The translations under genes were made by a program, and so were the position numbers. From Candidatus Bipolaricaulota bacterium (GTDB lineage Bacteria > Bipolaricaulota > Bipolaricaulia > Bipolaricaulales > Bipolaricaulaceae): a stretch of 38,980 nt of DNA. Positions 1 to 38,980 of the stretch are shown one piece after another. A model generated the notes under the pieces. It was not told where the DNA came from, did no database searches, and was given only the letters and a program-made list of their open reading frames with translations. Where the stretch lies: contig CAKZSO010000059.1 of assembly GCA_937921255.1 (NCBI GenBank), forward strand, positions 1-38,980, given 5' to 3'. Within the stretch, counting starts at the first letter, position 1. Each line of letters begins with the position of its first letter.

Positions 1-1077
1 GAGAATCCCCGCCTCGAGCTCCTCCACGGCCTGCCAGATCCACGCCGGCACCGTCGCCCGGTTCGCAAGCCAGTTGGCGATCGTCTCGTCCCGGTCCTCG
101 GGCTTCATCGCCCCAGCGGAGATGCCGAAATCGATGAACTCGATGAGATCGTCGTACTTGCTGATCCCAACGCCGCCCTCGGCCAGGCCAAGGCTCGTGA
201 TGCCGCCCTTGAACGTCCCCTCCACCACGGCCTTCACCGCGGTGTAGCAGCCGATGTCCACCCGCTTCATCCCGCTCGCCAGGCCGTGCATGCCCTTCCC
301 CATCCAGTCCTGGTTCGCGTCCACGCCGAAGTAGTACGGCGGGCCAGACTTGGTTCCCTTGTTGCGGTGGTACTCGGTGATCGCCTCGAGGTCCCCGATC
401 CCCAGCGGCCCCGCCACGTTGTACACCCCAACCGCACCCTGGGCGAGCATGGCCTCGGTGGCTGCCTTCCCCAGCGCGATGTTGGAGAACGTGCCGGTGT
501 AGGTGTACAGGAGTTCGACGTTCGCCGGCTTGCCGGTCTCCGCGGCGTACTTCTTGTTTCCCCAGTCCATCCCGAACCGGAACCCGGCCTCGAAGTGATA
601 AAGAACCGGGATCTCAATTCCAAGGACAACCCCGGCCTTGGGGTAGCCGTGGTGCGCTGCGGCCATCGCCGCGAGGGCCCCGATCAGGGCGCTCATCTCG
701 TTCTCCCGGAACACGATGCTCATCACGTTCGGGGCGTCCACGACCGAGTCGATGATCGCGAACTTCTGGTTCGGGAACTCCTCCGCCGCCTGGGCAAGCG
801 CGTCCCCGAGCAGGAACCCAACGCAGATGATGAGGTCGTACTGCCGCGTCCGGGCGAGGTTGCGCAGGTTCGGCAGGTAGTCCGCTGCCGTCGCACTCTG
901 AACCTCGACCATCTCCAGGCCAAAGTCCTCGGCCGCCTGGTCCGTCCCCTTGAACCCCATGTCGTTGAACGACAGGTCGCCCCGTCCGCCGACGTCGAGG
1001 ACCACCGCCACCTTGCCGGCGAAGGCCGGGGCTGCCGCCAACATCAGGACCAACGCTAAACCTAGCCACTTGCGCAC
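1..1077 (-). CDS. BMP-family ABC transporter substrate-binding protein (partial, C-terminus off the left edge)
   Basis: The frame is open from a GTG at 1077 to the window edge, about 359 codons, with no stop, so the C-terminus is missing. A signal peptide (about residues 1-20, hydrophobic core ending APAFA) is followed by a mature protein with the Basic Membrane Protein/Med pattern: an early KVAVVLDVGGRGDLSFND segment, DLIICVGF, and GVYNVAGPLG before a VDANQDWMGKG stretch. Proteins of this family are periplasmic (or lipid-anchored) binders for nucleosides and related compounds, working with an ABC permease pair; here no lipobox cysteine is seen, so it is probably soluble periplasmic. A G-rich Shine-Dalgarno stretch lies about 8 nt before the GTG, and the nearby ATG at 1082 is out of frame. 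The ligand cannot be told from sequence. Its partner genes would lie beyond the left edge. Confidence 0.88.
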   Translation of the reverse strand, partial: MRKWLGLALVLMLAAAPAFAGKVAVVLDVGGRGDLSFNDMGFKGTDQAAEDFGLEMVEVQSATAADYLPNLRNLARTRQYDLIICVGFLLGDALAQAAEEFPNQKFAIIDSVVDAPNVMSIVFRENEMSALIGALAAMAAAHHGYPKAGVVLGIEIPVLYHFEAGFRFGMDWGNKKYAAETGKPANVELLYTYTGTFSNIALGKAATEAMLAQGAVGVYNVAGPLGIGDLEAITEYHRNKGTKSGPPYYFGVDANQDWMGKGMHGLASGMKRVDIGCYTAVKAVVEGTFKGGITSLGLAEGGVGISKYDDLIEFIDFGISAGAMKPEDRDETIANWLANRATVPAWIWQAVEELEAGIL

Positions 1078-1103
1078 CGCATATCCCCCCTTGGTAGGAT
1101 GTT

Positions 1104-1121
1104 CCGAGCATCCCTGCTCGG
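1104..1121 (-). promoter_or_regulatory. Perfect 5'-UTR hairpin upstream of the BMP gene
   Basis: A 7-bp perfect stem (CCGAGCA/TGCTCGG) closes a 4-nt loop. With the predicted start near 1123, the hairpin is at the very 5' end of the mRNA. It could shield the transcript from 5'-end-dependent decay. It leaves the Shine-Dalgarno region free. Confidence 0.5.
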
Positions 1122-1129
1122 TAGCGGGG

Positions 1130-1158
1130 ATTCTACTCCCACCCTCCATGCCGGGCAA
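1130..1158 (-). promoter_or_regulatory. Sigma-70-type promoter of the BMP gene
   Basis: On the minus strand a TTGCCC box (1158-1153) and a TAGAAT box (1135-1130) are separated by exactly 17 nt. The predicted start near 1123 gives a leader of about 45 nt. Confidence 0.65.
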
Positions 1159-1484
1159 CGCAGGCAGAGATGGTAACTGTTCTACACTTCCAACGACCCA
1201 ATGCCCCGCGGGAAAGCGGGCGAGGGCTCAGCCAAGAGAGGGGGAGGGACCCGCGGGTCCCTCCCCGAGGCGAGGAACAGGAGGCCAGGAAGCGGATCTC
1301 GACCGCGCGCTGCGCCGACTCGAACGGCAGCCTTGGGGGGTGGGTCCCCCCTCCTTGGCCGGCACCTTGCCCTGAACCCGCGGCCGTGGCCCTCTCCTAC
1401 GCTACCCGCCGGAGAGGGGCCCCCAAGGACAAGGCGCACCCCGCGATGCCGCGTGTGCGCCCGTTCACCCACACCGTTGGCCGT
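1159..1484. other. Intergenic stretch between the response regulator and the BMP gene
   Basis: About 330 nt without a convincing gene. Short open frames exist on both strands, but they have low-complexity, Arg/Pro/Gly-rich translations typical of non-coding GC-rich DNA. The only clear structure is the palindrome at 1241-1266. No riboswitch-like conserved core was recognised. Confidence 0.5.
1241..1266. repeat. Perfect 26-bp palindrome
   Basis: The two halves (GGGGAGGGACCCG and its exact complement) abut with no spacer. The site is downstream of the response regulator operon in its direction of transcription. As RNA it would fold into a very stable G/C hairpin, but neither side is followed by a T tract (minus strand continues CTCTCTTGGC), so it is at best a weak or Rho-assisted terminator. 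Its arm resembles the hairpin at 30264-30288. Confidence 0.6.
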
Positions 1485-1925
1485 CTAATCCGGAACGCGG
1501 ACGATGCGCCAGTAGTCCCACACCGTGTTCAGAAGGCGATCGAAGTCGTCCTGGCTCGCCGGCTTGTTGAGGAACCCCGCGGCCCCCGAGTCGTACGCCC
1601 GCGCCATCTCCTCATCGCTTGTGGACACGGTGAGGACGACCACCGGGATCTTGCGAAGCTTCTCGTCCTTCTTGATCTCCTCGAGCACCTCGAGTCCGGA
1701 CTTCTTGGGGAGCCGGAGGTCCAGGAGGACGAGGTTCGGGCGCGGGGCATCCTTGCGCTTCCCCCTCCGGAACAGGAAGTCCAGGGCCTGGGCTCCGTCC
1801 TGAACCCAGTGCAGATCGTAGCGGGTCCCGGCTTTCTCCAGGCCGCGCAACGACCGCTCGATCAGCTCGTAGTGGGACTCATCGTCTTCCACCACCAGGA
1901 CGATCATTCGTCGCTCAACGGGCAT
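1485..1925 (-). CDS. Rcp1-type single-domain response regulator
   Basis: A 146-residue receiver domain with no output domain. The acidic pocket (E13 D14 D15), phosphoacceptor D69 in LVLLDLRLPKKSG, T99 in VVVLT and K121 before a proline are all present. The GAQALDFLF segment and the C-terminal NTVWDYWRIVRVP helix are typical of the Rcp1 subgroup, which partners PAS/phytochrome-type histidine kinases. The start at 1925 is preceded by GGAG with good spacing and overlaps the end of the histidine kinase gene by 11 nt, so the two are translationally coupled. The protein most likely acts by protein contact, or as a phosphate relay to an unlinked target, since it lacks DNA-binding residues. A start at 1907 is possible but would lose six residues. 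Confidence 0.9.
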   Translation of the reverse strand: MPVERRMIVLVVEDDESHYELIERSLRGLEKAGTRYDLHWVQDGAQALDFLFRRGKRKDAPRPNLVLLDLRLPKKSGLEVLEEIKKDEKLRKIPVVVLTVSTSDEEMARAYDSGAAGFLNKPASQDDFDRLLNTVWDYWRIVRVPD

Positions 1926-3831
1926 CTCTCTCCACCCCTTTGTTCGCCGGCACCCGGGGGATCGTGAAGTTGAACGTGGTTCCGACGCCAACTTCCGACT
2001 CCGCCCATATCCGCCCGTCGTGCTCCTCCACGATCCGGCGGCAGATCGCCAAGCCGGCCCCGGTGCCTTCGGTTTTCGCATCCAGTTTCTGGAAGATCTC
2101 GAAGATTCTGTCTAGGTACTCCTCCTCAATGCCAGGACCGTTGTCCCGCACGTAGAAGAGGTATGAGTCCCCGCGGTAGGGCTTCCATCCCACCTCCACG
2201 GTCGGCAGCGCCTTGTCGTTGAACTTGACAGCGTTCCAAATCAGGTTCTGGAACACATCGCGCAGGAGCGCGGGCACGGCCCAGACCCGCGGCAGGTCCG
2301 GGGCGATCGTCAGGTTCACCGACTTGACCCGGTCCCCCAGGTCCTCGCACACGTCCTGGACGAGTTTCCCCACGTCCACATCTTCGTAGCGGGATGGGTC
2401 GATGCGCATCTGGGAGAACCTGGTGAGGTCCACGATGAGCTGGTCCATCCGCTTCAGCCGGGCCTGGGCCTTCTCGAGGTCGGCCCGCACCTCGGGGGGA
2501 AGCTCGCCGTTGCTGTGGCGGTCGAGGATCGAGGTCAGGTACCCGAGGGCCGTGCGCGTCGGGTTGCGCAGGTCGTGGGACACGACGTCGCTGAAGTTCC
2601 GCAGGTTCTTGTTGACCTCGTCGAGTTGGACCTTCTCCTGGCGAAGCTCCTCCTCCAACCGCTTGAGCTCGGTGATGTCGGCGTAGTAGTCGATCCGCCC
2701 CCCTCGGTAGCGGGAGGTCTCGATCGGGATCGAGCGGTACTGGATGACCCGCTCAGCCGCGCCGATCCCCTGACGGATGCGGGTCACGAAGTGCTCCACT
2801 CCCGCTCCGGACTGGTAGGCACCCTTCACGAGGGCTACGTAGTCCTCGGCGTTCTCGAGGCGAGAAGCGATCCAATCCCGTACCCGGTCTGCCGGCATGT
2901 TGATCAACCCCTCGCGGTCGATCCCGAAGATGTCCTCCACCGCTCGGTTGGCCCACAGGGCCCTCTTTCGTTCGTCCCACAGAATGACCCCCAGGTCCAG
3001 GGTGTCGATCCCGTCCTCGATCAGGTACCGGTACCGCGCCTCGTGCTCCCGTAGCCGGTGCTCGAGCGCCTGAACCTCGGACCGGTCCTGGGCCTCGAGC
3101 ACGGCCACCGAACTCCGGACCCGCCGCCCCTGGATGTCGACCGTGATCGCCCGCCCCTCCTCTGATCGAAACCGCAGGCGCTCCTGCCGAAGCTCCCCCC
3201 GCTCGAACAGGGTCTTCAGGAGGTCCTTGAAGTGGTCCGTGTCCTCGGGGTGAACGTACGCCGAGATCTGGAGGGACTGCCGGTCTGGCCAGCCCAAGAG
3301 CTCCCGCGATCGCCGGTTCCGGCGGCTCACGTTGCCCCGGTTGTTCACGACGTGGATGATGTTGAGCGAGTTCTCAAACAGATCCCGCCCGTAGCAGTCC
3401 TCCACAAGCTCGCGGGTCTCCTTGTGCCACGTCCGCTGGCCCCACAGGAACCCCATCCCCCTCCCGAGCGCGGCGACCCCGGCGAACAGGAGAAGGACCA
3501 CTGCCCCCATCATCGGCTGCGGGAGGACGAGCTCGGGGACCACGAACAGCGGAACTGCCAACAGTCCGGCCCCCGCCCACGCCACGAGCGTCCCGGTCCA
3601 ACCGAGCAGGAACGACGCGAGGAACAGGTCCACGCCCAGAACAGGAAGCAGAACCGAGAGATCGGCCCCCAAGGCGAGCTCCCACCCCTCCCAGGCGTTC
3701 CACCACAAAACCAGGGCGCTGACCACGTACAGACCCACCGCCATCCCCATCCGGCGGCGCTGGGTCATCTTCTCGCGGGACATCGCTCGACTATCGCTGC
3801 TCTCGCACCGCCCGCCAAGGACACGGGTCAC
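1915..3831 (-). CDS. Membrane-anchored PAS-PAS sensor histidine kinase
   Basis: 638 residues from a GTG at 3831 (an ATG at 3783 is an alternative). The N-terminus has about four hydrophobic segments between residues 30 and 130, then two PAS-like domains (about 150-245 and 265-390), a coiled linker, and a HisKA domain with the phosphoacceptor H419 in SHDLRNP. The ATPase domain has the N-box (NLIWNAVKF, N533), G1 box DNGPG (563-567) and GTGAGL (589-594). This is the bacteriophytochrome-like class that pairs with Rcp1-type regulators, and such a regulator follows with an 11-nt overlap. No chromophore-binding GAF domain is present, so the signal is more likely a small molecule, redox state or membrane cue. 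The gene starts 20 nt after the Crp/Fnr-family gene, giving a three-gene operon. Confidence 0.9.
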   Translation of the reverse strand: MTRVLGGRCESSDSRAMSREKMTQRRRMGMAVGLYVVSALVLWWNAWEGWELALGADLSVLLPVLGVDLFLASFLLGWTGTLVAWAGAGLLAVPLFVVPELVLPQPMMGAVVLLLFAGVAALGRGMGFLWGQRTWHKETRELVEDCYGRDLFENSLNIIHVVNNRGNVSRRNRRSRELLGWPDRQSLQISAYVHPEDTDHFKDLLKTLFERGELRQERLRFRSEEGRAITVDIQGRRVRSSVAVLEAQDRSEVQALEHRLREHEARYRYLIEDGIDTLDLGVILWDERKRALWANRAVEDIFGIDREGLINMPADRVRDWIASRLENAEDYVALVKGAYQSGAGVEHFVTRIRQGIGAAERVIQYRSIPIETSRYRGGRIDYYADITELKRLEEELRQEKVQLDEVNKNLRNFSDVVSHDLRNPTRTALGYLTSILDRHSNGELPPEVRADLEKAQARLKRMDQLIVDLTRFSQMRIDPSRYEDVDVGKLVQDVCEDLGDRVKSVNLTIAPDLPRVWAVPALLRDVFQNLIWNAVKFNDKALPTVEVGWKPYRGDSYLFYVRDNGPGIEEEYLDRIFEIFQKLDAKTEGTGAGLAICRRIVEEHDGRIWAESEVGVGTTFNFTIPRVPANKGVERDAR

Positions 3832-3851
3832 CCCGGTCCCCCCGTCGCGGG

Positions 3852-4526
3852 CTAGATGATGACGGCTTCGTCGGTGTGAACCGAGTACGGCTCGATGAGG
3901 CGTTTCAGGTGGTCTTCCTTGAGGACCGAGATGCGGCGGTTGTTGATCGAGACGATCCCCCGCGACTCGAGTTCGCCCAAGGTACGAATCGCGGTCTTGG
4001 AGGAGACGCCGGCCATCTCGGCCAGCTCCGCCCGCGAGAGTTCAAGGTGCAGCCGGTCGAGCGCCAGGATGAGCCGCGACAACCGCTCCTTGCTCGAGGC
4101 GTACGACCGCTCGGCGAGCTTGTTCTGGAAAGCCTTCAGCTCCTGGGAGATGTGCTCGAAGAACCGGAACATCGTCTTCGGGTAGTGCTCGAGAAAGTAG
4201 AAGAAGTCGCCGCGCTCGATGAATCCGATCCGGGACGGGATGAGGGTCTTGGCGTAAGCGTTGTGAAGCCCCTTGTCGAACAGGGTCGTCTCCCCGGCGA
4301 GACCGCCCGGCCCGACGATCTTCAGAATCTGGGACTTCCCCTTCGAGGAGCGCTTGACAAGCTTCACCGCGCCGGAGAACACGAGGTAAAACCCGAACGC
4401 CGGCGCCCCCTCCATGAACAAGAGCTCTTCCGCGTCGTAGTCGATGGATCGAACCAACCCGCCCAGCTTCTTGAGGTCATCCGGTTTCAGATCAGCGAAC
4501 ACGCGGAAGCTCTTGAGCTCGTCCAT
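3852..4526 (-). CDS. Crp/Fnr-family transcription regulator
   Basis: 224 residues: a cyclic-nucleotide-binding-like beta barrel (about 5-115, with GPGGLAGETTLFDKG at the phosphate-cassette position), a long dimerisation helix, and a C-terminal winged helix (SRAELAEMAGVSSKTAIRTLGELESRGIV). There is no cysteine anywhere, so it cannot carry an Fnr-type iron-sulfur cluster, and the cassette lacks the classical cAMP-binding RxS arginine-serine pair, so the effector is unknown. The ATG at 4526 is preceded by AGGG at 5-nt spacing; a GTG at 4538 lies almost on the predicted transcription start and is less likely. It heads the crp-kinase-regulator operon and may control its own promoter and the adjacent tRNA promoter. 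Confidence 0.88.
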   Translation of the reverse strand: MDELKSFRVFADLKPDDLKKLGGLVRSIDYDAEELLFMEGAPAFGFYLVFSGAVKLVKRSSKGKSQILKIVGPGGLAGETTLFDKGLHNAYAKTLIPSRIGFIERGDFFYFLEHYPKTMFRFFEHISQELKAFQNKLAERSYASSKERLSRLILALDRLHLELSRAELAEMAGVSSKTAIRTLGELESRGIVSINNRRISVLKEDHLKRLIEPYSVHTDEAVII

Positions 4527-4547
4527 GTCGTCCCTCACCCAGGCGAC

Positions 4548-4576
4548 AGTCTACGGATCTCGGGGAGCGGCGTCAA
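4548..4576 (-). promoter_or_regulatory. Promoter of the crp/histidine-kinase/response-regulator operon
   Basis: Minus strand TTGACG (4576-4571), 17-nt spacer, TAGACT (4553-4548). The predicted start is near 4541. Its -35 box is only 3 bp from the -35 box of the tRNA promoter on the other strand, so the two probably compete for polymerase. Confidence 0.72.
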
Positions 4577-4579
4577 ATC

Positions 4580-4608
4580 TTGTACCCCCGTTCCCCGCCC
4601 CATAGAAT
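4580..4608 (+). promoter_or_regulatory. Promoter of tRNA-Leu(CAG)
   Basis: TTGTAC (4580-4585), exactly 17 nt, TAGAAT (4603-4608). The mature tRNA starts at 4617, so the primary transcript would have a 5' leader of only about 0-3 nt. Confidence 0.72.
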
Positions 4609-4616
4609 GGGGGCGA

Positions 4617-4704
4617 GCCGGGGTGGCGGAATTGGCAGACGCGCTGGACTCAGGATCCAGTGAGGTATCCAACCCTCGTGTGGGTTCAAGTCCCACCCCC
4701 GGCA
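4617..4704 (+). tRNA. tRNA-Leu (anticodon CAG)
   Basis: 88 nt. The acceptor stem GCCGGGG pairs perfectly with CCCCGGC (4697-4703), with A4704 as discriminator. The anticodon stem CTGGA/TCCAG encloses CTCAGGA, giving anticodon CAG (codon CUG). A class II variable arm (GAGG/CCTC) and the T arm GTGGG-TTCAAGT-CCCAC are present. CCA is not encoded. The promoter ends 8 nt before it, and a DUF1848 frame begins about 20 nt after it on the same strand, so the tRNA may be cut out of a joint transcript. Confidence 0.95.
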
Positions 4705-4724
4705 CACCTCTTCCGCGGCGGGTC

Positions 4725-5729
4725 ATCTCCGCCTCGCGGCGGACCGACCTCCCGCGGTGGTACCTCCCGTGGCTCAGGGCCGCGTTCCACGCGGGGAGGG
4801 CAACGGTCGGGCTCCCCTTTGGGGGGCAGAGGATCGTGTCCCTCGACCCCGACCAGGTCCACACCCTCGTCTTGTGGTCGAAGGACTTCGCGCGCCTCCT
4901 CGCGGATCGCCAGCTCAAGGAGGTCCTCCGGCGGTACGACCAGGTGGTCGCTCACCTCACGGTGACCGGCCTCGGGGGAACGTGGGTCGAGCCCGGTGTC
5001 CCCCGGTGGGACAACGCGATCGCGCAGCTCCCGGACCTCATCGCTCTGTGCGGTGGCCCAGAGCGGGTCGTCCTCCGGTTCGACCCCATCGTGTTCTGGA
5101 ACGAGGGACGCCGCCTCCAGAGCAACCTCCCCTGGGCCGAGCCCGTGTTCCGCGCCGCACGCCCATCAGGGGTTCGGAACGTCCGGACGAGCTTTGCAAC
5201 CCTGTACGGGAAGGTCCTTCGCCGCGGGGTGATCTGGTACGATCCGACCCCGGAGGAGAAGCGGAGCGTCGCGGCCCAGATCGCGGATCTGGCGCACGCC
5301 ACCGGGCTTGACCTCGGCGCGTGCGCGGACCCCGCGTTCGAAGAGGCGGGAACCCCGCGCGTCCCGTGCATCGACGGCCAGCGGCTGACCGAGCTCCACC
5401 CGGCAAGGGAGCGGGCCCCTCTCCGCCGGGACCGGGGCCAGCGGCCGGAGTGCCGGTGCACGGAGAGCGTGGACATCGGCTCGTACCGAATGCCCTGCCC
5501 CGCAGGGTGCCTGTACTGCTACGCCAACCCGCGCAGAAGCGGGAGTGGGGCTCAACCCCGAGACGCTACAGGGAACCCAACCCGGCAAGCGCGCCGAGGA
5601 GGGAGAACGCCGCCCCGAGGATCCAGAGCCGAACCACAACCTTCGGCTCGGGCCAGTTCGGGCTCCGAATCCGGTGGGGCCACGGGACCCCTCCGGCGTC
5701 GAGGTGGTGGTGGAACGGGGCCATCTTGA
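4725..5729 (+). CDS. DUF1848-family protein (start codon non-canonical; 3' end uncertain)
   Basis: The frame matches the DUF1848 family from its very first residues (ISASRRTDLPRWY, where family members normally begin M-I-x-SASRRTDIP) through VLWSKDF, LTVTGLGG, VVLRFDPIVFW and PCIDG. It ends with a C-terminal cysteine cluster (RPECRCTESVDIGSY then CPAGCLYCYANP) that carries a CxxxCxxC pattern like that of radical-SAM enzymes, presumably binding an Fe-S cluster. The function of the family is not known. No ATG, GTG or TTG lies between the tRNA end and this point; the listed start is an ATC (4725). The only upstream candidate, a GTG at 4680, is inside the tRNA. No Shine-Dalgarno site is seen. Past CYANP (about 5535) the frame runs on to 5729 with low-complexity sequence antisense to mraY, so the natural end is probably earlier, possibly through a frameshift. 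Confidence 0.62.
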   Translation: MSASRRTDLPRWYLPWLRAAFHAGRATVGLPFGGQRIVSLDPDQVHTLVLWSKDFARLLADRQLKEVLRRYDQVVAHLTVTGLGGTWVEPGVPRWDNAIAQLPDLIALCGGPERVVLRFDPIVFWNEGRRLQSNLPWAEPVFRAARPSGVRNVRTSFATLYGKVLRRGVIWYDPTPEEKRSVAAQIADLAHATGLDLGACADPAFEEAGTPRVPCIDGQRLTELHPARERAPLRRDRGQRPECRCTESVDIGSYRMPCPAGCLYCYANPRRSGSGAQPRDATGNPTRQARRGGRTPPRGSRAEPQPSARASSGSESGGATGPLRRRGGGGTGPS

Positions 5730-6576
5730 GAAGGCGCACTCCCGTGAGCTTGTAGCTCGCCACCTGGAGGATCACGGACAGGGCCGTGACGACGAACACC
5801 CCGCCCACCAGGGGGAGGAGGAACACCGTCCCCGAGCCGAACGCGAGCCCGAACAAGAACCCTCCACAGCCCATCGAGCCCACGTTCCCCATGAACACGC
5901 GCGCGGGAAACGCGTTCGACCACAGGAACCCCGCCCCCGCGCCCACCGCGAGGAGGCCGATCCCCCCAAGCTCCCCCACGCTGCCCACCGAGACGAGCCC
6001 GAGCACGGCAAGGGTCCAGGTCCCGGCGGCGAGGCCGTCGAGCCCGTCGGCGAGGTTCACCCCATTCACCGTCCCCATGAACCCGACGACGACAAGCGGA
6101 ACCCACGCCCAGACGGGCAGCGCGGCCAACGGTAGCCGACCGCCGGAGAACGGGACAACGAGCTCGAGCTCGCCCAGGGTCGGGACAAGGAGGCAGAGGA
6201 CTGCCCCCCCAAACGCCTGGGAGAGGAGCGTCTGGTGGGGTACGAACCCAACCGCGGACCCTCCGCGCTGGGACCGAAGGTCATCGAGAAGCCCGATCAG
6301 GCCCCCGAGGGCCGTGGACAGGAGCACGAACCCACCCCCTGCCGACGGGCCCGGGCCGAACGCCCACAGAAGACCTGTCCCAGCGAGAATCAGGCCGAGG
6401 GGGACGACCCCGCCCATCGTCGGCGTACCAGCCTTCCCCCGGTGCTCGGAGGGCCCCTCGGGCCGGATCCGTTGCCCAGCGCGAATCCGGCGGGCAAACC
6501 GTGGGCTCCCCCACGCCGCAAGGGGAAGCGCCGCCAGGGCGAGCGCAAGCCCCAGGGTCAGCCCTTCCACCGCCAC
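5566..6576 (-). CDS. mraY: MraY phospho-N-acetylmuramoyl-pentapeptide-transferase
   Basis: 336 residues, polytopic membrane protein that makes lipid I from UDP-MurNAc-pentapeptide and undecaprenyl phosphate. The diagnostic GTPTMGG is at 50-56, the Asp pair at 98-99 (LLDDL), NLADGLDGLA at 174-183, and HHH at 289-291 in KMAPFHHH. Two oddities: the FMGD motif reads FMGN (N231; codon AAC), replacing an Asp that in E. coli and Aquifex MraY is essential and metal-binding; and about ten extra residues separate HHH from the usual WPEP segment. The GTG at 6576 has GGAGG 4 nt upstream and overlaps the previous gene's stop by 19 nt, so translation is coupled. It lies outside any mur/fts cluster. MraY is favoured over WecA-type enzymes because of GTPTMGG. 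Confidence 0.9.
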   Translation of the reverse strand: MAVEGLTLGLALALAALPLAAWGSPRFARRIRAGQRIRPEGPSEHRGKAGTPTMGGVVPLGLILAGTGLLWAFGPGPSAGGGFVLLSTALGGLIGLLDDLRSQRGGSAVGFVPHQTLLSQAFGGAVLCLLVPTLGELELVVPFSGGRLPLAALPVWAWVPLVVVGFMGTVNGVNLADGLDGLAAGTWTLAVLGLVSVGSVGELGGIGLLAVGAGAGFLWSNAFPARVFMGNVGSMGCGGFLFGLAFGSGTVFLLPLVGGVFVVTALSVILQVASYKLTGVRLLKMAPFHHHLDAGGVPWPHRIRSPNWPEPKVVVRLWILGAAFSLLGALAGLGSL

Positions 6577-7880
6577 TCCCCCTCCGCCGCGAGGAGGTCC
6601 CTCCGCACCTCCGCAGCCGACCCTCCACCGAGGACGTCCCGCACCGCCCGGAACAGATTGTGGGCTGAGGTGAGGACGAGCCCGTGGTCTCGGCACCCGC
6701 GGCGGACGGACTCCGCCCACTGGGGGCCCCGCCGGCGGGGATCGAGCCGCGGGTCGGCGAGGCAGACGAGCAAACCCCGGACATCGGCGTTCTCCTCCGA
6801 CCGCAGCCGGTCGAGGTCGAGGAGGAGGGCGCGATGCTCCTCCGGCCCCACCGGGCCAAACGGGGACAGGGCCGCCCGCACAAGGTAGTCCCCGTCGGAG
6901 GAAGAGGCGATCGCCGTCGCCGGAGCGTCACCGCGGGGAGACACGGTGAACCCCAGCCGCTCGAGCGCGGACCACGTCGCCTGGGCCAGGCCGAGGTGCC
7001 CCCGCGGGGAGAGGAGGGCCCGCAGGAGGTCGTAGCCCCGGCGCGCCTCCCCAAGCTCCTGTTCCCTCCGGCGGAGCTTCTCCCGGTCGCGGGCGAGGGC
7101 CTCCTCCGCCCGGCGGAGCTCGTCCTCCCCCGGGAGCTCGAACCCAGAAATCCAATCGGGAAGCTCCACGGGGAGCGGTTCCCCGCAGAGGGCGGCCACC
7201 ACCGGAAGCAGCCGCTCCCCGACCTCGGACGGAGAGGCGCCCGGAAGCGAGGGGAGGAACAGGATCCGTCCCGCCCCCACCGGGAGGTCCCACGCCACCG
7301 CGTCACCGACGCGGTTGGTGGCCAGGACCTTCCCAAACGAGCTCAGCGGGGCCCCCAGGGTCGCCACGAGCACCGCCTCGTACCCGAGCGGAGCGAACGC
7401 TTCCAGGTACGGGCCCGCGGGGTGGGCCGCCTCAATTGTGGTCAGGTCGTGGCCCCGCCGGGGGACGAACCGCAGCCCCTGGGGAAGGCCGAGGTGGTGG
7501 GGGCCAGAGACGAGGGACGTTCGGGGGAGAAACGCGTACCGGTCCAGGCGGTGGGGGGGCTGGCCCGCGATCTCGACCCCCTCCCCCGGCGGCCGCACCC
7601 GGACCACGAGCACGCCCCCGCCGCGGAGGAGGAGGTCCTCGACCTCCGCCCGGCGCGCGGCGACGAGGTTCCCGAGGGCCCGGGACAGGCCGAGGTCCCG
7701 CCCAGGGTGAAGGCGCCACACCCCGTCCGGCTCAAGGGCGGCGTGGGGAAGCCAAAGAGACGGCAGCGGCTCGGGGTCGACAAGCACCGCGTCGTAGCTC
7801 GCGAGGGAGTCCGCGGAGGCGAACTCCGCCCGGATCACGCCCGGCCCCTCGACCTCCCACCCCAGCGCGAGAACCCGCAT
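6558..7880 (-). CDS. Hypothetical protein with coiled coil and degenerate restriction-nuclease-like C-terminus
   Basis: 440 residues, no signal peptide. The N-terminal half (about 1-250) has an alpha/beta pattern reminiscent of glutamine-amidotransferase-like folds (ASYDAVLVDPEPL, LLRGGGVLVVRVR). A charged helical stretch (about 268-300, RRREQELGEAR) follows. The C-terminal part (about 310-440) reads like the Mrr/PD-(D/E)xK layout: ALERLGFTV, SDGDYLVRA, DVRGLLVCLADPRLDP, VLTSAHNLFRAVRDVLGG. However, the position where an active nuclease would have E-x-K (LVEVK) reads LVRAA, so catalysis is probably lost. No family could be named with certainty. It is the first gene of a pair with mraY (19-nt overlap). 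It has no Shine-Dalgarno site, and a promoter -10 lies 7 nt from the ATG. Confidence 0.72.
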   Translation of the reverse strand: MRVLALGWEVEGPGVIRAEFASADSLASYDAVLVDPEPLPSLWLPHAALEPDGVWRLHPGRDLGLSRALGNLVAARRAEVEDLLLRGGGVLVVRVRPPGEGVEIAGQPPHRLDRYAFLPRTSLVSGPHHLGLPQGLRFVPRRGHDLTTIEAAHPAGPYLEAFAPLGYEAVLVATLGAPLSSFGKVLATNRVGDAVAWDLPVGAGRILFLPSLPGASPSEVGERLLPVVAALCGEPLPVELPDWISGFELPGEDELRRAEEALARDREKLRRREQELGEARRGYDLLRALLSPRGHLGLAQATWSALERLGFTVSPRGDAPATAIASSSDGDYLVRAALSPFGPVGPEEHRALLLDLDRLRSEENADVRGLLVCLADPRLDPRRRGPQWAESVRRGCRDHGLVLTSAHNLFRAVRDVLGGGSAAEVRRDLLAAEGEWRWKG

Positions 7881-7887
7881 CGGGGGC

Positions 7888-7916
7888 ATTGTACGAACCG
7901 GTACGCGCCGGGCCAA
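7888..7916 (-). promoter_or_regulatory. Leaderless-type promoter of the 6558-7880 gene/mraY operon
   Basis: Minus strand TTGGCC (7916-7911), 17 nt, TACAAT (7893-7888), then 7 nt to the ATG at 7880. The expected +1 falls on or next to the A of ATG. The leader contains no Shine-Dalgarno site. Confidence 0.65.
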
Positions 7917-7923
7917 CGCCGAG

Positions 7924-7952
7924 TTGTCCCTCCGGAAGGTGGTCGCTACGCT
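7924..7952 (+). promoter_or_regulatory. Leaderless-type promoter of ogt
   Basis: TTGTCC (7924-7929), 17 nt, TACGCT (7947-7952), then 6 nt to the ATG at 7959. The expected +1 is the start codon itself. Its -35 box lies 7 bp from that of the divergent promoter. Confidence 0.58.
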
Positions 7953-7958
7953 CGCTCC

Positions 7959-8429
7959 ATGGGTTGGACGGCGATCCCCACCCCGTGGGGGGAGTTCTAC
8001 GCCGCCGCGGAGGGGGAGCACCTCGTCGCGCTGCGGTTCCCCGGGTTTCCACCGGGGGAGCTTCTGCCCCCGGGCCCGCTCCAGGAGAGGCTCGGCCGCG
8101 AGCTCGGGGAGTACCTGAGCGGAACGCGCGCGACGTTCGACCTTCCGCTCCTCCTCCGCGGGACCGCGTTCCAGAGGGCGGTGTGGCGCGAGCTCACGCG
8201 GATTCCGTACGGAACAACAGTTTCCTACGGGGGGCTCGCGGCGCGGGTGGGGCGGCCCGGTGCGGCCCGGGCGGTGGGCCAAGCCGTGGGGGCGAACCCA
8301 ATCCCGATCGTCGTCCCCTGCCACCGCGTCCTCCCCCGCGGAGGGGGGGTCGGTGGGTTTGGACCAGGACCGGACTGGAAGCGACGCCTCCTCGAACTGG
8401 AGACGTTGCCCGTGGTCCGCGAACGGTAG
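7959..8429 (+). CDS. ogt: Methylated-DNA--protein-cysteine methyltransferase
   Basis: 156 residues, the usual size for a compact Ogt/AGT. It removes O6-alkyl groups from guanine by irreversible transfer to its own cysteine. The active site PCHRV is in IPIVVPCHRVL, preceded by the helix-turn-helix arginine-finger region (FQRAVWRELTRIPYGTTVSYGGLAARVGRPGAARAVGQAVGANP) spread over about 45 residues and followed by GGFGPGPDWKRRLLELE. The ATG at 7959 was chosen because the family N-terminus begins here and the promoter's -10 ends 6 nt before it. It stands alone, divergent from the mraY operon and convergent with lptB. Confidence 0.95.
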   Translation: MGWTAIPTPWGEFYAAAEGEHLVALRFPGFPPGELLPPGPLQERLGRELGEYLSGTRATFDLPLLLRGTAFQRAVWRELTRIPYGTTVSYGGLAARVGRPGAARAVGQAVGANPIPIVVPCHRVLPRGGGVGGFGPGPDWKRRLLELETLPVVRER

Positions 8430-8462
8430 CCCGTGATCCGGGGCCCGTCGTCTGTGGTTCTA
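8403..8462. repeat. Degenerate short tandem repeats at the end of ogt
   Basis: Imperfect repeats built on CCCGTGGTCCG, CCCGTGATCCG and CCGTCGTCTGTGGTTC straddle the ogt stop codon and run into the intergenic space. Read on the minus strand they give the CGGACCACGG-like units that form low-complexity RTTDDGP translations. Copy number is only three or four. The remaining intergenic DNA to 8566 shows no gene or convincing terminator. Confidence 0.4.
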
Positions 8463-8566
8463 GGGCGGCGCACCTGGTGTGCAACGGCCTGCGGGGTTCC
8501 ACGATGCGGCGGACCCTTTGTCCGACGCAGATGCGCACCGAACGCTGTGGAAGACGAGACCCAACC

Positions 8567-9283
8567 TCACAGCGAGAAGCCCTCGCCGAGGTAGGCGAGG
8601 CGGGCCTGGGGGTTGGCGAGGACCTCGTCGGGGGTCCCCGCGCAGAGGAGCCGCCCCTGGTGGACGAGGTACGCCCGATCCGTGATTCGCAGGGTGTCGC
8701 GGACGTTGTGGTCGCAGATCGCGATCCCGATCCCGGAGCCGGCGAGCCGCCGGAGGAGCGCGGCGAGCTCGGCCACGGTGAGGGGATCCACCCCGGAGAA
8801 CGGCTCGTCGAGGAGGAGGAACGCCGGCCGGGCGACGAGGGCCCGCGCCACCTCGACCTTGCGCCGCTCGCCCGCCGACAGCTTCCCCACCGGGCGACCG
8901 AGGAGTTCGGTGAGCCCGAGCTCCGCCACGACCCCGTCCACCTGCCCGTTCCACTTGAGCCGGAGCCCCTCGAGCGCCAGGCGGAGGTTCCCCTTGACCG
9001 TGGACCGCAGGAACACCGAGGGCTCCTGGGGGAGGTAGTGCACCCCGGCCCGCGCGCGCCGGTAGAACGGCTGGCCCGTGACCTCCCGGCCGTCGAGCCG
9101 CACGCTTCCGCTCGTCGGGCGGAGGAACCCCACGAGGAGGTAGAGGGTCGTGGTCTTTCCCGCGCCGTTCGGGCCGAGAAGCCCGGTCACTTCGCCCGAG
9201 CGGAACTCGACCGTGAGCCCGTCCACCGCCCGCCGGCGGCCAAACGTGCGGACGAGATCTACCCCCTCAAGGAGCCCGGACAA
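8567..9283 (-). CDS. lptB: LPS export ABC transporter ATP-binding protein LptB
   Basis: 238 residues, standard LptB length. Walker A GPNGAGKTT, Q-loop YLPQEPSVF, signature LSAGERRKVEVARAL, Walker B FLLLDEPFSGVDP and a switch histidine (ICDHNVRDTL) are intact, and the protein ends YLGEGFSL, the C-terminal pattern characteristic of LptB rather than of other ABC ATPases. It powers extraction of LPS from the inner membrane through LptFG. The TTG at 9283 has GGAGG 6 nt upstream and overlaps the lptC-like stop by 17 nt; no other start is placed as well. The last gene of the pyrG-lptC-lptB operon. Its presence implies an outer membrane. Confidence 0.92.
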   Translation of the reverse strand: MSGLLEGVDLVRTFGRRRAVDGLTVEFRSGEVTGLLGPNGAGKTTTLYLLVGFLRPTSGSVRLDGREVTGQPFYRRARAGVHYLPQEPSVFLRSTVKGNLRLALEGLRLKWNGQVDGVVAELGLTELLGRPVGKLSAGERRKVEVARALVARPAFLLLDEPFSGVDPLTVAELAALLRRLAGSGIGIAICDHNVRDTLRITDRAYLVHQGRLLCAGTPDEVLANPQARLAYLGEGFSL

Positions 9284-9905
9284 GGTTCGCCTCCGCCACC
9301 TCAAGCCGCCCCCGCTCCGGCCACGCCCGGAGCTTGGCCCCGGTGAGCACCACGCCGTGGCCGGTTGCCCGCACCGAACCGGCCACGAGCTCGTCGCTGC
9401 GGAGCTCGTACCGCCCCGCTTCGAACGACAGCACCCAACCCCCAAATTGCGCCGCGGCCCCGGAGAGGTAGACCACATCCCCAACCTGCCACCGCGCCTC
9501 CCCCGCGGACAAGCTCACCCCTCGCCCTTGGGCCCTGAGGCCGACCAGGACCAGCCCGCCCGCCCACCGCGCCTCCTGACACGTGAACGAGAACCCCTCC
9601 CCTTCCCCAACGACCCGCTCGTCGGCAGGCGGTTCGTCGGTGAACAGGGTCCACTCCCGACCGTAGCGATCGGCGCGGATCCGCGGGGCATGGAGGACGA
9701 GGGAGGGCACGCCCTGGTGATAGAGTTGAACCTGAACGCGCTCCCCCTCCCAACCATCGCCTGTGCGCACCAATCGCTCCATCCGCACCTCCCACTTCGG
9801 CCGGCCGGCCTCGTCGTACACGGTCAGCCACGGGGCCTCGGCCCGGACGGACTGGCCCGCCCCAGACAGGGACGCCAAAAGGAGGAGAACTACGAGGAAA
9901 GGCAT
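9267..9905 (-). CDS. lptC: LptC/LptA-like periplasmic LPS transport protein
   Basis: 212 residues. A signal sequence or anchor (PFLVVLLLLASLSG, cut or retained near residue 20) precedes a beta-strand-rich domain with repeated short strands (WKVEVRMERLVR-like, WTLFTDEPP, GVSLSAGEARW, VLSFEAGRYELRSDELVAGSVRATG, GVVLTGAKLRAW), the jelly-roll OstA pattern shared by LptC and LptA. LptC is preferred because it directly precedes lptB and keeps a possible N-terminal anchor; sequence alone does not separate the two. The ATG at 9905 overlaps the end of pyrG by 16 nt. The family diverges fast, so detection by simple search may be weak. Confidence 0.7.
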   Translation of the reverse strand: MPFLVVLLLLASLSGAGQSVRAEAPWLTVYDEAGRPKWEVRMERLVRTGDGWEGERVQVQLYHQGVPSLVLHAPRIRADRYGREWTLFTDEPPADERVVGEGEGFSFTCQEARWAGGLVLVGLRAQGRGVSLSAGEARWQVGDVVYLSGAAAQFGGWVLSFEAGRYELRSDELVAGSVRATGHGVVLTGAKLRAWPERGRLEVAEANLVRAP

Positions 9906-11482
9906 GCCTGCAGGAACCCAAGGAACAGGGGATGGGGCGAGAGGGGCCGAGACCGGAACTCGGGGTGGTACTGGACCCCCACGTACCACGGGTGGTCGGC
10001 GACCTCCACGGCCTCCACCAACCGACCGTCGGGGGACACCGCAGACAGCCGCAGCCCACCCTTCTCAAACGCGTCGCGGTACAGGGGGTTGAACTCGTAG
10101 CGGTGGCGGTGCCGCTCCCCGGCGCGGGTCGCACCGTACACCTTGTGCAGGCGCGACCCGGGGACGATGTCCATCGCGTACTCCCCCCGTCGCATGGTTC
10201 CTCCCTTCGCGGTGACCCCGCCCTGCTCGGGGAGGAGGTCGATCACCGGGTACGGGGTGCCCGGATCGAACTCGCTCGAGTTCGCCTTCCTCCAACCGAG
10301 GACCTCCCGAGCGAACGCGATCGTGGCGACCTGCATCCCAAGGCAAATCCCGAAGTAGGGGGTCCCGGAACGGCGGGCGTGGCCCGCGGCCGCCACCTTC
10401 CCCTCCACCCCTCGCTCGCCGAACCCGCCGGGGATAAGGATCCCTGCGAGGCCCTCAAGCGCCCGGTCGCCGTCCCGTTCGACCCGCGCCGACGGAACCC
10501 ATTCCACCTCGACCCCGGCCGCGAGGGCCGCCCCGGCGTGGTGGAGGGCCTCGAGGATCGAGAGGTACGCGTCGGGGAGCTCGACGTACTTGCCGACGAT
10601 GCCGATGCGCACCGTCCGCGCCGGTCGTTCCAGCCGCGCCACGAACCCCCGCCACGCCGCGAGGTCCTCCTCGCCAGCAGCGAGATCGAGGCGCGCGAGG
10701 AGCTTCGCGTCAAGCCCCTCCTCCCGCATCGCCAGCGGCACCCCGTAGATCGTGGGGAGATCGCGGCCCGCGATCACGTGGTCCCGTGGAACGTCGCAGA
10801 ACAGGGCAATCTTCTCGCGCAGGGCCGGCGGGAGTTCGACCGGACACCGGGCGACGATGAAGTCGGGCTGGATCCCCGCGGTGCGGAGCTCCTTCACCGA
10901 GTGCTGGGTCGGCTTGGTCTTGAGCTCGTGCGTGGTCGAGAGGATCGGCACGTACGCCAGGTGAACGACCGCCACGTCCGACCGCGGGAGCTCGTCCCGA
11001 AGCTGGCGGATCGCCTCGAGGTAGGGCAGGCCCTCGATATCGCCCACCGTGCCCCCGACCTCGACGACCACGACCTCGGCCCCGGTGGCCTTCGCGGCGC
11101 CGCGGACCCGGCGCTTGATCTCGTCCGTGATGTGGGGAATCACCTGCACGGTGTGCCCGAGGTAGTCGCCGGCCCGCTCCCGGGCGATCACGTCGCGGTA
11201 CACGCGGCCGGTGGTGAGGTAGTTCGGCTCCCCGAGATCCTGGCCGAGGAACCGCTCGTAGTGGCCGATGTCGAGGTCCGTCTCCAGGCCGTCCCGGGTG
11301 ACGAACACCTCGCCGTGCTCGTAGGGGTTCATCGTCCCCGCGTCCACGTTGAGGTAGGGGTCGACCTTCTGGAGGGTCACCTTCACCCCGCGGGCCTGGA
11401 GAAGGCATCCCAGCGACGCCGCAAGCACACCCTTCCCGAGACCCGAGACCACGCCGCCGGTGACGAACACGTACTTGGGCAT
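9890..11482 (-). CDS. pyrG: CTP synthase
   Basis: 530 residues, full length. Converts UTP to CTP with ATP and glutamine. The N-terminal synthase domain starts KYVFVTGGVVSGLGKG (P-loop) and continues with QKVDPYLNVDAGTMNPYEHGEVFV; the C-terminal class I amidotransferase domain has the nucleophile in YFGICLGMQ, and the catalytic His/Glu in VGVQYHPEF. The gene begins the operon pyrG-lptC-lptB; pairing of CTP supply (needed for CMP-Kdo) with LPS export genes is seen in other diderms, but that reading is inference. There is no Shine-Dalgarno site before the ATG at 11482; a TACAAT box lies 8 nt upstream. Confidence 0.97.
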   Translation of the reverse strand: MPKYVFVTGGVVSGLGKGVLAASLGCLLQARGVKVTLQKVDPYLNVDAGTMNPYEHGEVFVTRDGLETDLDIGHYERFLGQDLGEPNYLTTGRVYRDVIARERAGDYLGHTVQVIPHITDEIKRRVRGAAKATGAEVVVVEVGGTVGDIEGLPYLEAIRQLRDELPRSDVAVVHLAYVPILSTTHELKTKPTQHSVKELRTAGIQPDFIVARCPVELPPALREKIALFCDVPRDHVIAGRDLPTIYGVPLAMREEGLDAKLLARLDLAAGEEDLAAWRGFVARLERPARTVRIGIVGKYVELPDAYLSILEALHHAGAALAAGVEVEWVPSARVERDGDRALEGLAGILIPGGFGERGVEGKVAAAGHARRSGTPYFGICLGMQVATIAFAREVLGWRKANSSEFDPGTPYPVIDLLPEQGGVTAKGGTMRRGEYAMDIVPGSRLHKVYGATRAGERHRHRYEFNPLYRDAFEKGGLRLSAVSPDGRLVEAVEVADHPWYVGVQYHPEFRSRPLSPHPLFLGFLQACLSS

Positions 11483-11490
11483 GGGTTACC

Positions 11491-11496
11491 ATTGTA
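11491..11496 (-). promoter_or_regulatory. -10 element of pyrG
   Basis: TACAAT on the minus strand, 8 nt before the ATG, predicting a leader of 0-2 nt. No good -35 box is found at 16-18 nt, so the assignment rests on the -10 alone. Confidence 0.42.
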
Positions 11497-11526
11497 GCTG
11501 GCTTAGAAGAGCGACGCCGCCCTCGG

Positions 11527-11554
11527 TTGCGCCTGCGGAGAGGATCGCTATACT
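11527..11554 (+). promoter_or_regulatory. Promoter of the secG-oppD-oppF-rdgB operon
   Basis: TTGCGC (11527-11532), 16 nt, TATACT (11549-11554). The predicted start near 11561 leaves a leader of about 15 nt containing GGAG before secG. Confidence 0.6.
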
Positions 11555-11575
11555 ACGCAGCCGGAGTGTGATGGG

Positions 11576-11806
11576 ATGGCAGCCTTCAAGACGGTGCTTC
11601 AGATCGTGTTCCTCGTGGACGCCCTCGCGTTGGTCGGCCTCGTGCTCCTCCAGATGTCCGAACACGCTTCGATGGGCGGGGCGTTCGGGTCCGGCATGTC
11701 CGGCACCGTGTTCGGGCGGGACGTGACGAAGGACCCGAAGAAGCTTGCCACGGGGATCCTCGGGGGGGCATTCCTCGGCTTGGGGCTCCTCCTGGCCATC
11801 CTGTAG
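11576..11806 (+). CDS. secG: Preprotein translocase subunit SecG
   Basis: 76 residues with two membrane helices (about 5-24 and 57-75) separated by the Gly/Ser-rich SecG loop ([16 protein letters not shown]) and the KDPKKLA segment before the second helix. SecG is the small accessory subunit of SecYEG that assists SecA-driven export; secA is about 9 kb away in this window. GGAG lies 9 nt before the ATG. The oppD-like gene follows after 10 nt. Confidence 0.92.
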
Positions 11807-11816
11807 AGAGGACTGC

Positions 11817-12806
11817 GTGCCCCTCGTCGAGCTCCGCGACCTGCACACCTACTTCTACACCGAAGACGGCGTCGTCAAGGCCGTGGACGGGGTGTCGTTC
11901 GCCATCGAACCCGAGCGGACCCTCGGCGTGGTGGGCGAGTCGGGGTGCGGGAAGAGCGTGACCGCGCTCTCGATCATGGGCCTCGTCCCGATGCCCCCTG
12001 GGAAGATCACCGGCGGGCAGATCTTCTTCCACCGGAACGGTCAGCCGGTGGAGCTGACCGCGCTCAACCCCAAAGGCCGCGAGTACCGCTCGATCCGCGG
12101 AAAAGAGATCGCGATGATCTTCCAGGAGCCGATGACCTCCCTGAACCCCGTGTTCACGGTCGGCTACCAGATCATGGAGGCGATCCGGCTCCACCAGAGG
12201 ACGAGCAAGAGGGAGGCCCGCCACCGGGCCATCGAGGTCCTGCGCCAGGTGGGGATCCCCCTCCCTGAGCAGCGGGTGGACGAGTACCCCCACCAGCTGT
12301 CCGGCGGGATGCGGCAGAGGGCGATGATCGCCATGGCCCTGTCGTGCAACCCCTCGCTTCTCATCGCCGACGAGCCCACAACCGCGCTGGACGTCACGAT
12401 CCAGGCCCAGGTCCTCGACCTGATGCGCGACATTCAGAAGCGATTCCGCTCCTCGATCATGTTCATCACCCACAACCTCGGGGTGGTGGCCGAGATGTGC
12501 CAGGACGTGGTGGTGATGTACCTCGGGAAGGTCGTCGAGCAGGCCCCGGTCCGCCCGTTGTTCCACGAGGCCAAGCACCCCTACACCCAGGGGCTCCTCC
12601 ACTCGATCCCCTCGCTGGCGACGAAAAAGCAGCGGCTGGAACCGATTACGGGCGTTGTACCGGATCCTCTGGACGCCCCGCCGGGGTGTCCGTTCAACCC
12701 CCGCTGCCCGCACGTGATGGAGGTGTGCACGAAGGAAATGCCACCGCTCATCACCGTTGGCCCCGAGCACAAGGCCGCGTGTTGGCTTTACAAGGAGGCG
12801 GCATGA
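11817..12806 (+). CDS. oppD: Oligopeptide/dipeptide ABC transporter ATP-binding protein (OppD type)
   Basis: 329 residues. Walker [10 protein letters not shown]-loop [10 protein letters not shown], signature [16 protein letters not shown] and Walker [13 protein letters not shown] are intact; the C-terminal oligopeptide/dipeptide extension with cysteines ([14 protein letters not shown]) is typical of the OppD/DppD subfamily and may bind an Fe-S cluster. The GTG at 11817 has GAGAGGA 5 nt upstream and gives the family N-terminus ([17 protein letters not shown]). It forms an ATPase heterodimer with the next gene (ATGA overlap). No permease or binding-protein gene of this system is in the window, so the membrane partner is encoded elsewhere. 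Confidence 0.92.
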
Positions 12807-13840
12807 CCGTCGAGGCGCCGGCCATGGACGGGGTCCTGCTCAATGTCAGCGGCCTCAAAAAGTACTTCCCGGTCAAGAAGGGCGTGTTCCGCCGCACCGT
12901 CGGCTGGGTCAAGGCCGTGGACGACGTGGACATGTTCATCCCCCAGGGGGAGACGTTGGGCCTCGTCGGCGAGTCGGGGTGCGGGAAGACCACCTGCAGC
13001 CGCTCCATCTTGCGCCTGATCGAACCCTCGGCCGGGGAGGTGTGGTTCCGGTCCAAGACCCTCGGGGAGACGGTGAACGTCGTCAAGGTGGGCCGCCGGC
13101 AGATGAAGCTTCTGCGCCGGGAGATGCAGATCATCTTCCAGGACCCGTACTCGTCCCTGAACCCACGGATGACGGTGGGGTCGATCATTGGGGAGCCCCT
13201 GATCGTCCACCGGGTGGCCCGCGGGCAGGAGATGCGGAAGCAGGTGGCGAAGCTCCTCGAGGCGGTGGGCCTCAAGCCCGAGCACATGCGGCGCTACCCC
13301 CACGAGTTCTCCGGTGGCCAGCGGCAGCGGATCGGGATCGCCCGGGCGCTGGCCCTCGAGCCCCAGCTCGTGGTGTGCGACGAACCCGTCTCAGCCCTCG
13401 ACGTGTCGATCCAGGCTCAGGTGTTGAACTTGCTCGAAGACCTCCAGGCGAACTTTGGGCTCACCTACCTGTTCGTGGCCCACGATCTGTCCGTGGTCAA
13501 GCACATCTCGGACCGGGTGGCGGTGATGTACCTCGGGGTGATCGTCGAGCTCGCCCCGACCGAGACCCTGTTCACCCACCCGCTCCACCCGTACACCGAG
13601 GCCCTCCTGTCCGCAGTGCCCGTTCCCAACCCGGACTACGAGTCGGACCGGATCCTCCTCCAAGGCGACGTGCCGAGCCCGGTGAACCCTCCCCAGGGGT
13701 GCCGGTTCCACCCCCGCTGCTCCTACGCCAAGGAGATCTGCTCCCAGAAGATCCCGGAGTGGGTGGACTACGGGGACAAGCACTTCGCCGCTTGCCACTT
13801 CGCGACCTCGCTCTCCCTGCGCGGGGTCAAGGTGGCGTGA
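12803..13840 (+). CDS. oppF: Oligopeptide/dipeptide ABC transporter ATP-binding protein (OppF type)
   Basis: 345 residues. N-terminal [16 protein letters not shown]-like insert typical of OppF/DppF, Walker [11 protein letters not shown]-loop [14 protein letters not shown], signature [15 protein letters not shown], Walker [13 protein letters not shown], and the cysteine-containing tail ([14 protein letters not shown]). It is the partner of the preceding OppD-type ATPase. Its start overlaps that gene's stop (ATGA), and its stop overlaps the next start (GTGA), so stoichiometry is probably fixed by translational coupling. Confidence 0.92.
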
Positions 13841-14448
13841 GGGCCCTCGTCGGGACGACCAACCCCGGGAAGCTCCGCGAGATCCTGGCCATCCTTGGGA
13901 AGGTCTCGGGGATCGACTGGGTTACCCCCTCTGAAGTCCCCATTCCCGAGGTAGCTGAAACCGGGGCGACGCTCCAGGAAAACGCGATCCTCAAGGCGCA
14001 GGCAATCGCCAGGGCCACCGGGCTCGCGGCCCTCGGCGAGGACTCCGGGCTCGAGGTCGAGGCCCTGGGCGGGGCGCCGGGGGTGCGCTCGGCCCGGTAC
14101 GCCGGGGAGCCCCCCGACTACGAAGCGAACAACCGGAAGCTCCTCGAAGCGCTGGTGGGGATCTCCGATCGCCGGGCCAGGTTCCGCACCGCCGCCGCCC
14201 TCGCCCTTCCCGACGGGCGGGTTTGGACCGCCGAGGGGACCCTCGAAGGGACGATCGCCCCCGCCCCCCGCGGGACGGGCGGGTTCGGCTACGACCCCTT
14301 GTTCATCCCCCGGGGCGAGACCCGGACCCTCGCCGAGCTCTCCCCGGAGGAGAAGAACAGGCTCTCCCACCGCCGGAAGGCGCTGGAAGGGCTGCGGCCG
14401 CGTCTCCTCGCCCTCGCCCAGGGGGCGGACCGATCGCGCGACGCCTAG
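13837..14448 (+). CDS. rdgB: XTP/dITP diphosphatase (RdgB/HAM1 family)
   Basis: 203 residues. Hydrolyses non-canonical purine triphosphates (dITP, XTP, ITP) to monophosphate and pyrophosphate, keeping them out of DNA. Family motifs: [10 protein letters not shown] near the N-terminus, [23 protein letters not shown] in the middle, FGYDPLFIP and [16 protein letters not shown] near the end. The GTG at 13837 overlaps the oppF stop as GTGA. It is the last gene of the operon; a 6-bp hairpin (CGCCGG/CCGGCG, 14469-14491) follows but lacks a T tract. Confidence 0.95.
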
Positions 14449-14504
14449 GAGACCCCACCCATCTCCTCCGCCGGCTGTCCCGAAACCGGCGAGCGGATCC
14501 CCCC

Positions 14505-16172
14505 TCAGCGGGGAGGCGGGACCAGCCGCCTCAGCCCGTCGAGGAGCACCGTGGGGTGGACGTTCCCCATCTGGCGCCACACCTCCCGGCCATCCGCGCC
14601 GAGCACGACCGTGAGGGGGACGCCCCCCACCCGGTACGCCAATCGCAGCGCCGCCTCCTCCGGCGCGTCCCAGTGGCTGAGGTCAGCCCTCAACCGGACC
14701 ATCCGGGAAGCCTCCGCCACGACCTCGGCGTCGCGGAGCGCTCCCTCCTCGAACGCCCGGCACGGGCGGCACCAGTCCGCGGTGAAGTAGAGGAGAACCG
14801 CCTTCCCCTCCGCCCGCGCCTCGGCCAGCCGTGCGGAGGAGAACGGCTCCCAGGCGACGCCCTCGTCTGCCCGCGGCCGCAGCTCGTCCGGGAGGAGCGG
14901 CCCCGGGGCCCCCAAGCCGGGAAGGGGGATCCCCTTCGGGATCTCGAGCTTCCCCGCGGGGATCTGCGGGTCGGAGACGAACTCCTCGACGCGGACGGTC
15001 CGGATCCTGTCCCGCACCGGGCCGAAGGGAGAGGCGACCTCCGAATGCTCGTGCTGGAGGACCTCGTAGGTCTCCCGGTCGGCCCACCACCTCAGGAGGC
15101 GGATCCCGGCGAGCGAGGATGGGGACTCGCCGGTGATCCGCCACACCGGCCGGTCGCCCAGGACGTCCTCGTCGACCGACGTGGAGCGGGCCCCGAGACC
15201 AAGGCCCAGCACGCCCCCCAACGCCACGGCCAGCCGGACCTCGGGGGGGACGGGGAACAGGGTCGCCCCCCGCCACCGGCCGTCGGCCAGGGTGTACATC
15301 GCCCCTCGCGCGAGGTCCCACACCATCACCGACCGGGTGGGGATAGCCCAGGCGTCGGTGCTTTCGATCCGAAGGACTGGGTCCTGGTACCACACCTCCG
15401 ACACGCGGTCCCGCCCGTCGGCGCGCTCGGCCGTCCGAAGGTAGAACGAGGTCAACTCCCCGTACCTCGTCCAGACCTCGTCCATGATCCTCTCGGCTTC
15501 CGGCGAGCGGGGGGCGCGCACGACCACGTCCGCTCCGGGCGGGAGAAGGAAGACCTCCTCCGGGATCTCGACGCCCACACGGAACTCGCGGAGGACGTAG
15601 ACCAGGGTCACCCCCGGGGAATCCACCTGTGTCTTCACGACCCGAAGGGACTCCTGGTCCACCCACACCTGGACCGGGACCGACCACCCGGCGGTCTCGA
15701 CCTGACCTTTCAGAACCCAGGTCGGGGTCCCGTCGAGGTCGCCCTCCCCAACCGAGGTGAAGACGACGTCGCCGGAGATGTACGGCTGGAGGAGGCCGAG
15801 TTCACCCGAGCTGGGATCAATCTCCTCCTCGACCCACCGCCCCGTGGGGAGCTGCGTCACCTGCCGCCCCGCGGCAGCATCGGCGATGACCACCGTTCTC
15901 AAGAGCGCCGGGCCAGCCGCGGTCGGATCCACGAAGTCGTGCTCAACCCGGAGCCGGGGAGGCGACGCCCAGATCCGGAACGGGACCCGGGTGGTGTAGA
16001 ACCCAAAGTACTCGAAGGTGAGGTCACCGACCGCCTCGTACAACCAGAGCGACGCGTGCGCCTCCTCGATCCACGCCAGGAGCTCCTCGACCGTTGGCGC
16101 CGGCTCGGCCTGGGCAAGCAGCGCTGCGGTAGCCAAAACGACCCCTGCCCCCCTCGCGATCCGCCCCATCAT
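14505..16172 (-). CDS. Exported LolA-LolA-thioredoxin fusion protein
   Basis: 555 residues. A signal peptide (about 1-22, RGAGVVLATAALLAQA) is followed by two successive LolA/RseB-like half-barrel domains (about 25-215 and 225-420): each begins with a short helix (VEELLAWIEEAHASLW; AERIMDEVWTRYGELTSFYLR) and then antiparallel strands such as WVLKGQVETAGWSVPVQVWVD. The last about 120 residues are a thioredoxin domain with active site CRPC in FTADWCRPCRAFEEGA and the cis-proline in VGGVPLTVVLG, closest in layout to the C-terminal domain of DsbD. I infer a periplasmic protein joining lipid or lipoprotein binding to thiol-disulfide chemistry. GGAGGT precedes the ATG at 16172 by 6 nt. It is monocistronic, convergent with rdgB. 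Confidence 0.82.
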   Translation of the reverse strand: MMGRIARGAGVVLATAALLAQAEPAPTVEELLAWIEEAHASLWLYEAVGDLTFEYFGFYTTRVPFRIWASPPRLRVEHDFVDPTAAGPALLRTVVIADAAAGRQVTQLPTGRWVEEEIDPSSGELGLLQPYISGDVVFTSVGEGDLDGTPTWVLKGQVETAGWSVPVQVWVDQESLRVVKTQVDSPGVTLVYVLREFRVGVEIPEEVFLLPPGADVVVRAPRSPEAERIMDEVWTRYGELTSFYLRTAERADGRDRVSEVWYQDPVLRIESTDAWAIPTRSVMVWDLARGAMYTLADGRWRGATLFPVPPEVRLAVALGGVLGLGLGARSTSVDEDVLGDRPVWRITGESPSSLAGIRLLRWWADRETYEVLQHEHSEVASPFGPVRDRIRTVRVEEFVSDPQIPAGKLEIPKGIPLPGLGAPGPLLPDELRPRADEGVAWEPFSSARLAEARAEGKAVLLYFTADWCRPCRAFEEGALRDAEVVAEASRMVRLRADLSHWDAPEEAALRLAYRVGGVPLTVVLGADGREVWRQMGNVHPTVLLDGLRRLVPPPR

Positions 16173-16194
16173 CGACCACCACCTCCCGTTCTTA

Positions 16195-16223
16195 CTTGTA
16201 CAGTAACACAAGCGGCGGGACAA
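16195..16223 (-). promoter_or_regulatory. Promoter of the LolA-thioredoxin gene
   Basis: Minus strand TTGTCC (16223-16218), 17 nt, TACAAG (16200-16195). The leader of about 17 nt carries the GGAGGT ribosome site. Confidence 0.58.
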
Positions 16224-16344
16224 CCAGCGGCCGCAGGGCGTAGGCGCCCCGACCGAGGGAAAAGCTGAACGGTAGCGTGTCGCGGCCTGGGCGGGGAGCG
16301 CGGGTGGGCAACCCGCCCAAGGTTCGGGGAGCGGACGCCGGGGG

Positions 16345-17454
16345 TCAGCGGGCGGGGAGCTCTGTTGGGGGAAGCGAGGTCGTGAGCTCCTCGAGGAGCT
16401 TCTTCTGCTGGCGGGAGAGCTTTTTGGGAACCACAACCTTCAACCGTACGAGAAGATCGCCCCGCCGCCGGCCACGGGGCAGACCCTGGCCGGGCAAGGT
16501 CAGCACGGCATCGGGATCGGTTCCGGCCGGGATCTTGAGGTCGGCCTGGCCGTCGAGGGTCGGCACCTTCACCGTCCCCCCCAGGGCAAGCGTCCCGTAG
16601 TGGACGGGGAGCTCGACCTCGAGGTCCTGGCCCCGCCGCCGGAACACGGGGTGGGGCTGGATCTCGACCGTGACGTACAGGTCCCCGGGAGGCCCCCCGG
16701 CCACGCCGGCGTTGCCCTGGCCCGCCAGCCGCAGCCGGGCGCCGTCCTCTACCCCCGCGGGCACCTCGATCGTGATCTCCGCCTTCTCCCGGACCCGACC
16801 GTGACCGCCGCAGGCCGGGCAAGGCGACTCCGCGCGCTCACCCGCACCCCCGCACTCCGGGCACGCCCGGACGTTCACGAACATCCCGAACATCGAGCCC
16901 TGGCGGTACTCGATCTGGCCACGCCCCTTGCAGGTCGGGCACGTCACAAGCTTCGTTCCCGGGGCGAGCCCCGACCCGCGGCACCGCTCGCAGGACGCGT
17001 GCCGGGCTGCCGTCGCCCGCAGCTTGGCCCCAAACGCCGCGTCCTCGAGGGTGATCCGCACCCGGTACTCGAGGTCCTCTCCCCGCTGGGCGCGCCCCCT
17101 CCGCTCGCGGGTCCGCACCCCCTCCCCGAAGAACATGCTCCAGAGGTCCTCGAACCCCCGGCCGCCGAAGAACTCGCCGAACGCCTCCCGGGTCCGCCGG
17201 AAGTCGCCGGGCCCGAAGTCGAACCCCTGGTCCGGCCCGGCGTGGCCGAACCGATCGTACTGGGCCCGCTTCTGGGGGTCGGAGAGGACCTCGTACGCCT
17301 CGGCGATCTTGCGGAACTTCCGCTCCGCCTCCTTCTTGTCCCCCTGGTGGGCGTCGGGGTGGTACTCCTTGGCAAGCCTGCGGAACGCCCGCTTGATCTC
17401 GTCGGGCGACGCCCCCCGCTCGACCCCAAGGACCCGGTAGTAGTCCTGCGCCAC
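16345..17454 (-). CDS. dnaJ: Chaperone protein DnaJ
   Basis: 369 residues, the complete type I Hsp40. J domain (2-70) with HPD in EYHPDAHQ, a shortened Gly/Phe region ([15 protein letters not shown]), a zinc-binding region with four CxxCxGxG-type repeats ([32 protein letters not shown]) and the C-terminal substrate-binding barrel. It stimulates DnaK ATPase and hands over substrates. The GTG at 17454 follows the dnaK stop by 3 nt, and its ribosome site lies in the end of dnaK. It is the last gene of hrcA-grpE-dnaK-dnaJ. Confidence 0.97.
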
Positions 17455-17457
17455 CGG

Positions 17458-19293
17458 CTACTCCTTCTCCTCCTTGTCGTAGGAGATGTAGTCACCCTTG
17501 CCCGGGGCTCCCGTGTTCGTTTGCGCAGTCTGCCCGGCGGCCTGGTACGCCGCCGCGGCCACCTCGCCGACCAAGCGCTTCAGTTCCTCCATCCCGGCCC
17601 GGATCGCCCCGGGGTCCGCCCGGTTCTCAAGCTTCTCGCGGAGGGACCGAATCGCCCCCTCGATCTCGCCGCGCTTGCCGGCCGGGACCTTGTCCCCGAG
17701 TTCCCCGAGGGTCTTCTCCACCGTGTGGACGAGGGCGTCGGCCTGGTTCCGCGTCTCGACCTCCTCGACCCGCTTCCGGTCCTCTTCGGCGTGCTCCTCG
17801 GCGTCCTTCCGCATCCGCTCGATCTCGGCCTCGGTGAGGCGGGAGGTCTCCTTGATCTCAATGGACGCCGACTTCCCCGTCGCCTTGTCCTTCGCCGTCA
17901 CGTTGAGGATCCCATCGGCGTCGATCTGGAACGTGACGTCGATCTGGGGCACCCCGCGCGGCGCCGGGGGGAGGTCCGTGAGCTGGAACCGTCCGAGGGA
18001 CTTGTTGTCGGCGGCCATCTTCCGCTCCCCCTGGACGACGTGGATCTCGACCTGGGTCTGGAAGTCGTCGGCGGTGGTGAACGTCTTCGTCTTCTCGACC
18101 GGAATCGTCGTGTTCCGCTCGATCAAGGGCGTCGCCACACCGCCGAGGGTCTCGATGGACAGGGTGAGGGGGGTCACGTCGAGGAGGACAAGGGATTGCA
18201 TGTCGCCAGCGAGGACCGCGGCCTGGATCGCCGCTCCGAGGGCGACCACCTCGTCGGGGTTGATGTCCTTGTTCAGCTTGGCCCGGCCGAACCTCGCTGC
18301 CACGAGCTCCTGCACTTTGGGGATCCGCGTCGAACCACCGACGAGAACGACCTGATCGATCTCCTCCGGTGAGAGCTTCGCCGCGGAGAGCGCCGCGTCG
18401 ACGATGCGCATTGTCTTGTCGAGGTAGTCGGAGATCATCGCCTCGAACTTGGCTCGGGTGAGGGTCCGCTCGAGGTGTTTGGGGCCCTTGGCGTCGGCCG
18501 AGAGGTAGGGGAGCGAGATCCGCGCCTCCATCCGCCCGGAGAGCTCCTTCTTCGCCGCCTCGGCGGCGTCCCGCAGCCGCTGCATTGCCTGGGGGTCGCC
18601 CCGGACATCCGTGCCCGTGTCCGCCTTGAACTCCGCGACGAGCCAGTCCACGATCCGCCGGTCGAAGTCGTCGCCGCCGAGCTGGGTGTCCCCGTCGCTC
18701 GCCACGACCTCGAACACGCCCTCTCCGATGTCGAGGATCGACACGTCGAACGTTCCCCCGCCGAGGTCGTAGACGAGGATCTTCTGCTCCTTGTTCTTGT
18801 CGAGCCCGTAGGCGAGCGCCGCTGCGGTGGGCTCGTTGATGATCCGCAGGACCTCCAGGCCCGCGATCTTCCCGGCGTCCTTGGTCGCCTGGCGCTGGAG
18901 GTTGTTGAAGTAGGCCGGGACGGTGATCACCGCCTTCGTGATCTTCGTCCCGAGGAGCTCCTCGGCGTCCCGCTTGATCTTCTGGAGGATGAACGCCGAG
19001 ATCTGCTCCGGCGTGTACTCCTCGGTCCGGCCCCCGACGTTGACCTTCACCCGCCAGTCCGTGCCCATCTTCCGCTTCACCGAGAGCACGGTGCGGGTCG
19101 GGTTCAACACCGCCTGGCGCCGGGCAAGCTGCCCAACCAAGACCTCGCCCGCGTCCGTGAACGCCACCGCCGACGGGGTGGTCCGTTCTCCTTCCGCATT
19201 CAGCAACACCTCGGGCCGTCCCCCGCGCACGAGCGCTCCACAGGAAAACGTCGTCCCGAGGTCGATTCCGATGATCTTCTCTTTGTCGGTCAC
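17458..19293 (-). CDS. dnaK: Chaperone protein DnaK (Hsp70)
   Basis: 611 residues. ATPase domain signatures [27 protein letters not shown] and [14 protein letters not shown]; substrate-binding domain with the linker [14 protein letters not shown]; helical lid. The C-terminus ends ISYDKEEKE after a short Gln/Thr-rich tail and lacks the classic EEVD-like acidic end, which is normal in bacteria. The serine or cysteine after FS in the first motif and the missing about 24-residue insert of the Gram-negative type place it nearer the Gram-positive/thermophile class. The GTG at 19293 overlaps the grpE stop (GTGA). Confidence 0.97.
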
Positions 19294-19808
19294 TCTGTGA
19301 CACCTCCAGGTCTACCCAAACTCACCTTCACCTTGGCCGGTCGCACCACCCGTCCGTTGCGGGTGAACCCGCGCTCGAACTCGGCCAGGATCACGTTCTT
19401 CTCCACATCCGCTTCCTCGGCAGACATGGCCTCGTGGTACAGTGGATCGAACGATTTCCCCACCGCGGGGTACGCCTCGCACCCCAGCCGACGCAGGGAA
19501 TCCTCGACCAGTCCCAAAACCTGGGTCAGGCCGACGCGAAGGGGAGAGCCCTCATCCGCGTCGGCGTGGGCCTCGAGCGCCCGCAGGAGCGCGTCGTACA
19601 CCGGGAGGAGAGCGAGCGCCGCCTCGTCGAGGGCCCGCTCGCGGTGGATCTCCCGCTCCCGGGCGACGCCCTTGCGGTAGTTGTCGAACTCCGCGGCAAG
19701 CCGGACGAGCTCAGCGCGCAGGCGCTCCACCTCCTCGGAGGGGGAGCCGCCCGCGGTCGGGGCCGTTCCCTCGAACACGGTCGGTGCGTCGTGCCGATCC
19801 TCGGTCAT
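19290..19808 (-). CDS. grpE: Nucleotide exchange factor GrpE
   Basis: 172 residues. An acidic disordered N-terminus, the long coiled coil ([21 protein letters not shown]), and the C-terminal beta wing ([24 protein letters not shown]). It releases ADP from DnaK. The usual helical-bundle pattern [16 protein letters not shown] is present, and [10 protein letters not shown] replaces the more usual HEA-hydrophobic stretch. The ATG at 19808 overlaps the hrcA stop (ATGA) and follows a strong GGAGGAGGG site. Confidence 0.95.
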
Positions 19809-20842
19809 CCCTCCTCCTTGGGAACCCCGCCCGCGAGGAGCGCGCCCAGCCGCCCCGCCACGTAGCGGGCCGCGGAGAACACACGGGCGTAGTCCATCCA
19901 CAGCGGGCCGATCACCCCCACCACCCCACTCCCCCCGAGGTACGGGGCAGAGACGAGGCTCAGGTCCTCGAGCTCGGGGATTGAGGCGTCGCCGACGTGG
20001 ACCGCGATCGCCTCTTCGCGGTCCCGCCGCAGGTCTTGGACGAGGCCGGCGAACGCCTGCTCCTCCTCGAGAACGCGCAGGAGGGCCTGGCCCCGGGCCA
20101 GGGCCCAGTCCGGCGACCGGACCGCGAGCTCGGCGAGGAGCTGTGGCCAGCCCTCGGTGTAGAGCCCACGCTCCGACTCCCGCTCCGCCATCCGCCGCAG
20201 GATCGCCAGTGCCCCCAAGGCCGCCCGGCTGTGCCAGCCCTCGGGGACGGGTCGGCCCCCCAGGGGCAGCTCGGCCAAGGTGTGCTCGCGAAGCCAGCGG
20301 CAGAGGAACGCCTCCGCCTCCGCCAGCTCCTCGGGGGCGAGGTCGAGGTCGAGCGGGACCAGCCGCGAGTCCACGGTCCCGAGCTCCGACACCGCAACCG
20401 TGAGCACTGTCCCCGGCCCCACCCGACGGACGAACAGGGTGCTCGTCCGCACGTGCTCCCGCGGGGGCGGAACCACGAACCCAAGCTCCTTCGTCATCGC
20501 CGCAAGGAGGGTCGCCGTGCTCCGAAAGAGGTCGGGGAGCATCCCCGGCTCGACCTGGTGCCGCTCCGCGGGCACGGTCGTCGGGGCCTTCTCCAGCTCC
20601 GCGAGCTCGAGCAGCCACTCCGCAAAGAACCGGAACCCGGGCGCGGTGGGAACTCGGCCCGCCGACGGGTACGGCTTGTAGAGGTACCCCTCCCGTTCCA
20701 GCGCCAGGAGCTCGTTGCGGACCGTGGCCGGGCTGAACCGATGACGGTACTCCCGCACGAGCTCGCCCGACGACACGGGCTGGCGGGTCCGGATGTACCG
20801 GTCCACGACCTCGATCAGGAGCCTGCCCCTCCGTCCTTGCAC
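19805..20842 (-). CDS. hrcA: Heat-inducible transcription repressor HrcA
   Basis: 345 residues. N-terminal winged helix (LLIEVVDRYIRTRQPVSSGELV ... FSPATVRNELLALEREGYLYKPYPSAGRVPT), a GAF-like middle domain, and the C-terminal SVAPYL-type segment (SLVSAPYLGGSGVVGVIGPLWMDY with YARV). It binds CIRCE and represses its own operon until GroEL-dependent folding fails under heat stress. The GTG start at 20842 is inside the CIRCE element, and the likely ribosome site (GGTGGTGAG) lies in the CIRCE spacer and right arm. First gene of hrcA-grpE-dnaK-dnaJ. Confidence 0.96.
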   Translation of the reverse strand: MQGRRGRLLIEVVDRYIRTRQPVSSGELVREYRHRFSPATVRNELLALEREGYLYKPYPSAGRVPTAPGFRFFAEWLLELAELEKAPTTVPAERHQVEPGMLPDLFRSTATLLAAMTKELGFVVPPPREHVRTSTLFVRRVGPGTVLTVAVSELGTVDSRLVPLDLDLAPEELAEAEAFLCRWLREHTLAELPLGGRPVPEGWHSRAALGALAILRRMAERESERGLYTEGWPQLLAELAVRSPDWALARGQALLRVLEEEQAFAGLVQDLRRDREEAIAVHVGDASIPELEDLSLVSAPYLGGSGVVGVIGPLWMDYARVFSAARYVAGRLGALLAGGVPKEEG

Positions 20843-20869
20843 TTAGCACTCACCACCTTTGACTGCTAA
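20843..20869 (-). promoter_or_regulatory. CIRCE operator (HrcA binding site)
   Basis: TTAGCACTC (20843-20851), a 9-nt spacer, then GACTGCTAA (20861-20869): the consensus with a single mismatch (C for G in the right arm as read on the plus strand). Flanking GCAC/GTGC extend the outer symmetry to 20839-20873. It overlaps the predicted transcription start and the hrcA ribosome site. Confidence 0.92.
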
Positions 20870-20874
20870 GTGCA

Positions 20875-20902
20875 ATGATAGAGGATCGTCCCCCGAGGTC
20901 AA
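20875..20902 (-). promoter_or_regulatory. Promoter of hrcA-grpE-dnaK-dnaJ
   Basis: Minus strand TTGACC (20902-20897), 16 nt, TATCAT (20880-20875). The predicted start falls inside CIRCE, so bound HrcA would block initiation directly. Confidence 0.72.
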
Positions 20903-20927
20903 CCGGCGCGGTCTGTTCACCTGGAGA

Positions 20928-23708
20928 TCAGCGGCCGTGGCAGTGCTTGTACTTCTTGCCCGACCCGCACGGGCAGGGGTCGTTCCGGCCTACGGCGGGG
21001 GCGGGTTTCGCCCCGCCGGTCGAGGAGCGGGTCGCCCGCGCTGGGGCGGCGGTGGTGGTCGTCGTGGAGCTCGAGGAAAGCGGGGACACGGGCGCCCGGA
21101 GGGGAGCGGCCCGGCCCTCCGCGGGCTCGGCGCGCACCGAGAGGCGCGGGTTCAACAGGAACCGCATCGCCTCTTCCTCGGAGCGGACGATCATGTCCTG
21201 GAAGATCCGGTGGGCCTCCCGCTTGAACTCGACGAGCGGGTCGGTGCCCCCGTAGGCGCGGAGCCCGATCCCCTCCCGAAGCTCGTCGAGCTCGAGGAGG
21301 TGCTGGCGCCAGTTCTCGTCCGTCGTCCGGAGGAGGACCATCCGGCAGATCAGGGGGTAGTGGGGGGAGAGCCGCGTCCATTGAGCCTCGAGCTGCCTCT
21401 GCAGCAGCTCGTCCACCTCGGCCGCGAGGGCCTCCCGACGGGAGGGGAGCTCACCGGGTGCCTCGGACAGGACCTGCCCGAGTTCGCGGCGGAGCCCGGC
21501 GAGGTCCCATGCTTCGGGGTCCGGCCCGGAGGCGAACCGCTCGAGGAGGATCTCCCCGAACTCGGACACCATCTCGGAGAGGTGCGTCCGCAGCGCCTCG
21601 TCGTCCGGGGTCTCCCCGGCATCGGGCAGCAAGAACCGCTCCCGCAGGGCGTACACGGCCTCGCGTTGTTTCGCCATGATCTCGTCGTACTCCAGAAGGC
21701 GCTTCCGGATCTCGAAATTCCGTTCCTCAACCCGCTTCTGGGCCCGGCGGATCGAGCGGGTGAGGAGGTCGTGGGTGATCGCCTCCCCCTCCTTCACCCC
21801 CAGCTTCTCCATCAAGGCGGCGAGCCGCTCTCCCCCGAAGATCCGGAGGAGGTCGTCCTCGAGGGAGAGGAAAAACTGGCTTGAGCCGGGATCTCCCTGG
21901 CGGCCGCAGCGGCCGGCGAGTTGGTCGTCGATCCGTCGCGCCTCGTGGCGCTGGAACCCGAGCACGGCGAGCCCACCGCGCCGGATCTCGTTCTCCCACT
22001 CCTCGGCCCGGAACGGACGGCCGACCTCGGAGCACCACTCCCGGATCCGAGCAAGCGCGGCCTTGCGGTACGCCGGATCGTCGCCGGCAGGAAACACGAT
22101 CTCCTCCCGCTCCGCGGCGGCCTCAGCCCGGTACTTCGCGAGGATCTCGCGGTACCGCTCGGGCTCCGCCTCCGGGTCGGCCTCGAGCCGGGCGCGGAAC
22201 TCCGGGCTCCCGCCGAGGACGATGTCCGTCCCCCGGCCGGCCATGTTTGTGGCGATCGTGATCGCACCCCGCCGCCCGGCCTGGGCGATGATCCCCGCCT
22301 CCTTCTCGTGGTACTTGGCGTTCAGAACCTGGTGGGGAAGGCCCCGCCTTTTGAGAATCCTCGACAGGTCCTCCGAGTCCTCGATCGAGGTCGTGCCGAT
22401 CAAGACCGGCCGCCCTTCCTTGTGGAGCCGCTCCACCTCGTCGGCCACGGCCTCAAACTTGCCCTTCTTCGTCCGGTAGATGACGTCGGGGAGCGCCTCC
22501 CGAATCAGGGGGCGGTTCGTGGGGATCTGGACGACATCGAGGCCGTAGATCTGCTTGAACTCGTCCTCTTCCGTCTTCGCCGTGCCCGTCATCCCGGCGA
22601 GGCCCCGGTACAGCCGGAAGTAGTGCTGGAGCGTGATCTGGGCCAGGGTCTGGTTCTCCCGCTGGACGGGGAGGTTCTCCTTGGCCTCGATCGCCTGGTG
22701 GAGCCCGCCCGAGTAGCGGCGGTCGGGCATCAGCCGGCCGGTGAAGTCGTCAACGATGATCACCCGACCGTCCTTCACGATGTACTGCTGGTCGCGGTGG
22801 AAGAACATCCGTGCCCGCAGGGCCGTCTCGAGGTGGTAGCGGGCGGTCGTCGCCCCGGCGTCGGCGATGTTGTCGAACTTGAGGATCCCCTCGGCCTTCC
22901 TCCACCCGGCCTCGGTGAGGGAAAGGCGCTTCTGCTCCTCGTTCACCTCGAAGTCCTCGCCCTCCTTGAACAGCTTCGCGATCCGGGCGAACTCCCGGTA
23001 CTGGCGGGCGGTGTCGGCGGTCGGGCCGGAGATGATGAGCGGGGTCCGCGCCTCGTCAATCAGGATGTTGTCGATCTCGTCCACGATCGCGTAGTCCAAA
23101 GGTCCCTGGACCATCTGAGACCGAGAGAGGACCATGTGGTCGCGGAGGTAGTCGAACCCAAACTGGGCGTTGGTCCCGTAGAGGATGTCGCAGGCGTAGG
23201 CTCCTCTTCGCTCCTCGGGGGGGGTCGTCTCCTGCAACAGGCCCACCGTAAGGCCCATGAACTCGTACACCGGCCCCATCCAGTACCGATCGCGGCGGGC
23301 GAGGTAATCGTTCACGGTCACGACGTGGACCTTCCCCACCAGGGCGTTCAAGTACGCGGGCATGGTCGCGACGAGGGTCTTTCCCTCTCCGGTCTTCATC
23401 TCGGCGATCCGCCGCCCGTGGAGGACGATCGCTCCCATTACCTGGACGTCAAACGGGCGCAGGCCGATCGTACGAGTTGCCGCTTCCCGGACGCAGGCGA
23501 ACGCCTCGGGAAGGAGGTCGTCGAGGGTCTCCCCGGAGGAGAGTCGGGACCGGAACTCATCGGTCTTCGCCCGGAGCTCCCCGTCGGAAAGCCGGGCGAC
23601 CCGCTCCCCCCACCCGTTCACCTCCGCGACGATCGGGAGGAGCCTCCGGAGGCGCTGCTCGTTCGTCTGGCCGAACAGAAACTCGATCCCCCTGCGGAGC
23701 GACGGCAT
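20928..23708 (-). CDS. secA: Preprotein translocase ATPase SecA
   Basis: 926 residues, full length. Walker A in AEMKTGEGKT, DEAD-type box VDEIDNILIDEARTPLIISG spread over the expected region, helicase motif VLIGTTSIEDSE, NMAGRGTDI, and the zinc-binding SEC-C tail CPCGSGKKYKHCHG, which contacts SecB or the ribosome. A Ser/Thr/Ala-rich linker (SSSSTTTTTAAPA) precedes the tail. It drives post-translational export through SecYEG. The ATG at 23708 has no Shine-Dalgarno site; a strong promoter's -10 box lies 8 nt upstream. Monocistronic. Confidence 0.97.
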   Translation of the reverse strand: MPSLRRGIEFLFGQTNEQRLRRLLPIVAEVNGWGERVARLSDGELRAKTDEFRSRLSSGETLDDLLPEAFACVREAATRTIGLRPFDVQVMGAIVLHGRRIAEMKTGEGKTLVATMPAYLNALVGKVHVVTVNDYLARRDRYWMGPVYEFMGLTVGLLQETTPPEERRGAYACDILYGTNAQFGFDYLRDHMVLSRSQMVQGPLDYAIVDEIDNILIDEARTPLIISGPTADTARQYREFARIAKLFKEGEDFEVNEEQKRLSLTEAGWRKAEGILKFDNIADAGATTARYHLETALRARMFFHRDQQYIVKDGRVIIVDDFTGRLMPDRRYSGGLHQAIEAKENLPVQRENQTLAQITLQHYFRLYRGLAGMTGTAKTEEDEFKQIYGLDVVQIPTNRPLIREALPDVIYRTKKGKFEAVADEVERLHKEGRPVLIGTTSIEDSEDLSRILKRRGLPHQVLNAKYHEKEAGIIAQAGRRGAITIATNMAGRGTDIVLGGSPEFRARLEADPEAEPERYREILAKYRAEAAAEREEIVFPAGDDPAYRKAALARIREWCSEVGRPFRAEEWENEIRRGGLAVLGFQRHEARRIDDQLAGRCGRQGDPGSSQFFLSLEDDLLRIFGGERLAALMEKLGVKEGEAITHDLLTRSIRRAQKRVEERNFEIRKRLLEYDEIMAKQREAVYALRERFLLPDAGETPDDEALRTHLSEMVSEFGEILLERFASGPDPEAWDLAGLRRELGQVLSEAPGELPSRREALAAEVDELLQRQLEAQWTRLSPHYPLICRMVLLRTTDENWRQHLLELDELREGIGLRAYGGTDPLVEFKREAHRIFQDMIVRSEEEAMRFLLNPRLSVRAEPAEGRAAPLRAPVSPLSSSSTTTTTAAPARATRSSTGGAKPAPAVGRNDPCPCGSGKKYKHCHGR

Positions 23709-23716
23709 AGATGGGG

Positions 23717-23745
23717 ACTATACGGCCCGCCCGGAGGGGGATCAA
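23717..23745 (-). promoter_or_regulatory. Leaderless-type promoter of secA
   Basis: Minus strand TTGATC (23745-23740), 17 nt, TATAGT (23722-23717), then 8 nt to the ATG. This is among the best promoter matches in the window. The expected leader is 0-2 nt. Confidence 0.72.
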
Positions 23746-23856
23746 CCAGGCGGATGGGAGCGCCCTCGATCCCAACGGCCAGGGTCTCCGCGCGAGGGCG
23801 TTTGTCGCGAGAACCGTGCGCACCGTGGAGGTGTGCCTTGAGGACGAGGGAGCACG

Positions 23857-24714
23857 ATGAACCGACACCCGACGGCAACCGTAATCGTAGCCGGGTTCGC
23901 ACTGGCCGGAAGCCGGATGTGGACGGGCGGGGGGAGGGCACAGGTGCGCGACGGGTTCTTCGCTGGGCGACCAGGCCCTCGAACCCTACCGCGAACGGTC
24001 TCGCGGGGCTAGCGGTGGAGGGTGGATCGACGTCTGCAACTTCCAGAACTACGGCGTCGCCCGGCCCACCGGCACGATCGGGGTCGAGGGCTACCGCACC
24101 GGCGAAGACATCCTGCGCCGGATGCGGGACGTGCGCAAGCGGTTCGGGTACGGGGACCGCCCGATCGGGGTGAGCGAGACGTCCACGTTTCTGGCCGGGT
24201 GGGCGACGTCGTTCAACCGGAGGAGGAGCAGGCGGCCGAACCCGTCAAGCGGTTCGTTCTCCTCGCGCAGCTCGGGTCGCCAAGGTCTTCTGGACCTTCG
24301 TCACCGAGCCCAGGCGAGGGGACGGGCGAGGGTTCGACCAGGCGGGCCTCGTCTGCGACGGGTTCGGGCCGTCCGACCGGGACGCGGGGGTGAAGAAAGG
24401 GCGTTCTTCGCCTACCAGCACCTCATCGCCCGGCGGCGGGGCGCTGGCCCAACGGGGATGCACACGGAGCAGGGGTCACCGTAGCTCGGTTCTTTCGCGA
24501 CGGGGCTACCGTAACCGTCCTCTGGCAGGACCCCTGGGAGAGGCAGGGCGCGGTGGGGCTGATGACACCGTCGCGGGTCGAGGTCTCCGCCATCTACAGG
24601 GCGCCTCTCCAGGAGTTCGAGGGGGTCCGCTCCCTCACCGTTCGCTCCCTCAGGCTGACGGGCGGGAGAGAGGCCGCCCGCGGAGGTTGGCGAGGGCCAC
24701 CCCCGCGATCGTAA
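23857..24714 (+). pseudogene. Decayed, multiply frameshifted glycosidase-like gene
   Basis: Protein-like segments follow each other in changing frames on the plus strand: an ATG with a signal-like start (23857, stop at 24012); WIDVCNFQNYG ... EGYRTGEDILRRMRDVRKRFGYG ... IGVSETSTFLAGW (about 24014-24217); EEEQAAEPVKRFVLLAQLG (from 24220); VAKVFWTFVTEP ... FDQAGLVCDGFG (from 24276); AFFAYQHLIARRR (from 24401, stop at 24484); VARFFRDGATVTVLWQDPWE ... VRSLTVRSLRLT (from 24481, stop at 24714). At least five frame changes plus internal stops rule out a working gene. The order of motifs suggests a TIM-barrel glycoside hydrolase-like protein with an acidic residue in SETS, then a C-terminal beta domain; the family is not certain. 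The N-terminal half of the barrel appears deleted. Its 3' end overlaps the convergent EamA gene. Confidence 0.72.
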
Positions 24715-25543
24715 CCAGACCCCCGACGAGCGAGAGCCAGCTCGGGACCTCCCGGAGCCAGATCCAAGCGATCCCGATTGCCAGCACCGGGCTTAGGTAG
24801 AGAAAGCTCGACAGCCGCGACGCCGTGGTCCGGGAGAGGCCGTACACCCACAGGACGTAGGCGAGTCCGCCCGGGAACGCACCGAGGTAGGCTACAGCAA
24901 GGATCGCTCCCGCCGGGGCCGTCCCCAGGGCTGCGAACAGCTCTGGGAGGAACACGAGCATCGGGATCGTACCCGCCCACACGACGTAGGTCGTGAACGC
25001 GAGCGCAGGGTAGCGTCCGACGTGCTTCTTCTGGAGGACGCTATACAGGCTCGCCGCCACGGCAGCGAGCAGGATCACGAGGGCCCCGGGTTCCACCCGA
25101 AGCTCCCGGCCCTCCCCCAGGGTGATGAGGGCGATCCCCCCGAAGCCGAGGAAGATCCCGGCCCACGCCCACCGGCCAAGCGCCTCCTTGAGGAGAAGCC
25201 GCGCCAAGAGTGCGGTGATCATGGGCGCCGACGAGATGAGGAGGCTCGCCGCGCCAGCGGTCACCGTCTGGGACCCGTAGTTGAGGCAGAGGTGGTAGAT
25301 CGTGATCCCGAGGACCCCCAGGGAAAGAATGGTCGGGAGGTCCCGTCGCTCGGGCCGCGGAAGCCCTCGCGCCGCGCTCAGCGCCCCGAGCGTTGCCGAA
25401 GAGAACAGGAACCGGAGAAGGGCGAGGGCGCCAGGGGAGAAGGTCGGCAGGGCGCTCCGGATCGCGGCAAACGCCGACGCCCACATCACGAGCATCGCCG
25501 CCACCGCGAGGGGAAGCCGAACGTCCCTCCGGGGACCGCGCAT
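24650..25543 (-). CDS. EamA/DMT-family transporter
   Basis: 297 residues with ten predicted membrane helices arranged as two EamA repeats (about 10-140 and 150-285). Typical features are WASAFAAIRSA in helix 1, ALALLRFLFS, LNYGSQTVTAGAASLLISSAPMITALLARLLLKEALGRWAWAGIFLGFGGIALI at the end of repeat 1 (spread over about 50 residues), and LYLSPVLAIGIAWIWLREVP in repeat 2. Such proteins export or import metabolites; the substrate is not predictable. The ATG at 25543 immediately follows the TAG of the GreA-N gene, so it is co-transcribed with it and the transaldolase. Confidence 0.9.
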   Translation of the reverse strand: MRGPRRDVRLPLAVAAMLVMWASAFAAIRSALPTFSPGALALLRFLFSSATLGALSAARGLPRPERRDLPTILSLGVLGITIYHLCLNYGSQTVTAGAASLLISSAPMITALLARLLLKEALGRWAWAGIFLGFGGIALITLGEGRELRVEPGALVILLAAVAASLYSVLQKKHVGRYPALAFTTYVVWAGTIPMLVFLPELFAALGTAPAGAILAVAYLGAFPGGLAYVLWVYGLSRTTASRLSSFLYLSPVLAIGIAWIWLREVPSWLSLVGGLVTIAGVALANLRGRPLSRPSA

Positions 25544-25792
25544 CTAGTCGATGACCCTCACCCCGCGGAGAAGGCGTTCCAGCTCCGCGATCCGGTTTTC
25601 GACGAACCCCTGCTCTTCCTTGGCCGCGTGGTACTCCGAGTTCTCCCGGAGGTCCCCGAGCTCCCGCGCCGCGCGCAGCCGCTCGATCACCTGGGGCCGT
25701 CGCACACGGACGAGCTCGTCAAGCTCTTTCTTGAACCGCTCGTACCCCTCGCGGGTGAGCACCTTCTCCTGGGGCTTGGGGGGAAGCTTCAT
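25544..25792 (-). CDS. Stand-alone GreA N-terminal domain protein
   Basis: 82 residues equal to the coiled-coil domain of GreA/GreB only. The match runs from LTREGYERFKKELDEL through RRPQVIERLRAARELGDLRENSEYHAAKEEQG to RIAELERLLRGVRVID, where it stops exactly at the inter-domain boundary (E. coli GreA reads VIDVTK at this point). The tip acidic residues D47 and E50 that in GreA reach through the RNA polymerase secondary channel to stimulate transcript cleavage are kept. The FKBP-like C-terminal domain, which docks GreA on polymerase, is absent. GGAGG precedes the ATG at 25792 with suitable spacing. It lies 28 nt after the transaldolase gene and directly abuts the EamA gene. It is either a free-standing regulator of RNA polymerase or a gene cut by a deletion. 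Confidence 0.85.
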   Translation of the reverse strand: MKLPPKPQEKVLTREGYERFKKELDELVRVRRPQVIERLRAARELGDLRENSEYHAAKEEQGFVENRIAELERLLRGVRVID

Positions 25793-25820
25793 CCGTCCTC
25801 CATCGTTCTCGGGGTTCGGC

Positions 25821-26462
25821 TCAGGCCGAGGGGACCTGCTGCCAGTCCCTGAGGAACCGAGCGATCCCCGCATCGGTGAGGGGGTGCCCGAACAGCTTCT
25901 TCAGGACATCGTAGGGAACCGTGGCGATCGGTGCCCCGAGGAGGGCGGCCTGGAGGACGTGCCCCGGGTGGCGGACGCTCGCCACGATGACCTCGGTCCG
26001 GAATTCGTACTGGCCGTACACGGTGAGGATCTCGTTTACGACGGCCATCCCGTCCCCACCCGCGTCGTCAATCCGTCCCACGAAGGGGGAGACGTAGGTC
26101 GCCCCGCACTTGGCGGCAAGCAACGCTTGGTTCGCGGAGAAGACGAGGGTCACGTTGGTCGTGATCCCGTCCCGCGACAGGACCTGGACCGCCTGCATCC
26201 CGGCCTCGGTCATCGGAATCTTGACCACCACGTTCGCGGCGACCGCCGCGAGCTCCCGCGCCTCGCGGACCATCCCGTCCCGATCGAGGGAGATGACCTC
26301 CGCCGACACCGGTCCCTTCACGATCGCGCAGATCTCCCGCAGGACGTCGCGGAACGGCCGCCCCTCCCGGGCGACGAGCGAGGGGTTCGTCGTCACCCCG
26401 TCCACAAGCCAGGCGAGCTCCCGGATCTCCGCCACGTTCGCTGTGTCGAGGTAGAGCTTCAT
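25821..26462 (-). CDS. tal: Transaldolase (small, fructose-6-phosphate aldolase-like subfamily)
   Basis: 213 residues, the size of the TalC/MipB/FSA group. [14 protein letters not shown] start, [11 protein letters not shown], the Schiff-base lysine in [46 protein letters not shown] (over about 35 residues) and [14 protein letters not shown]. It moves a dihydroxyacetone unit in the non-oxidative pentose phosphate pathway, or acts as F6P aldolase; the two activities are not separable by eye, though the Phe in TLVFSANQ is more usual in transaldolases. No Shine-Dalgarno site; a -10 box lies 7 nt upstream of the ATG at 26462. First gene of tal-greA-N-EamA. Confidence 0.93.
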
Positions 26463-26469
26463 CGCCCTG

Positions 26470-26498
26470 AGTCTAGCCGGCCCCCGCCCCCCTGGCCA
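26470..26498 (-). promoter_or_regulatory. Leaderless-type promoter of the transaldolase operon
   Basis: Minus strand TGGCCA (26498-26493), 17 nt, TAGACT (26475-26470), then 7 nt to the ATG. The -35 match is weak (4 of 6); the -10 is fair. Confidence 0.5.
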
Positions 26499-26525
26499 CG
26501 GTTCGCCGGGGGGAGGCGGTTCGAC

Positions 26526-26531
26526 TAGAAT
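26526..26531 (+). promoter_or_regulatory. -10 element of the lemA operon
   Basis: TAGAAT 19 nt before the lemA ATG. The region about 18 nt upstream (TTCGCC) is a poor -35. The leader contains GAGGAGG. Confidence 0.45.
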
Positions 26532-26550
26532 GCATTCCGAGGAGGCAGCC

Positions 26551-27108
26551 ATGATCGGATGGATCATCCTAGGGGTCTTCGTACTCCTGTTCCTGTGGAT
26601 CGCCGGCACGTACAACAAGCTCGTCCGGCTTGGGGTCCGGGCCGAGGAGGCGTGGCGGGGGATCGACACCCTCCTCCGCAAGCGGTTCGACCTCATCCCG
26701 AACCTGGTGGAGACGGTGAAGGGGTACGCGGGCCACGAGCGGGAGGTGTTCGAGCGGGTGACCGAGGCCCGTTCGGCCTCGATGAAGGCGCGGACACCGA
26801 AGGAACAGGCCGAGGCGGACAACGTCCTCGCCGGAACCCTCAAGTCGCTGTTCGCGGTGGTCGAGAACTATCCCCAGCTGAAGGCGAACGAGAACTTCAC
26901 CTCGCTCCAGAAGTCGCTCGAGGGGCTGGAAGAGGAGATCGCCCGCTCCCGTCGCTACTACAACGCCGTGGTGCGGGATCTGAACACCGCGATCAAGGTG
27001 TTCCCCCAGAACCTGATCGCGAACCTGTTCCGGATCCAGGAGCGGGAGTTCTACATGCTTCCCTCGGAGACGATGGGCGAGCCCCCGAAGGTGGACTTCA
27101 GCCGATGA
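26551..27108 (+). CDS. lemA: LemA family protein
   Basis: 185 residues. One N-terminal membrane helix (about 3-21), then the long helical bundle of LemA with its signatures: [43 protein letters not shown] (over about 43 residues), [54 protein letters not shown] (over about 46 residues) and [10 protein letters not shown]. The role of LemA is not established; it occurs widely next to DUF2207/TPM-type membrane proteins and is thought to be an envelope component. GGAGG sits 6 nt before the ATG. ATGA overlap with the next gene. Confidence 0.95.
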
Positions 27109-28778
27109 ACCGGCTCGCCCTCGCGCTCATCATCCTGTGCTCCGTCCTTGGCGCCGGGCAGGAGATCCGCGACTACCTCGTGCGGACCGAGATCCGAGAG
27201 GACGGGACCGTCGCCGTCCGTGAGGACATCGGGGTGTTCTTCACCGCCTCGCGACGAGGCATCTTCCGCGAGATCCCGATCTCGTACCGCCTCCCCACCG
27301 GGGAGACGTACCGGCTGCGGGTGACGGTGGACGAGGTCTTGGCGAACGGCCGCTCCGTGCCGTACCGACAGTACACGGAAGGGAGGAACCTCGTCCTCCA
27401 GATCGGGGACCCCGACCGCACGGTGACGGGTCTGGTGACGTACACGGTCCGCTACCGGGTGCTGCGGGCCCTGCGCCGGTACGAGGGAGAGGTCGAGCTC
27501 TACTGGAACGCGATCGGAACGGACTGGGCAATGCCCATCGCCCACGCCCGGGTCGAGATCAGCGTTCCGCCGGGGGTCGCGCCCACCCAAGTTCGAGCCC
27601 TGGGGTTCCGCGGGCCGTATGGGTCCACCGACCCGTTGGAGCTGGGGTGGGAAGACGGCCTCCTCGGGGGTGAGGCGGAGACCCTCCGGCCCGGGGAGGG
27701 AATCACGGTTGTCGTGCGGGTCCCGCAAGGCGCGGTCGCTCTCCCTGGGGCGTGGCAGGGGTTCCTGTGGTTCCTCCAGGACAACCTCTACGCCGGGATC
27801 CCGATCCTGGTGTTTCTCGGGATGTTCGCCCTGTGGTGGGCCCGGGGGCGCGATCCGAAGGTGGGGTCGGTGGCCCCAGAGTACAAGCCGATCGAGGGAC
27901 TGGGCCCGGCGGAAGCCGGGGTCCTCCTCGACAACCGCGCCGACCCCCGCGACTTCGCCGCGGGGATCCTGTCCTTGGCCACGAAGGGCCACCTCGTGAT
28001 CCGGGAGATCTGGACGGATGAGCGGGCCCGCGAGCCGGACGACTTCGAGCTCGTGGCCGCCGAGAGCAAGACGCCCCTCACCCCCTACGAGAAGGCCCTT
28101 CGCGAGGCCCTCCTCGGCGGGGCGGAGCGCCGGAAGATCTCGGACCTCAAGTACAAGCTGTACGACAAGATGCCCGGGCTCAAGGCCCGGCTGTACCTGG
28201 ACCTCACCGAGGACGGGTACTACGTGGGGAACCCCGACCACGTCCGGGGGGCTTACTACGGGCTTGGGATCGGGTTCCTCGTCCTCGCCGGTTTCCTCGC
28301 CTACTTCACCGGGTCCCTGTACCTCGGGCTGACCCTCGGGGCGTCGGGCCTCATCGTGCTCGGTTTCGCCCCGTTCATGCCCAAGCGGACAGGGAAGGGG
28401 ATCGAGGCCCTGAGGCTCGTCCTGGGCCTCCAGGAGTACATCCGCCGCGCCGAGGTGGACCGGATCGAGTTCGCCTCCCGGGAGAAGCACTTCGACGAGC
28501 TCCTCCCGTACGCGATGGCCCTCGGCCTGACCGAGCTGTGGACGAAGAAGTTCGAAGGGCTGCTCACCAAGGCTCCAGACTGGTACCAGGGCCGGTTCCC
28601 CACGTTCGCCCCGTACTGGTTCGGGATGCGGTTGGTGGCCCTTCAAAACAGCGCCTACAGTGCGGCCACCGCGGCGCCGCGCCAGACCCGAAGCGGGGGG
28701 TGGAGCGGCGGCTCAGGGTTCGGCGGCCGCGGGTTCTCCGGCGGCGGGATGGGGGGAGGGGGAGGGCGCTCGTGGTGA
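27105..28778 (+). CDS. DUF2207 domain membrane protein
   Basis: 557 residues. A signal peptide (1-17), the extracytoplasmic DUF2207 beta domain (about 20-215; YLVRTEIREDGTVAVREDIGVFF, RGIFREIPISYR, LYWNAIGTDWAMPI), a membrane helix (about 228-246), a cytosolic segment with a winged-helix-like part (FAAGILSLATKGHLVIRE), two further helices (about 384-425), and a Gly/Ser-rich tail ending GGGGGRSW. This Gly-rich end is typical of the family. The function is unknown; the recurrent neighbour is LemA, as here. ATGA coupling to lemA upstream; the second LemA-like gene begins 4 nt after its stop. Confidence 0.92.
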   Translation: MNRLALALIILCSVLGAGQEIRDYLVRTEIREDGTVAVREDIGVFFTASRRGIFREIPISYRLPTGETYRLRVTVDEVLANGRSVPYRQYTEGRNLVLQIGDPDRTVTGLVTYTVRYRVLRALRRYEGEVELYWNAIGTDWAMPIAHARVEISVPPGVAPTQVRALGFRGPYGSTDPLELGWEDGLLGGEAETLRPGEGITVVVRVPQGAVALPGAWQGFLWFLQDNLYAGIPILVFLGMFALWWARGRDPKVGSVAPEYKPIEGLGPAEAGVLLDNRADPRDFAAGILSLATKGHLVIREIWTDERAREPDDFELVAAESKTPLTPYEKALREALLGGAERRKISDLKYKLYDKMPGLKARLYLDLTEDGYYVGNPDHVRGAYYGLGIGFLVLAGFLAYFTGSLYLGLTLGASGLIVLGFAPFMPKRTGKGIEALRLVLGLQEYIRRAEVDRIEFASREKHFDELLPYAMALGLTELWTKKFEGLLTKAPDWYQGRFPTFAPYWFGMRLVALQNSAYSAATAAPRQTRSGGWSGGSGFGGRGFSGGGMGGGGGRSW

Positions 28779-28782
28779 TACG

Positions 28783-29337
28783 ATGAACGTCCCTTCCTGG
28801 ATCGCCATTGCCCTCCTCGCCACGGTTGCGGTCGTCTTCCTCTGGCAGAGGCGGGCCCAGCGGCTGGCCCGCGGCCGGGACCGGGTGAACACGGCGTGGC
28901 AAGAGCTTGAAAAGGCCCTTGCCGAGCGGGTAGCGGCCCTGGAGGAGATGCACGCCGCCCTCGAGCGGGCGGGGTACGTCCCCGAGGCGCGGCCCCGGCT
29001 TCGGGACGCGGTGGAGGCGCTCCGGTCGGCCCAGGGGCCGCGGGCCCGTGCCGAGGCCGACGCGGCGGTGGAGGCGGTGCTGATCGCGGTCTACCGAGGC
29101 CTCCCCCGCGAGCGGATCGAAACGATCCGCACCGCCCAGAACCGCCTCGCCCAGGCCGACGAGGAGCGGGACATCGCCCGGACCCAGTACAACGACCTCT
29201 CGCTCAGCCTGGGCCTCCTCCTCCGGCGGTGGGGGTACCGCTCGATCGCCCGCCGCCGCGGGATCGTCGCCCCCGAGCCGTTCCTCCTGCCGGGCGAAGA
29301 AGCGGACTACGTGCGGCGGCACTTCGGCCACGTCTAG
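28783..29337 (+). CDS. Second LemA-like protein (diverged paralogue)
   Basis: 184 residues with the LemA layout: an N-terminal membrane helix (about 5-21) and a helical bundle beginning with NTAWQELEKALAERVAALEEM, where canonical LemA reads E-E-A-W-x-x-I-D-T-L-L-x-x-R-x-D-L-I-P-N-L. The NPY/NEN segment is replaced by a Gln/Asn-containing helix (RTAQNRLAQADEERDIARTQYNDL) and the C-terminus has FLLPGEEADYVRRHF. Probably a paralogue of the LemA encoded two genes upstream, diverged to a different partner. The ribosome site is weak (GGTGAT), consistent with coupling to the DUF2207 gene. Confidence 0.78.
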   Translation: MNVPSWIAIALLATVAVVFLWQRRAQRLARGRDRVNTAWQELEKALAERVAALEEMHAALERAGYVPEARPRLRDAVEALRSAQGPRARAEADAAVEAVLIAVYRGLPRERIETIRTAQNRLAQADEERDIARTQYNDLSLSLGLLLRRWGYRSIARRRGIVAPEPFLLPGEEADYVRRHFGHV

Positions 29338-29344
29338 CGGGTCG

Positions 29345-29372
29345 TTGACGACCGCTACCGGACGAGTATAGT
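29345..29372 (+). promoter_or_regulatory. Promoter of the polar amino-acid transporter operon
   Basis: TTGACG (29345-29350), 16 nt, TATAGT (29367-29372). The leader of about 29 nt ends with GGAGGT. It is the strongest-looking promoter of the window. Confidence 0.75.
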
Positions 29373-29407
29373 CAAGGCGATTTCACACTCTTCTGGAGGT
29401 GGCAGGG

Positions 29408-30253
29408 ATGAAGAACGTGGGTGTGGCTCTCCTGATCGCAGTTCTCCTCGCTGGCGGTGTGGCTGCGGCTCAGCCCAAGTACGTCGTCTTGTCGGACATC
29501 GCGTGGGCACCGTTTGAGTGGGTGTCCGAGAAGGGCGCCTACCTCGGGTTCGACCTCGACGTAATGCGCGCGATCGCGATCCTCGAGGGGTTCGAGATCG
29601 AAATCCGAGACACGCCGTTTGACTCGATCATCCCAGCGATCATCGCCGGCCGCGGGGACATCGGGGCTTCGGGGTTCACGATCACCGACGAGCGCGCGCT
29701 GGTGGTCAGCTTCTCGGAAGCCTACTGGAATTCCAACCAGGCGGTTGTGGTTCGTGCCGGATCGGGCCTCGATCTGGAGAAGATCGTCTCCCCGGGACGG
29801 ATCCTCGGTGCCCAGCGCGGCACGACCGGGTCGTTCTGGATCGAGGATGAGTGGGTACCGCTCGGCGTAACCCTCGTCGAGTACGAGACCTACCCCGAGG
29901 CGATCCTCGACCTCCTCGCCGGACGAATCGACGCCGTCGTTCAGGACGTGGACCCCTCCAAGATGGCCGTCCTCCAGTACAAGGGCCAGATCGAGATCGC
30001 CGCCATTGTGGACACTGGCGAGCAGTTCGGCTTCCTGGTCGCCAAGGGAGACCCGAAGGGGATCTTGCCGAAGATTGAGAGCGGTGTCGCCGAGCTAAAG
30101 CGAACGGGGGCCTGGGACCTCCTCATCGAGGCCTACTTTGGCCCCGCCTTGGGCGCGATCGAGGCCGCGTGGGAGAAGTGCATCCCGATCCTCCTCGTGG
30201 AGCGGGACCCCCTGCGGTACGCCCAGTGTCTGGTCGCTGAGCTCAAGCCGTAG
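29408..30253 (+). CDS. Polar amino-acid ABC transporter substrate-binding protein
   Basis: 281 residues. Signal peptide (1-21, cut near AAA-Q; no lipobox), then a type II periplasmic binding fold of family 3: APFEWVSEKGAYLGFDLDVMRAIA, FDSIIPAIIAGRGDIGASGFTITDERALVVSFSEAYW (over about 37 residues), GAQRGTTGSFWIEDE and the hinge YPEAILDLLAGRIDAVVQD. The C-terminus has an extra stretch with two cysteines (WEKCIPIL, YAQCLVAE) that could form a disulfide. The ligand is a polar amino acid; which one cannot be read. GGAGGT is 7 nt before the ATG at 29408. Followed by a hairpin and then the transporter genes. Confidence 0.92.
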   Translation: MKNVGVALLIAVLLAGGVAAAQPKYVVLSDIAWAPFEWVSEKGAYLGFDLDVMRAIAILEGFEIEIRDTPFDSIIPAIIAGRGDIGASGFTITDERALVVSFSEAYWNSNQAVVVRAGSGLDLEKIVSPGRILGAQRGTTGSFWIEDEWVPLGVTLVEYETYPEAILDLLAGRIDAVVQDVDPSKMAVLQYKGQIEIAAIVDTGEQFGFLVAKGDPKGILPKIESGVAELKRTGAWDLLIEAYFGPALGAIEAAWEKCIPILLVERDPLRYAQCLVAELKP

Positions 30254-30263
30254 TCACGGAACC

Positions 30264-30297
30264 GGGGAGGGGCCCAAGGCCCCTCCCCGCCTTCTTT
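30264..30297 (+). terminator. Intra-operon hairpin terminator/attenuator
   Basis: An 11-bp perfect stem (30264-30274 with 30278-30288), 3-nt loop CAA, followed by CTTCTTT. It sits between the binding-protein gene and its permease. The interrupted T tract suggests partial termination, giving more binding protein than membrane components, as is usual for such operons. Confidence 0.75.
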
Positions 30298-30303
30298 ACT
30301 CCG

Positions 30304-30981
30304 TTGAACCTCAGCGCATGGACTGAGATCGCGCCGCACATCCCGGTCCTTCTGCGGGGCATTCTCGTCAACATCGAGCTTCTCCTGGGCCTGATCTCGC
30401 TCGGCCTCGGGGTGGGCGTGGTCACGGCGCTCGTCGAGGTGTACGGCCCCCGGCCGCTCGGCTGGGCCGCCGGTGCCTACACGTGGTTCTTCCGTGGGGT
30501 GCCGGAGATCGTCCTTCTGTTCCTATTCTACTTCGGGTTGTCGCAGTTTGGGGTGCCGGTGTCCGCCTTCTTCGCCGCCGTGCTCGCCTTGGGGCTCCGC
30601 TCGTCGGCCTACCAGGCCCAAATCTTCCGTGGGGCACTCCAGTCCATCCCCCACGGGCAGATGATGGCCGCCCGAGCGCTGGGCTTGGGCCGCGTGAAGG
30701 CCATCGCTTACGTGATCCTCCCCCAAGCGCTGCGGCTGTCGCTGGCTGGGTGGTCGAACGAGTTCTCGTCGGTGCTCAAGGACACCACGCTGGCTTGGGG
30801 AATCGGGGTCGTCGAGGTCATGCGCCAGGCGAGCTACATCCGGGCCCGGAACTTCACGCTCACGCTCCCGATCTACATCACCGTCGCACTGATGTTCCTG
30901 GTGCTCACCTACGTCGGGAACGTCGCGATCGGGCTCGCGGAACGACGGCTGCGGGTTCCGGGTCTGGAAGGGCGGAGGTAA
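30304..30981 (+). CDS. Polar amino-acid ABC transporter permease (first)
   Basis: 225 residues, HisM/GlnP family with about five membrane helices. The permease consensus GALQSIPHGQMMAARALGLGRVKAIAYVILPQALRLSLAGWSNEF (over about 45 residues) carries the EAA-type loop contacting the ATPase. The start is a TTG at 30304; the ATG slightly downstream is out of frame. There is no Shine-Dalgarno site, and the start lies 7 nt after the attenuator T tract, so translation may be poor or depend on readthrough structure. Forms a heterodimer with the second permease encoded at 31731-32426. Confidence 0.9.
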   Translation: MNLSAWTEIAPHIPVLLRGILVNIELLLGLISLGLGVGVVTALVEVYGPRPLGWAAGAYTWFFRGVPEIVLLFLFYFGLSQFGVPVSAFFAAVLALGLRSSAYQAQIFRGALQSIPHGQMMAARALGLGRVKAIAYVILPQALRLSLAGWSNEFSSVLKDTTLAWGIGVVEVMRQASYIRARNFTLTLPIYITVALMFLVLTYVGNVAIGLAERRLRVPGLEGRR

Positions 30982-30984
30982 CCG

Positions 30985-31734
30985 ATGGCGCTGCTTCGGG
31001 TGGAGAACCTGCACAAGCGGTACGGGCACGAGGAGGTCTTGAAAGGCGTCACGCTGACCCAGGAGGCGGGGGAGACGAAGGTCGTGATCGGCCCCTCGGG
31101 AACGGGCAAATCCACCCTCCTGAGGTGCATCAACCGGCTGACTGAACCGGACCAGGGGCAGGTGTGGCTCGAGGACCTGGAGATCACCTCCCGCCGGTCG
31201 GACATCAACCAGATCCGCGCCAAGATAGGATTCGTCTTCCAGGACTTCAACCTGTTCACCCACCTCACGGCGCTGGACAACGTCCGGTTGGGCCTCACCA
31301 AGGTGCGGCGGATGCCCCGCGCCGCGGCCACCGACCGGGCGATGGCCGAGCTCGACCGGGTGGGGCTTGCCGCGAAGGCCGGCGCTTACCCCGCTCAGCT
31401 ATCGGGCGGCCAACAGCAGCGGGTGTCGATCGCCCGTGCCCTGGCCATGGACCCGAAGCTCATCCTGTTCGATGAGCCCACGAGCGCCCTCGACCCCGAG
31501 CTGATCGGGGAGGTTCTGTCGGTGATGATCCAGCTCGCCCGAGACGGGATGACGATGATCGTGGTCACCCACGAGATGGGGTTCGCGCGGAGCGTGGCCG
31601 ATGAGATCGTGTTCATGGAGGGCGGGGTCGTCGTCGAGCAGGGCCCCCCAGAGCAGATGTTCCGCTCCCCCCAGATCCCCCGGACTGGCGAGTTCCTGCG
31701 CAAGATCAGCGAGCTGTACGGGGAGTCTTCGTGA
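30985..31734 (+). CDS. glnQ: Polar amino-acid ABC transporter ATP-binding protein
   Basis: 249 residues, GlnQ/HisP subfamily. Walker A GPSGTGKST, Q-loop FQDFNLFTHLTALDNV, signature QLSGGQQQRVSIARALAMDP, Walker B LILFDEPTSALDPE, and the H-loop VVTHEMGFARSVAD. It energises the two flanking permeases. GGAGG precedes the ATG at 30985 with good spacing. Its stop overlaps the second permease's GTG start (GTGA). Confidence 0.95.
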   Translation: MALLRVENLHKRYGHEEVLKGVTLTQEAGETKVVIGPSGTGKSTLLRCINRLTEPDQGQVWLEDLEITSRRSDINQIRAKIGFVFQDFNLFTHLTALDNVRLGLTKVRRMPRAAATDRAMAELDRVGLAAKAGAYPAQLSGGQQQRVSIARALAMDPKLILFDEPTSALDPELIGEVLSVMIQLARDGMTMIVVTHEMGFARSVADEIVFMEGGVVVEQGPPEQMFRSPQIPRTGEFLRKISELYGESS

Positions 31735-32426
31735 ACCTCGTCTTCGACCCGGCGTGGCTGCCCCGGCTGGGCCAAGGAGTCCTCCTCTCCGTGCAGCTCA
31801 CCGCCTACTGCATGGGCATCGGGGCCGTCTTGGGAGCGGTGCTGGGGCTGGTGCGGGTGTACGGGGGCGGGCGGTGGTCCCCGCTGTACTGGGCGGCGAG
31901 CGCCTACGTCCATTTTTTCCGGGGAACCCCGCTGCTGGTCCAGCTTCTCGGGATCTACCTCGGACTCCCCACCGTCGGGATCCTCATCGGGCCGTTCCTG
32001 GCCGGGCTGCTGGCGATGACGCTCAACACCGCGGCGTACCAGGCGGAGTACTTCCGGGGGGCAATTCAGTCCGTGAAGTCAGGTCAGATGATGGCCGCGC
32101 GGGCCCTGGGGATGAGCCGGGGCCAGGCGATCGGCCACGTGATCATGCCCCAGGCCCTGCGGTTGATCATCCCTCCGTGGTCCAACGAGCTCATCTACAT
32201 GCTCAAGTACTCGTCCATCGTCTCGATGACCGCGTTGCGCCCGGAGACGATGGACCTGTTCGGGGTCGCGCGGTCGATCGCCTCGCGCAACTTCCGGTAC
32301 TTCGAGGTGTACATCCTCGTCGCCTTGTTCTACCTGGCGATGGTCCTCATCCTGACGGTGGCCCTGCGGTGGGTCGAGCGTCGGGTGAGGATCCCCGGGT
32401 TGGGAACGCCAGGCCGGGGAATCTAG
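31731..32426 (+). CDS. Polar amino-acid ABC transporter permease (second)
   Basis: 231 residues, the same family as the permease at 30304, sharing the loop GAIQSVKSGQMMAARALGMSRGQAIGHVIMPQALRLIIPPWSNEL (over about 45 residues). The pair of different permeases points to a heterodimeric channel. GTG start overlapping the ATPase stop. The gene ends in a CTAG shared with the stop of the convergent peptidase gene. Confidence 0.93.
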   Translation: MNLVFDPAWLPRLGQGVLLSVQLTAYCMGIGAVLGAVLGLVRVYGGGRWSPLYWAASAYVHFFRGTPLLVQLLGIYLGLPTVGILIGPFLAGLLAMTLNTAAYQAEYFRGAIQSVKSGQMMAARALGMSRGQAIGHVIMPQALRLIIPPWSNELIYMLKYSSIVSMTALRPETMDLFGVARSIASRNFRYFEVYILVALFYLAMVLILTVALRWVERRVRIPGLGTPGRGI

Positions 32427-33757
32427 AACCCAAGCCAGGTTTTGAGGAGGTCGTCGAGGGGGATTGCGCTTCCGTCGCTCAGAATCCTCAACAGGTCAGC
32501 ACCGGTGGCCAATCGCCAACGGAATTCATCCCGGTACCGGCGCAACGCCCCGAAGAACGCGTCGTCCCCCATCCGCTCCCGTACGGCGTGAAGGAACAGG
32601 GCCCCGCCGGAGTACACGATCCCCCCGTACCCGCTCCCCCCGGGGAACTCCCAGAGGGGGCTTGCGATCCCGGCCGTCCGGTTCTGGAGCCTGCCCGCCG
32701 CGTAGCCGGACTCCCAGTAGCGCAGGATCTCCGCAAACCGGCCCTGGGCCGCAAAGTACAGGCCCGAGGTGTACGTGGCGAGGGCCTCATCCACCCACGG
32801 CTCGGCAACCTGGTCGTTTCCCACCTCGGCGTACCACCATTGGTGAGCGACCTCGTGGGCGAAGATCATCGGGAAGAAGAGCGGGTCGAGCGGGTACCGG
32901 TTGTAGTACGTTTCGCCAACCAGGATCAACCCAGGGTACTCGATCCCCGCCACCCCCCGCAGGGGGACAGAGACGACGTCGAGGGTGGAAAACGGGGGAG
33001 GCCCCAGTCGGTCGACGAACGCCGCGATCGCGTCAGCCGTCACCGCGAGGGCGGCCCGGCCCGCGCAGTCGTGCTCCGGCCGGTAGAAGCTCCGCACCTC
33101 CACTCCGCTCACGGAGGCGGTCTGAACCTCGTGCCCGCGGACGAGGACGATCGCCAGCTCGCGGAGGTTCTCCCCCTCAACTCGGTACTGGCCGGGGGCG
33201 ACTTCGACCTCAACTCCCCCCGCCACCACAACCCACCCCGCCGGGACGGAAAGGTCCACCTCGTAGTCCGCAACCTCGGCCACAATCGCATCCCCCCATG
33301 GGAACACGGGATGGGCAACCCATGCCCCATCCCATGGGGAGAGGATCGGGTAGGCCTGGGTGAGGACCACCGCGTCCCCCGACCGGGCGTAGGACCCGTA
33401 CCCCCCCGCTTGGGCGAACTCGGGGACCGTTCCCCGGTAGCCAAGGGTTAGGGAGAACGTCTGACCCGCCGTGGCCACGAGGGCCACGGTTGCGGTGGTG
33501 GCCTCGACCGACTCAAAAGACACGGCCTCCCCTTCCACCCACGCACCCGTCACGGAGAGGCGATCAGCGCCGAACGCCGCCGGGTACAGGCGCACCACGG
33601 CCTCCGGCCAATCCCCGAGGGCAACCCCGCTCATCGTGACCTGGCCAACGATCTCCCCCCCGTCGTCGATCTCGATCGTGATCGCGTAGCGGAGGGGGGC
33701 AGCCTGGGCAATCCCTAGGGCCAGCCCGCACAGAACGGCGAGCGCTACCCGCCGCAC
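32423..33757 (-). CDS. Exported M1-like (gluzincin) metallopeptidase
   Basis: 444 residues. Signal peptide (1-19). The N-terminal half is a beta domain like that of M1 aminopeptidases (RYAITIEIDDGGEIVGQVTM). The zinc site is complete: HEVAH at 301-305 (HEVAHQWWY) and the third ligand E324 in WVDEALATY, with the canonical 18-residue spacing. The exopeptidase GxMEN motif is replaced by GIEYPG (271-276), as in M1 subgroups whose aminopeptidase activity is unproven. The GTG at 33757 has GGAGG 6 nt upstream and overlaps the PKD gene's end by 13 nt. Likely periplasmic. Last gene of the ftsZ cluster. Confidence 0.88.
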   Translation of the reverse strand: MRRVALAVLCGLALGIAQAAPLRYAITIEIDDGGEIVGQVTMSGVALGDWPEAVVRLYPAAFGADRLSVTGAWVEGEAVSFESVEATTATVALVATAGQTFSLTLGYRGTVPEFAQAGGYGSYARSGDAVVLTQAYPILSPWDGAWVAHPVFPWGDAIVAEVADYEVDLSVPAGWVVVAGGVEVEVAPGQYRVEGENLRELAIVLVRGHEVQTASVSGVEVRSFYRPEHDCAGRAALAVTADAIAAFVDRLGPPPFSTLDVVSVPLRGVAGIEYPGLILVGETYYNRYPLDPLFFPMIFAHEVAHQWWYAEVGNDQVAEPWVDEALATYTSGLYFAAQGRFAEILRYWESGYAAGRLQNRTAGIASPLWEFPGGSGYGGIVYSGGALFLHAVRERMGDDAFFGALRRYRDEFRWRLATGADLLRILSDGSAIPLDDLLKTWLGF

Positions 33758-34473
33758 CCGCAGCCTCCACCGGGCGGTGGCGCTGGCGCCTGTCCGACCA
33801 CGTGGACGACAGCGGTCGCGCGCCCGACACCCCCCCGGTCGTCAACTACGGTCAGGGTCACGGTGTACATGCCCTCCTCCCGGTAGGCGTGCTCCGGGCT
33901 CCACCACGTCGAGGTCTCTCCGTCTCCGAACTCCCACAGGGCCTGAACGATGACCCCGTCCGGATCCGTGACGTCAGCGGTGAACCAGACCTCCTCCCCC
34001 GCCTGAGGTTGGGTCGGGTGAACCCTCAGTCTCACCGTCGGAGGGCAGTTTTCGGGGAGCGGAAGGAGCTCTTCGGGGGCAGCGTACCGGGAAGCGACCT
34101 CACCCGCCCCTGCCCACGGGATGCGGCCAAGGTAGACGCCAAGGGTGAACTGTCCCTCCCGATCAAGGGGAGGCAGACCCGGCAGGACGGGAAGCCGCAC
34201 CTCCCCCGTCGCCGTCGGGCAGCGGACCACGACCCACCACTCCGATCCCGACCGGGCAAGCTCCACGGGGAACCCCAGGGCTGCCAGGCGCCCGCCCACG
34301 AACAGGGCGAGCTGGTGCCCGTCCCACCCAAATCGCATCGGACAGCCCCCACAGCCCAGGCGCCAGTCGGCCAACACAGCCTCAAGCTCGGCCACCCCGC
34401 GGGACGGCCCGGCCGCCCACGCGGGCCCAGCCGCCATGCCCCAAGCGACAACGCCAACTAGAAGTGCTCGCAC
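33745..34473 (-). CDS. Exported PKD-domain protein with Cys/Gly C-terminal tail
   Basis: 242 residues. Signal peptide (1-21). Residues 28-145 are an unrecognised domain with C41, C44, C85 and C143. Residues 148-226 form one PKD domain (GEEVWFTADVTDPDG, WEFGDGETSTW, HAYREEGMYTVTLTVVDD). The protein ends, after a short Pro-rich linker, in GGGCGCGG. The two cysteines in that tail would be exposed at the very C-terminus and could serve for lipidation, thioether/disulfide linkage or metal binding. The GTG at 34473 starts 10 nt after the ftsZ stop, with GGAGG inside the end of ftsZ, so it is coupled to FtsZ synthesis. Confidence 0.78.
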   Translation of the reverse strand: MRALLVGVVAWGMAAGPAWAAGPSRGVAELEAVLADWRLGCGGCPMRFGWDGHQLALFVGGRLAALGFPVELARSGSEWWVVVRCPTATGEVRLPVLPGLPPLDREGQFTLGVYLGRIPWAGAGEVASRYAAPEELLPLPENCPPTVRLRVHPTQPQAGEEVWFTADVTDPDGVIVQALWEFGDGETSTWWSPEHAYREEGMYTVTLTVVDDRGGVGRATAVVHVVGQAPAPPPGGGCGCGG

Positions 34474-34483
34474 CGCTCCCTCC

Positions 34484-35839
34484 TCACCCCGGCCGGCGGA
34501 GGAACGTCGGAACGTCGAGGTCCTCGTCCTTGGGCCGCCGCGGGATCACCGGACGAACCCGCTCCTTCTTCTCCTCCTCGACCGGAACGGCGCGAAACTC
34601 GGCCGCGATGACCGTGACCTCCACCGAACCGCTGTTCTGGGGTTGGATCACGGCTCCAAACGTGATGTCCGCCTCCGCAGCCGCAGATTTGCGGATCGAC
34701 TCCGCAACCTGAGTGACCTCGGTCAGGGTGAGGTCCTCGCCCCCGGTGACGTTGAGGAGGACGCGCCGCGCCCCCTTGATCGTCCCCCCCTCGAGGAGGG
34801 GGTTGGTGACCGCGGCCTTGGCCGCGCGGAGGGCGCGGCTCTCCCCGCGGGCCTCGCCCATCCCCATCATCGCCGTCCCCGCCCCGCGCAGAACGGAGGC
34901 CACGTCGGCGAAGTCGAGGTTCACGAGGCCCGGGACGGTGATCAGGTCCGAGATCCCCCGCACCCCACGCAGGAGCACGTCGTCGGCGAGCTCGAACGCC
35001 TCGGTCACCGAGTCGCTGCGGGCGATCTCCAGCAGCCGATCGTTCCGGACCACGATCAGGACGTCGGTCTTCTCCCCCAGGCGGGCTAGGCCGGCCTGGG
35101 CCCGTTGGAGCTTGAGATCGCCTTCGAACCCAAACGGAAGCGTGACCACGCCCACCGTGAGCGCCCCGTGCGCGCGCGCCAGTTGGGCGACGACGGGCGC
35201 CGCGCCTGTTCCTGTGCCCTTCCCCAGCCCACAGGTCAGGAACACGAGGTGGGCGTCGCCAATGAGGTCTTCGATCTCCGCCGCGGCCTCCTCGGCAGCC
35301 CGGCGCGCCTTCTCGGCGTCGCCCCCCGTGCTCCGGCCGTGGGTCACCCGCTCGCCGAGGAGAAGGCTCCCTCCGTTGCGGAAGGCCGACAGCACCTGGC
35401 GGTCCGTGTCGAGGGCCGCCAGTCGGACCCCCGACAGCTTCGCATCGCGCATCCGCGCAAGCGCGTTGATCCCTCCCCCCCCGATCCCGATGACGAGGAT
35501 CCGGGCGGGGGTGACAACGTTGCGGACGGGGGCCGTCTTCTCGGGGGTGGGCGCCTCCGGCGCTTCGCCGAACGGAAGCGGCCGCTCCTCTCCCGGATCG
35601 ACCAGCCGGACCTCGAGGTCCCCGAACACCGCGCGCACCGCCTCGGCGAGCTTGCCGATCTTGCGCCCGACGTACTCCTTTTTGAAAGCGGACTCGATCT
35701 CGATCAGGAGGACGCCGCGTCCGCGGCTGACCTTGTCCGCCGACACGGGGAGGCAGGCCCGGAGCATCTGGTCCTGGACTTCTCCGAGGAGCTTCCGCCA
35801 CTTCTGGGCAAGCTCCTCCTTCCCCCGTTCTCGGTCCAT
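34484..35839 (-). CDS. ftsZ: FtsZ with an N-terminal DnaA/DnaX-like extra domain
   Basis: 451 residues. Residues 111-415 are a full FtsZ: IGIGGGGINALARM, GLGKGTGTGAAPVV (206-212 reads GKGTGTG instead of GGGTGTG), and the T7 loop NLDFAD (307-312) needed for GTP hydrolysis. The C-terminal peptide DVPTFLRR (442-449) is the conserved tail that binds FtsA/ZipA-like partners. In front of this, residues 1-80 are an extra domain not found in ordinary FtsZ: a helix QKWRKLLGEVQDQML, a strand pair GVLLIEIESAFKKEYV, a helix, and DLEVRLV, then a Pro/Glu-rich linker (81-110). This layout resembles domain I of DnaA and the KH-like domain of DnaX (inference). The ATG at 35839 has no clear ribosome site and lies 37 nt after the HAD gene. 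It sits outside any dcw cluster. Confidence 0.9.
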   Translation of the reverse strand: MDRERGKEELAQKWRKLLGEVQDQMLRACLPVSADKVSRGRGVLLIEIESAFKKEYVGRKIGKLAEAVRAVFGDLEVRLVDPGEERPLPFGEAPEAPTPEKTAPVRNVVTPARILVIGIGGGGINALARMRDAKLSGVRLAALDTDRQVLSAFRNGGSLLLGERVTHGRSTGGDAEKARRAAEEAAAEIEDLIGDAHLVFLTCGLGKGTGTGAAPVVAQLARAHGALTVGVVTLPFGFEGDLKLQRAQAGLARLGEKTDVLIVVRNDRLLEIARSDSVTEAFELADDVLLRGVRGISDLITVPGLVNLDFADVASVLRGAGTAMMGMGEARGESRALRAAKAAVTNPLLEGGTIKGARRVLLNVTGGEDLTLTEVTQVAESIRKSAAAEADITFGAVIQPQNSGSVEVTVIAAEFRAVPVEEEKKERVRPVIPRRPKDEDLDVPTFLRRPG

Positions 35840-35876
35840 GGCGTCGTGGCCATTGTGGCGATCCCCCTCGCGGCCG

Positions 35877-36524
35877 TCAACTCGGGACCCGCACCAGCTC
35901 GGGGATTGCGTGGAAGTGGTGGACAACCGACCGTGCTGCTGCTGCCACTTGGGGCGCCTTCGGAGCGTAGGCGATCCCGAGCCCCACGGCCTCGAACACC
36001 GGGATGTCGTTCAGGTGGTCGCCCACGAACGCAATCTCCCCCAGCGCCAGGCCCAACCGGCGGGCTTCTCGTTCCACCACCGCCCGCTTGTCGCCCAGGC
36101 CCACCCGGACCACCGCCTCCCCCGTGAACACGCCGTCGGCGATCCGCAGCTCGTTCGCCACCGCAAACGAGAGAGCGAGCTCCACCCGCACCCGGTCCGC
36201 GACGAGGGCCACGCCCGAGGAGACGATCCCCAGGATGTACCCCGAGCGCCTGAGCTCGCCAACCGCCTCGGGGGCTCCCGGGGCGTACGGAGGGGGAAAG
36301 AGGGACGGCAAGACGCGGTCCACGGACACCCCCCGAAGCAGGGCCGCGTTCTCCCGCACCCAGTCCGGGTAGAGGTGGGGTTTCCCCAGGTACCGCTGGA
36401 GGATCCGCTCCCACTCCGCGCCCAACCCCGCCGCGGCCCCGATCGCGCCCCAGCTTGACTCGAACGGGACCCCCGCGTAGCGGACGAGGGTCCCGTCGAG
36501 GTCGAAGAACACCGCCCGGATCAA
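35877..36524 (-). CDS. HAD-family phosphatase (phosphoserine-phosphatase-like)
   Basis: 215 residues. Motif I DLDGT near the N-terminus (VFFDLDGTLVRY), motif II Ser in GIVSSGVAL, motif III Lys in LGDKRAVV, motif IV GDHLND. The segment ANELRIADGVFTGEAVVR and the C-terminal GLGIAYAPKAPQVAAAA are like those of SerB-type phosphatases, so a small phosphomonoester such as phosphoserine is the likely substrate; other HAD-IB substrates remain possible. The start is a TTG overlapping the previous stop (TTGA); a GTG at 36512 would remove four residues and still keep motif I. Third from last in the cluster with ftsZ. Confidence 0.85.
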   Translation of the reverse strand: MIRAVFFDLDGTLVRYAGVPFESSWGAIGAAAGLGAEWERILQRYLGKPHLYPDWVRENAALLRGVSVDRVLPSLFPPPYAPGAPEAVGELRRSGYILGIVSSGVALVADRVRVELALSFAVANELRIADGVFTGEAVVRVGLGDKRAVVEREARRLGLALGEIAFVGDHLNDIPVFEAVGLGIAYAPKAPQVAAAARSVVHHFHAIPELVRVPS

Positions 36525-38386
36525 GGGTTCGGGATCAGCTTGATCTCCCGCGCCAGCCCGAGGTCGGAGAAGCGCCCCGCGGGGACCTCGAGGGCCATCG
36601 TGAACGGATCCGCGGCCCCGTAGAGGTCCTTCGAGTCCGCCTGCATCGTGTTTCGCCCGAGGAACGCGCCGTCCGCGGCGAAGAACACGATGTCCAACGG
36701 GAGGAACACGTTCCTCATGTGGAACTGGCTCACGGTGGGGTTCTGGAAGACGAAGAGTATCGCGAGATCCTGGGCCATCTCCACCGGGATCCCCTGGAAC
36801 CCGATGAACCGCTCGTGGGGAAGGGCGGCCACCCGCGCTGTGACCGTCGCCCCCAGCCCGGTCTTGTCCTCCAGGGTCACGACCTGTTCCCGCATCGTCC
36901 CCACGACCCCGGGAAGGCCGGGGTAGAACGCGCGGTCCATGAGGGGATAGGCGTCCTGGCCCCCTCCCCCAAAAAGGACGGGAAGGTCGCCGATCCCATC
37001 TCCATCCGCATCGGGCCCCTGGTAGTTCGAGTACCAGTTTCCCCGCCCGTGGGGTGCCCAGAGGTTCTTGCCGAGGTCCCGCGCGATTCGGCCGCACTCC
37101 CAGACGAGGTTCTCGTAGATCTGGGTCTCGACCGTCTCGGTCCCGAAGTACAGGCCGTCCGTACACCGGTAGAGGACGTTGTGCCGCACGACGTTTCCCG
37201 TCGGGGTAGCCTGGGAGTAAGCCTCCTCGAAGATGATCCCGATGTTCGCCCGGGCGATGAGGTTTCGCTCGTAGACCCCGTGGGAAGCCAACGACGAGAT
37301 CCCGTAGCCAACCTGAACCATGGTCGAGTACGCCACCCGGGGGTGGGTCGCCCCGCCCTCGATGTACACCGCCACGTCCGATTCGGTGAACGCGCACCGC
37401 TCGACCGTCACACCGTACGACGTTTCGATCTCGACCCCGTGGCGGTTCTGGTAGAACAGCCCCTGCTGAATCAACGTGTCCCGCGCTCCACCCGTGACAA
37501 GGACGCCAAGGGGGTTGGCGGCAAACGCGTTGTTCCTGGCGGTGACCCCATCGGAGGCGTTCACGAGGAGGCCGACCTGGTTCGCGTACAGCCCCACGTT
37601 CTCCACCCACACCCGGTCTGAGAGCCAGACCGAGATCCCCGCTCCGGTGCAGTTGGCGATCCGCGGCGAGTCCGTGACCATTGTGCCCGGGGAGGAGAAG
37701 ATGAAGACACCGTTCCCCGTCGCGCGCGAGACGTCCGCGTTCTCGATCCGCACACCCTCGGACAGGACAACGTTGATCCCGTCCCCTCGGTCGATCTTCG
37801 CCCCGCGGAGGGTGACGTTCCGGCACGCCGCGAGCGTGATGTGCCCGGCGGCGATCCCCTCCAGCACCTGCCCAGAAAGCCCGTAGTAGTAGCGGATCTC
37901 CTGGCCGTTCACCGTGTTCGTCGGCTCGACCGCGTGGCGGAAATGGGCTTTCTCGAGACCCAGAACCTGGAACCCCAATCCTCCCCGTACGCCGAGGAAG
38001 TTGTCGCGCACCGTGACGTCGCGGGAGGTTGCGATGCGAATCCCGTTGATGCTATCGCTGATTGTGCAGTCCTCGACCACTCCGCCCACGACGTTGGTGA
38101 GGGCGATCGCCGCTCCCCGTGGATCCATGGCCCCGCTCACCCGGCAGCCGCGGACAACAAACGAAGCCGTGGTGTCCTCGATCCGGATCCCGTAAAGGTC
38201 CCCGGAGGAAACCCGGATCTCCCACCCGACGATCAGGTAGGGGTCGCCGGGCGTGCCCGCTCCCCCGATCACCCCGTTTGCCGCGGTGAAGTCGGCATCC
38301 GAGAGGATGGCGATCGGCCCCCGTTCAGCGGCGGCGCCCACCATGAGAGCCACCCCACTCAGCAAAACGGCCATTGCCCTGTGCAT
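36521..38386 (-). CDS. Secreted right-handed beta-helix (NosD-like) protein with C-terminal DUF192
   Basis: 621 residues. Signal peptide (1-20). Residues about 25-440 contain repeating parallel beta-helix coils of the NosD/pectate-lyase type: a GTPGDPYLIVGW opening, then many turns such as GIRIEDTTASFVVRGC, GGVVEDCTISDSINGIRIATSRDVTVRDN and GLLVNASDGVTARNN. A short Asp-rich DADGDGIGD repeat follows. The last about 123 residues are a DUF192 domain (RVAALPHERFIGFQGIP, FVFQNPTVSQFHMRNVFLPLDIVFF, MALEVPAGRFSDLG). DUF192 normally occurs alone as a small secreted protein. The start at 38386 has GGAGG 4 nt upstream (an ATG at 38389 would be only 1 nt from it). First gene of the cluster, overlapping the HAD gene by TTGA. 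Confidence 0.85.
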   Translation of the reverse strand: MHRAMAVLLSGVALMVGAAAERGPIAILSDADFTAANGVIGGAGTPGDPYLIVGWEIRVSSGDLYGIRIEDTTASFVVRGCRVSGAMDPRGAAIALTNVVGGVVEDCTISDSINGIRIATSRDVTVRDNFLGVRGGLGFQVLGLEKAHFRHAVEPTNTVNGQEIRYYYGLSGQVLEGIAAGHITLAACRNVTLRGAKIDRGDGINVVLSEGVRIENADVSRATGNGVFIFSSPGTMVTDSPRIANCTGAGISVWLSDRVWVENVGLYANQVGLLVNASDGVTARNNAFAANPLGVLVTGGARDTLIQQGLFYQNRHGVEIETSYGVTVERCAFTESDVAVYIEGGATHPRVAYSTMVQVGYGISSLASHGVYERNLIARANIGIIFEEAYSQATPTGNVVRHNVLYRCTDGLYFGTETVETQIYENLVWECGRIARDLGKNLWAPHGRGNWYSNYQGPDADGDGIGDLPVLFGGGGQDAYPLMDRAFYPGLPGVVGTMREQVVTLEDKTGLGATVTARVAALPHERFIGFQGIPVEMAQDLAILFVFQNPTVSQFHMRNVFLPLDIVFFAADGAFLGRNTMQADSKDLYGAADPFTMALEVPAGRFSDLGLAREIKLIPNP

Positions 38387-38408
38387 CATGCCTCCTTAGA
38401 CTTAGGCA

Positions 38409-38437
38409 AGGATAGCGATGATACAGACACTAAGCAA
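38409..38437 (-). promoter_or_regulatory. Promoter of the beta-helix/HAD/ftsZ/PKD/peptidase cluster
   Basis: Minus strand TTGCTT (38437-38432), 17 nt, TATCCT (38414-38409). The leader of about 20 nt holds AAGGAGG. A weaker TATCAT lies a few nt upstream and could be an alternative -10. Confidence 0.5.
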
Positions 38438-38464
38438 CCGATATGGATCTCTTGAGGAGGCAAG

Positions 38465-38980
38465 ATGGAACTCTCCCGAATGAGCTGGGCAAAAGCTAGA
38501 GAGAAACTACACAAAGCAGGGGTCAGCCTTCTCCCGGTGGGGTCGACCGAACAGCACGGGCCCCACCTCCCGTTGGGGACGGACCACCTCACCGCGGCCG
38601 AGGTGGCGCGGCGAACCGCGGCGCGCGGGGGGTGGCTTGTGCTGCCGACGGTACCGGTGGGGGTGAGTGAGCACCACCGCCAGTTCTGGGGAACGCTGTG
38701 GGTGGAAGCGGCGGCCCTGCGGGACTACGTCCTGGGGGTGGCTCGGTCGCTCGCTTCCCACGGGGTGCGGAGGCTTGTGTTCGTGAACGGGCACGGGGGA
38801 AACACCGCGGCCCTCGATGAGGGGGCGCGGGTCCTGCGACGGGAGGGGATCTACGCGTTTGTGTTTTCCTGGTGGCGGGCGATCCCCGAGGTCATCGCCC
38901 AGGTGGTGGAGACGGGGGGCTCCCACGGCTCGGAGATGGAGACCTCGGCCGTGCTCGCGTTCGCGCCGGAGCTCGTCGAC
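38465..38980 (+). CDS. Creatininase-family amidohydrolase (partial, C-terminus off the right edge)
   Basis: 172 codons visible. Creatininase signatures: LLPVGSTEQHGPHLPLGTDHL with the metal-binding Glu and His residues, PTVPVGVSEHH, and the NGHGGN motif in FVNGHGGNTAALDEG. GSHGSEMETS follows, with further metal ligands. Family members hydrolyse cyclic amides or act in folate/riboflavin-type pathways (creatininase, FAPy deformylase, MftE); which one applies here is not visible. GAGGAGG lies 4 nt before the ATG at 38465. The gene is divergent from the beta-helix operon across a 78-nt gap. Confidence 0.92.
   Translation, partial: MELSRMSWAKAREKLHKAGVSLLPVGSTEQHGPHLPLGTDHLTAAEVARRTAARGGWLVLPTVPVGVSEHHRQFWGTLWVEAAALRDYVLGVARSLASHGVRRLVFVNGHGGNTAALDEGARVLRREGIYAFVFSWWRAIPEVIAQVVETGGSHGSEMETSAVLAFAPELVD

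Follow-up and report, generated by a model that had tools for sequence, protein, structure and literature searches.

It has long been asked how bacteria coordinate their division with replication of the chromosome, and the known links between the two processes are made by separate adaptors or inhibitors. The N-terminus of bona fide bacterial FtsZ is usually thought to be almost invariant. In the ZapT-ZauP-ZapA system, the replication terminus is physically tied to the Z-ring through separate adaptor proteins (PMC7858052). N-terminal extensions are known from the FtsZ-like, Tubulin_2-bearing paralogues of the FtsZ superfamily (Makarova and Koonin), one example being a protein kinase in Planctomycetes; these proteins are divergent and lack the FtsZ_C domain (PMC9871819). 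Among replication proteins, one fold is common to DnaA domain I, DnaX domain V and the N-terminal domain of DciA, and the first two have been described as binders of DnaB (PMC9912922). Here we describe a locus of Bipolaricaulota in which a domain related to these lies within a true FtsZ itself, so that FtsZ may tie the chromosome to the Z-ring as the Zap proteins do, through a part of its own chain rather than through separate adaptors.

A true FtsZ with an added N-terminal domain

The window, by which we mean the whole stretch of 38,980 nucleotides that was analysed, belongs to a 1.29 Mb genome in 66 contigs (86% complete). Its FtsZ gene, ftsZ2, has the following features:

34484..35839, minus strand: ftsZ2 coding sequence, 451 amino acids in a single open frame (ATG 35839-35837, stop 34484-34486)
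35852..35880, minus strand: sigma-70-type promoter, TTGACG - 17 nt - CACAAT, ending 12 nt before the ATG
35600..35839, minus strand: N-terminal domain (N-domain) of DnaA-I/DnaX-V/DciA type (KH-like), residues 1-80
35513..35587, minus strand: Pro/Glu-rich linker, predicted to be disordered, residues 85-109
35021..35503, minus strand: FtsZ GTPase domain (Pfam Tubulin, PF00091), residues 113-273, with K207 in the G-box GLGKGTG
Residues 307-312 of FtsZ2, just N-terminal of FtsZ_C: T7 loop NLDFAD
34595..34879, minus strand: FtsZ_C domain (PF12327), residues 321-415
34493..34522, minus strand: C-terminal conserved peptide DLDVPTFLRR, residues 440-449, resembling the FtsA-binding tail of ordinary FtsZ

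The window protein is a true FtsZ with an added, folded N-domain, in which the GTPase, T7-loop and tail features are kept. An earlier reading of the DNA, made from the sequence only and without naming the strand, had described 80 extra residues and a Pro/Glu-rich linker in front of a complete FtsZ in one uninterrupted frame, and this architecture is borne out by the open reading frame, the predicted disorder of the linker, and a match of residues 109-425 to the NCBIfam equivalog ftsZ (TIGR00065; E 1.1e-100, 337 bits against a cut-off of 295). The Pfam GTPase and FtsZ_C domains are both matched, and the core of the predicted model overlays FtsZ crystal structures with a TM-score of ~0.97 on the target. 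The T7 loop with its catalytic Asp residues (NxDxxD) reads NLDFAD in 41/41 FtsZ2 rows shown, and P444, R448 and R449 of the C-terminal peptide are invariant in the alignment. FtsZ2 shares with TIGR00065 proteins the GTPase domain, FtsZ_C, the T7 loop and the FtsA-type peptide, and differs from them by its N-domain, its location outside the dcw cluster, its status as a second copy and, in the window's genus, a lysine in place of the G-box glycine; unlike the Tubulin_2 proteins, it is a true FtsZ. At the start of the linker there is an LP(L/F)xE motif (residues 88-92; window 35564-35578, minus strand), whose P89 is invariant in 48 sequences and which may be an extension of the N-domain or a short binding motif.

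A mis-called start could in principle have produced the extra domain, with translation truly beginning around residue 105-110 and the sequence ahead of it being noncoding. We regard this as extremely improbable. A GTG or ATG codon does occur at positions 91-110 in some relatives, and we found no further support; the window protein itself has no ATG, GTG or TTG codon at residues 90-115. A promoter of the form TTGAC-(17-19)-[CT]ANAAT stands directly before the annotated ATG at 38/54 ftsZ2 loci, against 0.015 expected from shuffles, and is also visible in an alignment of the window with its relatives, so that the transcript is predicted to be nearly leaderless, starting a few nucleotides before the ATG. 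In three congeners (L005, L008 and L009), the frame is closed by a stop one codon upstream of the ATG. The N-domain evolves under purifying selection, with dN/dS between relatives of 0.13-0.44; the FtsZ core is tighter (0.06-0.26) and the linker looser, most of its values falling at 0.24-0.6 and two comparisons coming out close to 1 or higher. Eight N-domain columns (W14, D23, L26, C29, L30, P31, Y56 and K60) are invariant in 28 homologues, and the domain is conserved across three families, f1, f2 and f7. The conserved promoter, the recurrence of the domain at 54 loci and in 68/100 genomes, and the purifying selection together show that the N-terminus is real, and a mis-called start is ruled out. 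A chimera of the contig or assembly is likewise ruled out, since the fusion recurs in 68 genomes. The sequence-only reading had named a start near residue 105-110, or 80 unconserved residues without a fold match, as grounds for giving up the fusion; what we found is an upstream start and a conserved domain with the fold matches described below.

Affinities of the N-domain

Sequence comparison and modelling place the N-domain in the KH-like group, together with DciA, DnaA domain I and DnaX domain V. Among 28 homologues, Pfam DnaX_C is matched by 12 (best 1e-4), DciA by nine, the STICHEL DnaA_N-like family by six and DnaA_N by six (best E 0.006), and two NCBIfam DnaX models are matched by 17/28 and 12/28. 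In the window protein, DnaX_C (PF20964) reaches 16.6 bits, below the curated cut-off of 26.2, and DnaA_N (PF11638) gives no Pfam match. Because the scores seen in Pfam and NCBIfam fall below the curated cut-offs, the N-domain is to be read as related to each family without belonging to it. Searches of PDB sequences with the N-domain, as a single sequence or as a profile, returned chance matches only. Profile-profile comparison with hhalign against the phylum's own proteins gave P=4.6e-6 for DnaA domain I and P=4.8e-6 for the DnaX C-terminus. Control segments taken from FtsZ, DnaX and DnaA outside the matching domains gave P>0.08, and segments half-overlapping the matching regions gave P of 0.001-0.003, as expected.

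The AlphaFold model of the N-domain (pLDDT 78 alone, ~90 within the full protein) contains helices at residues 3-20, 24-29, 51-59 and 61-72 and strands at 37-40, 43-47 and 76-80. This corresponds to the helix-helix-strand-strand-helix-strand topology of the KH-like group, with the third helix split in two, and reproduces the order of helix, strand pair, helix and strand that had been read from the sequence. In Foldseek searches, DnaA domain I (4tps) ranked first (TM 0.67-0.72, prob 1.00) and DciA (8a3v) third (prob 0.99), and the tau C-terminus (5fku) and the DnaA N-domains 2jmp and 2e0g were also listed; for a model of this length the E-values are weak (0.04-0.5), yet the matches agree with one another. 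The proposed likeness to DnaA domain I and DnaX, for which the sequence-only reading had suggested profile-profile comparison and structure prediction, is thus supported by sequence families, controlled profile comparison and predicted structure.

The N-domain is distinct from each of these relatives. DnaA domain I (PF11638) is its best structural match, and the positions of E. coli DnaA Trp6 and Phe46 are filled by W14 and F52; however, the N-domain is joined to FtsZ and not to an AAA+ initiator, and has its own signature, LRACLP and FKKxYxxRKxxKL. DnaX (tau) domain V provides the best Pfam and NCBIfam matches, but the N-domain sits at the N-terminus of FtsZ. The DciA N-terminal domain (PF05258) is a structural match and a weak Pfam match, but most of these genomes, including that of the window, have a separate DciA gene. 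We also observed an in-frame TGA inside the DnaX match of dnaX in three genomes (G031, G035 and G037; in the C-terminal part in G031 and G035), which is either an assembly error or a source of a short and a long product, as in other bacteria.

Distribution and descent of FtsZ2

The window genome has two FtsZ genes, whose products are 51% identical. The gene for FtsZ1 follows ftsA in a row of genes that also holds murG, ftsW, murD, murC, murB and ftsQ (read from translated frames), and the N-terminus of FtsZ1 is ordinary and short (MMGESPARIMVVG). The window gene is a second, paralogous and clade-specific FtsZ, and its position outside the dcw cluster, remarked on from the sequence, is confirmed; the dcw cluster of the same genome holds FtsZ1. 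On the contig of ftsZ2 there is also an MraY-like Glycos_transf_4 gene (window 5566-6720, minus strand), apart from the dcw cluster and 28 kb away from ftsZ2.

To survey the fusion, a strict degenerate DNA motif of the N-domain was scanned over 84,980 species. The scan returned 54 loci, most of them titled Bipolaricaulota or Acetothermia and some bearing no phylum in their title. An FtsZ core motif follows in frame at 49 of them; among the remaining five, four hit the sequence end and one (L131) is a full-length frame of 462 codons without the exact core motif. The motif is exact and its spacing fixed, so that genus g12 (+2 residues) and further divergent forms would escape it; absence outside the phylum holds for that motif only. 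Five loci titled Caldisericota, Atribacteria, Neomarinimicrobiota or Thermotoga (L116, L146, L155, L158 and L161) encode an FtsZ2 identical or close to that of Bipolaricaulota, and are probably mis-titled assemblies.

Within the phylum, a profile search detected the N-domain in 68/100 genomes, as a single copy in each (counts by hand): in 36/40 genomes of f1, 30/33 of f2 and 2/2 of f7, and in 0/25 genomes of f3-f6, f8 and f9. The genomes compared are mostly metagenome-assembled, and at least two of those in which the domain was not matched (G017 and G027) contain FtsZ2-like C-terminal pieces truncated by contig ends. We found no free-standing copies of the N-domain in the phylum; each match lies in a frame of FtsZ2 size or is cut by a contig end, and the domain precedes FtsZ at every locus whose frame was readable. 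The survey of relatives proposed in the sequence-only reading has therefore recovered the same N-terminus, in dozens of genera, and in these searches the fusion is confined to three families of Bipolaricaulota, of which f1 and f2 are well sampled and f7 is small. In f5, the sole FtsZ (L204, L206 and L208) has a different N-terminal extension of ~50 residues, e.g. MNKKNKSVGQDPLDGVMEDFYKS..., without a DnaA-I-like domain. We found no paper on FtsZ of Bipolaricaulota in the open-access literature searched.

In a tree of 56 FtsZ cores, every FtsZ2 falls in one clade (support 100/100) with a long stem, and the FtsZ1 side is supported at 90/65. The split of f1 from f2 and f7 appears alike within FtsZ1 and within FtsZ2, which fits vertical descent since a common ancestor. 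The duplication occurred either before the class, or in the ancestor shared by f1, f2 and f7, followed by fast change.

The sequence-only reading had counted a G-to-K change in GKGTGTG among the oddities of the fusion. The change is real: at K207 (window 35219-35221, minus strand), a glycine of the tubulin/FtsZ signature is replaced by lysine, giving GKGTG. It is not, however, part of the fusion. K207 is present in 12/12 rows of the window's genus, which make up 12/41 FtsZ2 rows overall, and in no row of another genus; FtsZ2 of other genera retains the glycine of the G-box GGGTG(S/T)G. The substitution is a later, genus-level change separate from the fusion, and it may perhaps alter nucleotide handling. 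The window's genus shows further changes beside K207, and FtsZ1 of the window genome is canonical there.

Candidate roles of the N-domain

Replication or DNA-bound factors, or a self-association module, had been proposed from the sequence to act on the Z-ring through the N-domain, and the comparisons above leave both proposals plausible. We think that binding of a replication protein is the most likely role, followed by self-association, and then equally by binding of nucleic acid or of another partner. In the model that we put forward, FtsZ2 would polymerise, probably with or beside FtsZ1, and would be tethered by FtsA through its C-terminal tail. The N-domain, on its flexible linker, would serve as a docking arm, for the DnaB helicase first, or else for DnaA or DnaX, and the assembly or position of the Z-ring would respond to the replisome or origin. 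As a whole, we hold this model to be a real possibility, a little short of an even call. Its boldest form, in which docking on DnaB, DnaA or DnaX lets one polymer-forming protein couple replication to Z-ring assembly without separate adaptors or inhibitors, we advance more tentatively.

In E. coli DnaA domain I, Trp6 serves dimerisation and Phe46 serves DnaB binding (PMC5448010). The aligned residues of FtsZ2 are W14, which is invariant, and F52 (95% F), and E. coli DnaA Glu21 has no clear counterpart; the conservation of W14 and F52 may reflect no more than the needs of the fold. Folds of the domain-I type also serve self-association and nucleic-acid binding, and this counts against the docking explanation. 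DnaA domain I dimerises head to head, and this role ranks with its best conserved ones (PMC5448010); a dimerising arm on an FtsZ polymer would naturally cross-link. With W14 invariant at the position of the dimer residue, the N-domain might pair FtsZ2 molecules of neighbouring protofilaments and bundle the Z-ring without any replication partner. We consider this unlikely, if the strongest of the alternatives: much of the best conserved sequence lies beyond helix 1, in a basic run and the CLP motif, and relatives of the DnaX-V and DciA type act by hetero-interactions.

The basic run itself (K53, R59, K60 and K63, on the last helices of the N-domain) bears on another role of KH-like folds, in which a basic patch would bind DNA or RNA and attach FtsZ2 to the nucleoid for site selection or nucleoid occlusion. 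The net charge is +2 to +5 in 10/11 sampled N-domains, and the structural relative DciA is reported to bind ssDNA (PMC12547741); its relationship with DNA is also the subject of PMC9865707. On the other hand, the classical GXXG loop of KH domains is absent from the alignment, and one f2 member has a net charge of -1. We rate nucleic-acid binding as improbable.

The neighbours of ftsZ2 encode a HAD hydrolase, a NosD-like protein, a PKD protein and an M1 peptidase, and differ in f2. No replication gene adjoins ftsZ2, so that an operon with one is ruled out and the neighbourhood offers no replication partner for the N-domain. Two genes upstream of ftsZ2, we noticed a NosD/beta-helix protein with a fused C-terminal DUF192 (window 36521-38389, minus strand). 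The lack of a replication gene nearby would suit docking on a non-replication partner, such as a divisome or envelope protein of the clade, with the likeness to DnaA and DnaX reflecting shared small-fold ancestry only, and DnaA-I-type domains do bind varied proteins across lineages (DiaA, HobA and SirA; PMC5448010). However, the most-matched families (DnaX_C, DciA, DnaA_N and STICHEL DnaA_N-like) are replication or clamp-loader-like, and we give this explanation as little weight as nucleic-acid binding.

Docking on a replication protein, our preferred reading, would give the Z-ring a replication-linked control that could serve a phylum in which MinC and SepF were not detected. Neither MinC_C (PF03775) nor SepF (PF04472) was matched in any of 100 phylum genomes, with controls matched, and the Z-ring must therefore be placed and tethered in some other way. 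As the same absence is seen in families without FtsZ2, it does not explain FtsZ2.

FtsZ2 demonstrates that a bona fide FtsZ tolerates and conserves an added folded N-domain, and that two specialised FtsZ proteins are maintained within one bacterial phylum. A true FtsZ is here fused to a type of domain that elsewhere recruits replication proteins, and the fusion suggests a direct physical link of chromosome copying to cell division. If the N-domain does bind a replication protein, the coupling would be built into FtsZ itself, and it could be put to the test through expression of a single small domain.
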